Assembly (NCBI GenBank): GCA_002687935.1
Contig: NZBN01000010.1
Coordinates: 1 to 55,615, forward strand
DNA length: 55,615 nt
Origin: Methanobacteriota archaeon
Lineage (GTDB): Archaea > Undinarchaeota > Undinarchaeia > Undinarchaeales > Undinarchaeaceae
Direction: 5' to 3'
Positions 1 to 55,615 of the stretch are shown here, one piece after another (the stretch's first letter is position 1; every line of letters begins with the position of its first letter). Below the pieces are notes generated by a model. It did no database searches and was not told where the DNA came from. It worked only from the letters and a program-made list of their open reading frames with translations. A program made the translations under genes and the position numbers.

Positions 1-107
1 CAGGAAGTAAGAAGCCGGCAAAGGAACCTGAAGCACCCGCTGAAGAAAAAGCAGAAGAAAAACCTGCAGAACCTGAAGCACCCGCTGAAGAGGAAAAATC
101 TGAATAA
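1..107 (+). CDS. C-terminal end of a CDS entering from the left (tail ...[28 protein letters not shown]), probably ribosomal protein L7Ae by gene order
   Basis: Open frame from nt 3 to TAA at 105-107, overlapping the next ATG (TAATG). Canonical archaeal order L7Ae-S28e-L24e-Ndk; only the acidic tail is visible. Confidence 0.6.
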
Positions 108-487
108 TGGCGAAGAAGGAGGCCGAGCCTGAAAAGAAGGAACTCACTGAAGAGTCAAAAGACTCAAAGGAAGATTCCAAAGATTCTGAAGCTCCTAAAG
201 AGGTCTCTAAAAAACCTTCAAAAGAAAAATCAAAGAAAACTTCAAAAAAAGAGTCAAAACAGGAAGGCGCACCTCTTGCAGCAGAATCTTCAATTCCTGC
301 ACGAGTTACTGAAATAATGAGACGAACTGGTGCAACTGGAGGAATTATTCAGGTTAGAGCTGAGGTTCTCGACGGAAGAGACAAAGGGCGCGTTGTAAAA
401 AGAAATGTTAAAGGACCTATTCGTGAAGGAGATATACTTCTTCTAAAACGCGGTCTTATGGATGTAGGAGATATAAAGAGAGTTTAA
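107..487 (+). CDS. rps28e: 30S ribosomal protein S28e with a Lys/Glu/Ser-rich N-terminal extension
   Basis: C-terminal half ...[42 protein letters not shown] matches the S28e family; position before L24e. Confidence 0.93.
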
Positions 488-488
488 A

Positions 489-821
489 ATGGAAAGATGT
501 TCTTTTTGCGGTACCGAGATTGAAAGAGGTACTGGTAAGATTTTCGTCAAGAAAGAGGGTTCACTTCTCTATTTCTGTTCTAACAAGTGCGAGAAGAACC
601 TTCTCAAACTCGGAAGAAATCCTGTTAAATTTGGTTGGACACGAAAATATCAGAAGGCAAAAGGAAGAATAGATGTAGCAGCTGAGGTTCGTGCAAAGTC
701 GGAAGCTCAGCCAAAGAAGGAAAAGGGTAAGCCTCCAAAACCTGAAAATGAAGCTGAACTAGTAAAAACAACAGAGAATAAAGAAGAGAAGAAAGAAGCA
801 GAGGAAAAGAAAAATGACTGA
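489..821 (+). CDS. rpl24e: 50S ribosomal protein L24e with charged C-terminal extension
   Basis: CSFCGTEIERGTGKIFVKKEG...CSNKCEKNLLKLGRNPVKFGWTRKY zinc-finger signature. Confidence 0.95.
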   Translation: MERCSFCGTEIERGTGKIFVKKEGSLLYFCSNKCEKNLLKLGRNPVKFGWTRKYQKAKGRIDVAAEVRAKSEAQPKKEKGKPPKPENEAELVKTTENKEEKKEAEEKKND

Positions 822-1233
822 GAGAACTTTTTGCATGATAAAACCTGATTCTGTAAAAAGAGGACTTGTTGGTGAAATAATCAAGAGAATAGAAGGTGCC
901 GGTTTTACAATAAGGGCTGCGAAACTTTTCAATGTTTCACAGGAACAGGCAGAGACATTATATCAGGAGCATTCAGAAAGAGACTTTTATCAAGGACTTG
1001 TTGATTTCGCTATGGAAGGTCCTGCTCTCCTATTGGTTCTTGAGTCAGAAGGAGCAGTTCAGAAAGTTCGTGATTTAATCGGTGCAACTAATCCTGAGAA
1101 TGCCGAGTCTGGAACAATCCGTGGAGATCTTGGGGAAGAAGAACTTCCTCGAAACTTAGTTCACGCTTCAGATTCTATTAAATCAGCTGAGAGAGAAATT
1201 CCAATATTCTTTAGTGAATCCGAATTAGTATAA
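814..1233 (+). CDS. ndk: Nucleoside diphosphate kinase
   Basis: TFCMIKPDSVKRGLVGEII...; catalytic His in NLVHASDS. Confidence 0.97.
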   Translation: MTERTFCMIKPDSVKRGLVGEIIKRIEGAGFTIRAAKLFNVSQEQAETLYQEHSERDFYQGLVDFAMEGPALLLVLESEGAVQKVRDLIGATNPENAESGTIRGDLGEEELPRNLVHASDSIKSAEREIPIFFSESELV

Positions 1234-1374
1234 TTATTGCTCGCTTGTTATTGTTTTTACAGCTCTGTTAATGCTCTATAACAGATATGTTAGAGAATGG
1301 TTATACTTTTATTAGAAATAACTAACAATAGAATGATTTATATATGACCTTTCCATAACGCAAAGATAATGAGG

Positions 1375-1394
1375 ATGTAACTTTAACGTTACAT
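1375..1394. promoter_or_regulatory. Perfect 7-bp inverted repeat ATGTAAC-N6-GTTACAT abutting a TATA-like box (candidate operator)
   Basis: Read directly; followed by ttatata ~26 nt upstream of the ATG at 1425. Confidence 0.5.
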
Positions 1395-1424
1395 TTATAT
1401 ACACAGAGGTGCAACAAGTCCTTT

Positions 1425-1637
1425 ATGCAAACAGAGACCCCCGATGGGCTTGTGAATAAAGCAGAGGAGATAGTAAGGGATAGTCCCCGTGGAGTCTCCA
1501 TCCAGGACGTGGCCCAGAAGCTACGCATTTCGAGATACCAGGCAAATGGTATTTTGGGAATCTTAATCGGATCTGGAAAAGTTGGTGTTAGTCAAATAGG
1601 TCCTGTAAAGGTACACTATTGGAAAGGAGGTGATTAG
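1425..1637 (+). CDS. Small winged-helix/HTH protein (70 aa)
   Basis: GVSIQDVAQKLRISRYQANGILGILIGSGKV resembles an HTH; stop adjoins the next ATG. Confidence 0.7.
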   Translation: MQTETPDGLVNKAEEIVRDSPRGVSIQDVAQKLRISRYQANGILGILIGSGKVGVSQIGPVKVHYWKGGD

Positions 1638-2321
1638 ATGCCTGTAAACATAGTAGAGCCAGTTATTTCCCCGGTCAAAGGAGGGCTGTATTCAGCAGTC
1701 GCTACAATGACGGGTATGCTAGACAATATTGTAGCTGCCGCAATACTCCTAATTGTTGGTGTTATTGTAGGGAAAGTCATCGGAGCTGCGATTCTTGAGC
1801 TTTTAAAGAGATTCAAGATTGACAGTTACGTTGGAATTAAGAGAGAACATTTGAAGGTCAGCAAGCTGATTTCTGATATCTCTCGATGGCTCATCTACTT
1901 ACTCTTCCTGAGTGAAGCAGCTGCGGTACTCGAGATACAAATAATCGCAAATGCCCTCACTAGCTTAGTAAACTACTTACCAAATGTGCTAACAGCAATT
2001 TTGGTTCTTACAGTAGGTTACGTCGTTGCTAGGTACATTGAAGACGCTATAGAAGACACTCATGTGGCATACTCAGGCCTTATGAGCAGGGTATTCTTCT
2101 TCTTCGTAGTGTACTTATCTGCTGCAATCGCTCTCAACTCTCTTGGAAGCCGAATTATCAACACAGTTCTTGTTGATCAGATACTATTGATCATCGTAGC
2201 AACTTTCGGTGTTGGTTTGTCAATTGCAATGGGTCTTGGATTTAAATCAATGTTCAAGTCTCTTGGTGACGAAATCGGTAGAGACCTCGTCTCTGGCCTA
2301 AAGAGGAAAAGGAAAGCGTAA
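1638..2321 (+). CDS. Membrane protein with conserved TM helix repeats (MscS-associated TM_helix/PF05552-like)
   Basis: Repeated hydrophobic helices of form LPNVLTAILVLTVGYVVARYI. Confidence 0.7.
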   Translation: MPVNIVEPVISPVKGGLYSAVATMTGMLDNIVAAAILLIVGVIVGKVIGAAILELLKRFKIDSYVGIKREHLKVSKLISDISRWLIYLLFLSEAAAVLEIQIIANALTSLVNYLPNVLTAILVLTVGYVVARYIEDAIEDTHVAYSGLMSRVFFFFVVYLSAAIALNSLGSRIINTVLVDQILLIIVATFGVGLSIAMGLGFKSMFKSLGDEIGRDLVSGLKRKRKA

Positions 2322-2340
2322 ACAGATATACCCATAAAAT

Positions 2341-2425
2341 TGCCTGCGGTGCGGTGGCAACATATTTTTTATAATATGCCATCTCCCACCTCCCACAGCC
2401 GCATTGCAGGCACTTCTTTTTTTTT
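2341..2425 (+). ncRNA. Candidate structured RNA or strong intrinsic terminator: 14-bp stem, inner hairpin, then T9
   Basis: TGCCTGCGGTGCGG (2341-2354) pairs with CCGCATTGCAGGCA (2399-2412); inner TGGC/GCCA and ATATT/AATAT; T-run 2417-2425. Confidence 0.5.
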
Positions 2426-2428
2426 AAA

Positions 2429-2836
2429 TTATTTTGAAAGAACTATTTCTGTTTCTCTGCCAAATATAGAAGGAAGGCTTATAATAAAAGAACCCTCCCT
2501 TTGTCTGACAACAATGGGCTTTCCTTTCATAAGAGCTTCAATATTTATCTCGTAAACACCTGACTTTTTAACATTTATAGTCTCTATTCCAAACTTACTT
2601 TCACTTTTTTCTACTTTCTGCTCAGAAACTTCATCAGCTTTTTTTTCAAGAGGTGCTTCTGGAAGCTCTTTAATTTCCTCTATTTTTTCAGAAAGTTCTT
2701 CATAAATTTCCTCTGCTCTGTCCTCGTCTTCCTCACTTCTCACAAGTAAGAACATTCTTCCGCCGCAGGAGCATCCGCTGACAACAGGAACTTTATCTTC
2801 CTCAAATCTCTCCCCACATTTCAGGCACTTGTGCAT
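2429..2836 (-). CDS. OapC/ArvC family zinc-ribbon protein (DUF2072)
   Basis: MHKCLKCGERFEE...CSCGGRMF zinc ribbon plus C-terminal beta region; precedes DUF2073 and Era-like GTPase as in other archaea. Confidence 0.85.
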   Translation of the reverse strand: MHKCLKCGERFEEDKVPVVSGCSCGGRMFLLVRSEEDEDRAEEIYEELSEKIEEIKELPEAPLEKKADEVSEQKVEKSESKFGIETINVKKSGVYEINIEALMKGKPIVVRQREGSFIISLPSIFGRETEIVLSK

Positions 2837-2838
2837 TA

Positions 2839-3261
2839 TTATAACTCAGCTGACACATGGAATGCACCAAGGTCACGCTTTATATCACTTATTATTGTGG
2901 AAGGTCCTACTAATGTAACACCTGGGCTGGATATTTCTATACCGAAAAGTTTTGCGGTTCTCGCAAAAAATACACGTGCCTTTCCACCTTTTCTAGGGAG
3001 GCTACAGAATTCTATTCCACTGAATTCCTCGTTTATTCCTTCCATCGTTTCTGTAACTAAATGTGCCTCTTCATCGGGACTTAGGGCTTCATCTAAAATT
3101 ACAACGTGTCCAAGCTTTACCTTTTCTAATATGACATCTATCTTCTCATCTATTGTGTCGCCCTTCAATTTTGACATTGAAATGAAATCTATTTTCAGGC
3201 TCTTCTTTGAACTTTTTTTTGTTCTTCGTGTCTTGCTGGATTTTTTCCGTGCTTTTGCCAT
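2839..3261 (-). CDS. OapB/ArvB family protein (DUF2073)
   Basis: IDFISMSKLKGDTIDEKIDVILEKVKLGHVVILDEALSPDEEAHL... Confidence 0.85.
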   Translation of the reverse strand: MAKARKKSSKTRRTKKSSKKSLKIDFISMSKLKGDTIDEKIDVILEKVKLGHVVILDEALSPDEEAHLVTETMEGINEEFSGIEFCSLPRKGGKARVFFARTAKLFGIEISSPGVTLVGPSTIISDIKRDLGAFHVSAEL

Positions 3262-3263
3262 AA

Positions 3264-4112
3264 TTAAACGTTCTCCGCTATTGTTTTATAAAGATTTTCA
3301 AGATTTCTTACCTCTTTTGCCGATATTGGAACAACCGGATGCTGCGGGAATGCACTCATTATATTATTTGGCTTAGAGCTTTTAGCATCTATTTTGTTTG
3401 CAGCTATAACTATTGGTATTTTCTTTGCTTCCAGATTTCCAAGAAGCATAATATTTACCTGAGTCATCGGATCCTTTGTAGAATCCATCATAACTATCAC
3501 TGAGTCAACATTGTCCAGCCATTTAATAGCTTCAACAATTCCCTTTGTTGCTTCTTCAGCTATTCTCTTCGCACTTACTTTTGTTATCTTCTTGCCCTTC
3601 TTTGAAGATACCTTTATCTTCAATTCTTTAATATGCGTCTGAAGTTTTTTCTTGCTTACTTTCGCCTCAAGTCTTTTTACAATTGTGGCCTTTTTCCCTG
3701 TTTTGGACAAATCTTCTTCTTCAGCTATTCTCTTCAAATCTGAAACTTTCAAATCCTTGAAATCAATATCTCCTCCTGTTGAGCTTTGCTTAAATTTTGT
3801 AAAATCTTTAAAATCGACCTGTGTTGAAAGCCCCGGCATATCAAGGAGGTTCATAACCAGGGTTTTGCTCCCTGCCTTCACTTCAATATGTTCAACCTTT
3901 TGAATCGTTCTTGTTTCGTGAGGCATTTCTGATACAGTTCCCACTTCTTTTCCTAACCAATCCATAGAAATCTTATTTGCAAGAGTAGTCTTTCCTGTAT
4001 TAGGCTCTCCATATATTCCAAGACGTATTACTCGTTTTCTTCCAAAAAGTCTTGAAAATGCGCCTCTTAGTTTCTTTATGAGTTTTCTTACCATACAACT
4101 CCCACATCCCAA
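3264..4112 (-). CDS. Era-like GTP-binding protein with inserted SAP-like motif
   Basis: G1 GEPNTGKTT, G3 DMPG, G4 NKID, G5 SAK; KVSDLKRIAEEEDLSKTGKKATIVKRLEA between G3 and G4. Confidence 0.88.
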   Translation of the reverse strand: MGCGSCMVRKLIKKLRGAFSRLFGRKRVIRLGIYGEPNTGKTTLANKISMDWLGKEVGTVSEMPHETRTIQKVEHIEVKAGSKTLVMNLLDMPGLSTQVDFKDFTKFKQSSTGGDIDFKDLKVSDLKRIAEEEDLSKTGKKATIVKRLEAKVSKKKLQTHIKELKIKVSSKKGKKITKVSAKRIAEEATKGIVEAIKWLDNVDSVIVMMDSTKDPMTQVNIMLLGNLEAKKIPIVIAANKIDAKSSKPNNIMSAFPQHPVVPISAKEVRNLENLYKTIAENV

Positions 4113-4143
4113 TATAACTGATGTTTATATTTAAACTATTTGT

Positions 4144-5544
4144 TTAGTAGACAATTTTTGGTCCGTATCCCCATAGTTTTACAGCCACGGCAAGCTCTGA
4201 TTCTGGGTTTAACTTTATCCATTCTCTAATTGGGATTCCTTCCATCGCTATTTTCCGGGATTGCTCAATTGCCTTTACTCCCGCTTCCACTCCATCAGGG
4301 TGTCCAAGGAGTCCCCCTCCACATTGTATCATTATATCCTCTCCCAGTGCGTTAATTACTGCTTCAAAGTCTCCGGGATGGAGACCTCCTGATGCAACCA
4401 TCCAAACTGGCTTGATGTGATGCCACTTCTGTCCCAGTGAAGGAATTTTGTCGTGTTCTTCAGTTTCATCGTCCTGAAGAATATGTCTGATATATTCGGC
4501 TTCTCCGTAATCCTCCATTTTTGCAAGCGGAGAGCCACCATGTAGAGAGTCGACTCCAAGAAGTCTGAACAACTTGGCAAGAACTATCATTGATATGGAA
4601 AATCCAAACAATCTTCCTTTTCCGTGAACTCCGGGTGAATTATCCCTTGTTATAAATCCGTGCATTGCCCTGTGAGCGTGTATCGCAAGTCCGGTATCTC
4701 TTCTCCGCATTGTGTCAACAGCCGCGAATCCAGTCGTTACCACGTCCATCATCATATAAATTCCACCGTTCTTCTTTATGGTTTCAGCCCGTTTCTCCAT
4801 TATGTCCAGGTTTGAATGAGTTATATTTGCAAGATAGAATTTCTTCTTTCCTGTTCTGAGTTCTGCATCTTTAAGTTTTGATAGAACCTTCCTAGTCCTG
4901 TCTTCGAATTTATTGAATTCAAGGCTTGTAAGGTTCTCATCATCCTTTATTCCTTCATATGTTCCCTTTCCTGATGTGAAAAGCTCCCAGGCAAGGTGAG
5001 CCTGTTCTCCGGAAGTTCTCCCTATCTTTGGTTTCGGAACAGTCGCTACAATCGGACCCTTGGGTTTCTTTAAAAGTTTTCTAATTCCCTGAACTCCATG
5101 CGTTGGTCCCAGAAATTCTGCTATCATTTTTCTTGGAAATCTCACATCATAAAAACGCATTGCTGAAACCATCTTCATTCCTGCTATGTTTCCTACAATT
5201 CCCGCAAGAAGTCCTGATATATTGTCTAATTCAAAAAGCTCAAGGGGGTATGCAACCTTAAACATGGACTTTTTGTAGTCCAGGTCATAGGCAAGCGCGC
5301 GTTTTTTTCTTGCGAGCGGAACTCCGGACTGTGGACCATCATAAACCTTTGTCCAGGTTCCTGTTGATGATTCAGCAGCAATAGATGCAGCTGCTTCTTC
5401 AAAAACAATTTTTTTCGTGCGGTTTCCAACCTCTTTAATTGCTTTTTCTGAAAGTTCAACCTTAAGAAGAGTTATGAGATAGTTTTCCTCGGCATTTTTT
5501 GGCTTCCAACCTTTTGGAGCCAGATAGTTGAATTGTACTGCCAT
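4144..5544 (-). CDS. rbcL: Ribulose-bisphosphate carboxylase large subunit, archaeal form III-type
   Basis: AAESSTGTWTKVYD, KPK, KDDEN (carbamylated Lys), HAHRAMHGF, loop-6 HGGSPLAKMEDYG, SGGLHPG, GGGLLGHPDG. Confidence 0.95.
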   Translation of the reverse strand: MAVQFNYLAPKGWKPKNAEENYLITLLKVELSEKAIKEVGNRTKKIVFEEAAASIAAESSTGTWTKVYDGPQSGVPLARKKRALAYDLDYKKSMFKVAYPLELFELDNISGLLAGIVGNIAGMKMVSAMRFYDVRFPRKMIAEFLGPTHGVQGIRKLLKKPKGPIVATVPKPKIGRTSGEQAHLAWELFTSGKGTYEGIKDDENLTSLEFNKFEDRTRKVLSKLKDAELRTGKKKFYLANITHSNLDIMEKRAETIKKNGGIYMMMDVVTTGFAAVDTMRRRDTGLAIHAHRAMHGFITRDNSPGVHGKGRLFGFSISMIVLAKLFRLLGVDSLHGGSPLAKMEDYGEAEYIRHILQDDETEEHDKIPSLGQKWHHIKPVWMVASGGLHPGDFEAVINALGEDIMIQCGGGLLGHPDGVEAGVKAIEQSRKIAMEGIPIREWIKLNPESELAVAVKLWGYGPKIVY

Positions 5545-5574
5545 GAGTTTCCTAAATCCTGTGTATTTATATTC

Positions 5575-7062
5575 TTATTTGTAAAAGCTTCCCCATTGCT
5601 TTCTGTTTATAGTTGCCATAAGAAGAACAAGAACTGGAAGTATTTCCAACCTTCCAAGGAGCATTTCTATTATCAGAACTATTTTTCCAAGCAGAGGCAT
5701 TGTAAATTGAGTGATTCCTGTGGACATTCCAACTGTTGCAGAGGCTGAAGTTATTTCAAATAAAGATTCTATGAATGGATAACCTATAATCGTCAATATT
5801 ATTGCCCCGAGGAATGTGATAAAAAGGTAAATGAACAGATAAACACTGACCTGACTTATCTCATCTTTCCCAAATACATGCGTTCCAACTTTCAAGGGGA
5901 AAACTGCCGTTTTTGGCAGGAGGAAGCGTCTGACCGTCCATGGTATTGCTTTGAGAAGTATGAGGAATCGTATTATTTTCAGTCCTCCTGCCGTAGAACC
6001 CGCTGAGCCTCCTATGAACATTACAAAAGTTAGAAGAAGAAGTCCAACATCTCCCATTCCAGCAATATCCATATTTACGAATCCTGTCGTCGTCGATGCA
6101 GATACTGTCTGGAATATTCCCTTCCACAGTGGATTCTCTGTTCCAACAAGCCAGAAATGTGTTGACAAAGCTCCTGCAAAAATTGCCATAAATAGGAACC
6201 AAACTTTCATTTCATAATTCTTTGCGAATCTTCCAAGGTCTTTCCATTTTAATCCAAGTAATTTGTAATGGAATAGAAATGAAGTCGCTCCCACAATCAT
6301 AAATATTCCTATTGCAGTATCCAGCCAAACACTTCCATAAGTTCCTGTGCTGGCCACCTGCGTCGAGAATCCTCCTGTCGAAACGCTTGTCAATATATGG
6401 TTAATAGAATCCATCAGAGGCATTCCTGCCATTCTATAAATCACAAGTCCGATTATTGTGTAAAAAACATAGACCTTTGCAATGCCTCTTACACTCTTTG
6501 CTGTACTTGGCTCAAGCCTTTCTTCATTTGCCTCTCCTTTGAAAAGGTAATAGGCGCTCATTCCCGGAACTGAAGAGCCCATAGTTTTCGAAACGAAGAA
6601 GATGAGGAAGAGAACTACAATTCCGACGCCTCCTATCCATTGAGTTAGTGATCTCCAAAACAAGAGTGATTCAGGTACTACTGTTATATCTGGGAGGATT
6701 GTCAATCCTGTTGTTGTGAATCCGGACATAGATTCAAAATAAGCGCTGACATAGGCATTTACTCCTACCTCCCCATATATTGTCTGTGATTGCATGATGT
6801 AGGGAACTGCTCCTACAAGAGCTATGGCTACAAAGGCAATCGCTGACAGTGTCATCGCACGTCCCATTGTTACTTCTCCTGCCTCATAATGAGTCATCAT
6901 AAAAATTCCGGAGATTATGGAAACGGTTGCCGGTATGATAAAGGTGAATGCAAGTTCCTGGAAAAAATAAGCCGCGATTGCAGGGAAAAGCATTACAAAT
7001 CCAGTTATTGTGAGTGCAAGTCCTAGGTAATGCAGTACTGTCTCTTTGAATTGGCGTTTCAT
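5575..7062 (-). CDS. trkH: TrkH/KtrB-type potassium uptake transmembrane subunit
   Basis: Multi-TM with selectivity-filter-like segments SGFTTTGLT, TSVSTGGFST, SASTTTGFVN, SASATVGMSTG. Confidence 0.93.
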   Translation of the reverse strand: MKRQFKETVLHYLGLALTITGFVMLFPAIAAYFFQELAFTFIIPATVSIISGIFMMTHYEAGEVTMGRAMTLSAIAFVAIALVGAVPYIMQSQTIYGEVGVNAYVSAYFESMSGFTTTGLTILPDITVVPESLLFWRSLTQWIGGVGIVVLFLIFFVSKTMGSSVPGMSAYYLFKGEANEERLEPSTAKSVRGIAKVYVFYTIIGLVIYRMAGMPLMDSINHILTSVSTGGFSTQVASTGTYGSVWLDTAIGIFMIVGATSFLFHYKLLGLKWKDLGRFAKNYEMKVWFLFMAIFAGALSTHFWLVGTENPLWKGIFQTVSASTTTGFVNMDIAGMGDVGLLLLTFVMFIGGSAGSTAGGLKIIRFLILLKAIPWTVRRFLLPKTAVFPLKVGTHVFGKDEISQVSVYLFIYLFITFLGAIILTIIGYPFIESLFEITSASATVGMSTGITQFTMPLLGKIVLIIEMLLGRLEILPVLVLLMATINRKQWGSFYK

Positions 7063-7065
7063 AAG

Positions 7066-7725
7066 CTACTTCTTCTCAAAGTGCTCAACTACTTTCTTGG
7101 CAGAGGAGCTCTTTGCAATTACTCCAAGAATATCTCCTTTCTTTATTGTGCGACTGTCGTCTGCAATAATTACTTCTCCCTTTCTTTCTATACTCAAAAT
7201 TTTTGCGTCGTTCCTGTCAATCCCTGCTTCAGAAACATTCTTTCCTACAATCTTACTTTTGACTCCTACGTAGATTTCCATGACTTCAATAGCCCCTGAT
7301 GCCAGTGTTGCAACAGTTTTTGAGCCCTTGCCCCTGAGAACATTATTGAAATCTGTAACTATTGAACTCGTCGATGATATGGCTGACTCAACACCAGCCT
7401 GAATAAACAGAGCTTCATTTTCAGGTTCGTTTATTCTTGCAAGGACTCTCTTGACTTTTGCCTGATTTGCAATTTCACATATCATAAGATTGGTTTTGTC
7501 ATCTCCGGTCATTGCAACAACTGCATCTGCTTTTTCTATTCCAGCATCCTTCAAAACATCAATATTTGTACTGTCCCCACTTATGATTAGCGCGTCAAGT
7601 TCCTCTGCAAGTCTCTCTGCTCGTTCTTTGTCAGATTCTATAAGAACTACATCTTCTTTCTCAGTAACAAGAGATTTTGCCAGAGCTTCTCCACTGTTTC
7701 CGCCACCTGCTATAATAACGTACAT
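7066..7725 (-). CDS. trkA: TrkA potassium uptake regulatory subunit (TrkA-N + TrkA-C)
   Basis: MYVIIAGGGNSGEALAKSL Rossmann motif, VVAMTGDDKTNLMICEIA, TrkA-C domain; adjacent to trkH. Confidence 0.94.
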   Translation of the reverse strand: MYVIIAGGGNSGEALAKSLVTEKEDVVLIESDKERAERLAEELDALIISGDSTNIDVLKDAGIEKADAVVAMTGDDKTNLMICEIANQAKVKRVLARINEPENEALFIQAGVESAISSTSSIVTDFNNVLRGKGSKTVATLASGAIEVMEIYVGVKSKIVGKNVSEAGIDRNDAKILSIERKGEVIIADDSRTIKKGDILGVIAKSSSAKKVVEHFEKK

Positions 7726-7757
7726 AAATGCGTATAATGAGCCTGCCTATTAAAAGT

Positions 7758-7976
7758 TTACTTAGTCTTCTCCTTTGGTGGACTATTTATTATTTTAGCA
7801 GCCTTAGTTGGCTTATCTATCTTTCCTGGGCCATCGCCAACCGTTGTATTGTCAACTTGAATCTTCTTCCCTGCCTTGACTCCCTTGCTGAATCCCTGCT
7901 TTCGACCTTTTTTTATGGCTCGTAGAAGAAAAAATATTGCGATAAGTGCAATAATTGCAATTATTATCGGATTCAT
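7758..7976 (-). CDS. Small single-TM protein of unknown function
   Basis: N-terminal hydrophobic helix (NPIIIAIIALIAIFFLL) followed by a basic tail. Confidence 0.5.
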   Translation of the reverse strand: MNPIIIAIIALIAIFFLLRAIKKGRKQGFSKGVKAGKKIQVDNTTVGDGPGKIDKPTKAAKIINSPPKEKTK

Positions 7977-8065
7977 TACTTTCCATACTTATTCTGTCCT
8001 TAAATAAGTAGTGGTCAAAACTTACAGAAAGCTATATATAACGGATTTCCTATGAAATAAGAGCA

Positions 8066-8356
8066 ATGAAACATTCTAAGGGATTTAAATCTAGAAGCAG
8101 GCACAAGCTTCGAGGAGGAAGGTTTTCAATAGCAGAGGCTCTGAAAACTCTTTCAGACGGTGCACGAGTTATAGTAAAAATCAATCCCGCAGTTCATTCA
8201 GGCATGCCACATCCAAAATACCACGGACAACAGGGAATTGTCGAAGGAAAAAGAGGACGTGCATATTTAGTTTCAATAAACGATGGAAATAAGGGAAAGA
8301 CGCTTTTGACACGTCCTGAGCATCTTATAAAGGTAAAAGACCAGGTGGAAAAATGA
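8066..8356 (+). CDS. rpl21e: 50S ribosomal protein L21e
   Basis: SKGFKSRSRHKL...VHSGMPHPKYHGQQGIVEGKRGRAY. Confidence 0.96.
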   Translation: MKHSKGFKSRSRHKLRGGRFSIAEALKTLSDGARVIVKINPAVHSGMPHPKYHGQQGIVEGKRGRAYLVSINDGNKGKTLLTRPEHLIKVKDQVEK

Positions 8357-8691
8357 TAGGGAAAAGAGTTTTGTCACAGGAAGCAGTAAGTCTTGCAGAA
8401 GTCAAGGAAATTACCGAGGCTCGCCAGAAAGAGGGAGAACTTACTTACGAGCAGACCCTCACTCTGGATTACTGCAAGAAATTCGCAAGGATTGACAAGA
8501 AAAAGGCAGAAGAGCTCATAGCTGAGGTCGAAGGACTTGACAAACTTTCAAGAAAGCACGCAATATCACTTGCAGACCTTTTACCTTCAAATGCAGATGA
8601 AATCAAGCTTCTATTTTCAAAGGAACATTTTGTCCTCTCTGATGAGGAAATTTCCAAAATACTTGACATTGTCGGGAAGTATAGGGGTTAA
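8353..8691 (+). CDS. rpoF: DNA-directed RNA polymerase subunit F (Rpb4-like)
   Basis: Gene order after rpl21e; Rpb4/RpoF-like helical sequence. Confidence 0.88.
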   Translation: MIGKRVLSQEAVSLAEVKEITEARQKEGELTYEQTLTLDYCKKFARIDKKKAEELIAEVEGLDKLSRKHAISLADLLPSNADEIKLLFSKEHFVLSDEEISKILDIVGKYRG

Positions 8692-8693
8692 CC

Positions 8694-9383
8694 ATGCCAT
8701 CTGATGAGACTGCGATAGTGCTAGATTACTTACCAGAAGGAAGAATGGAGTCAAATATCCCTGGCTACAGAAGAGAAAAAAATGTGGCTCAGATAGTTGG
8801 TGACAGATTTTTTAGTCTTCTCGAGATAGTTCTAAGGGAAGGTCATTCAACAAGTGCAAGCAAGGTACTCTATATTGGAAAAGGTGTCAGAGAAGATGTT
8901 CATCACATAGTTAAGCGCCTGAATTATGATGAGCTTACTTCAACAGGAAAGGTTGAACTGGAATTTACTCTTGACAAACTTATAAGTGAGCAGGAAGAGC
9001 GATTTATAAAATTTTTCAATGAATGCGGTCCATTGACAACCAGACTTCACAGGCTTGAGCTTCTCCCTGGTGTCGGAAAGAAGCACATGATGGAGCTTGT
9101 CAGAATTCGAAATATAAAACTCTTCGAAAGTTTTGCGGATTTGGCAGAGCGAGTCAAACTACTTCCAGATCCAAAGAAAATTCTCATAAAGAGAATAATC
9201 TGGGAACTCAGAGGAGAAGACGACAGAGGAAAACAAATCAAATACAAGCTTCTTGTTGGAGTTCCTCTCTTCGCTGACGACGTGCCGACACAAGAAGCTC
9301 CTTCTGAAGCAGCTCTTGCAGAAGCCTCCTCAGAAGAGGTAGTCACTGAAACAAAATCGGAGCCTGAAGCTTCGAAGGAATAA
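8694..9383 (+). CDS. DUF655 family protein (putative nucleic-acid binding)
   Basis: VLDYLPEGR...LLPGVGKKHMMELVRIR HhH-like; conserved order rpl21e-rpoF-DUF655-rsmA. Confidence 0.88.
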   Translation: MPSDETAIVLDYLPEGRMESNIPGYRREKNVAQIVGDRFFSLLEIVLREGHSTSASKVLYIGKGVREDVHHIVKRLNYDELTSTGKVELEFTLDKLISEQEERFIKFFNECGPLTTRLHRLELLPGVGKKHMMELVRIRNIKLFESFADLAERVKLLPDPKKILIKRIIWELRGEDDRGKQIKYKLLVGVPLFADDVPTQEAPSEAALAEASSEEVVTETKSEPEASKE

Positions 9384-10162
9384 TGCTTCTCCAAGAACTT
9401 AAGAAAATTCTAAAAGAGAATAATTTTTTTCTGTCTAAGTCACTGGACCAACATTTTCTCTATGCCGATTCAATACTAAAGCGTGAAGTTGAATATGCAG
9501 AAATAAATACTGAAGATAAACTTCTTGAGATAGGTCCTGGTATTGGAACTCTTACAGAGAAAATACTTGAAAAAACAAATAATCTGACAGTTATAGAAAT
9601 TGATTCAAAATTTGAACCCCTTCTTCAGAAAAATGTGGGGGAAGTCATAATTGGTGACGCTCTTAAAGTTGAATGGCCGGAATGTAACAAGATAATTTCA
9701 AATGTTCCCTATTCTATCTCAAGTCCTCTAGTTTTCAAGATACTTGAACAGCCAATAGAGCTTGCAGTTCTCTGTCTTCAGAAAGAATTTGCAAATAGAA
9801 TGGTGGCTGAACCCGGAACAAAAAATTATTCAAGACTTTCAGTTAATTGCGCAGTAAGGGCAGACATAGAGTTTTTGGAAACAATTTCCAAAGGAAAGTT
9901 CTTTCCAATTCCTCTAGTTGATTCAGCACTCGTAAGACTTCGTCCGAAAAATATACACCTTCCTGAGAAGTTTGATGATATAACAAGGGCAATTTTCCAA
10001 CACAAAAACAAGAAACTTAGAAATGCTTTGATGGACTCTTACCATGAAATCGGAACAAAGGAAGAAGTTGCCAGTTTTGTAGAATCTCTTGGTGAAATAG
10101 TTCAGACCAAGGTTTTCAAACTCACTCCGGAGGATATTATAAATATCTCCAGTCAATATTGA
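9383..10162 (+). CDS. rsmA: 16S rRNA dimethyladenosine transferase (RsmA/KsgA/Dim1)
   Basis: LDQHFLYADSIL...LEIGPGIGTLTEKI...SNVPYSISSPLVFKI. Confidence 0.95.
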   Translation: MLLQELKKILKENNFFLSKSLDQHFLYADSILKREVEYAEINTEDKLLEIGPGIGTLTEKILEKTNNLTVIEIDSKFEPLLQKNVGEVIIGDALKVEWPECNKIISNVPYSISSPLVFKILEQPIELAVLCLQKEFANRMVAEPGTKNYSRLSVNCAVRADIEFLETISKGKFFPIPLVDSALVRLRPKNIHLPEKFDDITRAIFQHKNKKLRNALMDSYHEIGTKEEVASFVESLGEIVQTKVFKLTPEDIINISSQY

Positions 10163-10166
10163 GATT

Positions 10167-10853
10167 ATGGCTGAGCTTATGTTCAAGGCTGAGGATGTCT
10201 GGAAGACCTATATTATGGGTGAGACAAAGACTCATGCTCTTGCCGGAGCATCTCTTGATGTAAAGAAAGGAGAATATGTTTCTATTATTGGACAAAGCGG
10301 TTCTGGGAAAAGCACTATTATGCATATGATTGGTTGTTTAGATTCTCCTACAAGTGGCAAGGTTTTTGTAGAGGGAAGAGATGTCTCAAAACTTTCATCG
10401 AATGAGCTGGCACGAATAAGAAGAGTCCAACTTGGCTTTGTTTTCCAATCTTACAATCTTGTGTCCGGTCTGACAGCTCTTGAAAATGTCTCTCTTCCTC
10501 AACGTTTTGCGGGAGCTACAAAGGAGGAGGCAGAAAAGGAAGCAACAAAGAATCTCAAAGCAGTAGGTCTTGACGACAGAATGCTTCACAAGCCAACAGA
10601 GCTTTCCGGTGGTCAGCAGCAGCGTGTTGCAATCGCAAGAGCGCTTGTCAATGATCCCGATGCTATACTGGCTGATGAGCCAACAGGAAATTTGGATTCA
10701 AAGACAAGTAGGGAGATAGTTGATCTCCTTAATCATTTGAATTCAAAGAAGAAAAAAACTCTTGTTACAATAACTCATGACAGGAAGATAGCAGAAGACG
10801 CAGACAGAAAGATATATATTAAAGATGGGAAAATCCATAGTAAAGGGAAATGA
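10167..10853 (+). CDS. ABC transporter ATP-binding protein (MacB/LolD type)
   Basis: GQSGSGKST Walker A, LSGGQQQRVAIARAL, ILADEPTGNLDS. Confidence 0.95.
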   Translation: MAELMFKAEDVWKTYIMGETKTHALAGASLDVKKGEYVSIIGQSGSGKSTIMHMIGCLDSPTSGKVFVEGRDVSKLSSNELARIRRVQLGFVFQSYNLVSGLTALENVSLPQRFAGATKEEAEKEATKNLKAVGLDDRMLHKPTELSGGQQQRVAIARALVNDPDAILADEPTGNLDSKTSREIVDLLNHLNSKKKKTLVTITHDRKIAEDADRKIYIKDGKIHSKGK

Positions 10854-11995
10854 AAAAACTATTATCTATTCTAATATTTGTGATTGCGATATCGCAGTCA
10901 GCCTATGCAGTCGAGGAACCACTTACTGCAAGCTTCCTAATTTCTGAGGAAAATATACAACCTGGTGAAACATTTGAATTTCGAATGATTCTGGAAAACA
11001 CAGGAACAAATGGAATCACAAATATACAATATGAAGTGGTTGGAGGTCCTGACCTTTCAGGTTTCCCTTCTGGTGTTACACTTTTAGGCGGAGTAGCTAC
11101 TGGAAGCTCAGTTTCCCACAATATTCCGGTAGCAGTTTCAGGTGATGCAAGTTCCGGGAAGCACACCCTATCTTTCCTGATAAAATACCAGCTAAATTCT
11201 CTTGATCAAACTCTTGTAGTAAGTTTCGACTTTGATGTTGGAAGCAATGTTCTTTTCAGAATTTCTGATGTCACTTACGAAGGCGGTCTCCTTGAGCCAG
11301 GTCAGACTTCGAAAACATACGTGACTCTTTCAAATGTTGGTGGTGATAGTGCAAAAGATATATTGGCAACATTCAGCTCTTCAAACACAGAGGTAAAATC
11401 AGTACTCGAGGGAGGAACAGACTTTATTTCATCAATTTCTTCTTTCCAGTCCGGTGTTCTTGAGTTCATTCTTGAGGTTGAGAGTGGAACTGAAGCCAAA
11501 GTTTATGATTCAGAGATAGAGTTGACATACAAGGACTCAAAAGGCAATGAGTATACAGAAAAACTTTCCTTGGGACTTCCTGTCAAAGGAGTTCCAAATC
11601 TTGAAGTTTTGAATACAGAGTTGGATAATGAGGATTTTAAAGTGGAGATTGAAAATCTTGGAACAGCAAAGGCAAAGGCGATATCTGTCAAACTCATTCA
11701 GAATGGGGATCTCATGGGTGTTAAGATAGACAACGAGCTCAAGCCTGACAAACTTTCAACACTTCGATTCAAAAATTTCAGAGGGGGAACAGGACAACTG
11801 GAACTTCACTATCTTGACGATGAAAACCAAGAGTATGATGAAACAGTTTATGTTGAAGTTCCTGGAAGGGGTACTCCCCTTAACACATTAACTGTTCTTC
11901 TATTGTTACTAGTTGCTGCTGAAACTGTTTATATTTATCGCAAAAAGAAGGGTAAATCCCGCCTTCCTTTTACGTCTTCCAAGAAAAAAGCATAG
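10850..11995 (+). CDS. Secreted/membrane-anchored CARDB-like protein
   Basis: Signal peptide, repeated beta-sandwich ENTGTNGITN/SNVGGDSAKDI/ENLGTAKAKAI segments, C-terminal TM plus basic tail; ATGA coupled to the ABC ATPase. Confidence 0.75.
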   Translation: MKKLLSILIFVIAISQSAYAVEEPLTASFLISEENIQPGETFEFRMILENTGTNGITNIQYEVVGGPDLSGFPSGVTLLGGVATGSSVSHNIPVAVSGDASSGKHTLSFLIKYQLNSLDQTLVVSFDFDVGSNVLFRISDVTYEGGLLEPGQTSKTYVTLSNVGGDSAKDILATFSSSNTEVKSVLEGGTDFISSISSFQSGVLEFILEVESGTEAKVYDSEIELTYKDSKGNEYTEKLSLGLPVKGVPNLEVLNTELDNEDFKVEIENLGTAKAKAISVKLIQNGDLMGVKIDNELKPDKLSTLRFKNFRGGTGQLELHYLDDENQEYDETVYVEVPGRGTPLNTLTVLLLLLVAAETVYIYRKKKGKSRLPFTSSKKKA

Positions 11996-12005
11996 GGGAA
12001 TTTAA

Positions 12006-13106
12006 ATGATAGACCTGGCGCTGAAGGATCTTCGAAGTCACAGGATGCGTACCTTTCTCACAATTTTGGGAATAGTTATTGGCATTACAACTATAGTTTC
12101 TCTCGGTTCAATTTCTTCAGGTATTAACAGTCTTGTCGAAGGTCAGCTCAATATTGTTTCCGGAAAAATTGTGGTTACTCAACACGGAGCAGAGCCTGCG
12201 TCAGGACCTCCCTCAGGCAAAGTTAGTGAAGATATCATTGATGAAATAAGGCAAATTTCCGGCGTTGAAGAAGTCGCAGGTATGCGTTTTGAGCTATGGG
12301 GCAATTTTGTGATAAATGGTGTTGAAATTGATAAGCGCGAATCTATAGGTCTTGGTCAGGTTGAACTTGAAGAAGGTGATTGGGCTGACGTAGGTGCTTA
12401 CGAAGTTACTATGGGCTACCATACCAAGAAGCAGTATGACTTGAACCTCGGGGATTCGGTATCTGTTGAAGGTGAAGACCTTCGCGTTGTAGGACATCTT
12501 GAGGAAGTAGGTGGTTTCATGGATTTTGCTCTCATAACTTCCTGGACAACATTAAATGAAATTTTCGGAGAAGAGGATTATTTCACAATGGTTTTTGTGA
12601 AGCCCCAGGATTTGAGCATAAGTGAGGAAATTTCTGAAAAAATAAAAGAAGAGTTTCCAGAATTAAGTGTTGAAACTACTGAAAGTGCTTCTGAGAATGC
12701 AGAGGAGTCAATACAGCAAATTCGTCTAATAACACTTGGTATTGGCTTTGTGGCAACTCTTGTTGCAATGTTCGGTATAATAAATACAATGGTTATGTCT
12801 GTGAATGAGAAACGCCGTCAGATAGGGATAATGAAGGCAGTCGGAGCCACAAAAAGACAGATAATCATTCGCTTTTTTGAGGAAAGCATTATAATGGGTC
12901 TGGTTGGAAGTTTCGTAGGTCTATTTCTTGGATATCTTGGAACTTCAGCTCTCAATATCCAACTTGGTATGAAAATGGCCCGAGTTACTCCTAGTCTCGC
13001 ATTTTTCAGCGTAATGTTTGCAATGTCAATAACACTTATCGCAACAATATATCCTGCCATAAAGGCAATGAAGGTCGATCCAATCTCGGCAATAAGGGGG
13101 AATTAG
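12006..13106 (+). CDS. ABC transporter permease (MacB_PCD/FtsX family)
   Basis: LRSHRMRTFLTILGIVIGI N-term; NEKRRQIGIMKAVGAT; ends AMKVDPISAIRGN. Confidence 0.93.
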   Translation: MIDLALKDLRSHRMRTFLTILGIVIGITTIVSLGSISSGINSLVEGQLNIVSGKIVVTQHGAEPASGPPSGKVSEDIIDEIRQISGVEEVAGMRFELWGNFVINGVEIDKRESIGLGQVELEEGDWADVGAYEVTMGYHTKKQYDLNLGDSVSVEGEDLRVVGHLEEVGGFMDFALITSWTTLNEIFGEEDYFTMVFVKPQDLSISEEISEKIKEEFPELSVETTESASENAEESIQQIRLITLGIGFVATLVAMFGIINTMVMSVNEKRRQIGIMKAVGATKRQIIIRFFEESIIMGLVGSFVGLFLGYLGTSALNIQLGMKMARVTPSLAFFSVMFAMSITLIATIYPAIKAMKVDPISAIRGN

Positions 13107-13107
13107 T

Positions 13108-14208
13108 ATGCTCTGGGAAATGGTCCGTGCCCAATTGTCAAGACATAAGCTAAGAACTGCGCTTACTATACTTAGCATTTTTATCGGGATTTTCCTCTTG
13201 TCCAGCACGGTTTCCTTTTCAGAGGGACTAAGAGTTACTTTGGAAGAAAATATGGGTTTATTTTCTGGTGTCGTCGTCGTTATGGAAGAGGGTGCTTCAA
13301 TGACAGACCCTTTTACAAGTGAGATTGATGAGTTTCTAGTTGCTGAAATAGAGGCCATGGCTGATGTTGAAATGGCAAGGGCGTTTACAATGGAAATTTC
13401 TGATGCCGGAATGATTGCAGGGATGGATTCTGATGCCTTTGAGGTATATGGTTTTGATGTAGGTTTTAGTGACGGTGAAATGTTTGATGATAAATCTGAT
13501 CGTGAAGTTGTACTCGGCTCAACTTATTCTAAACACAATAACAAAGGCGTTGGTGACGAAATTACAATCTATAATAAAAAATATGAGGTTGTTGGAGTTC
13601 TCGAAACCATAGGGAGCGCCGGCGATGACAGCAGTATCTTTATATCACTCGAAGAGACTCAGAGGCTGAGCGGAAAAGAGGATATAGTAATGATGATTTC
13701 CGTAAAATCTTCAAATATAGATGATGCAGAAAATGTCGCAAACCAGATTATAGGTGAATTTGATGTCATGGCTCTGTCTGACAAAGAAATGATGCGACAG
13801 ATTCAGGATCTTATGGGGAGCCTTAACATTGCAATTTATGCTATCGGTATAATTTCTTCAATTGTTGCAGGAATTGTCATAATGAATGTTATGTTCATGT
13901 CAGTCAGTGAGAGAACAACTGAAATCGGGGCAATGAAGGCAATAGGGGCTACAAACAAACAAGTTCTCTCTGAAGTTATTACAGAGTCTGTTGTGATGAG
14001 CTTGGTCGGGGGTACTTTAGGAGTCTTCGTCAGTTTTGTTCTTGCAAAGAGTCTTAATATCTACCTAGATACGCGCTTGATGGAAGTAACTGGACGTCTT
14101 ATAATAATTTCAATTCTCTATTCTGGATTCCTTGGCGCTCTTGGAAGTTTCCTACCTGCCAGACAGGCTATGAACATAGACCCAATTGAAGCCTTGAGAT
14201 ATGAATAA
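13108..14208 (+). CDS. ABC transporter permease (MacB_PCD/FtsX family), paralogue of the preceding gene
   Basis: LSRHKLRTALTILSIFIGI; SERTTEIGAMKAIGAT; ends AMNIDPIEALRYE. Confidence 0.93.
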   Translation: MLWEMVRAQLSRHKLRTALTILSIFIGIFLLSSTVSFSEGLRVTLEENMGLFSGVVVVMEEGASMTDPFTSEIDEFLVAEIEAMADVEMARAFTMEISDAGMIAGMDSDAFEVYGFDVGFSDGEMFDDKSDREVVLGSTYSKHNNKGVGDEITIYNKKYEVVGVLETIGSAGDDSSIFISLEETQRLSGKEDIVMMISVKSSNIDDAENVANQIIGEFDVMALSDKEMMRQIQDLMGSLNIAIYAIGIISSIVAGIVIMNVMFMSVSERTTEIGAMKAIGATNKQVLSEVITESVVMSLVGGTLGVFVSFVLAKSLNIYLDTRLMEVTGRLIIISILYSGFLGALGSFLPARQAMNIDPIEALRYE

Positions 14209-14232
14209 ATAAGCTGACGACAAAACGCTTTT

Positions 14233-15432
14233 ATGAAACTACCTCCTGTCAGCATATGCCCTTTCTGCAAAGGCAAGCACGAGCTTCCAATACCAAAGCA
14301 CTGCAAGGTCTTTCTCCAGCGCGGGACAGACAGGAAATTAAATCAGAAATTCTCCAAGGATTTTTCAGGTCCGAGTACTTCAGTTTTCGTCGGTCGTTAT
14401 GGATATCCAAATGTAAATATAGGTCCTTCGGGAGTTCTTGACCACGAACTTGCGGGCTCTATTGATAATCCCTCAGAGTGGATTACAATGGACTATACAA
14501 ATGTAATTGAAATGCGAAGCTTTCTTTTGCGTTCGAAGACCTCTCAAGGAATTTACTCAAAAGAAAGAGTAGTTCAGGACTCTCAGCTTCTTTCAATGGC
14601 TTCAAAACCAACAGAAGTGGAGATGAACTTCAGAAAGAAGCCAAACTTTAACTTAAGTTTTTCAAATGTGATACAGCCGATGGGACCCACAGCAGAGCTG
14701 GAAAAACTGTCTTTGACGGAAAACCCGAAAATAGCAAGAAAAGTCGATTATATTGTTTCGGATGAGCTTAAGGCCTCGGATCAGGCAGGCAATCTCTATG
14801 AAGAGGGACTCGACATCTACAAAATAACTTCAATTTTATCTTCAGGAACTCTCGGTCTTAAACAGAAGCTGGTTCCTACGCGCTGGAGTATAACTGCAAC
14901 AGATGATATAGTAGCAAAAAATCTTCTTCCGGAAGTTCGTTGTTTTAAGAGCTTGGACACGTTCAAGGTTTTCGAGGCAGAGCATTTTGATAACCATTTC
15001 GTTATAGTCCTTGCCCCTGGAAAGTGGGAGTTCGAAAACTTTGAAGCATGGGCTCCCGGAAGCAACTGGGAAGCTTATACTGACTCTCTGGTTATTGAAG
15101 AATACGAGCCTCACGAGGGACGAACAAAATACGCAGAAAAACAGGCCGGTGGCTATTATGCTGCGCGCCTTCCTGCTGTTGAATATCTCCACTCAATCAG
15201 AAAACAGGCTCGCGTCCTTTCATTCCGTGAAATAAGTGAGGGCTATTCCGTGCCTCTTGGAGTCTGGGTAGTTCGGGAAACAGTCAGACAGGCATTTAAG
15301 AAAAAGCCGCTTGAGTTCAGCACTATGGAGGAAGTATTGAAATATGCGGAAAGCAGACTTAAAGTTCCAATGCAGGTTTACAAAAAGAAGAGCGCTCTTC
15401 TCCAGCAAAGGAGGCTGGTGGATTTTAGTTAA
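14233..15432 (+). CDS. nreA: Nre family DNA repair protein (NreA-like) with C-terminal PIP-box-like motif
   Basis: CPFCKGKHELP zinc motif; VFVGRYGYPNVNIGP; C-terminus QRRLVDFS. Confidence 0.88.
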   Translation: MKLPPVSICPFCKGKHELPIPKHCKVFLQRGTDRKLNQKFSKDFSGPSTSVFVGRYGYPNVNIGPSGVLDHELAGSIDNPSEWITMDYTNVIEMRSFLLRSKTSQGIYSKERVVQDSQLLSMASKPTEVEMNFRKKPNFNLSFSNVIQPMGPTAELEKLSLTENPKIARKVDYIVSDELKASDQAGNLYEEGLDIYKITSILSSGTLGLKQKLVPTRWSITATDDIVAKNLLPEVRCFKSLDTFKVFEAEHFDNHFVIVLAPGKWEFENFEAWAPGSNWEAYTDSLVIEEYEPHEGRTKYAEKQAGGYYAARLPAVEYLHSIRKQARVLSFREISEGYSVPLGVWVVRETVRQAFKKKPLEFSTMEEVLKYAESRLKVPMQVYKKKSALLQQRRLVDFS

Positions 15433-15462
15433 GTTTTTAAGACAATAGTCATTAATGAACTT

Positions 15463-16140
15463 ATGAGCTGGCTAGACGATTTGATGGGCACCGGTGATGA
15501 GGGGCAATATCCTTCCCACAGACTGGCGGGAGCCCTCGGAATTCTTTTGCTAATTATTTATGCTTCATTAGGACTTTCCTATGCGCCTTTTACTGCTCTC
15601 TGGGGAAGACTTTTAGATTTGCTTACTGCGGTCAAGGGAAATTATGTTATGATGCTTTCTCTTGCCCCTCTCTACATTAATTGGATTTCTTCTGATTATT
15701 TCCAGGAGAGAAGGGGGGCAACACTTGGAAATGCTGCCTCAAACGGCTTCACAGGACTCTGGGTCGCCTTCGACTGGGGACGCGCTGCCTATGTCGGATA
15801 CGCTGTTACACAATCCGCTGCATACTTTACTGCAAAAATTTTCCTTGCTTTCATCATGGCGGTATATGGCGGTCTAATAATCTTTGAGGCGGCCAGTGGA
15901 AAAAGAATAGCCCGAATAATAGGCCGTGTCAGGGAAATATCATTTTTTGCAATTATTCTTACTCCGGTTGCATACGGTGTATATCCCTTCGATAAACTAA
16001 CTCTTCTGACACTGATTGTGTTCTATCCTCTATTCTACGGGCTTATAGAATTCCTTAATTTCTTCGTTCTTCCTGTTCCGAAAACTGAAGCACCCAGAGA
16101 AGACGAAAGAGAAGAAGATGAAGAAAGTGAAGAGGAGTAA
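15463..16140 (+). CDS. Multi-pass membrane protein of unknown function with acidic tail
   Basis: Several hydrophobic helices; C-terminus EAPREDEREEDEESEEE. Confidence 0.65.
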   Translation: MSWLDDLMGTGDEGQYPSHRLAGALGILLLIIYASLGLSYAPFTALWGRLLDLLTAVKGNYVMMLSLAPLYINWISSDYFQERRGATLGNAASNGFTGLWVAFDWGRAAYVGYAVTQSAAYFTAKIFLAFIMAVYGGLIIFEAASGKRIARIIGRVREISFFAIILTPVAYGVYPFDKLTLLTLIVFYPLFYGLIEFLNFFVLPVPKTEAPREDEREEDEESEEE

Positions 16141-16231
16141 ATAGCGATTTATAGAGGCTTGCACATACAAATTATAGTCCCATTTTTCTGCCAGGAATAT
16201 TATTATATATCACTTCATCCTATAGAATAAT

Positions 16232-16867
16232 ATGGCTAAAGAAAAAACTACCACTACAGAGAAAGACGAAGTTCTGACTATAGAAGGTAAGCGCAGAGAT
16301 ATTCTTGGAAAAAACAACATAGGCACTCTAATTATTACAGGTGACGCAGGAGAGTTTGTAGGCAGTGGAAACAAAGGCACAATCACAGTTATAGGCAAGG
16401 CAGGAAATGGTGTGGGCGATACAAACAAAGGCACAATCACAATTATAGGCAAGGCAGGAAATGGTGTGGGCGCTACAAACAAAGGCACAATCACAATTAT
16501 AGGCAAGGCAGGAAATGGTGTGGGCGCTACAAACAAAGGCACAATCACAGTTACAGGTGACGCAGGAAAGGATGTGGGCGATGGAAACGAAGGCACAATC
16601 ACAATTAACGGCAACGCAGGAAAGGATGTAGGCAATGGAAACGAAGGCACTCTAATTATTACAGGTGACGCAGGAGCTCATGCGGGCGAGAGCAACGAAG
16701 GCACAATCACAGTTAACGGCAACGCAGGAAAACGTGTTGGACATGATAACTACGGCACAATCACAGTTACAGGCACAATAGAAGAACTCCACAAATACGC
16801 TTCCGGCACAATCATAGCAGGAGATGTAACAGAAGACCACGGCATTCCTTGGACTAAAATAACTTAG
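16232..16867 (+). CDS. Stand-alone GXGXG-type beta-helix repeat protein, copy 1 (8 x 18-aa repeats)
   Basis: Repeats of GTITxxGxAGxxVGxxNK; GxxGxxxG pattern as in GltS/FwdC GXGXG domains; cap GTIIAGDVTEDHGIPWTKIT. Confidence 0.8.
   Translation: MAKEKTTTTEKDEVLTIEGKRRDILGKNNIGTLIITGDAGEFVGSGNKGTITVIGKAGNGVGDTNKGTITIIGKAGNGVGATNKGTITIIGKAGNGVGATNKGTITVTGDAGKDVGDGNEGTITINGNAGKDVGNGNEGTLIITGDAGAHAGESNEGTITVNGNAGKRVGHDNYGTITVTGTIEELHKYASGTIIAGDVTEDHGIPWTKIT
16320..16750 (+). repeat. 54-bp tandem repeat array (copy 1)
   Basis: Near-exact 54-nt units, e.g. ggcacaatcacaattataggcaaggcaggaaatggtgtgggcgctacaaacaaa repeated consecutively. Confidence 0.9.
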
Positions 16868-16909
16868 CCGAGAAATATTATTATATAACAATTCATCTTA
16901 TAGAATAAT

Positions 16910-17707
16910 ATGGCTGAAGAAAAAAATACCACTACCAAGAAAAAAGAAGTTCTTATTATTGAAGGTAAGGGCAGACGCAATCTTGGAAAAAACAACATAG
17001 GCACTCTAATTATTACAGGTGACGCAGGATATGTTGTGGGCGATACAAACAAAGGCACAATCACAATTATAGGCAACGCAGGAAATGGTGTGGGCGATAC
17101 AAACAAAGGCACAATCACAGTTACAGGCAACGTAGACAAAACTGTGGGCTTTAAAAACAAAGGCATAATCACAGTTACAGGCAACGCAGGAGATTATGTG
17201 GGCATTAGAAACAAAGGCACAATCACAGTTAACGGCAACGCAGGAGATAAGCCTGGGGAAGATAATAAAAGCACAATCATAGTCAAAGGCAACGCAGGAA
17301 ATGGTGTGGGCTTTAAAAACAAAGGCACAATCATAGTCTTTGGCAACACAGGAGATAAGGTGGGCGAGAGCAACGAAGGCACAATCACAATTATAGGCAA
17401 GGCAGGAGATAGTGTGGGCTTTAAAAACAAAGGCATAATCACAGTTAACGGCAAGGCAGGAGAGTTTGTAGGCAATGGAAACAAAGGCACAATCACAGTT
17501 ACAGGTGACGCAGGAGATTATGTGGGCGATGGAAACAAAGGCACAATCACAGTTAACGGCAAGGCAGGAGATTATGTGGGCTGGGGAAACGAAGGCACAA
17601 TCACAGTTACAGGCACAATAAAATCACTTGATAGAAAGGCTTCCGGCACAATCATAGCAGGAGATGTAACGGAAGACCACGGCATTCCTTGGACTAAAAT
17701 AACTTAG
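16910..17707 (+). CDS. Stand-alone GXGXG-type beta-helix repeat protein, copy 2 (11 x 18-aa repeats)
   Basis: Same N- and C-terminal caps as copy 1; 265 aa versus 211 aa = exactly three extra repeats. Confidence 0.8.
   Translation: MAEEKNTTTKKKEVLIIEGKGRRNLGKNNIGTLIITGDAGYVVGDTNKGTITIIGNAGNGVGDTNKGTITVTGNVDKTVGFKNKGIITVTGNAGDYVGIRNKGTITVNGNAGDKPGEDNKSTIIVKGNAGNGVGFKNKGTIIVFGNTGDKVGESNEGTITIIGKAGDSVGFKNKGIITVNGKAGEFVGNGNKGTITVTGDAGDYVGDGNKGTITVNGKAGDYVGWGNEGTITVTGTIKSLDRKASGTIIAGDVTEDHGIPWTKIT
16998..17592 (+). repeat. 54-bp tandem repeat array (copy 2)
   Basis: 11 units encoding 18-aa repeats. Confidence 0.9.
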
Positions 17708-17743
17708 CCGAGAATTATTCACCAGATCTGAAAGGAGTCCAAT

Positions 17744-18901
17744 TCACTTCTTCACAACAATCTTAATAACATCGTTGGCTTTCAGTTCGTAATTCGCGCC
17801 TACTTTCTTCTTCGTTCTTGCATCAATTCCACAGAGGAAGGCATCTCCAATATCTGTGTGAATCAAATAAGCGAAGTCCTTCGCCGTCGTACCTGCAGGA
17901 ACAAGATGTACATCAGGCAGAACATTTCCCTTTTTGTCCGTCAGCTTGCTCTCGTCCTCGACAGGATAGACCGGAATCAAATTAAGAGTTTCTGAAACAA
18001 CTTTCTCAAGACATTGCTGAACTCCTGTGCTGCCGTATTTCTCAAGGACATCTCTCTTAATTATTTCCAGAACTTTCATATGCTCGTCGGAAGCCTCCAA
18101 AATTTTGAAGTCAGAATCTCCTGGCTTATATTCTATTATTTCGCTTTCATCAGCCTTTCTCAGCGCCAGCTCGGAATCTGCAGAAGTGGGGACAGAGTTT
18201 TCAAGAAGTTTTGCTGTCTCGAGGTCAATTTTGTTTGCGCAAATCAAAATGGGCATAGATACTTCTCTGAGCGCTGTCGCAAATTTCTTCAAATCTTCCT
18301 CAGGCCAGTCTTTTGCCTTCTCTAAGTCCAATTCAGCCTTTCTTGCCGCCGCGAGGATTTCCCCCTCCTTTACCTTTATACCTGAAAATTTATCTGCAAG
18401 CTCCTTGTGGACTTCTTTCTTCGAATGCGCCGCCTCTCTCGTTATCTTTCCCCAACCCTTCTCTATCAGCGAAAGAAACCAGAGGTCTAGTTCCTTCTCC
18501 AAAAAAGTGACATCTTCTTCCGGGTTGTGGCTTCCAGCCTCACATATCTGACCCTCTGCATCAGTCGAACCTGAAGCGTCGACTACGTGTATAAATGCGT
18601 CCGCCTGTGCAAGGTCGTTGAGAAATTGGTTCCCAAGCCCGCGTCCTTTGTGCGCGTCCGGGACAAGCCCAGCAACGTCGAAAAGCTCAACAGGAATGAA
18701 TCTTGTCCCTTTCTTGCACTTTCCACAGGAGTCTACTAGTTCAGTGCAGGGACAATCTTCTCTGATATAACCGACTCCGCGGTTCGGTTTTATTGTCGTA
18801 AAAGGATAGCTACCAGTTTCTGCATTTCCGAGAGTATTTGCATTAAAGAATGTAGATTTTCCGGCATTCGGCTTTCCCACTACTCCCACAAGTTTTCCCA
18901 T
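17744..18901 (-). CDS. ychF: YchF/OBG family GTPase (C-terminal TGS)
   Basis: MGKLVGVVGKPNAGKSTFFNA, DVAGLVPDAHKGRGLGNQFL; start trimmed from the ORF track to MGKLVG. Confidence 0.93.
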   Translation of the reverse strand: MGKLVGVVGKPNAGKSTFFNANTLGNAETGSYPFTTIKPNRGVGYIREDCPCTELVDSCGKCKKGTRFIPVELFDVAGLVPDAHKGRGLGNQFLNDLAQADAFIHVVDASGSTDAEGQICEAGSHNPEEDVTFLEKELDLWFLSLIEKGWGKITREAAHSKKEVHKELADKFSGIKVKEGEILAAARKAELDLEKAKDWPEEDLKKFATALREVSMPILICANKIDLETAKLLENSVPTSADSELALRKADESEIIEYKPGDSDFKILEASDEHMKVLEIIKRDVLEKYGSTGVQQCLEKVVSETLNLIPVYPVEDESKLTDKKGNVLPDVHLVPAGTTAKDFAYLIHTDIGDAFLCGIDARTKKKVGANYELKANDVIKIVVKK

Positions 18902-18962
18902 GGCACTTCTATGGTCTTTCGGGGTTTTAAACCTTTTATACAAGAAAGTACAGATAACTGAT

Positions 18963-19946
18963 ATGCGTGTTCTAGGAATAGAATCAACAGCTCACACCAT
19001 TGGTATTGGTGTTGTCGAGGATGGCGGAAAAGTCCTTTCCAGCGCCCGCCAGACCTATATTCCTGAAGAAGGTGGGATACTTCCAAGCGAGTCTGCCGAT
19101 TTTCTTTCCTCAAAATTTGAAGAAGTTTTACAGGAGTCTCTTGACGCTTCCGGCTGCTCCTTCAATGATATAGACGGAATTGCCTTTTCACAAGGTCCGG
19201 GTCTCGGTCCCTGTCTTCGTGTCGGCGCAGCAGCAGCAAGATATCTCGCAGTAAAACACAAGAAGCCCTTGATTGGAGTAAATCACTGTATTGCTCATAT
19301 TGAGATTGCAAAAGTCACAACTGGCGCAAAAGACCCAGTCATTCTCTATGTATCTGGTGGAAATTCACAGGTAATAGCATATGCCGAGGGACGCTATCGC
19401 GTCTTCGGAGAAACATTAGATATTGCAGTTGGAAATTGTCTTGATGCATTTTCCCGTGTTCTTGGACTTCAGCACCCTGGAGGACCAAAGATAGAGAAGC
19501 TGGCTTCCAAAGGAAAGAATTACATCGAACTTCCTTATGTTGTCAAAGGAATGGACCTGAGCTTTTCAGGTCTCTACTCAGACCTTAAGCGCAAAAAGCA
19601 ATCGGGACAGTATTCTGATGAAGATCTTTGCCATTCTTTCCAAGAGACAGCATTTGCCATGCTGACAGAGGCAACAGAGAGAGCAATGGCACATCTTGAC
19701 AAAGAAGAAGTTCTCGCTACCGGCGGGGTTGCTGCGAATTCACGACTTCAGAATATGTTGGAGATAATGGCAAAAGAAAGAGGTGCAAAATACTACGGGT
19801 GTCCAAGAGAGCACTGCGGAGATAATGGGGCAATGATTGCCTGGGCTGGCCTTCTTATGCTAAAGTCTAATAATACTCTTGATATAAAAGATTCAAAGAT
19901 AAATCCTACCTTCAGAACAGATGATGTGGATGTGACTTGGCTATGA
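18963..19946 (+). CDS. kae1: KEOPS subunit Kae1, tRNA N6-threonylcarbamoyladenosine synthase
   Basis: MRVLGIESTAHTIGIGVVEDG, HCIAHIEIAK, YVSGGNSQVIA; start trimmed to ATG 18963. Confidence 0.96.
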   Translation: MRVLGIESTAHTIGIGVVEDGGKVLSSARQTYIPEEGGILPSESADFLSSKFEEVLQESLDASGCSFNDIDGIAFSQGPGLGPCLRVGAAAARYLAVKHKKPLIGVNHCIAHIEIAKVTTGAKDPVILYVSGGNSQVIAYAEGRYRVFGETLDIAVGNCLDAFSRVLGLQHPGGPKIEKLASKGKNYIELPYVVKGMDLSFSGLYSDLKRKKQSGQYSDEDLCHSFQETAFAMLTEATERAMAHLDKEEVLATGGVAANSRLQNMLEIMAKERGAKYYGCPREHCGDNGAMIAWAGLLMLKSNNTLDIKDSKINPTFRTDDVDVTWL

Positions 19947-20851
19947 AAATCTCCGTAATAGGAACAGGAAATCTTGGAAGTGAAATAGCATTTATGCTGG
20001 CTCAGAAAGATCTTGGTGATATAGTTCTTCTCGATATAAACAAGGAACTTGCAGAGGGTCATCAGATTGATATTTTGCACTCGGCTTCCGGAATTGGATA
20101 TTCCGGAACGGTAAGTTATGCTTCCTCTCCTGAGGAAATTTCTGGAAGTAATCTTGTTATAATTACTGCTGGGGCTCCAAGACAGCCCAGTATGTCTAGA
20201 GAAGACCTTCTACATAAAAACGCAGAAATAATCAAATCAATATGTGCCGACATAAAGAAAAATGCCCCGGATTCAATTATACTTCTAACAACGAACCCGA
20301 GTGATATTATGCTTATGCTGGCTCTGCAGGATACTGGCTTTCCATCAGGAAGGGTTCTCGGCCTCGGGAACCTTCTGGACAGCTATCGTCTTCGAAGCTT
20401 AATCGCCAGTGAGACAGGGAAAAATATTACTGAAGTTGAAGCACTCGTTATTGGTCAGCACGGAGACAGAATGCTTCCTGTATTGTCAAGCTGCAAAGTT
20501 TCCGGGAAGTCTCTCTCTGAGCTTTTGGATGCTGATAAAATAAGCGAAATTTTTGAAAGGACCAAGTCAGCGGCTTCCAAACTTATCTCTAAAAAGGGCG
20601 CAACCGTCTTCGGTCCGGCCTCAGCAACAGTTGAAATTGCTGAGTCAATAATCAAAGACTTGAAAAAAGAGCTCCCAGTTATTGCTTCTCTGAATGGAGA
20701 ATATGCTTTATTTGAAGTTTCTATGGGAATTACCGGTATCCTCGGAAAATCCGGTCTTGAAAGTATTTCTGAACTGGAATTAAATGAGTCTGAGAAAAAA
20801 AATCTTCAGGAAACATCTACTTTTCTTAAGAAAAAGTTTTCAGAAATTTAG
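19943..20851 (+). CDS. mdh: Malate/lactate dehydrogenase family
   Basis: ISVIGTGNLGSEIA, ITAGAPRQPSMSREDLL, TNPSDIM, GQHGDRMLPV; ATGA overlap with kae1. Confidence 0.9.
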   Translation: MKISVIGTGNLGSEIAFMLAQKDLGDIVLLDINKELAEGHQIDILHSASGIGYSGTVSYASSPEEISGSNLVIITAGAPRQPSMSREDLLHKNAEIIKSICADIKKNAPDSIILLTTNPSDIMLMLALQDTGFPSGRVLGLGNLLDSYRLRSLIASETGKNITEVEALVIGQHGDRMLPVLSSCKVSGKSLSELLDADKISEIFERTKSAASKLISKKGATVFGPASATVEIAESIIKDLKKELPVIASLNGEYALFEVSMGITGILGKSGLESISELELNESEKKNLQETSTFLKKKFSEI

Positions 20852-21345
20852 GACTCGTATTCTCGCAGTTTTATTCCAGCCTCTTCAAGTAGAGAAAGTG
20901 AGTCTTTGTCATCATAATTTTTCATATAAATGACTTCCTTTACCCCTGCGTTGGCAATCATTTTTGCGCAGGTGTAGCACGGCGTGTGAGTGCAATAAAG
21001 TGTTGCACCTTCTACACCAACTCCGAAAAGTGCTGCCTGAATTATTGCATTCTGTTCAGCATGAACTGTTCTGCTACAGTGATCTCGCAGGTTTTCAGGG
21101 TTTTCCCCGGCCTTGATAACATTACACCCAACTTCAGAACAGTGTTTTGTCCCTCTTGAAGCTCCATTATACCCGGTTGATATTATTCTGCGATTCTTTA
21201 CCAGTATTGCTCCGACCTTTGCCCTGTTGCAGGTAGAGCGCTCCTTCACAAGATTGGTTATATCAATAAAATAAGTGTCCCAACTGGTTCTATTCTTCTC
21301 AGCCTCCTCGTTGGGAAGCGAATAATGAGGTGTTTCGTTTTCCAT
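20848..21345 (-). CDS. dCMP deaminase
   Basis: HAEQNAI and PCYTCAKM zinc-deaminase motifs. Confidence 0.93.
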   Translation of the reverse strand: MENETPHYSLPNEEAEKNRTSWDTYFIDITNLVKERSTCNRAKVGAILVKNRRIISTGYNGASRGTKHCSEVGCNVIKAGENPENLRDHCSRTVHAEQNAIIQAALFGVGVEGATLYCTHTPCYTCAKMIANAGVKEVIYMKNYDDKDSLSLLEEAGIKLREYES

Positions 21346-21386
21346 ACTCCCAAATCTTATTAATGTCCTTCTCTATTTATATTTTC

Positions 21387-21992
21387 ATGAATAAGTTGCT
21401 GAAGGTGGGAGCTGAAGCGAAGCTTTCTCTTGAAGAGGGTATTGTAATCAAAGAAAGAATCTCAAAAGGCTACAGATTGCCTGAGATAGATGCTTCTCTA
21501 AGAAATAAAAGAACCCGTAGGGAGGCAAGTCTTCTCGATAAGGCAAGGCGAGCCCAGCTAAAAGTTCCTGCAGTCAAGAATCTTGACAAGGATACTAATA
21601 CAATATCGATGGAATTTATAGACGGCGATATGTTTCACAAAGTCATGGGTTCATCACTTTCAAAAAAACTCGGCTCTGAACTTGCAAAGCTCCATGATGC
21701 AGGTCTTATTCACGGAGACCTTACGACATCAAATATTCTTGTAAAGTCCAAGGACATATATCTCATTGATTTTGGTCTTGGAGAGGTTTCAGATTCAATT
21801 GAAAAAAAGGCAGTTGATATCAGAGTTTTGAAGGAGTCAATCAAGGCAAGTCATCCAAAGGATTCTGATAAATATATTGAATCAATAATCTCTGGATATT
21901 CTTCTTCTGAAAATTCCGATGCTGTTATGGAGCGCCTTGAACAAGTTGAGGGTAGAGGTCGTTACAAGAAAAAGGTGAAAAAAGTAAAATGA
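21387..21992 (+). CDS. bud32: KEOPS kinase Bud32
   Basis: IHGDLTTSNIL, IDFGLGEVSDSIEKKAVD; start trimmed to MNKLLKVGAEAKL. Confidence 0.95.
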   Translation: MNKLLKVGAEAKLSLEEGIVIKERISKGYRLPEIDASLRNKRTRREASLLDKARRAQLKVPAVKNLDKDTNTISMEFIDGDMFHKVMGSSLSKKLGSELAKLHDAGLIHGDLTTSNILVKSKDIYLIDFGLGEVSDSIEKKAVDIRVLKESIKASHPKDSDKYIESIISGYSSSENSDAVMERLEQVEGRGRYKKKVKKVK

Positions 21993-22405
21993 AAATTTAC
22001 ACGCAGTCAGATAATGAATGGTTTGGAAGATTTTCGGAAGACTCCGAGCTTAAGGAGAGTATTTTAGAGCTAGCAAAAGAGAAGGGGGTAGAGTCTGGAT
22101 ATTTTACTATAATAGGGGCTGTGAAAAACAGTCGTTTTTCTTATTACGATCAAACACAGAAACAATATCGTGAGATGCGCCTTGACGAACACGCGGAAAT
22201 ACTGAATTGCACCGGCAATATAAGTCTTCTCGAGGGGAAGCCTTTTATCCATGCCCATATAACATTTGCAGATTCTGAAGGAAGATCTTATGGTGGGCAT
22301 CTTGTAGGGGCAAGAATTTTTGCCGCTGAAATATACCTAAAAAAATTCCCAAATTCTCTTGAAAGAGAGCCGGATGAAAGTACAGGACTCCAATTACTAA
22401 AATGA
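21989..22405 (+). CDS. PPC/DUF296 domain protein
   Basis: GYFTIIGAVKNSRFSYYD...HAHITFADSEGRSYGGHLVGA. Confidence 0.9.
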   Translation: MKIYTQSDNEWFGRFSEDSELKESILELAKEKGVESGYFTIIGAVKNSRFSYYDQTQKQYREMRLDEHAEILNCTGNISLLEGKPFIHAHITFADSEGRSYGGHLVGARIFAAEIYLKKFPNSLEREPDESTGLQLLK

Positions 22406-22953
22406 GATATTACTTTGCAACTTCAAATGCTTCGAAATTCAAGGAAATTTCTGCGTTTTTTAATGCTGCAGACTTAGACTTAGAACACTGTGAAATTGAG
22501 CTGGAAGAGCTCCAAGCTGATACATTCGAGGAAATAGCTCTTCACAGTGCAAGAAAAGCGCATGAATCGCTTGATAAGCCTGTATTTGTCGAAGATGCCG
22601 GCATTTCAGTTGACGCTTTGGATGGTTTTCCTGGCCCTTTTACAAAATATGTGTTTTACACTATAGGAATTCAGGGATTGCTCAAGCTTTTGGAAGGTGT
22701 TTCCGACAGAAAAGCGGAGTACCACTCCGTATTAGCATACAAGGACGAAAATCAAGAAAAAGTATTTAAAGGTAGTTGTAGAGGTAGTATAGCGCGAGAG
22801 CACCGTGGTAATGAAGGTTGGGGATGGGATCCGGTGTTTATTCCTGAAGGGAAGGACTTCACTTTTGGTGAAAATTATTCTTCCAAAAAGGAATATTCTC
22901 ATCGCGCACAGAGTGCAAAGGCGCTCGTAGATTGGCTAAAAACTAATGGCTAG
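22402..22953 (+). CDS. rdgB: XTP/dITP diphosphatase (RdgB/HAM1)
   Basis: FATSNASKFKEI, FVEDAGISVDALDGFPGPFTKYV, GWGWDPVFIPEG. Confidence 0.95.
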   Translation: MRYYFATSNASKFKEISAFFNAADLDLEHCEIELEELQADTFEEIALHSARKAHESLDKPVFVEDAGISVDALDGFPGPFTKYVFYTIGIQGLLKLLEGVSDRKAEYHSVLAYKDENQEKVFKGSCRGSIAREHRGNEGWGWDPVFIPEGKDFTFGENYSSKKEYSHRAQSAKALVDWLKTNG

Positions 22954-23392
22954 AATGTATTCAAGAAATAAGGGAAAATCAGGCTCAGAAAGGCCGCTTA
23001 ATCGCGAGAGTCCTGAGTGGGTTACACTTTCTTCGGCAGAAGTCGAAAAACTCGTAAAGAAGCTATCATCTGAGGGCGTTTCCCCTGCTCAGATAGGTCT
23101 TCGTCTAAGAGATGAATACGGAGTTCCTGATGTAAAAGCCCTCACAGGAAAAAGACTTTCATCAATTATAGAGTCAGATGATGAGGCACTTCCTCACGAT
23201 TTGTCAGATTTAGTTTCAAAAGCTAAGCAACTCAAAACACATCTTCTTAAATCAAGAAAGGATTTGAGTGCAAAAAGAGGACTCGATTTTACAGAGGCAA
23301 AGATAAGAAAACTTGGAAAATATTACGTATCTTCAGGAAAACTTCCAAAAAGCTGGAAATATACAAAAGCAATGAGTGAGGTTTCAGAATAA
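22946..23392 (+). CDS. rps15: 30S ribosomal protein S15
   Basis: MARMYSRNKGKSGSERP...; S15P/S13e archaeal type. Confidence 0.95.
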   Translation: MARMYSRNKGKSGSERPLNRESPEWVTLSSAEVEKLVKKLSSEGVSPAQIGLRLRDEYGVPDVKALTGKRLSSIIESDDEALPHDLSDLVSKAKQLKTHLLKSRKDLSAKRGLDFTEAKIRKLGKYYVSSGKLPKSWKYTKAMSEVSE

Positions 23393-23393
23393 T

Positions 23394-23972
23394 ATGGCAG
23401 CACCAAGGACAGTGGACAAGTGGAAGTCGAAGAAGTGGTATTCAGTAATTGCTCCTGACATCTTCAAAAATGTTATCCTTGGCGACACAGTTGCAGCCAA
23501 TTCCAGAATAATTCCTGGTCGAATTGTAGAGGCAAATCTTTCAGACGTTGTTGCAGGCTATGATTCTCGAAGACCGACAAAAAAACTAAGATTCAAAATA
23601 AAAGATGTTCAGGGAGAGAAGGCAAATACACTTTTCCTTGGGCACAGACTTCACAATGAGTTTGAACGTGGTCTTGCTAGAAAAAATTCAAGTAAAGTAT
23701 ATTCAAACGATGTTCTTTCCACTAGTGACGGAAAGAAAATCAGGTTAAAGGGTGTTCTTGTAACCACATCTCCTGTAAATCAGGCAATAAAACAGGATAT
23801 GAGGGTCAAATATCAGGAAATTATCAAAAAGGAAGCTTCATCAAAAAAGCGTGATGAGTTTATTCATTTTATTCTTTCAGGAAAGCTGTCCGGAAAGCTC
23901 AGGTCAGAAATAAAAAGCATAGCTTCCTTAAAACATGCGTTAATTCAGAAGACAGAGCTTATTGCTGAATAA
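23394..23972 (+). CDS. rps3ae: 30S ribosomal protein S3Ae
   Basis: DKWKSKKWYSVIAPDIFKNVILGDTVA; start trimmed to MAAPRTV. Confidence 0.95.
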   Translation: MAAPRTVDKWKSKKWYSVIAPDIFKNVILGDTVAANSRIIPGRIVEANLSDVVAGYDSRRPTKKLRFKIKDVQGEKANTLFLGHRLHNEFERGLARKNSSKVYSNDVLSTSDGKKIRLKGVLVTTSPVNQAIKQDMRVKYQEIIKKEASSKKRDEFIHFILSGKLSGKLRSEIKSIASLKHALIQKTELIAE

Positions 23973-24167
23973 GATTTTGTTTTTGCATTGACTTCAACAC
24001 TACCCTTTTATACTTCCTAAGTCACTTATTTTAGCGCAATGAAGAAGTGAACACCCTCTGATTGCCCCAAAAATGATGAACGGTTGGTAGCTTCTGAGCA
24101 ACATACTCTTTCTATTTTCTTGTATCTATTCGCAATTGTTTTATATCCACTCTTCATAGTTCCTTTC

Positions 24168-25517
24168 ATGGAAAAACTCCTCAAAGAGGTCCTGAAAAGA
24201 GTAAATCCTTCAAAAGAAGAGATTGATGCAATTTCTGAATTCACTAAAAAGGTTCTAAAAACTGCAAAGAGTCTCGGTGTTGAGGCCACAGTCCAGGGCT
24301 CAATTGCCAAAGATACATGGGTTTCTGGAACTCACGATCTTGATGTTTTTATTTGTTTCAATGAGGATGTTCCACGCTCCCGCCTGGAGAAAGACGGAAT
24401 TTCATTCGGAAAGAAAATAATCAAGGAACTTGGAGGAAAGCCTGAACTTGTCTATGCTGAACATCCATATACAAAAAGCACAATTGCTGGGTTTGTTCTT
24501 GATATAGTTCCCTGCTACAAACTGGAATCTGCGTCAAAAATAAAGAGTGCTGTGGACAGGACTCCCTTTCACACTGAATACATTCTCAAAAATTTCTCAG
24601 GAAAGCAGACATCTGAGGTCCGTCTTCTCAAAAGATTCATGAAGGGTATAGGAGTATACGGGGCTAAGGAGAAAGTCCGGGGCTTCTCTGGTTATCTTTG
24701 CGAACTTCTGATTCTGGAATATGGAAGTTTCTTGGACTTGATTTCTGCCGCAGGAAAGTGGAAAGTAGGTCAGTCACTTGACAAGGAAAAGTTCGGAACA
24801 GCAAAAAACTTCGATGATTCTCTTATCGTTATAGACCCAACAGATAAGAATAGAAATGTTGCCGCGGCTCTGGATAAGGATAAGTATGAAATATTCATTA
24901 AAGCTTCTCGTGAATTTCAGAGAAAACACAAAATCGAATTCTTCTTCCCAAATGAAGTAAAAAGCTTTTCAAAAGAGAGTTTAAAAAAAGAGCTTTCTAA
25001 AAGAGGACATTTGGCAATTCTGGAGTTCAAGCCCCCGAAAGTTGTTGAAGATATATTGTATTCACAATTAAGAAAGAGTGCACATACTATCGTAGCTTTT
25101 ATGAAAAGGGCACATTTTCCAGTTCTCGGATATTCATATACATCAGGAGACTTTTCCCATATCCTTTTAGATCTGGAGATTGCGTCTCTTCCTGATAAAC
25201 AGAAGGTGGATGGACCTCCAACTGATGTTGACCAGAAATTCCAGGACGAATTTGCGAAAAAACACAAAAAGAATAAGACCTGGATTTCAGGAGGTCGCTG
25301 GCATGTTGAAATTGACAGAGTTCACAGGACTCCTGAGTCATTATTAAATGAAATAATTAAAAGTCCTAAAGATTATGGAATCGGCAAGTATGTTGCAGAA
25401 TCTCTTTCTAAGGAGTGTAAACTATTATCTTCTGCGGAGATTCTGGACTCAGATTCTGAGGAACTTGCTAAGTTTATCACAAGTTATCTTTCAAAGAAGA
25501 AACCATGGGAGTGGTAG
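24168..25517 (+). CDS. cca: CCA tRNA nucleotidyltransferase, archaeal class I
   Basis: GSIAKDTWVSGTHDLDVFICF; RGFSGYLCELLI; start trimmed to MEKLLKEVL. Confidence 0.95.
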   Translation: MEKLLKEVLKRVNPSKEEIDAISEFTKKVLKTAKSLGVEATVQGSIAKDTWVSGTHDLDVFICFNEDVPRSRLEKDGISFGKKIIKELGGKPELVYAEHPYTKSTIAGFVLDIVPCYKLESASKIKSAVDRTPFHTEYILKNFSGKQTSEVRLLKRFMKGIGVYGAKEKVRGFSGYLCELLILEYGSFLDLISAAGKWKVGQSLDKEKFGTAKNFDDSLIVIDPTDKNRNVAAALDKDKYEIFIKASREFQRKHKIEFFFPNEVKSFSKESLKKELSKRGHLAILEFKPPKVVEDILYSQLRKSAHTIVAFMKRAHFPVLGYSYTSGDFSHILLDLEIASLPDKQKVDGPPTDVDQKFQDEFAKKHKKNKTWISGGRWHVEIDRVHRTPESLLNEIIKSPKDYGIGKYVAESLSKECKLLSSAEILDSDSEELAKFITSYLSKKKPWEW

Positions 25518-25533
25518 ACAATTATAGTCTTAT

Positions 25534-25653
25534 CTATTCGTCGTCGTCTTCTCCGTTGTCTTCTTCGTCCTCACTGTAGTTGTCATCATCATCATCTTCG
25601 AAACTTTCTTCGTCTTCGTCGTCTTCCCTATCGTAGTGTTCTTTGTCTTCCAT
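25534..25653 (-). CDS. 39-aa hyperacidic microprotein MEDKEHYDREDDEDEESFEDDDDDNYSEDEEDNGEDDDE
   Basis: Not in ORF track (<60 aa). GGAGG Shine-Dalgarno 5 nt upstream of the ATG and upstream AT-rich TATA-like element on the minus strand; 27/39 residues are D/E. Confidence 0.65.
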   Translation of the reverse strand: MEDKEHYDREDDEDEESFEDDDDDNYSEDEEDNGEDDDE

Positions 25654-25783
25654 TTTTACCTCCAAATGAAATTACTATAGGGCTCCGTTCAGGAATATAA
25701 ATATTTTTCTATAAATCAGAACTTTGCACCTTTAGTCTATTCTGCACCTAAAGTCACGATTTTCAGCTACATTAAGTGCAAAG

Positions 25784-26206
25784 CTATAAATCAGAACTTT
25801 CACGGTTTATTTCAATTATCTCATCAAGTCGTTTTCCGTCATCATAAGCAAAACTTTTTGAAATTTTGAAATTTTCACCTTTAGTCATCTGTATCTTCGC
25901 CATATCAAGAAATATCCAATCACTTCCTCCAAACTTGACTGCAATCCAGGGTTTTGCCCCAAAGGTCTGTGAGAATGTTATTAGTTTTACAATTTCTTCA
26001 TAACTAAGGTGAACATAATCTCCAGCAACGGACTTACATTCAAATGCAAAAGTCGTCTTTCCGTCGCTTGCCACAACATCAGGGCATGGTCTTCTCGATA
26101 CTCCGCTTCCCGCCGCTCTAAGTGCCGCGAAGCCCCGTTCCCAGAGCATTCCAATCAGCTCGCGCTCAGCTCTTGCCCCTTTTCCGTATTTGTCTTTTAC
26201 TGCCAC
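25784..26206 (-). CDS. hjc: Archaeal Holliday junction resolvase Hjc
   Basis: YGKGARAERELIGMLWERGFAALRAAGSG...PDVVASDGKTTFAFECKS. Confidence 0.94.
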   Translation of the reverse strand: MAVKDKYGKGARAERELIGMLWERGFAALRAAGSGVSRRPCPDVVASDGKTTFAFECKSVAGDYVHLSYEEIVKLITFSQTFGAKPWIAVKFGGSDWIFLDMAKIQMTKGENFKISKSFAYDDGKRLDEIIEINRESSDL

Positions 26207-26243
26207 TAAAAACTTAAATATCTCTAGCCTATTAAAATTAACT

Positions 26244-26843
26244 ATGGCGAAAAAGAAAGAGAGAACTGGAGAATGGTGGAGAAAGTATACAAAACGCTAT
26301 ATAGATGAAGATGTTTCCCAGAAAAAAGTTCCAAACAGGCTGAAGAGAAAGCAAGTTCCGAAACAAAAAGCACAGGAACTTCCGTATATTGGTTTTTCAG
26401 AACCTTTCAAGGATATTCAAAACCTTTCAAAGGGAATAAACCAGATGTTTACAGATATGCTGAATCGGGACTTTTCCAAATCCCCTGAGCTTCCAAGGAC
26501 TCTCAAGATGCAGGAAGGTCTCTTTCGTCAGCCGATTGTTCAGGTAAAAGAGGGAAAGAAAGACCTAATTGTAAAAGTCGAGCTCCCTGGTCTAAGAAAG
26601 GATGATATAAATCTAAAAGTTGAGGGAAGTCACCTAATAATAGATGCCAGTATAAAATCAGATAAAAAACAGAAAGATTCAGGTTATATTGGCTTTTCAT
26701 CCAATTATATGGGTTTCAGAAACGTTGTCAGGCTTCCGGTTCCTGTTGATAAAAACCTCAGTAGGGCCACTTACAAGTCCGGTATACTTACTATAATCTT
26801 AAGAAAACTCCCTCCAGGTGAAGGCGAAATCGATATAGAGTAG
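26244..26843 (+). CDS. Hsp20/alpha-crystallin family small heat shock protein
   Basis: KDLIVKVELPGLRKDDINLKVEGSHLIIDA alpha-crystallin core; start trimmed to MAKKKERTGEWW. Confidence 0.9.
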   Translation: MAKKKERTGEWWRKYTKRYIDEDVSQKKVPNRLKRKQVPKQKAQELPYIGFSEPFKDIQNLSKGINQMFTDMLNRDFSKSPELPRTLKMQEGLFRQPIVQVKEGKKDLIVKVELPGLRKDDINLKVEGSHLIIDASIKSDKKQKDSGYIGFSSNYMGFRNVVRLPVPVDKNLSRATYKSGILTIILRKLPPGEGEIDIE

Positions 26844-26883
26844 TGGAATATTATTTAAGACTCTTAGCTCATAGTTTCTGCGT

Positions 26884-26955
26884 GCCTCAGTAGCTCAGTG
26901 GTAGAGCGCGTCATTGGTAATGACGAGGTCGCGAGTTCAACTCTCGTCTGAGGCT
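26884..26955 (+). tRNA. tRNA-Thr (GGT)
   Basis: GCCTCAG/CTGAGGC acceptor; CGTCA-TTGGTAA-TGACG anticodon arm; GTTCAA T-loop; no encoded CCA. Confidence 0.95.
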
Positions 26956-26992
26956 TAGTAAACTCTATATATTTTCTTAACCATGTTTATTT

Positions 26993-27946
26993 ATGCGTAT
27001 AAAATCGAGGGACGGCGAGAGCCACAAAAATTACAAGTCATTGTGGCTGGACGGGCTGACTGTGAAGGTTATAGATCAGAGAAAACTTCCCTTTTCATTC
27101 AATATACTTGAATTGAAAACTGCAGGTGAAACGCTCTCTGCAATCAGAAATGGTTCTATACAAGGTTCAATTTCTGTGGCTGTTGCATCAGCCTATGCAG
27201 TTGCCCAGGCAGCTAGTGAGTTTGATGGTTCTGCTTATGAGCTGTTCAGACTATCTGTATATGGAAGTGCTGACATTCTAACAAATGAGCTGGACTGCCC
27301 TAATGTTTCTGTCTCTGTAGAACAAGTGCTTAAGTCTATTAAACATTTAGATTCTATAGAGCTTGCCAAAAAGGCGGCATTTGCGTCAGCAGAGGAAGTC
27401 TCGTCTAACTATATAGATGTGTGCAAACGCATCGGATTGCGGGGAGGAAATCTAATTACTACTGGTTCTAAAATTCTTATTCATTGCAATGGCGGAGCTC
27501 TTGGAAGTGTTGATTTCGGAACTTCTCTTGCACCTATCCGCTCTGCTAAGATCCTTGGCAGAAGTTTTCAGGTATATATTGATAAGGACTGTCCCGGTTC
27601 AAATTCATGGGAACTTTCCCAGGAAGGAATAAGTGTTGCTGCAATTCCTCCTCTTGAAACTGGGCATATTATGCGCTCAGGAGAAATAGATTTCTGCATG
27701 ATGGCGGCAGAAAAAGCTGACCTTAATGGGGATGTTTATTCTTCTCCTGGAACTTATGAGAAAGCAGTTCTTTCCAAGGAGCATTCAATTCCCTTCTATG
27801 TTGCACTTCCCCGTTCTTCTGTTGATACAAGCGGAAAAAAATTTCAAGAAGATTCAGGATTCGTTCCTTCTGAATACATTACTGCATATATAACTGAATA
27901 TGGAATGTTTAGACCTGGAAATTTCAAGGACTTAATGCAGGGCTAA
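26993..27946 (+). CDS. MtnA / ribose-1,5-bisphosphate isomerase-like protein (eIF2B-alpha superfamily), divergent
   Basis: W-LDG-VKVIDQRKLP N-term; ILIHCNGGALGSVDFGTSLAPIRSA; NGDVYSSPGTYEKAVLSKEHSIPFYVALP. Confidence 0.82.
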   Translation: MRIKSRDGESHKNYKSLWLDGLTVKVIDQRKLPFSFNILELKTAGETLSAIRNGSIQGSISVAVASAYAVAQAASEFDGSAYELFRLSVYGSADILTNELDCPNVSVSVEQVLKSIKHLDSIELAKKAAFASAEEVSSNYIDVCKRIGLRGGNLITTGSKILIHCNGGALGSVDFGTSLAPIRSAKILGRSFQVYIDKDCPGSNSWELSQEGISVAAIPPLETGHIMRSGEIDFCMMAAEKADLNGDVYSSPGTYEKAVLSKEHSIPFYVALPRSSVDTSGKKFQEDSGFVPSEYITAYITEYGMFRPGNFKDLMQG

Positions 27947-28365
27947 AACTCATATTGGTCAACACTTATACATGGATGTAGCTTTTCCTCGTATATTTGT
28001 ATGTACTCTTCAAAATCAATATTCCGAATACTTTTAAGACGCCTTTCTCGCTCCTTTAACAATTTGTTTAGATGTCTTTTCTTTTCTGAAAGCAGACGAT
28101 TCATTATTCTGTAGGCTGGAAGTGTTCTGTACATTCGCGGCTTCTCACCTTCGCTGGAGAGGAGCTTTCTTTCTTCGAGAGCTTTCAAAACTTGGTAGAC
28201 TTTTGTCAGCGGTATTCCTGAGAGCTCGCTGATGTCCTTTGCTGTCGTCTTTCTCTTGTTCAGAAGAACTACCATCGCCTTTGACTGATATTCTGTCAGA
28301 CCGAGTCTTTTCAGATATAGGATATTTTCCTCCATCTTACTTTTAGTGGGGGTGGGAAAATACAT
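27943..28365 (-). CDS. TrmB-family HTH transcriptional regulator
   Basis: LGLTEYQSKAMVVLLNKRKTTAKDISELSGIPLTKVYQVLKALEERKLL; internal alternative start at MEENILYL. Confidence 0.85.
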   Translation of the reverse strand: MYFPTPTKSKMEENILYLKRLGLTEYQSKAMVVLLNKRKTTAKDISELSGIPLTKVYQVLKALEERKLLSSEGEKPRMYRTLPAYRIMNRLLSEKKRHLNKLLKERERRLKSIRNIDFEEYIQIYEEKLHPCISVDQYEF

Positions 28366-28376
28366 AAGCTCTTAGC

Positions 28377-28425
28377 GGGAAAATCCCTATTATATAATTA
28401 TAAGAACCTTCCCGATTCTCGGGAA
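28377..28425. promoter_or_regulatory. Two inverted repeats in the TrmB/surface-protein intergenic region
   Basis: GGGA-AAA-TCCC (28377-28387) and TTCCCGA-TTC-TCGGGAA (28409-28425); TATA-like ctatttaaata ~25 nt upstream of ATG 28465. Confidence 0.5.
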
Positions 28426-28464
28426 CTCGTAAACTATTTAAATACTCCAATATTAATCCCCTGC

Positions 28465-31400
28465 ATGGTGAGGATGGCACGTAGTGGTTTATTTGCAATA
28501 GTATCTTGTGTTACTGCGTTATTCTTTTTCGTAGCTCTATCAGGTCCAGTATTAGCTGGGGGTTGTATAGCCGGAGGAACTCCTATTCCATCGAGTAATG
28601 GAAATTGGACTGTTGTCAATGCAACAAGCTGTGGGAATGTCACAATTAATATTACTGGAAATGTCACAATTAACTCTGGCGGTTCTCTAACTCTTGAAAA
28701 CGTCACACTTCTTTTCAATGTTTCTAATGCTCACAACGCAACTTTAAAAATCCGAGACAATGGAAAACTCTATGCAAATAATACAACTGTAACTACTAAT
28801 GCTACAGGAGGAGGAATTGAAGTTCTTTTCCTAAAGGGCAGCACAGTTTCCATGAACAATTCGCTTGTCCGATATGTTAATGGAACTACTCACAGGGGTA
28901 AGGCAATAGGAACTTATCTCGAGGGAAGTAATAGTACATTAGAATTCAGGAATGTTGTGTTTAATAATTCTCATGCGGGACCTGCCGTCACCCTAAACGG
29001 AACGTCATCTCCTACACTTGTAAATCTTACACTGGATGACAACAAGTGGGGTTTCAATGTAACGAACTCAAGTTCAGTTACAATATATAATTCGACTATT
29101 TCAAACACAAGTAATGCAGATATTACTCTAGCAACAAATTCTAATGTTACACTTCTTGGAACGACGCACAATATCAGCAAAATCCCTGCCTTGTCTGGCT
29201 CAGCATCTTTGAATACAAGCTGGTATATTGAAGTCTATGTCGTTACTTCTCTGGCAAACGGAAACAAATACGAAATGGGAAGCGCTTCAGTTGAAGTCTT
29301 TGCAAATAATACAACTTCAGTAAAGAATGCAACTACCAATGCAAGCGGACTCACTTCTCCCACCTTCATATTGACTCACAGGATAAACTCATCTGGTGGG
29401 AACTATTCAAATAATCAGTACAATGTAACTGCGAATAAGACTGGTGGCGGAACTCTCAATAATACTCTATTCAACTTCAGTAATTCAAATCTAGTCGGTG
29501 CAAGCAATGTCACGGTTCAAATGTTCTGGCCTCTGCATATATTGAGTTTCGATTCAAATGTGACTTCTGTTTCAGTTCCTACACAAAGTTATGCATTCGT
29601 TAATTTGACTCTTAATAATACTGGAAATACTTGGGATAGAGTTGTTTTCAAGGACAATGCCAGTGAGGGTTGGTATTTCAACTTTACTTCTCCAAATAGT
29701 TCCTTCAGTAGTACTGACTATGGTCTGAATATGTCTAATTATGATAATGTTTCCTTCACTTTGCGTGTCGAAGTTCCGACAAACGCAACTCCGGGTAAAT
29801 CTTATTTAATTAATCTCTCTGCCAATTCTACAGGGAACAGTAGCAGAGGTCGCTGGAATGTCTCAAGTATAGTTCTAACTGTAAATATAAGCAATACTAC
29901 ATTAAACTGGGCAAATATGGTTCAGAACGGAACTGCACTTCTCCAGAAAAATATGGATACATCTTTGTTTGTCTGGAATGCCTCTAACTATACCACTGCT
30001 TGGGCACTTTGGGGAATGAATAACACACACAATGCAAATACTACAAGCATATCTCAGATTCTCAACAGGTTCAACAATTCTTCTAATGGTAGTGTTGCTT
30101 GGCTTGATTCAACATATGCTGCGCCAAATGTTACTACTGCTTTGACACTTATAGCACACAAGAAGTCAAGTCTTTCCAATACAGCCTATGCAAATCTGAC
30201 AGCAACTGTAAACTATCTCTCTTTAATAGTTAATGATACAAAAACTCTCCCTGAAACTGCCATAATTCTCTCGGCTATATATCAATCAGGAGTGAATACA
30301 AGCGATGACACAGTAAATGATGCATTCAACTGGTTGCGAGACCAGCAGATTAACAAAACTGCAGGACGGGGAAGCTGGAACAATGACACAATTAATACTT
30401 CCTGGGCTCTATATGCAATGGCATCACTTGGTAATACTTCTGACAACAGGACAGCTGCAAGGCGCTGGCTCCAGTCCAATCAAAGCATGGCTGGCTACTT
30501 CGGAGACGGAAATGGTCTTGTCAACATAACCGCAGTCGCTATATTGGCCCTTACAGAGGATAACACAAACACGTCATGGTTCGTGGACAATGACAGAAAC
30601 TTTTCTACATCAAATGACAGATTCTATAGAGGTTCCATCGAGCGCGGTCTTAACTATTTGGCAAGGAATAGTGTTTCCGGCTCGACTGGAGGCTGGAACA
30701 CTTCGACTGCAGGAGGGGATAACCTTCCAACTGCAATGGTTATTGCGGCTTTTTCAAGTGGGGCAAAATATGGGACTCTATCAGGTTATGTTAATGGAAC
30801 AGGAAATGCAAGTGGCTGGAACAATATCAGTGCAGCTATAGTGTCATTCAATACCAGCTCCGCAAACTACAGCGTTGCCACAAACAATGCCGGTTTCTTT
30901 ACCTTGAATCTTCCTGTAACAAAATACACTCCACTTGTTCACTATGATGCCTATATGACTAATTCAAGTGTCAATGAATTTACCCTTAATAACAGCCAAA
31001 CTTTCAACAGGAGTTTCGGAGCTCTTCCAAAAATAAATGTTTCAGGAGATAATGCAAACCCAAGCAATGGCATTTTCAACGCTACAACAGTTGATGCTGG
31101 TTCTCGAGTTAAGCTAAACGGTTCCGCAGTTTACGCTCACAGCGGTAAGAACTTTACTGGATCAATGTACTATGTTAGCGATAATTCCAATTCAATAAGT
31201 GCCAGCAATATAGCAACTGCGGCATCCACAAATTACACTGAGTATGTCTTCATAGCCCCATCTCCAAGTAGTCTCACAGCATATTCGGTTACTATGTGGG
31301 TTAATGACACATATGGAAGTAATGGCTCTATAACTCAGATAATTAATGTCCGCGCAGTTACAAGTGCTGCATCTTCTGGAGGCGGCGGCGGAGGCGGAGG

Positions 31401-32409
31401 CGGAGCAGCAAGTGACTACGCTCTCACTATTATTGAGTATGATAATCAGCTTACAATTGCACAGGGAGAAAGTCGCTCAACAGTTGTAAAGGTCAAGAAT
31501 TCAGGTATTCAGAGTCTTGAGGATGTTGCTCTTACTGTAACAGGAATACCAAGTTCCTGGTATGCAGTCACTGTCAGGAATTCAACACTATCAACTGAGG
31601 ATTTAAACGCAGGTGAAGTTGTGACTTATGATATTGCCTGGGACATCCCAAGCGACGCCGAAGCGAAAACACATGTTGCTACGTGGAAGGCTACAGATAA
31701 AGATTCAAAGGCTCTTGTTGAAAAATCCCTTGAACTAAAAATTTCCAAAGTATGGACAAATACTACTGTTGGTGATTTGAATGTTACCATAAATCACCTC
31801 AAACTCCGTATGGCAAATCTCACTCTGCTCATTTCTAAACTTGACAGGAAAGGAATAGATGTCACTTCATTAAATGCTGACCTCACGGCGCTAAACTCGA
31901 GCATACAGTCCTCTATACAGAAATACAATGCCGGAGACTATACAGACTCCGAACTTCTGGCAATCCAGGCAGGTCTCAAGGCTGACTCAATGGAGAAGGA
32001 AATAAATGAAGCTCTTGAACAGAAGGGAGCAGTCTTCAGAGCTCTGAAATCTATAGCAGTAGGTGGAAATCTTGGTTCAATACTTGCTGTCCTTATAGTT
32101 TCAGGATTTGCCGGTTTCATAATTTGGTTTAAATTCTTCAAACTGATTCGCATATCACACATAAAGGAAGAGCCATCTAAGTTCGCTGAAGGAACTCGAA
32201 TTGAGGGTGTAGTTAAGTCAATAACTGAAACTTCCAAGGGTAAGGTCTTCTTAATTTCAGACGGAACTGGAAAACTCCATGTACGCTATCCGTATTACAC
32301 GACAGTTGCCCAGGGAGATATGGTACGCTGTATTGGACTGGTGAAATCTTATAAGGATGTTCCATATATGGAAGCAACAGACCTCCACAAGGTTACAATA
32401 AAGCACTAA
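28465..32409 (+). CDS. Large S-layer-like surface protein, multi-domain, C-terminal TM and cytosolic OB-fold-like domain
   Basis: Signal peptide; N/T/S-rich with many NxS/T sequons; alpha/alpha-barrel (prenyltransferase/squalene-cyclase-like) segment WALYAMASLG...WLQSNQSMAGYFGDG; GGGGGGGGGG linker; TM then OB-like region. Confidence 0.85.
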   Translation: MVRMARSGLFAIVSCVTALFFFVALSGPVLAGGCIAGGTPIPSSNGNWTVVNATSCGNVTINITGNVTINSGGSLTLENVTLLFNVSNAHNATLKIRDNGKLYANNTTVTTNATGGGIEVLFLKGSTVSMNNSLVRYVNGTTHRGKAIGTYLEGSNSTLEFRNVVFNNSHAGPAVTLNGTSSPTLVNLTLDDNKWGFNVTNSSSVTIYNSTISNTSNADITLATNSNVTLLGTTHNISKIPALSGSASLNTSWYIEVYVVTSLANGNKYEMGSASVEVFANNTTSVKNATTNASGLTSPTFILTHRINSSGGNYSNNQYNVTANKTGGGTLNNTLFNFSNSNLVGASNVTVQMFWPLHILSFDSNVTSVSVPTQSYAFVNLTLNNTGNTWDRVVFKDNASEGWYFNFTSPNSSFSSTDYGLNMSNYDNVSFTLRVEVPTNATPGKSYLINLSANSTGNSSRGRWNVSSIVLTVNISNTTLNWANMVQNGTALLQKNMDTSLFVWNASNYTTAWALWGMNNTHNANTTSISQILNRFNNSSNGSVAWLDSTYAAPNVTTALTLIAHKKSSLSNTAYANLTATVNYLSLIVNDTKTLPETAIILSAIYQSGVNTSDDTVNDAFNWLRDQQINKTAGRGSWNNDTINTSWALYAMASLGNTSDNRTAARRWLQSNQSMAGYFGDGNGLVNITAVAILALTEDNTNTSWFVDNDRNFSTSNDRFYRGSIERGLNYLARNSVSGSTGGWNTSTAGGDNLPTAMVIAAFSSGAKYGTLSGYVNGTGNASGWNNISAAIVSFNTSSANYSVATNNAGFFTLNLPVTKYTPLVHYDAYMTNSSVNEFTLNNSQTFNRSFGALPKINVSGDNANPSNGIFNATTVDAGSRVKLNGSAVYAHSGKNFTGSMYYVSDNSNSISASNIATAASTNYTEYVFIAPSPSSLTAYSVTMWVNDTYGSNGSITQIINVRAVTSAASSGGGGGGGGGAASDYALTIIEYDNQLTIAQGESRSTVVKVKNSGIQSLEDVALTVTGIPSSWYAVTVRNSTLSTEDLNAGEVVTYDIAWDIPSDAEAKTHVATWKATDKDSKALVEKSLELKISKVWTNTTVGDLNVTINHLKLRMANLTLLISKLDRKGIDVTSLNADLTALNSSIQSSIQKYNAGDYTDSELLAIQAGLKADSMEKEINEALEQKGAVFRALKSIAVGGNLGSILAVLIVSGFAGFIIWFKFFKLIRISHIKEEPSKFAEGTRIEGVVKSITETSKGKVFLISDGTGKLHVRYPYYTTVAQGDMVRCIGLVKSYKDVPYMEATDLHKVTIKH

Positions 32410-32411
32410 AT

Positions 32412-33176
32412 TTAGCTTCGAAGCTTATAGCCACGCTTGAACATTGTTACAACAGTAGCGAATAGCACAACTACGAATGCAAGAAGCACAAAGAAGCTTC
32501 CAAGAACACTCGTTTCTGACATCCCAATAAGTCCATAGCGGAATCCGCTTACCATATAGAAGAGGGGATTGAACATCGTTATTTGTTGGAATAGAGGAGG
32601 CAAAATACTTAGTGGATGGAACACTCCACCTAGAAATACGAGGGGTGTGAGAACAAATGCTTGGAATATTGCAAGGTGTTCAAAATCTTCTGCCATGATT
32701 GCAACTACAATTCCAAGGAGTGAAAACACTATTGTTATGAGTACCAGAAATATAAGTGTGTGAATGAAGCTGTACATCATAAACCCAGTGAAAATAGCTG
32801 AGACTAGGTAGACACCAATGGAAACAATAAGTCCTCTTACAACTCCTCCAATTGTTATGGCAATTACAATTTCCATATAGGATAGTGGCGCAGTAAGTAG
32901 ATCAGCTATATTTCCTGCCCACTTAGATATGAATATTGAAAATGAAGTGTTTGCATATGAGCTCTGAATAACACTCATCATTATTACTCCAGGTATTATG
33001 AATTCTAAATAACTAGTTCCTGCAAAACTTGGAACAAGCTTTCCAATTGAATAGCCAAATATGAAAAGGTACAGCAAGGCGCTAATCAGAGGAGTTACCA
33101 ATGTATCTCCGGCCATATTCATAAATCTCCTTATTTCTCTTCGTGCAAGAGCTCTAAGTCCTATAAAATTATTCAT
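32412..33176 (-). CDS. ABC-2 type transporter permease
   Basis: Multi-TM; FVLTPLVFLGGVFHPLSILPPLFQQITMFNPLFYMVSGFRYG. Confidence 0.93.
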   Translation of the reverse strand: MNNFIGLRALARREIRRFMNMAGDTLVTPLISALLYLFIFGYSIGKLVPSFAGTSYLEFIIPGVIMMSVIQSSYANTSFSIFISKWAGNIADLLTAPLSYMEIVIAITIGGVVRGLIVSIGVYLVSAIFTGFMMYSFIHTLIFLVLITIVFSLLGIVVAIMAEDFEHLAIFQAFVLTPLVFLGGVFHPLSILPPLFQQITMFNPLFYMVSGFRYGLIGMSETSVLGSFFVLLAFVVVLFATVVTMFKRGYKLRS

Positions 33177-34086
33177 TTCCTGTCAACCTCAAAAAGGCGT
33201 TTTCCAGCCTGTTCTCTGCTGTACGTATCTCTAGTATTTTTAGCCCCATCTTCTCAATTTCGTACAGAGCTTTTCCAACTTTACTGTAATCTCCATCGAT
33301 GTATATGCGCATCCTGTTCTTCTTCGCACTCACTCCAAGTTTTTTCAATGAAGAAGAAAGTTTTCCTATTGTCCCTGAAACCACAACAGTCACTTTCTGT
33401 GCACTCAGTTTGTCAATCAAATTTTTCGTTGTGTCTAACTCTATCAATTGGCCGTGGTCTATTATTCCAACTCTTTCACATAGTCTTTCAGCTTCCTCAA
33501 TATAATGCGTTGTTAGAAGTATGGTTTTCCCCTCTTTCACGAATTTTCTGAGGTCCTGCCACATTCCAACTCTTAGTTCAACGTCCAGTCCTGCGGTCGG
33601 TTCGTCAAGTATCAGTATGTCAGGGTCATGTACGAGAGCCTTTGCAATTGAAAGGCGCCTCTTCATACCTCCAGAAAGTTTTCGTATATCTACATCCCTT
33701 TTCGAAGCAAGGTCAAAATGTTCAAGTAGCTCTTCTGCTCGTTTTTGAGCCTCATATTTCTGAATTCCAAAGTAACCAGCCTGATAAGTCAATATTTCCT
33801 CAACACTCAGGAAGCGGTCGAGGGACATAAGATCCTGTTGGGACAGTCCTATTCGTTTTCTAGTTTCTCTATAGTTTTTAATAACATCCTGTCCGAAGAC
33901 ATTTACATTTCCGGAACTAATGTTAACAAGACCGGTTATCGCGTTTATGGTTGTTGTTTTCCCTGCCCCATTTGGTCCAAGAAGTCCGAAAAATTCCCCA
34001 TTCTTTATATCAAAACTTATCCTTTTGACAGCCTCCACACTATCGTAATTCTTCACTAAATTTTGTATGGATATTGCTGGTTTCAC
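33169..34086 (-). CDS. ABC transporter ATP-binding protein (DrrA type)
   Basis: GPNGAGKTT, LSGGMKRRLSIAKAL, ILDEPTAGLDVELR. Confidence 0.95.
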   Translation of the reverse strand: MKPAISIQNLVKNYDSVEAVKRISFDIKNGEFFGLLGPNGAGKTTTINAITGLVNISSGNVNVFGQDVIKNYRETRKRIGLSQQDLMSLDRFLSVEEILTYQAGYFGIQKYEAQKRAEELLEHFDLASKRDVDIRKLSGGMKRRLSIAKALVHDPDILILDEPTAGLDVELRVGMWQDLRKFVKEGKTILLTTHYIEEAERLCERVGIIDHGQLIELDTTKNLIDKLSAQKVTVVVSGTIGKLSSSLKKLGVSAKKNRMRIYIDGDYSKVGKALYEIEKMGLKILEIRTAENRLENAFLRLTGNE

Positions 34087-34191
34087 GACCTTTATCTAAA
34101 CTCCTTCTTTATTTAAGCTTCTTATGCAGGGAAATCCTTTAATAGTCTTGACTTGATAAATTTAAAGCACCTTCAATTAGAAGTATATGGT

Positions 34192-34263
34192 GCGCCGATG
34201 GTCTAGTGGCTATGATTCGGCCTTGCCAAGGCCGCGACCCGGGTTCAAATCCCGGTCGGCGCA
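34192..34263 (+). tRNA. tRNA-Gly (GCC)
   Basis: GCGCCGA/TCGGCGC acceptor; anticodon loop TTGCCAA. Confidence 0.95.
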
Positions 34264-34292
34264 TTTTTATATCCTACTACAATAAGTTACTT

Positions 34293-35105
34293 ATGGCAAA
34301 ACAAGAGTCAAGTGTCTACAGGAAAGTACTATTTCTGATAATAGCTGTTTTTTTCTTTGCCGTGGTTTTCAAAGTCATCATTGCCGAAGAATCTACATTG
34401 GAGTTTACAGGAGCAAATATATATCGGGCAGTATATGTGCAGCAGTTAATATCCCATGCCGGCTTTACAAGCAATCTTCAGATAGAGGGTAGTTGGCGCA
34501 GCACTGGAGAACAGTTTTCTGGCGAAGGTAGAATTCTTTCAGCTTCCAAGGGAGTTTTCACTATACTTTATGATGGTCGGCAGATTATGGTTGGAGGCCC
34601 TTCAACAGGGAGTGAGGATATTTCTGCCCGTGCTTTAAGAATTGTCGTACAAAATGAAGATGTTATCAGAGTCGGTATAGAGCCAAGTTCCAATACTGAT
34701 TTTAGTCTCTTTATGTCAGACCTAAGAAATATTCCTGTTCAAATCTCCGGCGAAAATCTAATGGAAACAAGTCTGCGTGGCTCTATATCTATTGATTCTA
34801 CCAATACTATGACTCCAACAATTGCCCAGGACCTGGAAAACATATTGGGCTTCGGTTCTTCCGTCACAATATATGATAAAGGACTTACAATTTCCTTGGA
34901 TGGGGTAATTTTTAACACACTGGATGGGGTTTCTACCTATTTCGATGAAAATAATATTTCTCTTTCAAGGGTTTCCAGTAGTAGGCTTGAACTTGATATA
35001 CGTACAATATCTGACTCCGGTCTTTCAGAATCTGAACTCTATGAGCTCGCGCCGGTTTCCTTCGACTATTATATGTTGAGAGTTATTGACGAGCCTCTGA
35101 AATGA
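34293..35105 (+). CDS. Membrane-anchored protein of unknown function
   Basis: N-terminal TM (VLFLIIAVFFFAVVFKVII); start trimmed because the ORF track extends into the tRNA. Confidence 0.7.
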   Translation: MAKQESSVYRKVLFLIIAVFFFAVVFKVIIAEESTLEFTGANIYRAVYVQQLISHAGFTSNLQIEGSWRSTGEQFSGEGRILSASKGVFTILYDGRQIMVGGPSTGSEDISARALRIVVQNEDVIRVGIEPSSNTDFSLFMSDLRNIPVQISGENLMETSLRGSISIDSTNTMTPTIAQDLENILGFGSSVTIYDKGLTISLDGVIFNTLDGVSTYFDENNISLSRVSSSRLELDIRTISDSGLSESELYELAPVSFDYYMLRVIDEPLK

Positions 35106-36139
35106 AAAATAGCAAAGACTTATTGGAAATCGTTCTCAGACCAAGCGTTCTCCTTACGGTTTTTACTTTCATATTTTTTCTGTCTTCTTCACATTCAATT
35201 AGTATTATTTCCTTTAGTTTTGTAGTGCTATGCCTGCTTCTATTCTTCGCGGGTGAGTTGCTCGGAATCCGTTCCTTCACTCAAAGCTCTCCAAAAAAAG
35301 AATCTCCCAATCTTCTTAATATTGGGTATTGGATATATGCAGTGGCTCTGGCGTCTCTTCACCTGAATTTCTACGCATCTGGGGGAATACCACTTTTCCA
35401 GCCTGCAATAAGGCAGTTTATGAATCCCTTATTGACTACACTTTCCTTCCTTATTGTTCCTGCATCTCTTCTTATTTTTGTAGGCTACTCCAATTCTAAA
35501 AATTCAAAATTAAAGATGCTCTTAGTTTTCACTGCAACTCTGTTCTTCATCTCCTTTACAGGTTTTAGAACTGAAGTTATGGTATTCCTCTTTTCAACAT
35601 TGCTAGTTCTTCACTATACAAATATACTTTCAAGAAAACAGCTTTTACAACTTGGAATTTTTGCTCTCATCTTTTTCTTTGCTCTGACATTCATCCGAAC
35701 TGGTGGTTTTGACTCGAACAGAATAAGTTCAACAGTTTCTGCATACGACTTTGTCGTTTCCCAGTCAGGTCCGCTGGGACATACAAATGGCTTTGTCCAA
35801 TTTGCTGATTTCATAGATATGTTTTCAGACCTTCCAATTTATGGGGGTCGTACCCTGATATCGACACTTGTCGGGGTGAGAACTGGAGTTTCTACAACTT
35901 CTACTCTGTATGGGCCACCTTATGCCGATTTTGGCTTTATGGGCTCTTTCATCTTCCTCTTCTTTGGGTGGATTCTCGGATTCGGTTACAAGGCAGCTTC
36001 AAAAGGTAGTGTATATGCAATTTTACACAGTCTTGTGCTGGTTTTTCTCTTACTAGGAATAGAAACTGGAATAGTTGATCTCATAGTATGGCTCTATTTT
36101 ATTGCTGCCTTATCTTATTACAAATACAATGAAATCTAA
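35102..36139 (+). CDS. Polytopic membrane protein, archaeal O-antigen-polymerase-like (oligosaccharide repeat unit polymerase)
   Basis: FTGFRTEVMVFL and LYGPPYADFGFMGSFIFLFF motifs shared with the next ORF. Confidence 0.7.
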   Translation: MKNSKDLLEIVLRPSVLLTVFTFIFFLSSSHSISIISFSFVVLCLLLFFAGELLGIRSFTQSSPKKESPNLLNIGYWIYAVALASLHLNFYASGGIPLFQPAIRQFMNPLLTTLSFLIVPASLLIFVGYSNSKNSKLKMLLVFTATLFFISFTGFRTEVMVFLFSTLLVLHYTNILSRKQLLQLGIFALIFFFALTFIRTGGFDSNRISSTVSAYDFVVSQSGPLGHTNGFVQFADFIDMFSDLPIYGGRTLISTLVGVRTGVSTTSTLYGPPYADFGFMGSFIFLFFGWILGFGYKAASKGSVYAILHSLVLVFLLLGIETGIVDLIVWLYFIAALSYYKYNEI

Positions 36140-37310
36140 AAAATTTGACTTAATGGGACCTGCACTTGTTCCAGTACTGTATGTCGTCTTTCTTCTACTT
36201 GCAGGAATCTCATTCCTCTTGAATCTTACTCCTACAAAACCCTCGCTTTTCGGGCTTGTCTTCATCATATTTGCGACTCCCTTCTATTTTATTGGAATTA
36301 GGGCTGCCAGCAGAGTCTATGGTAAGAAAATATCTGTTCTAAACTCAAAAACATTCATTCTACTTTCTGTAATATTCTACTCCTTTGTTATTCAAGGTGT
36401 TTTCAGTATAGGACTTCCTATATCGGCCCTTTTTGCAGGATTAATCGGTCTTTTAACTTATTATCTTCTTACAAAATGGATTTCCTTGAATAAAACTCCT
36501 GATAAACTTCCGTATTATTTTCTCTTTTCCGGTCTGGCCTTCATTCTAATAACAATCTTTGATGTCGGCGCAATTCCCTTACTTGAAGGCTCTGTAAGAT
36601 ACGCCCTTCTTGATAATATTTATTGGGGCTTCGGCTATATTCTTTATTTCATCGGCTATATGCTTCTCCTTCCTAAGATAAAGACAGGAAAAAATCTTCT
36701 TGCTCTAATCTCTTTGTCGGCTTTCCTGTTTATTCTGATGGCTTTTAGAACAGAACTTCTTGTAATACTTATTGTAGGTATAGCCTCAGCGTATTATAGG
36801 AAAAAATTGTCAATAAAAGGGGCTCTTGCAGGACTTGCCTCCGTTTTCGTTCTTATCATAATTTTGGGCTATATTTTTATGCCTCTCCTAAGTCCTCTCG
36901 AAATCCTCCTTTACCGTGCCGGAACTACTTATGTCGTTTTCGACGAAATTGCACAAGAATCCGGCTTTGTTGGAATTGAGCACGGAGCGCTGTCTTTTAA
37001 AGGTGATCCACGCTTCTATGTCGGGAAAATGCTCCTCGGATTACACAGAAATATCACATCAAGTCTTTTGGGACCACCTATTATCGATTTCGGTCTTGCC
37101 GGAGCGGCAGCCTTTATGTTCCTGCTCGGCTTTCTCCTAAAATTGTCACACAAAAGTATGGGCTCCAAAATCATTGCAATGAGGACATTTTATCCAATTC
37201 TTCTTGCATACAGCCTTGTGTGGATAGAGGCGGGCTTTGACCAGCTTGATATGGCTTTCTTTGTAGCTTTCTTTACTGTCTATCTTATGTTAAATTCAAA
37301 AAAATCGTAG
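36129..37310 (+). CDS. Polytopic membrane protein, second O-antigen-polymerase-like paralogue
   Basis: MAFRTELLVIL...LLGPPIIDFGLAGAAAFMFLLGFLL; overlaps the upstream gene; start trimmed to MKSKKFD. Confidence 0.7.
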   Translation: MKSKKFDLMGPALVPVLYVVFLLLAGISFLLNLTPTKPSLFGLVFIIFATPFYFIGIRAASRVYGKKISVLNSKTFILLSVIFYSFVIQGVFSIGLPISALFAGLIGLLTYYLLTKWISLNKTPDKLPYYFLFSGLAFILITIFDVGAIPLLEGSVRYALLDNIYWGFGYILYFIGYMLLLPKIKTGKNLLALISLSAFLFILMAFRTELLVILIVGIASAYYRKKLSIKGALAGLASVFVLIIILGYIFMPLLSPLEILLYRAGTTYVVFDEIAQESGFVGIEHGALSFKGDPRFYVGKMLLGLHRNITSSLLGPPIIDFGLAGAAAFMFLLGFLLKLSHKSMGSKIIAMRTFYPILLAYSLVWIEAGFDQLDMAFFVAFFTVYLMLNSKKS

Positions 37311-37383
37311 TGGGCCCGGCCAGAGTCGAACTGGCGATCTTCACCTTGTAAAGGTGACGTCATAACCACTAGACCACGGGCCC
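37311..37383 (-). tRNA. tRNA-Val (TAC)
   Basis: Reverse strand GGGCCCG acceptor; TCACC-TTTACAA-GGTGA anticodon arm; GTTCGA T-loop. Confidence 0.95.
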
Positions 37384-37435
37384 AGGGGCTATTGATGTTC
37401 AGCATATTATATAAATTTGATTATAATTGTGCGGA

Positions 37436-37494
37436 GCCGCGCAAAAGCGCGGCCCCCTGGCGGTGGTTGAAACCTTACAGAGCCTACTGCTCTG
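37436..37494 (-). terminator. Two adjacent perfect hairpins at the 3' end of a small minus-strand gene
   Basis: GCCGCGC-aaaa-GCGCGGC (37436-37453) and CAGAGC-ctact-GCTCTG (37478-37494); GC-rich island in an AT-rich context. Confidence 0.45.
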
Positions 37495-37660
37495 CTGCGT
37501 TTGGAACGAGCAGGAAGTTTAGTTTGCCCTCACTTGGCAAAGGTGCAACTTTCAACTGTAGTGATATGTTGCCATCTTCCTTACTCCATCCTGCTCCGAT
37601 TTCATCCCAGCGCTTATTGCCCGTTTTTACGACGGCTTTGTAGTCAGGTAGGTTAGTCAT
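37484..37660 (-). CDS. Small beta-rich protein of unknown function (58 aa)
   Basis: MTNLPDYKAVVKTGNKRWDEIGAGWSKEDGNISLQLKVAPLPSEGKLNFLLVPNAAEQ; start trimmed. Confidence 0.6.
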   Translation of the reverse strand: MTNLPDYKAVVKTGNKRWDEIGAGWSKEDGNISLQLKVAPLPSEGKLNFLLVPNAAEQ

Positions 37661-37725
37661 TGTTCCCTCCGAGATGGCTTGTAGCCTTCCGGCATATAAG
37701 ATTAATTTAACCAAGGAAGTTAGTC

Positions 37726-38577
37726 CTAGAATTTCAGTCGTGCTAGTTCTTTTTCAAGAGTCTCAATTATTTCAGAATTATCTGTGAATTCAAGCTTCTT
37801 TTCACATTTCTGACATCTGAACTCTGTTTCAAGAGCATTGTCAAAGGTTACTCGGCCACATTCTTCTTTATTTTTGCAGGTAAAAAACTGATTTTCTCTT
37901 TCTTGCCTAAGTTCACCCTCGTAGTAACTTATGTCCTTTCCTGCAAGTTCATTCAGAGCCATATCAATTCGTTCTGGATGAAGTTTCCAGTAGTATGTAT
38001 ACCAGCCAGTTTTTGAGCGGTGCCGTCTGTATGTAACGACTCCGTTTTCATAGAGTGCATAAAGATATTTTCTGATTATATTCGCCTTCAAATCCATTCC
38101 CTCTGCAAGCTCAACATCACTTATCTCTTCTGTTGAGATGTTTTCAGCAACTTCTATACCCTCTTCTCCGACGACTGATAAAAGAAACTCATTATATTTT
38201 TTATCTTCCAGAAACTCAGGTCTGTTAGCTCTAATTTCCTTTAGCTTCTTCTTTGCCAGAACCTTAATTTTTCGTTTCTCAGCTTCAGTTCTTTTCGACG
38301 GTCTCGTTCTTTTTGCGCCAACTTTACTTTCTACCTTCCTTGTAGAAGTCTTCTTCTTAATTGTGGCTCTCTTATTAGGAACTGTTTTAACAGTAGTTTT
38401 TTTCACAGTTTTAGAAGGAGATTTCTTTCTTGTCGATGACTTCGTCTTTTTAACCGGTGATTTTACAGAAGTGGTTTTCGTCTTTTTTAAAGATTTTTTT
38501 ACAGGGGATTTCTTTTGTTGAGATGGTTTTATAATTTTTTTAAGACGAGTTCTCATAGTTTTAATTCCCCTTGCCAT
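37726..38577 (-). CDS. tfe: Transcription factor E (TFIIE-alpha homologue) with long basic N-terminal tail
   Basis: wHTH ISDVELAEGMDLKANIIRKYLYALYENGVVTYRRHRSKTGWYTYYWKLHPERID; zinc ribbon FFTCKNKEECGRVTFDNALETEFRCQKC. Confidence 0.92.
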   Translation of the reverse strand: MARGIKTMRTRLKKIIKPSQQKKSPVKKSLKKTKTTSVKSPVKKTKSSTRKKSPSKTVKKTTVKTVPNKRATIKKKTSTRKVESKVGAKRTRPSKRTEAEKRKIKVLAKKKLKEIRANRPEFLEDKKYNEFLLSVVGEEGIEVAENISTEEISDVELAEGMDLKANIIRKYLYALYENGVVTYRRHRSKTGWYTYYWKLHPERIDMALNELAGKDISYYEGELRQERENQFFTCKNKEECGRVTFDNALETEFRCQKCEKKLEFTDNSEIIETLEKELARLKF

Positions 38578-38649
38578 GTTCTAAGAAAGTGAACAAGTTA
38601 TGTTAAATACTTTACCCTCTATCGGTTTTAATCATTGGTGAGTAGTAAC

Positions 38650-39840
38650 TTAGGCTAAAAGTCCCAATAAATTTGGTCCAATGAAATTGAAAAGCAGTAG
38701 GAGGAATGCAATGCTTCCTACGGCGATTACAATCTGTCTTGCAATCTTTTCATTCTTAACAATACTTCTCACTGTGTCCGAAAACATCAGTCCTCCGTCA
38801 AGCGGCTTGAATGGAAGAAGGTTTATCAGTCCTACTCCAAAGTTCAATATCGCTGTCCACATAATTGCATAGATTATGAACCACATAGTTCCTTGTGGAA
38901 TGAAAGTTGAAGGATAGCACTCCGGTGAAAGTATTCTTATTGTCATTGGTGATGCAATAAAAAGTTTTACAACCTCTCCTGCCGGAATCGCTCCGCAGAA
39001 ACTTATCCCCATAAATGCTCTCCCATTCCTGTCTGCAGTTGTTACAGTATATTCTGAATCATCTATTTTGAGTATGACTTCGTCCCCTGGTGAAAGGTCT
39101 TGTTTATCAAGTATATTGACAAAACTTACAAGGTCGTGTATTTCACCGTCTTCAATTTCTCCAATTATCATGCCCTCTGAAAGACCTGCAAGCTCGGCAG
39201 GACTTCCTTCCTCAACTGCCAGTAGTTTTATTCCATCAACAGGCTCTGTCATATAGGGCAGGACTACAAATGCAAGGAGAGATACAAGAATAATTGACAG
39301 GGTTACATTCATAAATGAACCTGCTGCGTATATTCTCATACGTGGTCCAAGCTTTGCTTTCTGGAGGGATTTTTCATTTGGCTTCACAAAAGCTCCTATC
39401 GGAATAAATCCAAGTGATAGCGTTCCAACAGACTCGACCTTTACCTTCTCAAGCCTTGCAAGAACCCCGTGAGACATTTCGTGGAATACAAGAAGTATCA
39501 CAATGCCGATTATTCCTTCCCAGAGTGGTATTGTTATTCCGGGAATTGCCAGTGCAGCTCCCGGCGCGGTTTCAGGAACCTTAAAAATTCGTATTGCATT
39601 TATGAGCAGTGAGTATGTAACCAAACCCATAAGAAGGAAACCGGTAAGAACTCCTAAATTTCCAAAGATTTTCCAGAATCCGGGGAAAAATCCGCTTATT
39701 TTATCAAGTAATTTGACTCCTCTCTTAGTATTGTATATTGCAAGAGGTCCATAAATGGATACTCCTTTCTTCCGTCCCAATGTTAACTGGCCAACAAGTA
39801 TGAGTCCAATAACTATTGTCCAGACAAAAATGGTTTCCAT
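38650..39840 (-). CDS. Site-2 protease family (M50) zinc metalloprotease with PDZ domain
   Basis: FHEMSHGVLAR (HExxH), LLPFKPLDGGLMF, PDZ EEGSPAELAGLSEGMIIGEI. Confidence 0.93.
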   Translation of the reverse strand: METIFVWTIVIGLILVGQLTLGRKKGVSIYGPLAIYNTKRGVKLLDKISGFFPGFWKIFGNLGVLTGFLLMGLVTYSLLINAIRIFKVPETAPGAALAIPGITIPLWEGIIGIVILLVFHEMSHGVLARLEKVKVESVGTLSLGFIPIGAFVKPNEKSLQKAKLGPRMRIYAAGSFMNVTLSIILVSLLAFVVLPYMTEPVDGIKLLAVEEGSPAELAGLSEGMIIGEIEDGEIHDLVSFVNILDKQDLSPGDEVILKIDDSEYTVTTADRNGRAFMGISFCGAIPAGEVVKLFIASPMTIRILSPECYPSTFIPQGTMWFIIYAIMWTAILNFGVGLINLLPFKPLDGGLMFSDTVRSIVKNEKIARQIVIAVGSIAFLLLLFNFIGPNLLGLLA

Positions 39841-39888
39841 GTTAGGCTTTTCGGAGTCGTTATATATAACTTTGCTGTTATATCGTGC

Positions 39889-41544
39889 ATGACCGGAGAC
39901 AGCCTGTTTTGGGCGGATAAATATGCACGTGAGATTATTGAAAGGGCAGAATCAGAGCCCGTTCTTCAGAAAATAGTGAAGAAAAAGGGCTATATCTGTC
40001 TTGATGAGAAGACACCTTCAGGACATATTCATATTGGCTCCGGCAGGGGCTGGATTATTCATGATGTTGTTGCCAAGGCTCTGAGAGATCTTGGTGTAAA
40101 AGGTCGTTTTATTCTTAGTGCTGATGACATAGACCCAATGGACAATCCACCTGCCGGTCTGGACAGCAAAAAATACGAGCAGTATATGGGTGTCCCGTTT
40201 TTCAAAATCCCTTCTCCTGAACCTGGTTACAAAAGTTATGCTGATTATTATTTCAGGGAATGCACCGATAAATTCGAGGAATTCGGCATCGAAGCTGAAC
40301 TGGAAAGCACCGGTCTCTGGTATGAGCGCGGAGACTTTAACCCAACAATAAAGACTGCTCTGGACAATCACGAAAAAATACGCTCAATCTACGAAAGAAT
40401 ATACAAAAAGACAGTTGCTTCCGATAAACTACCATTCAATCCGATTTGCGAGAACTGTGGTAAGATAGGAACTACTGTCGCGTATGAGTGGAATCCTGAA
40501 ACTGAAATGCTGAAATACATGTGTTCCCCAGACCTTGTAAAATGGGCACAGGGCTGTGGCAATGATGGTGAAATATCTCCTTACAATGGAAACGGAAAAT
40601 TTCCTTGGAAAGTTGAATGGGCGGCAAAATGGCCTACTGTCGGAGTTCTCTTCGAAACAGCAGGGAAAGACCACTTTACTGTTGGGGGTTCTAGAACTGT
40701 TTCAATAGCAATTTGTGATGAGGTATTTGACCATACTCCTCCTATCCCTTCAACAAGGAAGACCATAGGAAGTGCATACGAATTTTTCAATATTGGAGGG
40801 AAGAAAATGAGTACTTCCAAGGGCTCCGGTGTTGGCTTTGCCGAGATATCTGAAAAGGTCCCTCCAAAACTTCTTCGCTATCTTCTTGTCCGGACCAGAC
40901 CACACGCAGCTCTTGACTTTGACCCATTCGGAACAAACAAACTTCTCCTTCTTACTGAAAACTACGACAGAACTGAGCGTATTTATTATGGTGAAGAAAA
41001 GGCGGACAATGACCGTGAAGAGGCGCATGAAAAGAGAGTATACGAACTCTCTCATGTCGGAGACGTCCTCAAAAAATTATCTCCTCAGGTTCCCTTTGGC
41101 TATGCGTCCATGGTTGTACAGGCTTGTAATTTTGACATAGATTCTGCAATAGCCAAACTCAAACAAGCAGAATATATCCCTAAGAAACTCGATAAAGAAG
41201 GTCTGAATTACTTGAAAGAACGTCTGGAAATGGCAGGTAGTTGGGTCAGTCACTATGCTCCTGAGGAATACAAATTCACTCTGCTTGATAAGCTTCAAAA
41301 GAATCTTAAAATAGAGGCGGCTGAAAAAGATGCAATAATTAAAATAGTTTCAAAAATCGACAGTTTGTCTGAGAAAGAACTTGAAGCTCTAATATATGAA
41401 ATCGGAAAAGAACTTAGCAGTCCACGGAATTTCTTCAGAATCTTTTATACTGTCCTGCTTGGAAAAGAAAAAGGTCCACGTCTTGCTTCCTTTTTGAAAA
41501 CACTCGGTCAAGAAAGAGTTGAAAAACTGACAAAGTATTTATAG
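39889..41544 (+). CDS. lysK: Lysyl-tRNA synthetase, class I
   Basis: PSGHIHIGSGRG, SADDIDPMDNPP, KKMSTSKGSGV. Confidence 0.96.
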   Translation: MTGDSLFWADKYAREIIERAESEPVLQKIVKKKGYICLDEKTPSGHIHIGSGRGWIIHDVVAKALRDLGVKGRFILSADDIDPMDNPPAGLDSKKYEQYMGVPFFKIPSPEPGYKSYADYYFRECTDKFEEFGIEAELESTGLWYERGDFNPTIKTALDNHEKIRSIYERIYKKTVASDKLPFNPICENCGKIGTTVAYEWNPETEMLKYMCSPDLVKWAQGCGNDGEISPYNGNGKFPWKVEWAAKWPTVGVLFETAGKDHFTVGGSRTVSIAICDEVFDHTPPIPSTRKTIGSAYEFFNIGGKKMSTSKGSGVGFAEISEKVPPKLLRYLLVRTRPHAALDFDPFGTNKLLLLTENYDRTERIYYGEEKADNDREEAHEKRVYELSHVGDVLKKLSPQVPFGYASMVVQACNFDIDSAIAKLKQAEYIPKKLDKEGLNYLKERLEMAGSWVSHYAPEEYKFTLLDKLQKNLKIEAAEKDAIIKIVSKIDSLSEKELEALIYEIGKELSSPRNFFRIFYTVLLGKEKGPRLASFLKTLGQERVEKLTKYL

Positions 41545-41574
41545 AGTGCTTCCATTTTTAAATTAAGTGGGAAC

Positions 41575-41802
41575 ATGGTAAGCGCATTCATACTCATAAT
41601 GTCGAAAACAGGTACTGAAAGGTCTGTTATCAGGGAACTTTCAAAGCTTGAAGAAGTTGTTGATGTTTCGGTCGTTTACGGTGATTATGATATAATAGCC
41701 AAAATTGAGTCGGAAACACTTGAAGGACTCAACTCAGTAATTCTTGACAAAATTCGAGCTCTTGACGAAGTGTCAAATACTTCAACACTTATTGCAGTTT
41801 GA
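41575..41802 (+). CDS. Stand-alone Lrp/AsnC ligand-binding (RAM) domain protein
   Basis: AFILIMSKTGTERSVIRELSKLEEVVDVSVVYGDYDIIAKIE; no HTH domain. Confidence 0.92.
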   Translation: MVSAFILIMSKTGTERSVIRELSKLEEVVDVSVVYGDYDIIAKIESETLEGLNSVILDKIRALDEVSNTSTLIAV

Positions 41803-41903
41803 TGGATAAAAAAGTTCTTCTACAATTTCTCATAGTTATGGGCGTTCTATTTGCTATAACATTTGCATTTGCCCTGCTAAAAGTCTACTTTTTAGGAGCC
41901 TGA
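41802..41903 (+). CDS. 33-aa single-TM microprotein MDKKVLLQFLIVMGVLFAITFAFALLKVYFLGA
   Basis: Not in ORF track; TGATG overlap with upstream RAM-domain gene implies translational coupling. Confidence 0.5.
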   Translation: MDKKVLLQFLIVMGVLFAITFAFALLKVYFLGA

Positions 41904-42373
41904 CCATTTTCTGACAGTTTGTTCTGCATATCAACAAGTGCCAGTGACAGATTTTCTGTCAGCCTCTCAATCTTTTTCTGCTCTTCTTTTGCAGTGTATA
42001 TTTCCTGCTCGTGCAGTAGAAGGAGTTCTTCTATCGTTTCCTTTTCATGTCTCAATGTAATAAGGTTCTCAGAAAGACTGCTCTCGGTTTTAACTCGGTG
42101 GCTGAGCTCTCCATTAAGTGTTTTCCTTGCCCCGTTCATAAGAAGAAGAATTTCTCTCATTTTTATTTCCTTCTCTTTCAAACTCTCTACAGTGTCGAGA
42201 AACTCTTTCTGCAGACTATCTGTGTTAAAAACATTACCTATGTGGGAATCAATATTTCTGAGAACATTGTCAAAATGGATTCCTTCAAGCTCAACCAAGT
42301 CTCCATTAGCCCTTTCTACTTCTTCAGAATTTTCTTTTCTTGCCATGGCTCTACTAAGTGATTTGTCTAACAT
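41885..42373 (-). CDS. Coiled-coil protein of unknown function
   Basis: Long heptad-like Glu/Lys/Leu-rich region. Confidence 0.65.
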   Translation of the reverse strand: MLDKSLSRAMARKENSEEVERANGDLVELEGIHFDNVLRNIDSHIGNVFNTDSLQKEFLDTVESLKEKEIKMREILLLMNGARKTLNGELSHRVKTESSLSENLITLRHEKETIEELLLLHEQEIYTAKEEQKKIERLTENLSLALVDMQNKLSENGQAPKK

Positions 42374-42385
42374 TTAAAGTTTTCC

Positions 42386-42808
42386 TCAGAATACTGCGTT
42401 GAGCATTTTGTAGAATAAGTGAGCAGCTATAACTGCTGGAAGTCCGAAATCTATGTAGGCATAGCTGAAAAGAGCCCCTATTACAAGTGCATCTGCAACA
42501 TATATTGGTCCATACATTATAGCATAATACGCCATATAAGCAACAGTCAGAGCGCTGATTCCTCCAAGGACTCCGAACATTCCAATCAATATTGGTAGCA
42601 TTATAAGTCTCAGTGCAAGCTCTTCCATTATAGTGCTGTAAAACACAAATCCTCTGAACTTTCCTTTGAAACTTGAGTAGTAATTTGCTCCGTTGAATAT
42701 CCACATTCTCAATGGAAGTGAAAATGCAGTTGCCAGCAAAGCCAGAACTATTGGAATGCTCCAAAGGTCCATTCCGTACATGAATTGAAAGAGTTTTGTT
42801 TTTATCAT
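42386..42808 (-). CDS. CPBP-family-like membrane protein, apparently degenerate
   Basis: MEELALRLIM (EExxxR-like) kept; second-motif His not present (AIMYGPIYVA); C-terminal AAHLFYKM. Confidence 0.65.
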   Translation of the reverse strand: MIKTKLFQFMYGMDLWSIPIVLALLATAFSLPLRMWIFNGANYYSSFKGKFRGFVFYSTIMEELALRLIMLPILIGMFGVLGGISALTVAYMAYYAIMYGPIYVADALVIGALFSYAYIDFGLPAVIAAHLFYKMLNAVF

Positions 42809-43251
42809 CTTATTGTTGCAAGAGTGTTATGAGTGGCGTGAGCAAGTATAGGTACAAATATTCCGAAGTTTACAAATGCCCAACCGAGTACAAGACCTGT
42901 TATTGTAGAGTCAATAAAGCGTGTTTTTCCGTAGAATATGTGGGCTCCTCCAAACATTATTGCAGATATAATTATTGCAGGTAACCATTCTCCGAAAACT
43001 CCGTAAAGTGCACTAATCAGAATCATTCTGAATACTATTTCTTCAAATATAGGGCTTATTACTACAAGACCAAAAATCCATTTAAACTTTCTTTGCATGC
43101 TATTCATAGGAACTGAGCCTGTAAGAATAGCTGTCTGCAAATATGTAACTACTCCAAGAACCATCGCAAGCGACCACATTTTCATCATGTAGTGCGTTCC
43201 AAGTAGATTGAATCTTATAACTTCTGTTAATTGGCTTACTATATATTCCAT
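42805..43251 (-). CDS. CPBP family intramembrane metalloprotease
   Basis: FEEIVFRMIL, MFGGAHIFYG, ILAHATHNTLA motifs. Confidence 0.85.
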   Translation of the reverse strand: MEYIVSQLTEVIRFNLLGTHYMMKMWSLAMVLGVVTYLQTAILTGSVPMNSMQRKFKWIFGLVVISPIFEEIVFRMILISALYGVFGEWLPAIIISAIMFGGAHIFYGKTRFIDSTITGLVLGWAFVNFGIFVPILAHATHNTLATIR

Positions 43252-43297
43252 TGTATTATTTACTACTCAAAAATAGTGAAAACTCTTATATTTATAT

Positions 43298-43456
43298 TTA
43301 TCCTTGACGTTTTCCGTGTCTCTTGATGTATAATGCAATAAGTATCAGGATAGCAAGTCCAGAAATAAGGAGCCATACACCTGTTCTTGTCAGTATTTCA
43401 ATGAACATTGCGTTCGCTGTTACATAAAGTCCTGTCAGTCCTATGTCGCCTGCCAT
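43298..43456 (-). CDS. 52-aa single-TM microprotein
   Basis: MAGDIGLTGLYVTANAMFIEILTRTGVWLLISGLAILILIALYIKRHGKRQG; not in ORF track. Confidence 0.5.
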   Translation of the reverse strand: MAGDIGLTGLYVTANAMFIEILTRTGVWLLISGLAILILIALYIKRHGKRQG

Positions 43457-43497
43457 ATTAAGTCGGTGGTTCAGGCATTATATATAATTAATCAGGA

Positions 43498-43641
43498 CTA
43501 TTCCGGTATGTGCCTTCCATCAGTGCAGTCACACTCTTCCAGGGGCTTGTTGTAATTGTTGCAGCTCTCCGCTCCGCAGTTTTTCCGCTCTTCAGCAGCT
43601 CCGCCACAGCCTCCTGTACAAATATAGTGGGGTGTTTTCAT
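43498..43641 (-). CDS. 47-aa Cys-rich microprotein (putative metal-binding)
   Basis: MKTPHYICTGGCGGAAEERKNCGAESCNNYNKPLEECDCTDGRHIPE; six Cys; not in ORF track. Confidence 0.65.
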   Translation of the reverse strand: MKTPHYICTGGCGGAAEERKNCGAESCNNYNKPLEECDCTDGRHIPE

Positions 43642-43673
43642 AGTCTGCAATAAAGCGATCCAGTTTTTATAAT

Positions 43674-44849
43674 TTATTTATTTTCTATTCTGTCAACTAC
43701 ATACTCCGCAAAGGCAAGACTCGCAGTAAGTCCTGGAGAAACTGCATTAAGAATGTGAGTTGAGTTGTCATTGAATTCAACAAGCATATCTTTCAATATG
43801 TTCCCTTTTCTGTCAATCGGCTGGGCTCTTATTCCTGGTGGGTGTTTTTTCAAATCTCTCTTCTTTACAGAGGGGCTAATTACTTGTATTTCTTTAAGGA
43901 AGGCTTTTTTCGAGACTGTAACTTTAGCGTTTTCTGCCACAAGTTTTCTGAAGCTTTCCCTTAATATGAGTCTCATGAAGTTTACCGAGCTTGCCATTCC
44001 TAAAAATTCGCCAATATGCATTCCCTTTCTGTACGCCTCTCTTCCCATAGCAAGAGTCGCCGTTGGTCCGGCAAGGACTTTTCCATCAACAGTCCTCGTT
44101 AAATGAACTTTAAGGAAGGGAAAATTAAGGTCCGGAGCCTGGTATACCATTGATTGTATATTCAGATTTTCCACTTCCATATACTCTCCCCTGAATGGAA
44201 CAATTCGTATTCCCTTGCCTGCTTCCATCATGTGTGCTATTTTATCGGAATAAAGTCCTGCACAATTAATTATATGATCTGCTTCAAAAATCTCTTTTCT
44301 GGTTTTCACAGAGTTTCTGTGAATTCCACTTACCTTTGCTCCCATGATGAACTCTGCTCCGTGTTTCTTGGCGTCTTTTACAACAGCTTCAAGAAATCCT
44401 ATGCTATCGACAATTGCCCCACTAGGGGACAAAAGAGCTTTTCTTCCTACAACTTCCGGTTCTCGCTTTTTCAGTTCTCCGGAGTCTATTATCTTAAGTC
44501 CAGGAACCCCCACCCGCTTTCCCATTGCCATAAGTTGCTCAAGGATTTCATCGTCTTCGTCTGAGTTTGAAATAACTAAAGTTCCTACTTCTTCTATACG
44601 GACTTTATGCTTCCTGCAGAACTGCTTAAGAAGTGCGTTTCCTTTTAAACAGAGCTCCGCTTTTATGCTTCCAGGCTTCTGGTTAATTCCTGAATGTACA
44701 ACGCCACTGTTTCTTCCGGATGCGTGCATTCCGAGATTCTGTTCTTTCTCAAGAACTGTTACTTTACCAAGTCCTCTTCGTGAAATTTCCCTGGCTATGG
44801 AGCTTCCTATTATTCCTGCGCCGATGATAAGGTAGTGCTTTTTTTCCAC
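43674..44849 (-). CDS. FAD-dependent oxidoreductase, L-2-hydroxyglutarate oxidase (LhgO)-like
   Basis: YLIIGAGIIGSSIAREISRRG, HASGRNSGVVHSGI, CAGLYSDKIA. Confidence 0.88.
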   Translation of the reverse strand: MEKKHYLIIGAGIIGSSIAREISRRGLGKVTVLEKEQNLGMHASGRNSGVVHSGINQKPGSIKAELCLKGNALLKQFCRKHKVRIEEVGTLVISNSDEDDEILEQLMAMGKRVGVPGLKIIDSGELKKREPEVVGRKALLSPSGAIVDSIGFLEAVVKDAKKHGAEFIMGAKVSGIHRNSVKTRKEIFEADHIINCAGLYSDKIAHMMEAGKGIRIVPFRGEYMEVENLNIQSMVYQAPDLNFPFLKVHLTRTVDGKVLAGPTATLAMGREAYRKGMHIGEFLGMASSVNFMRLILRESFRKLVAENAKVTVSKKAFLKEIQVISPSVKKRDLKKHPPGIRAQPIDRKGNILKDMLVEFNDNSTHILNAVSPGLTASLAFAEYVVDRIENK

Positions 44850-44899
44850 GTATTTTATTTATTCTCGATGTTTATGTAAGTTGTGAGGAGAAAAGGCAG

Positions 44900-45015
44900 A
44901 GCGCCTAGGGTCAAATTCACTTCGTGAATAAACTCTCGTTGCAGGTTAAGTAATCTAAGCACATAGGGTCAGATTCACTTCGTGAATAACCCCTCGTCGC
45001 AGGTTAAGTAATTCA
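44900..45015. repeat. Two 58-bp direct repeats abutting the 3' end of tRNA-Ser; each starts with a tRNA-3'-end-like sequence and carries ATTCAC-TTC-GTGAAT
   Basis: Units 44900-44957 and 44958-45015 match at 50/58 positions by eye; the phase continues to AGCGCCGAGGG at 45016. Confidence 0.85.
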
Positions 45016-45017
45016 AG

Positions 45018-45101
45018 CGCCGAGGGCAGGATTTGAACCTGCATATCCAAAAGGAAACTGGTTTTCAAGACCAGCGCAATACCAGATTATGCGACCTCGG
45101 C
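45018..45101 (-). tRNA. tRNA-Ser (TGA), class II with long variable arm
   Basis: GCCGAGG/CCTCGGC acceptor; CTGGT-CTTGAAA-ACCAG anticodon arm; GGTTCAAATCC T-arm. Confidence 0.93.
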
Positions 45102-45113
45102 GAGCTTATGCGA

Positions 45114-45162
45114 GCCGAGGGTTATGCAGTATCCAATTGCATTGTCTGCATCTGACCTCGGC
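45114..45162. repeat. Hairpin element A with tRNA-Ser acceptor-stem termini
   Basis: GCCGAGG-GTT-ATGCAG...CTGCAT-CTGA-CCTCGGC nested stems. Confidence 0.65.
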
Positions 45163-45183
45163 ATTATTACCTATGTTCTCACT

Positions 45184-45231
45184 ACCGAGTTTACATAGTA
45201 ACCATTTTTAGGGTCTATGTCTGACCACGGT
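45184..45231. repeat. Hairpin element B, diverged copy of A
   Basis: ACCG-AG-TTT-ACATAG...CTATGT-CTGA-CCA-CGGT; same internal loop, different stem sequence. Confidence 0.6.
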
Positions 45232-45309
45232 AGAACTAAAAAGTACTGATTTTCTCTCCTATTAAACTTTTTGTGAAGCTATAAATGTCATAGTACTCTA
45301 TTCTTTATT

Positions 45310-45684
45310 ATGGGTATTTTAAGGCGCAGGCGTCCTCCGGAAGCCGTGGAAACGGTGACTGCAACTTTTGTGTTTACTCTGGGTAATGACTTGGCAAAAG
45401 TTTTTTTCAAACCAGATCACAAAGAATTTCTTATAACCTCAGGTTCTCAGAAGCAGTATATACGTCTTGAAACAGAATCTCGTAAAAGCCTGGAGCCTCA
45501 AACCGAATACCTCCTCCAGCTTCCAAAAGGGGAGGAATGTGAATTTTTAGAGCCTGGAAGTGATCCTAGACTTGTTGTTATTTTTGATGGTGAGCGTTTA
45601 GAGAGAAAAGGGCGTTCAATACATGCTAAGCTTGGAAAAATCAAAAAAGACACAAGATTCGAGTTCAAACTTCTCTACGAGTAG
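45310..45684 (+). CDS. Conserved-looking beta-rich protein of unknown function (124 aa)
   Basis: Isolated ORF with upstream AT-rich promoter-like region; no family recognised. Confidence 0.5.
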   Translation: MGILRRRRPPEAVETVTATFVFTLGNDLAKVFFKPDHKEFLITSGSQKQYIRLETESRKSLEPQTEYLLQLPKGEECEFLEPGSDPRLVVIFDGERLERKGRSIHAKLGKIKKDTRFEFKLLYE

Positions 45685-45725
45685 AACTCTCAAGCTTTTT
45701 ATACTGGCTAATCAACTAATTTACT

Positions 45726-45998
45726 GGCACGGCTAGGCTGGGGAAGTAGTCCTACCTTGTAACCACAAATGGGCTTTATGGTGGAGCTGAGTGCCGGAGA
45801 AAGATTGGCGTTTTTGTAGCCGTCTTGGAATTTGGCGTCGAAGCCTCGTCCCTCGGGATTGGAGTTCCTGCCAAACGGGTCAGGTCCGGAAGGAAGCAGC
45901 CCTAACAGGTTCTGTTAATGCTCGCGGGGTCGCGGGGTGGAGTCCTTTTTCAAGGCTAGCGGCCGCAGGAGTGCCCGGCGATTTCCGGATGCCGTGCT
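45726..45998 (+). ncRNA. ffs: Archaeal 7S SRP RNA
   Basis: Helix 8 GGGTCAGGTCCGGAAGGAAGCAGCCCTAACAG; termini GCACGGC...GCCGTGC pair. Confidence 0.95.
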
Positions 45999-46000
45999 AC

Positions 46001-46915
46001 CTATTCTTTATTTGCGTTAGCCTTTAGTTCGCAGAACTTGCAAATTTTTCCTGATGTGTTTTGCCCGCATTTTTCACACTTTTTTAATGTATTTTTCTCT
46101 ATATTGATATCTGCCAGAATGCTTCTGAGATTTTCAGCACTGTTGTAAATTCCAAATTTAAATCCAGGATATTTATCCTCAATAAGATTTAGATGATCTC
46201 TGATATTCAGCCTGAAAGCATTTGCAACATTTGGGCATTCGTCTTCATGAATTTCATAACCTTTTAATATCGCGTAGAGTCCCACTTCCTTTTCAGGTAT
46301 ATTGCACAGGGGTTTTACTCTTGGTATGAACCCTTCTTTATTTGCAGTCTTTGGTCCGCTTCGTGCTATTCGTGGAAATTCACTCCTGGTGTAATTCATA
46401 AATATGCTCTGGGCTTCATCGTCAAGATTGTGCCCCGTCGCTATCTTGTCGGCTCCCATTTCTCTCGCACCGTCTTCAATCAATCTTCTTCTGAAAACAC
46501 CACAATATTCACAGGCTCTGCTTATGTCTGGTCTCTCCATTATTTTGTCAAGGGATTTTCCAACCCTGTCTTTATATGTAAGTATAGTGTAATCAACCCC
46601 AAGTTCCTTGTAAGTCTTTTCAGCGATTTCTATACTCTCAGGTCTGTAGCCCACAATTCCCTCGTCTATTGTTACCCCGACAATTTCGAGTCCCCTTTTG
46701 TTTGAGATATCGTGAAGTGCTCTGAGAGTTACTATAGAGTCCTTCCCCCCAGAAACAGCGACAGCCACGCGGTCACCTCTTTCAAAGAATTTGTTTTTGT
46801 TAATTGTTTTGCGTATTCTGTCCGTCGTCAGCCCAATAAAATGGTTCTTGCAAAGCCTTATATCTGAATACCTTAGGTGGGCAACCGCAGGGTTTTGGCA
46901 CTTGTCGCAGTTCAT
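46001..46915 (-). CDS. tRNA 2-thiolation enzyme of the TtuA/NcsA family
   Basis: Zinc fingers at both ends (CDKCQNPA; CEKCGQNTSGKICKFCE); SGGKDSIVTL PP-loop; ACEYCGVFRR. Confidence 0.93.
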   Translation of the reverse strand: MNCDKCQNPAVAHLRYSDIRLCKNHFIGLTTDRIRKTINKNKFFERGDRVAVAVSGGKDSIVTLRALHDISNKRGLEIVGVTIDEGIVGYRPESIEIAEKTYKELGVDYTILTYKDRVGKSLDKIMERPDISRACEYCGVFRRRLIEDGAREMGADKIATGHNLDDEAQSIFMNYTRSEFPRIARSGPKTANKEGFIPRVKPLCNIPEKEVGLYAILKGYEIHEDECPNVANAFRLNIRDHLNLIEDKYPGFKFGIYNSAENLRSILADINIEKNTLKKCEKCGQNTSGKICKFCELKANANKE

Positions 46916-47116
46916 TTATCCACCTGAAATAATTTTTATCAGTTCGAGCTCATCACCGTCTGACAGAGGCTCTTCACCTATTATAACTTCTTCAGCTCTC
47001 TTTATTATATAGGCCTCAGAACTTTCTCCTAGCTTCCTGAAAATCTCACTGGCGGTGGCTCCCTCTTCCAGTTCAATTGTTTTCTCTCCTTCTTTTCTAA
47101 GAATCTTTATTTTCAT
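46916..47116 (-). CDS. Ubiquitin-like sulfur carrier (ThiS/MoaD/SAMP family)
   Basis: 66 aa beta-grasp-like sequence ending ...IISGG-COOH; adjacent to NcsA/TtuA. Confidence 0.9.
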   Translation of the reverse strand: MKIKILRKEGEKTIELEEGATASEIFRKLGESSEAYIIKRAEEVIIGEEPLSDGDELELIKIISGG

Positions 47117-47631
47117 TTTCTCACTATATCCTTCCCTCGTTCGGACGGTTTTACAGAAATATTTGCATCTGGAAATTCTGTTTCCAGAGCTTCCCCACCA
47201 GAATAGCGGTCAAGAAACACTGCAAGAGCAGCTATTTCTGAATGTGGTTGTCCTGTCACCGCAATGTTGTAGTCTGCGATATCATAAACTTCTCCTGGGA
47301 CTTTCTGACCCCCTAGTATTATAAGAACGTTTTTCCCGTTCATTTCTGAAATAGTATTCTGAACTAATTCTCCGTACATGGTAAGGTGAACCTTTATTCC
47401 GTCAAATTCCTTCGCAAACTTCTTCCAGTTCTTTATGTATTCTGTTTCGAAGTTCCCGCCCCATCTCTCACTTATGTCATTTATACTATTTTCAAGAGTG
47501 TCATCTTTCTGACCGCTGTAATGCAGTTTGGAAGCTCCAAGAGCGCGCGCTACCAGACCTATATGCGTTGATACACGGGCATCCCTGTGTGCTCGGTGTC
47601 CGAGCCTCAGAACTTCAGCTTCCATAAACAA
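47113..47631 (-). CDS. trm56: tRNA (cytidine(56)-2'-O)-methyltransferase aTrm56
   Basis: EVLRLGHRAHRDARVSTHIGLVARALGA; ITGQPHSEIAALAVFLDR-type knot region. Confidence 0.93.
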   Translation of the reverse strand: MFMEAEVLRLGHRAHRDARVSTHIGLVARALGASKLHYSGQKDDTLENSINDISERWGGNFETEYIKNWKKFAKEFDGIKVHLTMYGELVQNTISEMNGKNVLIILGGQKVPGEVYDIADYNIAVTGQPHSEIAALAVFLDRYSGGEALETEFPDANISVKPSERGKDIVRK

Positions 47632-47663
47632 TATAAAAGCGTTGCAACACCTATTTAACGACT

Positions 47664-48128
47664 ATGGGTGATGAATTCGGACTTTTGATGGTTCCAAGGG
47701 AATCAGGTTCTATTTCCAGTTTTATGAAAGAGATTTCCAGCACAAATTTTGAGTCTCAGGTAGCCGGAACTCTCAAAAAAATGAAGATAAGTCCTGTTAA
47801 GATTTCACTCTCTGCCTATGACAAGGGCTCAGGTAAAAAGGGAACTGCTCTTGAAGGTTTTAAATTTATAAAATATGCGGTCAAGCTCCGTGGAAAGAGA
47901 AAGCGAATTTTCAGAACTGTTCCTTGGAAATCAGACTCTGAATTGACAATTCTTGTCGGAACTGGGGACAACAAAAGGGATGGCGTTATGCTATCCTGCA
48001 GACGCGGCAATATTTCTGATATGCGTCTAATCTTCGGAAGCATAGTTGACAGACTTGCTGAATTGATGGGCGGAGAAGGAGTTCTGCACTGGTCTCAGTC
48101 AACAAAGACAGGAAGCCTCGCGCAGTAG
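47664..48128 (+). CDS. Protein of unknown function (154 aa)
   Basis: Clean ORF divergent from trm56; no family recognised. Confidence 0.55.
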   Translation: MGDEFGLLMVPRESGSISSFMKEISSTNFESQVAGTLKKMKISPVKISLSAYDKGSGKKGTALEGFKFIKYAVKLRGKRKRIFRTVPWKSDSELTILVGTGDNKRDGVMLSCRRGNISDMRLIFGSIVDRLAELMGGEGVLHWSQSTKTGSLAQ

Positions 48129-48175
48129 ACAAGATATATTATTTAAGCAGATAGTTCATCATTATTGAGAGATAT

Positions 48176-48248
48176 AGCCCCGTGGTGTAGTGGTCAATCA
48201 TACGAGACTCTGAATCTCGTGACACTGGTTCGAATCCGGTCGGGGCTA
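48176..48248 (+). tRNA. tRNA-Gln (CTG)
   Basis: AGCCCCG/CGGGGCT acceptor; CGAGA-CTCTGAA-TCTCG anticodon arm; GTTCGAATC T-loop. Confidence 0.94.
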
Positions 48249-48285
48249 TCACAAGCCTTATATTAAGATATTTCATATTCCGTGT

Positions 48286-48888
48286 ATGGCAAACCACGAA
48301 CTTCCTAAACTCAATTATGCATATGATGCACTGGAACCCTTTATAGATGCACAGACTATGGAGATCCACCATTCCAAACATCATCAGGCTTATGTAAATA
48401 ATCTTAACAAAGCTCTTGACGACCAGGACGAGCTTACAAAACTGTCGCCGTCTGAACTTCTAAAAGATTTGTCAACCATTCCAGATGATATAAAACAAAA
48501 AATTATTAATCACAGTGGGGGTCACGTCAATCATTCGATGTTTTGGACACTGCTTGAAAAGGATGTAGAAATTCCGGAACCTTTTATGGAAGCTCTTAAG
48601 AATGATTTTGGAAGTTTCGATGCATTCAAAGAAGAGTTCACAAAGGCGGCCAGTACTGTATTCGGCTCAGGCTGGGCTTGGCTCGTTCTTGATTCAGGAA
48701 AGCTCAGTATTACAAGCAGTTCAAATCAGGACAGTCCTATAAGTCAGGGTCTAAAACCCGTTCTCACAATTGATGTCTGGGAGCACGCATATTATCTGAA
48801 GTACCAAAACAGGCGCGCGGATTATATTGACGCATTCTTCAATGTCATAAACTGGGAACAGGTTCACAATAATTTCAAATCTGACTAA
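48286..48888 (+). CDS. Superoxide dismutase, Fe/Mn family
   Basis: ELPKLNYAYDALEP..., HHSKHHQAYVNNLN, GSGWAWLV, DVWEHAYYLKYQNRRADYIDAF. Confidence 0.96.
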   Translation: MANHELPKLNYAYDALEPFIDAQTMEIHHSKHHQAYVNNLNKALDDQDELTKLSPSELLKDLSTIPDDIKQKIINHSGGHVNHSMFWTLLEKDVEIPEPFMEALKNDFGSFDAFKEEFTKAASTVFGSGWAWLVLDSGKLSITSSSNQDSPISQGLKPVLTIDVWEHAYYLKYQNRRADYIDAFFNVINWEQVHNNFKSD

Positions 48889-48941
48889 GTTTCTAAATTC
48901 CTTCAAGAGCATTTGTACCGACAGACCTTTTCCATACTTAT

Positions 48942-49220
48942 ATGGGTCCGACACTTCTCGGAATTGCTGTAACTTTCCTGGTCGCAACGGTTATAGAAGT
49001 CTGTTCTGAGGGAAGCTCCCCACTCGCATTTGAAATATACAATCAGACTGGAGCTTTCGGAAACTCCTTTGTCTTCCTTATGGCCGGCGTGGCAACAGAC
49101 TATACTGAAATAGGATTAATCTGGTCAAACATCGGAAAACGCGCTGCACTTTGGCTACCGGTAATAACTGTGCCACAAATTATGTTGCTTGGTTATTTCT
49201 TTAATTTGTTTCTGCTTTAA
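48942..49220 (+). CDS. C-terminal half of a DUF318/YraQ-like permease as a stand-alone 92-aa ORF (fragment or half-protein)
   Basis: LLGIAVTFLVATVIEVCSEGSSPLAFEIYNQTGAFGNSFVFLMAGVATDYTEIGLIWSNIG resembles the permease C-terminal region. Confidence 0.6.
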   Translation: MGPTLLGIAVTFLVATVIEVCSEGSSPLAFEIYNQTGAFGNSFVFLMAGVATDYTEIGLIWSNIGKRAALWLPVITVPQIMLLGYFFNLFLL

Positions 49221-49230
49221 TATTAGTGCA

Positions 49231-50415
49231 TCATATCTCTAAAAGAATCGTCTTTGCTGTTTTCGAAACCTTCTTGATATTTTCTGAGGAAGTATAAACT
49301 CCCACGTTCCAGTACTTCCACTGCGCCTCATGAAGCGCTTTTACAAGCGGTGAGAATTTTTCAAGCTTCTTGAGCTTTCCTGAGTCTGATATTAAAGTTT
49401 TAACTTCCTTCTTATATTGAGGGTGAGGAACTTCCAGAAGTACAGTGTTTCTTTCCAGTCCACACTCTTCTGTAATTTCTGCTTCAAGCTTCTTGAGACT
49501 TCTTATGTCAGATTTTAAACTCATAACTTTCTCAAAATTTTCTCCCAATTCTTCTTTTGAAAGGTTCAATGCAGTTTTGTGCAGGTCTCTCCGTTCTATG
49601 CTGTCCAAAAGATTTTCCCCTTCCCCTCCATGGGACCGTATATTCTGGAATACTTCGGCGTCATCCATAGCAAATAACTCATCAATCGTAAATGCCTTTT
49701 CCTGAATGCACTCTATCAGCGCATTCGTAAACATCGCGTCTGCTATTCTGGAAGTTTTGTGGCTGTAAACTGCCGGATACATAAGATAACGTGCTATTAG
49801 CATAGATTCAACTGCCGAGAGGCCTCCACTTTCAATAATGAGTCCTTTCTTATTCATCATAAGTTTCAGGAGCAGATGGTCAAGGTCCACAATTCCGTAG
49901 GCTGCTCCGGTATAATATGAATCTCGCATAAGGTAATCCATCCTGTCCGCGTCTATATCACCTGATACAATGTCACTGTTCGGTCTTTTCCGTCCTGTTG
50001 CAATTTTTGCTATTTCATCAGGATTGTGGTCGGCTTCTTCTAAAGCGTCGGAAACTGCAGATTTTCGTATTATTTTGTTTGTATATATCTCATGTGTCGT
50101 TTTCTTAAAAAAATTAGATGCAATTTCTGAACTGTGCGAGTAAGGTCCATGTCCAACATCGTGCAGAAGCGCCGCAAGTTTTACTTTTTCTATTTCTTTC
50201 TTTTCCAATCCAACTGCTGTTGCTATTTTACCTGCGACATGGAAAGCCCCGAGTGAGTGTTCAAATCTGCTATGGGTTGCCGAGGGATAAACAAAATAGA
50301 CAAATCCAAGTTGCCGGACTCTCCGAAGCCTTTGCATCTCTGGTGCATCCAGAACTCTGAGCTCCTCTTCTGAAATTGTAAGATTCCCGTGTATGGGGTC
50401 ACGTATTATTTTCAT
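49231..50415 (-). CDS. HD-domain phosphohydrolase (dNTPase/SAMHD1-like)
   Basis: IIRDPIHGNLTI, MQRLRRVRQLGFVYFVYPSATHSRFEHSLGA, LHDVGHGPYSH. Confidence 0.93.
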   Translation of the reverse strand: MKIIRDPIHGNLTISEEELRVLDAPEMQRLRRVRQLGFVYFVYPSATHSRFEHSLGAFHVAGKIATAVGLEKKEIEKVKLAALLHDVGHGPYSHSSEIASNFFKKTTHEIYTNKIIRKSAVSDALEEADHNPDEIAKIATGRKRPNSDIVSGDIDADRMDYLMRDSYYTGAAYGIVDLDHLLLKLMMNKKGLIIESGGLSAVESMLIARYLMYPAVYSHKTSRIADAMFTNALIECIQEKAFTIDELFAMDDAEVFQNIRSHGGEGENLLDSIERRDLHKTALNLSKEELGENFEKVMSLKSDIRSLKKLEAEITEECGLERNTVLLEVPHPQYKKEVKTLISDSGKLKKLEKFSPLVKALHEAQWKYWNVGVYTSSENIKKVSKTAKTILLEI

Positions 50416-50488
50416 ATATTATCTTGGCTTGTCTATGTTATATATTCTCAGAAACCTTTAAATAAAAAGCCCACGAGTTAAAAACAAC

Positions 50489-51175
50489 ATGGCAGATAAG
50501 ATTTCAAAAGGAGATTTCATAAAGGTAGATTATACTGGCTCAGAGAAAGAGGGCGGCAGAGTTTTTGATACTACGGATGAGGCCCTTGCAAAGAAGGAAA
50601 ATATCTACAATGAAAATTCAAAATTTGGCACTATAACTCTTGTAGTCGGAGCTGGACATGTTCTTCCTGGTCTTGACAAGGAGCTCACAAGTCTAAGCGT
50701 CGGTGACAAGAAAAAAATCACAATAAGCAAAGAAGATGCATTCGGTTCGAAGGATTCTGACTTGATAAAACTGGTTCCTCGAAGTGTATTTAAAAGAAGT
50801 AGAATGAACCCTGTTCCTGGACTTCCTGTGGAAGTTGGAGGGCGGCAGGGAATAGTTAAAACTGTAAGTGGCGGAAGAATAAATGTTGATTTCAATCATC
50901 CTCTGGCAGGAAAAGAACTTGAGTATGAAATTGAAGTAAAAGGAAAAGTAACAGACCAGAAGGAACAGGTCCTGTCTTTCTTTTATCTTCATCTTCCGAA
51001 GCTGGATTTGAAGGATATTGACATAAAAATTAGCTCAGGAAATGCAGAAATTAGGACGCCAAATGACGAAAACACCAGAAGATATATAAGTATGGTTAAG
51101 CCTATAATATCAAGAGATGTATTGAACTACATCAGTGAGATAAAGAAAGTTACTTTCATTGATGTGTTTGAATAA
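50489..51175 (+). CDS. FKBP-type peptidyl-prolyl cis-trans isomerase (SlyD-like)
   Basis: GDFIKVDYTGS...GRVFDTT...LDKELTSLSVGDKKKITISKEDAFG. Confidence 0.92.
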   Translation: MADKISKGDFIKVDYTGSEKEGGRVFDTTDEALAKKENIYNENSKFGTITLVVGAGHVLPGLDKELTSLSVGDKKKITISKEDAFGSKDSDLIKLVPRSVFKRSRMNPVPGLPVEVGGRQGIVKTVSGGRINVDFNHPLAGKELEYEIEVKGKVTDQKEQVLSFFYLHLPKLDLKDIDIKISSGNAEIRTPNDENTRRYISMVKPIISRDVLNYISEIKKVTFIDVFE

Positions 51176-51194
51176 TCTATCGTGGGAGAAGTAA

Positions 51195-52295
51195 ATGGAT
51201 TCTACAACTGAAAACAAGGCCGAAGGCAACGGCAACGTATATACTCTATCTTCAGACTCAGGTCTTGAAGAAGTGGTTCAGGCAAAGAAGACTGCAATCA
51301 AAGTTCTTGGAGCTGGCGGAGCCGGAAATAACACAATAAACAGACTTATGGAGGTTGGCATTGACGGTGCAGAGTGCATAGCCGTCAACACAGATGCCCA
51401 GGACCTTCTGTACACAGAAGCTGACCAGAAAGTTCTTATCGGAAAGGACGTTACTGGCGGTCTCGGGGCTGGAAGCAACCCTGACCTTGGAATGGAAGCT
51501 GCCAAGGAAGATGAAAAAGAGCTTAAGGAGCTAATCAAGGGCTCAGATCTTGTATTTGTTACTTGCGGACTCGGTGGAGGAACAGGAACTGGTTCTTTGC
51601 CCGTCCTTTCAGAGTTTGCAAAGAAGGAAAAAGCTCTGACTATTGGAATTGTTACAATGCCCTTCAGTATTGAAGGAGCGGTTCGCTGGGAAAACGCTCA
51701 GGCAGGTCTCAAGCAACTCAGAGAACACACAGATACAGTAATTGTTATACCAAATGACAAGCTTTTGGAAATTGTCCCTGAGCTTCCACTTAATGCAGCT
51801 TTCAAGGTTGCTGATGAAGTTCTTGTAAACGCAGTTAAAGGTATCACTGAACTTGTCACTAAAGAAGGTTTGGTTAACCTGGACTTCGCTGACATAAGAA
51901 CTATTATGCGTGATGGCGGAACAGCAATGATTGGACTAGGGGAGTCTGATACTGATGACAGAGCCCGCGATGCAGTCGAGAAAGCACTGTCAAATCCACT
52001 ACTTGATGTAGATATAACTGGCGCAACTGGAGCATTGATAAATGTAATCGGTGATCCGGATATGTCTCTACAGGATGCAAGAATTGTTATGGAGACAGTT
52101 TCAGACAAACTTGACCCCAATGCAAAGATAATTTGGGGTTCCAGAATAGATCCTGACTTCCAAAACACTCTGCGGGCAATGCTGGTAATAACTGGTCTTA
52201 AGCCACAACAGCAGGTTCTTGGACCAGAAACTTCTGAAGAGAAGAAGGTATACAAATCCAAGATGGAAAAGGAATACGGCATTGAGTTCCTCTGA
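51195..52295 (+). CDS. ftsZ: Cell division protein FtsZ
   Basis: [28 protein letters not shown] tubulin signature. Confidence 0.97.
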
Positions 52296-52459
52296 TGGGA
52301 AAACTGAACGATAAATTTCAACAGTATGTCCGTATAATGAGAATTGCTAAGAAACCCGGTGGCCACGAATTCAAAACAATTTTGAAGGTCACAGGCTTGG
52401 GAATTTTTCTAATAGGATTTTTGGGCTTCATAATAAAGCTCATTGCTCGTCTCTTTTGA
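52295..52459 (+). CDS. secE: Preprotein translocase subunit SecE (54 aa)
   Basis: [59 protein letters not shown] overlap with ftsZ; not in ORF track. Confidence 0.93.
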
Positions 52460-52539
52460 AGGTTAAATATATATACGGGCTACCAGATAAGAGACAAGAC
52501 TTATTTTGTCTATCAACTTAATGGAGTCTTTACAGTAAA

Positions 52540-53064
52540 ATGGGAATCTACGCTATAAGAACTACAGCGAATAAGGAGAAAAACGTAGCCAGTAAGCTAG
52601 CTGACCGCGTTGAGAAAGAAGGCTACAATATAGCTTCTATAATAGTTTCCGGTCTGAAGAGTTATATCCTTGTTGAAGGAGATAGAGCAGATATTGACAA
52701 GGCATATCGTGGCGTCGCTCATGCCAGAGGTCTAGTTTCTGGAGAGTCAAGTCTTGATGAGATACAGCACTTCCTCAAGCCAAAACTGGCTGTTACAAAC
52801 CTTGTTGAAGGTTACATCGTTGAAGTTATCAGCGGTCCGTTCAAAGGAGAGAAGGCAAGAATAACAAGAATTGATACAACAAAGAATGAAATAACAATTG
52901 AGTTGCTCGAGGCAACTATTGCTATTCCAATAACAGTTCCTGCAGAATCTGTAAGGGTTCTTGAAAAGGTAGAGTCAGAAGGCTCGGCAGAAGCAGCATT
53001 AGAAGTAAAAGAAGAAAACAAAGAAGGAAGTTCCTCTGGAGGAGACTTCCCGGTACCAGGATAA
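52540..53064 (+). CDS. spt5: Transcription elongation factor Spt5 (NusG N-domain + KOW)
   Basis: IYAIRTTANKEKNVASKLADRVEKEGYNIASI; EVISGPFKGEKARITRID. Confidence 0.95.
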   Translation: MGIYAIRTTANKEKNVASKLADRVEKEGYNIASIIVSGLKSYILVEGDRADIDKAYRGVAHARGLVSGESSLDEIQHFLKPKLAVTNLVEGYIVEVISGPFKGEKARITRIDTTKNEITIELLEATIAIPITVPAESVRVLEKVESEGSAEAALEVKEENKEGSSSGGDFPVPG

Positions 53065-53065
53065 T

Positions 53066-53857
53066 ATGGCAGATCAGATAAAGACTTTGGTGACAGGCGG
53101 ACAGGCAAGTGCCGGCCCACCTCTGGGTCCAGCTCTTGGGCCACTTGGAGTTCCAGTTAATCAGGTTGTTGAAAAAATAAATGAGGCTACAAAGGATTTC
53201 GCCGGTATGCGAGTTCCTGTTGTTGTAAAGGTTGATCCAAAAACTCGAGCTTTCGAAATTGAAGTTGGCAGCCCTCCTGTTTCTGCTCTTATTAAAAAAG
53301 AAATGAATCTCGAGAAGGGCTCCAGTTCTCCAACTACTGAGAAAGTGGCAGATATGGTTATTGAGCAGGCAATTAAGATTGCAATAATGAAGGAAGACTC
53401 TCTTATGGCAGGTTCAAGAAAGGCTGGAGTAAAAACTGTTATAGGAACTTGCCAGGCGATGGGAATATTAGTCCAGGGAAAACCAGCTCCTGAAACTCTT
53501 AAGGATATTGATGAAGGAATGTATGATGAAAAGATTGAATCTGGGAAGACAGAGCTTTCCGAAGCAGAATTACAGAAGATTGAGGAAGATAAGATAAGAC
53601 TTGCAGAAGAAGCTGAACAAATGCGCGAAGAGAACGAAGCAAAAGCTAAGGAGCTAATTGGCGCACTCAAGGGTAAACCTGATGATGAAGTAAGGGACGC
53701 ACTCAAGGAAGCAGGAATTCCAAGCAACATCATACTAGGGCTCTTGCCAAAGGCAGAGGAACCAGCCGAAGGTGAAGAGGGCGCTGAGGGCGCAGAAGGC
53801 GACGAAGGCGCATCTAAGGAAGAAGGCGACGAAGAAAAGAAAGATGGAGATAAGTAA
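53066..53857 (+). CDS. rpl11: 50S ribosomal protein L11 with acidic C-terminal extension
   Basis: TGGQASAGPPLGPALGPLGVPVNQVV. Confidence 0.96.
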   Translation: MADQIKTLVTGGQASAGPPLGPALGPLGVPVNQVVEKINEATKDFAGMRVPVVVKVDPKTRAFEIEVGSPPVSALIKKEMNLEKGSSSPTTEKVADMVIEQAIKIAIMKEDSLMAGSRKAGVKTVIGTCQAMGILVQGKPAPETLKDIDEGMYDEKIESGKTELSEAELQKIEEDKIRLAEEAEQMREENEAKAKELIGALKGKPDDEVRDALKEAGIPSNIILGLLPKAEEPAEGEEGAEGAEGDEGASKEEGDEEKKDGDK

Positions 53858-53901
53858 GCTTTAAATAAGGCGTCTCTCATAGTCTAAACTCATCCGACAT
53901 A

Positions 53902-53920
53902 CTACCATTGGGTAGGAGGG
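53902..53920 (+). promoter_or_regulatory. Hairpin abutting the Shine-Dalgarno sequence of rpl1 (candidate translational control site)
   Basis: CTACC-attg-GGTAG followed by GAGGG, ATG at 53924. Confidence 0.35.
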
Positions 53921-53923
53921 TAT

Positions 53924-54604
53924 ATGGAGCAAAAACACGTACAAGAAGCAATCAAACAAGCTCGTGAAAATTCCAAGAAGAGGAATTTTTCTCAGACTTT
54001 TGATTTAGTGGTATCTTTAAAAGAATTTGATCTCTCTAAAGCGGAGAATAAAGTTAAGGAAGAGGTAGTTCTTCCTGCCGGCCGAGGTAAGCCTGTTAGC
54101 ATTGGAGCAATTGCCGAAGGTGAACTTGCAGAAAATGCAAAGAAAGCCGGAATTGAAATTATCGTTAGCAAGGCAGACCTTCAAAAAATGAAGGATGACA
54201 AGAAATCTGCAAAAAAACTTGTAAATAAGGTTGATGTTTTCCTGGCTTCTCCTGACCTAATGGCAGAGGTCGGAAAGACTCTTGGTCCTCTTCTAGGTCC
54301 ACGGGATAAAATGCCAAAACCAGTTCCTCCGACAGCGCCTCTTGAAGCTTTTATACAGAGGATGAATATGGTCGTTAATGTAAGGACAAGAGATCAGCCT
54401 ATAGTTCAGTGCCTTGTCGGTACTGAGGCAATGAAGGATGAGGAAATAAGCCAAAATCTTATGGCAGTTTTGAAGGTTCTTGAGAACAAACTTCCAAAAG
54501 GTCTTGGAAATATAAAAGCTGCTTATGTTAAACTTACTATGGGTAAACCTGCACTTATTGGGGGAAGCAAAATACAGGAAGATTCTGGTGGGGGCGAGGA
54601 ATAA
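53924..54604 (+). CDS. rpl1: 50S ribosomal protein L1
   Basis: KRNFSQTFDLVVSLKEFDLSKAENKV...GKTLGPLLGPRDKMPKPVPPTA. Confidence 0.96.
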   Translation: MEQKHVQEAIKQARENSKKRNFSQTFDLVVSLKEFDLSKAENKVKEEVVLPAGRGKPVSIGAIAEGELAENAKKAGIEIIVSKADLQKMKDDKKSAKKLVNKVDVFLASPDLMAEVGKTLGPLLGPRDKMPKPVPPTAPLEAFIQRMNMVVNVRTRDQPIVQCLVGTEAMKDEEISQNLMAVLKVLENKLPKGLGNIKAAYVKLTMGKPALIGGSKIQEDSGGGEE

Positions 54605-55615
54605 TGAGGGAAGGTGATATTCCTCAACAGAAGGTAGACCTAGTCAATGAGCTTGTCAATCTGATTAATGAAAATTCAGTTGTCGCTGTTGTAGATATTT
54701 TAAATTTGCCTTCAAAACAGTTTTTGCAGATGAAGCACGCACTTCGCGGAAAAGCTGTAGTGAGGATGGCAAGGAAGAGTGCTCTTCTACGTGCTCTTGA
54801 ACAGACAGATAGTAAGGGTCTTGTTGAGTATTTGAAAGGAATGCCAGCTATTCTAGTCTCTTCAGAAAATCCCTTCATGCTTTCAAAAATTCTAAAAAGT
54901 AGTAAGGCAACCGCCCCTGCAAAAGAGGGCACAACATTGAACAAGGATATAGTAATTCCGGCTGGCGAAACTTCATTTGCACCTGGTCCTGTCGTCGGCG
55001 AAATGCAAATGATGGGTGTCAAAGCAGCAATAGAAGGTGGAAAAGTTGTTGTAAAGGAAGATTCAGTTCTCGCAAAAGAAGGGGAAGTTGTTGATAAGAA
55101 AAAAGCAGACCTCATGGCGAAACTAGGTCTTGAGCCAATAGAGATTGGTCTTGATATGGTGGCCGCTTACGAAAATGGATTAATTTTCACTTCAGATGTT
55201 CTTAACATTGATACAGAGGAAACTCTTTCTCAGCTTGCTATCGCATCTGCAAATGCATTTGGTCTTGCGTACAGTATCAAGTATCCAACAAGTGATAACA
55301 TTGAAATGTTCATAAAAGAGGCATTCGTGCAGGCAAAGGGTCTTGCTATGGAGGTAGACTATATGTGCAGTGCGACCGCCGAGGACCTGTTGAAGAAGGG
55401 TGTCCGGGAAGCATCTGCTCTTGAGAGCAAGCTTCCAGCGGCTCCAGCTGAAGAAAAACCTAAAGAAGAAGCTCCTCCTGTAGAAAAACCAGAAGAAGCT
55501 CCAGAAGAAAAGGCTGAAGAAACTAAAGAAGAAGCTCCTCCTGTAGAAAAACCAGAAGAAGCTCCAGAAGAAAAGGCTGAAGAAACTAAAGAAGAAGCTC
55601 CTCCTGTAGAAAAAC
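54604..55615 (+). CDS. rplP0: 50S ribosomal protein L10 (P0), truncated at window end
   Basis: VNLINENSVVAVVDILNLPSKQFLQMKHALRGKAVVRMARKSALLRAL; TAATG overlap with rpl1; open to window edge. Confidence 0.95.
   Translation, partial: MREGDIPQQKVDLVNELVNLINENSVVAVVDILNLPSKQFLQMKHALRGKAVVRMARKSALLRALEQTDSKGLVEYLKGMPAILVSSENPFMLSKILKSSKATAPAKEGTTLNKDIVIPAGETSFAPGPVVGEMQMMGVKAAIEGGKVVVKEDSVLAKEGEVVDKKKADLMAKLGLEPIEIGLDMVAAYENGLIFTSDVLNIDTEETLSQLAIASANAFGLAYSIKYPTSDNIEMFIKEAFVQAKGLAMEVDYMCSATAEDLLKKGVREASALESKLPAAPAEEKPKEEAPPVEKPEEAPEEKAEETKEEAPPVEKPEEAPEEKAEETKEEAPPVEK
55462..55615 (+). repeat. Exact 63-bp tandem repeat encoding KEEAPPVEKPEEAPEEKAEET in the L10 tail
   Basis: Units start at 55462, 55525, 55588; array runs off the window. 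Confidence 0.95.

What the first reader, a model, noticed from the sequence alone, without database searches (positions are those of the whole stretch)
16190..17716. Tandem pair of stand-alone GXGXG beta-helix proteins differing by exactly three 54-bp repeats
Seen: two adjacent ORFs share N-cap, C-cap (GTIIAGDVTEDHGIPWTKIT) and a duplicated promoter segment (attattatata...atagaataatATGGCT). They consist otherwise only of 18-aa repeats GTITxxGxAGxxVGxxNK: 8 in copy 1, 11 in copy 2. Known: GxxGxxxG repeats form the right-handed beta-helix of the glutamate synthase and FwdC GXGXG domains, where they are parts of enzymes. Inference: a free-standing structural or scaffold/adhesin-like repeat protein that changes length by repeat-unit recombination. 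No signal peptide is evident, so an intracellular filament or scaffold is possible.
Basis: partly seen in the sequence, partly recalled or inferred. Interest (0 to 1): 0.75.

Follow-up and report, generated by a model that had tools for sequence, protein, structure and literature searches.

The report
Free-standing variable beta-helix repeat proteins
A marine archaeon carries two neighbouring genes for rod-like beta-helix proteins built almost only of an 18-residue repeat; the genes come and go between close relatives, and the outward-facing residues vary faster than silent sites, which suggests a diversifying binding rod rather than an enzyme part.

Summary
Proteins A (16232-16867, 211 aa, 8 repeats) and B (16910-17707, 265 aa, 11 repeats) share both caps and a promoter block. 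AlphaFold2 predicts a beta-helix for both (pLDDT 86). Sequence relatives are FwdC/FhcC and, weakly, glutamate synthase GXGXG domains, but both score far below the FwdC cut-off and no such enzyme subunits were found in the genome. The host is a marine Undinarchaeota MAG (statistics match GCA_002687935.1). Close homologues occur only in the three held genomes of its genus.

(2) The repeats are mosaic; B is not A plus three units. (3) Outward positions change amino acid while silent sites stay fixed by position: omega 17.6 outward, 0.66 inward; whole-repeat omega 2.4 against a simulated omega=1 maximum of 1.6.

Best reading: a cytosolic beta-helix rod with a diversified binding surface, not an enzyme subunit. 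Its ligand is unknown. Filament, orphan-subunit and non-functional readings remain possible.

The parts
16232..16867 (+). ORF A, 211 aa, 8 full 18-aa coils (21.0 kDa, pI 5.6)
   Evidence: AF2 beta-helix pLDDT 86.3, pTM 0.84
16232..16321 (+). N-cap of A (30 aa; first 11 residues disordered)
16322..16753 (+). 8 x 54-bp repeats of A; units 3 and 4 identical
16754..16864 (+). C-cap of A (37 aa, ends GTIIAGDVTEDHGIPWTKIT)
16910..17707 (+). ORF B, 265 aa, 11 full 18-aa coils (26.9 kDa, pI 9.3)
   Evidence: AF2 beta-helix pLDDT 86.2, pTM 0.86
16910..16999 (+). N-cap of B
17000..17593 (+). 11 x 54-bp repeats of B
17594..17704 (+). C-cap of B
16170..16231 (+). Promoter block of A: AATTATAGTCCCATTTTTCTGCCAGGAATATTATTATATATC...; TATA-like run about 25-30 bases before ATG, so a leaderless mRNA is likely (inference)
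16867..16909 (+). Promoter block of B; touches the stop codon of A
16190..16201 (+). Left short direct repeat GCCAGGAATATT, left edge of the inserted segment
   Evidence: comparison with empty site in G001 C32
16867..16879 (+). Middle short direct repeat GCCGAGAAATATT between A and B
17707..17719 (+). Right short direct repeat GCCGAGAATTATT, right edge of the inserted segment

Best explanation
A and B are cytosolic, capped, GXGXG-type beta-helix rods that are not subunits of formylmethanofuran dehydrogenase or glutamate synthase. Each 18-residue unit is one coil; inward I/V/A/N and turn glycines hold the fold, and outward positions 6, 8, 11, 12, 15, 16 and 18 form a variable surface. The family varies its surface by amino-acid change at those positions, by gain and loss of coils through unequal recombination between 54-bp units, and by insertion or loss of whole genes through recombination at short shared sequences around the promoter and ends. 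I infer that the rods bind something whose identity changes (a partner, viral or competitor macromolecule), or that they display divergent binding sites along a fixed scaffold. Shown by computation: fold class (predicted), family relation, no FwdC or glutamate synthase in the assembly, presence/absence at three sites, excess of non-synonymous change at outward positions. Inferred: cytosolic location, binding function, mechanism of movement.
For: Fold: (Foldseek probability 1.00 to FhcC 6s6y_C, 0.99 to FwdC 5t61_O, 0.89 to GltS 1ea0; E-values weak). No partners: TIGR03122 finds only these genes in the genus; the PF01645 hit in G000 lies in a 351-aa ORF between genes that look like isopentenyl phosphate kinase and a UbiA-type prenyltransferase, so I read it as isopentenyl diphosphate isomerase, not glutamate synthase. 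Presence/absence: EMC3-like and YchF-type genes are adjacent (87 bp) in G001, while the pair lies between them in G000; the G001 C33 gene is inserted exactly at ATGGCTAAAG of a 111-aa gene that is uninterrupted in G002, and both are absent in G000; the G001 C20 gene begins at TTTTTTCT|GCCGA, and G002 matches up to that point and then diverges without the gene. Selection: silent bases are position-specific and against genome usage (D is GAC at position 8 but GAT at 11, 12 and 15; I3 ATC 16/16 against 12% usage; N17 AAC 18/19); NG86 dN/dS 4.2 at variable and 0.36 at scaffold positions; structure-defined outward omega 17.6 (2dlnL 23.7), inward 0.66, whole repeat 2.43 with a simulated null maximum of 1.63 in 40; the outward excess recurs in A alone, B alone and G001 C20.
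Against: No binding partner, no genomic linkage to a known system, no PADLOC hit. Omega estimates use few short, recombining repeats; one paralogue (G001 C33) shows no excess (dN/dS 0.31 at variable positions), and whole-repeat omega in A, B or C20 taken singly is not significantly above 1. Silent sites could be held by something else, for example the long antisense open frames. Low silent divergence may partly reflect recent spread of a unit.
Confidence: 0.5

Rival explanations
1. Bactofilin-like intracellular filament or scaffold: rods stack and the coil number sets length, abundant because of a strong promoter.
For: Predicted rod with short disordered N-tail, no signal peptide; the promoter block has a near copy about 270 bases before the 16S gene in G001, which may mean strong expression.
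Against: No bactofilin family match at E up to 10 for A or B, no bactofilin chain in the profile search of the PDB or among the Foldseek rows shown; conserved N- and C-caps; surface residues hypervariable.
Confidence: 0.2
2. Orphan enzyme-type subunit: a GXGXG beta-helix still serving as structural subunit of an unrecognised oxidoreductase or amidotransferase.
For: Nearest sequence relatives are FwdC/FhcC.
Against: Below the FwdC cut-off; no FwdC in the phylum's six held genomes, and no glutamate synthase recognised in G000; gene-number variation and hypervariable surface do not suit an obligate interface.
Confidence: 0.1
3. Accessory genes of little function: repeat cassettes that expand and move by recombination under relaxed constraint.
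For: Different sites in each genome, empty in a relative; mosaic repeats.
Against: Scaffold positions and caps are conserved (inward omega 0.37-0.66), frames are intact in all complete copies, nearly every copy has its own promoter block.
Confidence: 0.12
4. Exported adhesin or surface protein.
For: A variable surface on a fixed scaffold is common in adhesins (general knowledge).
Against: No signal peptide or transmembrane segment evident in the sequence; N-terminus is MAKEKTTTT / MAEEKNTTT.
Confidence: 0.06
5. Ice-binding protein with a TxT face (T2 and T4 of GTIT).
For: Most units in A and B read TIT; some beta-helical antifreeze proteins appear weakly in Foldseek.
Against: The face is not conserved in G001 C33 (KIL, EIL, EIT); sampling sites of the phylum were at 18 C and above (PMC7414124).
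Confidence: 0.01
6. Assembly artefact of one gene.
For: Short-read MAG; near-identical units A2-A4.
Against: A and B differ throughout; syntenic flanks; homologues in two other MAGs.
Confidence: 0.01

Closest known systems
FwdC / FhcC, formylmethanofuran dehydrogenase subunit C (TIGR03122; PDB 9sfi, 6s6y, 8rja, 5t61)
   Same: GXGXG beta-helix, GTIxVxGxAGxxVG coil, separate polypeptide
   Different: Here the array is uniform 18-aa units, has different N- and C-caps, scores below the family cut-off, and no FwdC was found in the genome
Archaeal glutamate synthase subunit 3 / GXGXG domain of GltS (PF01493)
   Same: Same repeat superfamily; B passes the Pfam gathering score
   Different: No glutamate synthase recognised in the genome; lacks the C-terminal segment seen in the archaeal subunit-3-like proteins (L079, L089)
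274-aa free-standing GXGXG array in another archaeal MAG (G316:C174, L073)
   Same: Nearly all repeat, no enzyme domain (Pfam E 1.8e-19), scaffold codons fixed and exposed codons variable
   Different: 19-aa unit with GxxM motif, different C-terminus, whole-array omega 0.69, acidic (net charge -16)
Bactofilins (PF04519)
   Same: Free-standing cytosolic beta-helix rod with disordered tail (works-like comparison only, from general knowledge)
   Different: No sequence match; conserved caps; variable surface
SegB of Metallosphaera (PMC12284271)
   Same: Archaeal protein with a repeat-built predicted beta-helix and length variation
   Different: Repeat domain inserted in a DNA-binding RHH protein; different beta-helix type

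Membership tests
GXGXG superfamily (PF01493-type beta-helix) | Profile match above the curated cut-off | tested here: met
   B: 37.3 bits against 32.5. A not listed by Pfam; G001 C20 25.0 bits, below. Assignment of A rests on homology to B
GXGXG superfamily (PF01493-type beta-helix) | Beta-helix fold | tested here: met
   AF2 predictions of A and B, regular strand per coil; prediction only, handedness not measured
FwdC (TIGR03122) | Score above equivalog cut-off 130.65 | tested here: not met
   56.1 and 78.9 bits
FwdC (TIGR03122) | Partner subunits FwdA/B/D in the genome or operon | not tested
   No other FwdC-like gene was found; FwdA/B/D were not searched individually; none seen among the neighbouring ORFs
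Glutamate synthase GXGXG domain | Glutamate synthase FMN domain in same protein or genome | tested here: not met
   The only G000 PF01645 hit is read as isopentenyl diphosphate isomerase from its context
Bactofilin (PF04519) | Profile match | tested here: not met
   Absent at E up to 10
Bactofilin (PF04519) | Self-assembly into filaments | not testable with these tools
   Needs purified protein and electron microscopy
Ice-binding beta-helix | Conserved TxT ladder on one face | tested here: not met
   Lost in G001 C33

The most novel reading that the evidence does not exclude
A genus-specific recognition system in DPANN archaea: mobile one-gene cassettes that encode beta-helix rods whose outward residues are under diversifying selection, comparable in logic to variable LRR or ankyrin binding arrays but on a GXGXG scaffold related to enzyme subunits.
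Probability: 0.25. Interest if true: 0.75.

Novelty: new variant of a known kind. Interest (0 to 1): 0.5.

Why it matters
GXGXG beta-helices are known as structural parts of two enzymes. A family of partnerless, capped, length-variable rods with fast-changing surface residues in small, probably partner-dependent archaea would be a new use of that fold and a natural template for designed binding rods. The presence/absence sites also show how single genes shuffle in these reduced genomes without a recognised transposase.

Tried and rejected
Phage origin: no relative in viral contigs, only two weak 25% matches in phage records, no plasmid match, no confident viral fold match. Defence system: no PADLOC match. 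Nucleic-acid mimicry by charge: net charge is -4 (A), +6 (B), -6 and +7 in relatives, so there is no consistent acidic surface. Genome-wide insertion motif: TTCTGCCGAGAAATA with up to 2 mismatches is near background in G000 (3 against 2 for the reversed control) and enriched in G002 (12 against 2), so it is not claimed as a recombinase site. Strong rRNA promoter: the block upstream of 16S in G001 could be a relic of an insertion, because in G002 it precedes an unrelated ORF next to the same neighbour. DGR-like adenine mutagenesis: third-position A at unit position 16 stays fixed in 15 of 19 units, which argues against it.

Full report
WHAT IS THERE. Two adjacent same-strand ORFs, A (16232-16867) and B (16910-17707), consist of a 30-aa N-cap, 8 or 11 units of 18 aa with consensus G-T-I-T-V-x-G-x-A-G-x-x-V-G-x-x-N-K, and a 37-aa C-cap. 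The arrays are the strongest tandem repeats in the window. Each ORF has its own promoter block ending ...TATAGAATAATATGGCT. The window is contig C10 of a 666,542-bp assembly in 11 contigs; its contig C2 is 173,317 bp. These numbers match GCA_002687935.1, a marine Undinarchaeales MAG (PMC7414124), and named homologous contigs from the same lineage confirm the group.

FOLD AND FAMILY. AlphaFold2 without an alignment predicts a regular strand-bearing coil per unit for both proteins, mean pLDDT 86 and pTM 0.84-0.86, with only the first 11 residues disordered. Sequence searches point to GXGXG proteins: PF01493 for B above its gathering score, the FwdC model TIGR03122 for A and B but far below its cut-off, and FwdC/FhcC chains for the family profile in the PDB. 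Foldseek gives its highest probabilities to FhcC, FwdC and GltS, but E-values are weak and TM-scores are near 0.4, so handedness and detailed fold remain predictions.

NO ENZYME CONTEXT FOUND. TIGR03122 finds nothing else in the genome or in five other Undinarchaeota genomes. The one glutamate-synthase-domain hit in G000 lies in a 351-aa ORF between an apparent isopentenyl phosphate kinase and a UbiA-type prenyltransferase, so it is read as isopentenyl diphosphate isomerase (annotation from my own knowledge of these families). FwdA, B and D were not searched one by one. Neighbours are an EMC3-like membrane protein (my annotation; no Pfam match above cut-off), a YchF/YGR210-type GTPase and, further on, apparent Kae1 and Bud32 genes, none obviously related.

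DISTRIBUTION. Close homologues occur only in the three held genomes of the genus. G001 (SRR5007147.bin71) has genes of 211 aa (C20) and 191 aa (C33) and a 140-aa small paralogue (C23); G002 (UBA55) has one long gene with assembly gaps (C13) and the small paralogue (C2). Three other Undinarchaeota lack the family. A profile search of 394 genomes, reaching across the domain, returns, among the matches inspected, FwdC-like and glutamate-synthase-subunit-3-like proteins and one other free-standing array, L073 in G316.

CASSETTE-LIKE BEHAVIOUR. (a) The G000 pair lies between the EMC3-like and YchF-type genes; in G001 these genes are adjacent, and the junction reads TATAGTCCCGCCTTTCTACTGTGAAATATTCATCAG against TATAGTCCCATTTTTCTGCCAGGAATATT...[pair]...GCCGAGAATTATTCACCAG in G000. 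The G000 insert is flanked and divided by three copies of a 12-13-base sequence (GCCAGGAATATT, GCCGAGAAATATT, GCCGAGAATTATT). G002 carries one such gene beside the EMC3-like gene, plus an opposed 264-aa ORF. (b) The G001 C33 gene is inserted at the start codon ATGGCTAAAG of a 111-aa gene, so that this gene is now preceded by the cassette promoter; G002 shows the uninterrupted order, and G000 lacks both genes. (c) The G001 C20 gene begins at TTTTTTCT|GCCGA; G002 is 100% identical over the preceding 78-base aligned block and then continues without the gene, although G002 has an assembly gap just upstream. Insertion and deletion cannot be told apart, and no recombinase was identified. The promoter block also precedes unrelated ORFs in G002. 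Recombination at short homologies is therefore the simplest mechanism, and it is inferred.

EVOLUTION OF THE REPEATS. Silent bases are fixed by position in the unit and against genomic usage: Gly1 GGC 18/18 and Gly10 GGA 18/18, although GGC is 15% of glycine codons in eight neighbouring ORFs; Ile3 ATC 16/16 (12%); Asn17 AAC 18/19 (35%); Asp is GAC at position 8 (5/5) but GAT at positions 11, 12 and 15. Position 12 shows 10 amino acids with third base T in 17 of 19 units. With variable positions chosen from the data, NG86 dN/dS is 4.2 against 0.36 for the scaffold. To reduce circularity I used positions defined from C20 or C33 alone, where the codon model again preferred high omega, and positions assigned as outward from the predicted strand pattern: omega 17.6 for A+B (2dlnL 23.7), 6.2 for A, 6.0 for B, at the upper bound for C20; inward 0.37-0.66. 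For whole units of A+B together omega is 2.43; 40 simulations under omega 1 gave at most 1.63. Single-gene whole-unit values (1.3-1.4) are not significant, C33 shows no excess, and recombination between repeats violates the tree model. I regard diversifying selection as likely, not proven.

HOW IT PROBABLY WORKS. The conserved scaffold with capped ends and a changing exposed surface argues for a discrete rod that binds something. Coil number and gene number change through unequal and short-homology recombination. Location is taken to be the cytosol because there is no signal peptide. The ligand is unknown. Polymerisation is possible but unsupported, and an enzyme-subunit role is disfavoured.

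The length difference is three units, but the repeats are mosaic. FwdC and archaeal GltS subunit 3 are also separate chains, so what is new lies in the missing partners, the presence/absence pattern and the surface variation.

Noticed in passing
L071:725-1489 and L036:1111-1905 (G002): Two unrelated accessory ORFs (254 aa, no Pfam match; 264 aa, weak HTH) sit at or beside the same intergenic places as beta-helix insertions in relatives.
   Followed up: partly
L106:1-380 minus strand (G002 C15): An unrelated ORF (MLKTEVVISVSEFADIL...) directly follows the same promoter block, next to the AhpC-like gene; in G001 the same block lies about 270 bases before 16S rRNA.
   Followed up: partly
L020:742-1164 and L018:1444-1875: Small conserved paralogue (140-143 aa, a few coils plus a basic C-terminal tail), syntenic in G001 and G002, 88% identical; not found in the G000 assembly. 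G002's long gene has a similar C-terminal tail that A and B lack.
   Followed up: partly
L073:1498-2322 (G316:C174): A second, separate 274-aa free-standing GXGXG array with 19-aa units in another archaeal lineage, with fixed scaffold codons and variable exposed codons.
   Followed up: partly
window 55453-55615: 63-bp repeat (98% matches) at the contig end encoding an E/P/A-rich stretch; a similar EAPAE-rich ORF lies at L034:2319-2615 in G001.
   Followed up: no
window 53767-53812: 18-bp tandem repeat CGAAGGCGCAGAAGGCGA, 2.6 copies.
   Followed up: no
window 16210-17496, minus strand: Long antisense open frames (146, 106, 100 aa; P/F/I-rich) run through both repeat arrays; probably a by-product of codon choice, but they could constrain silent sites.
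   Followed up: no
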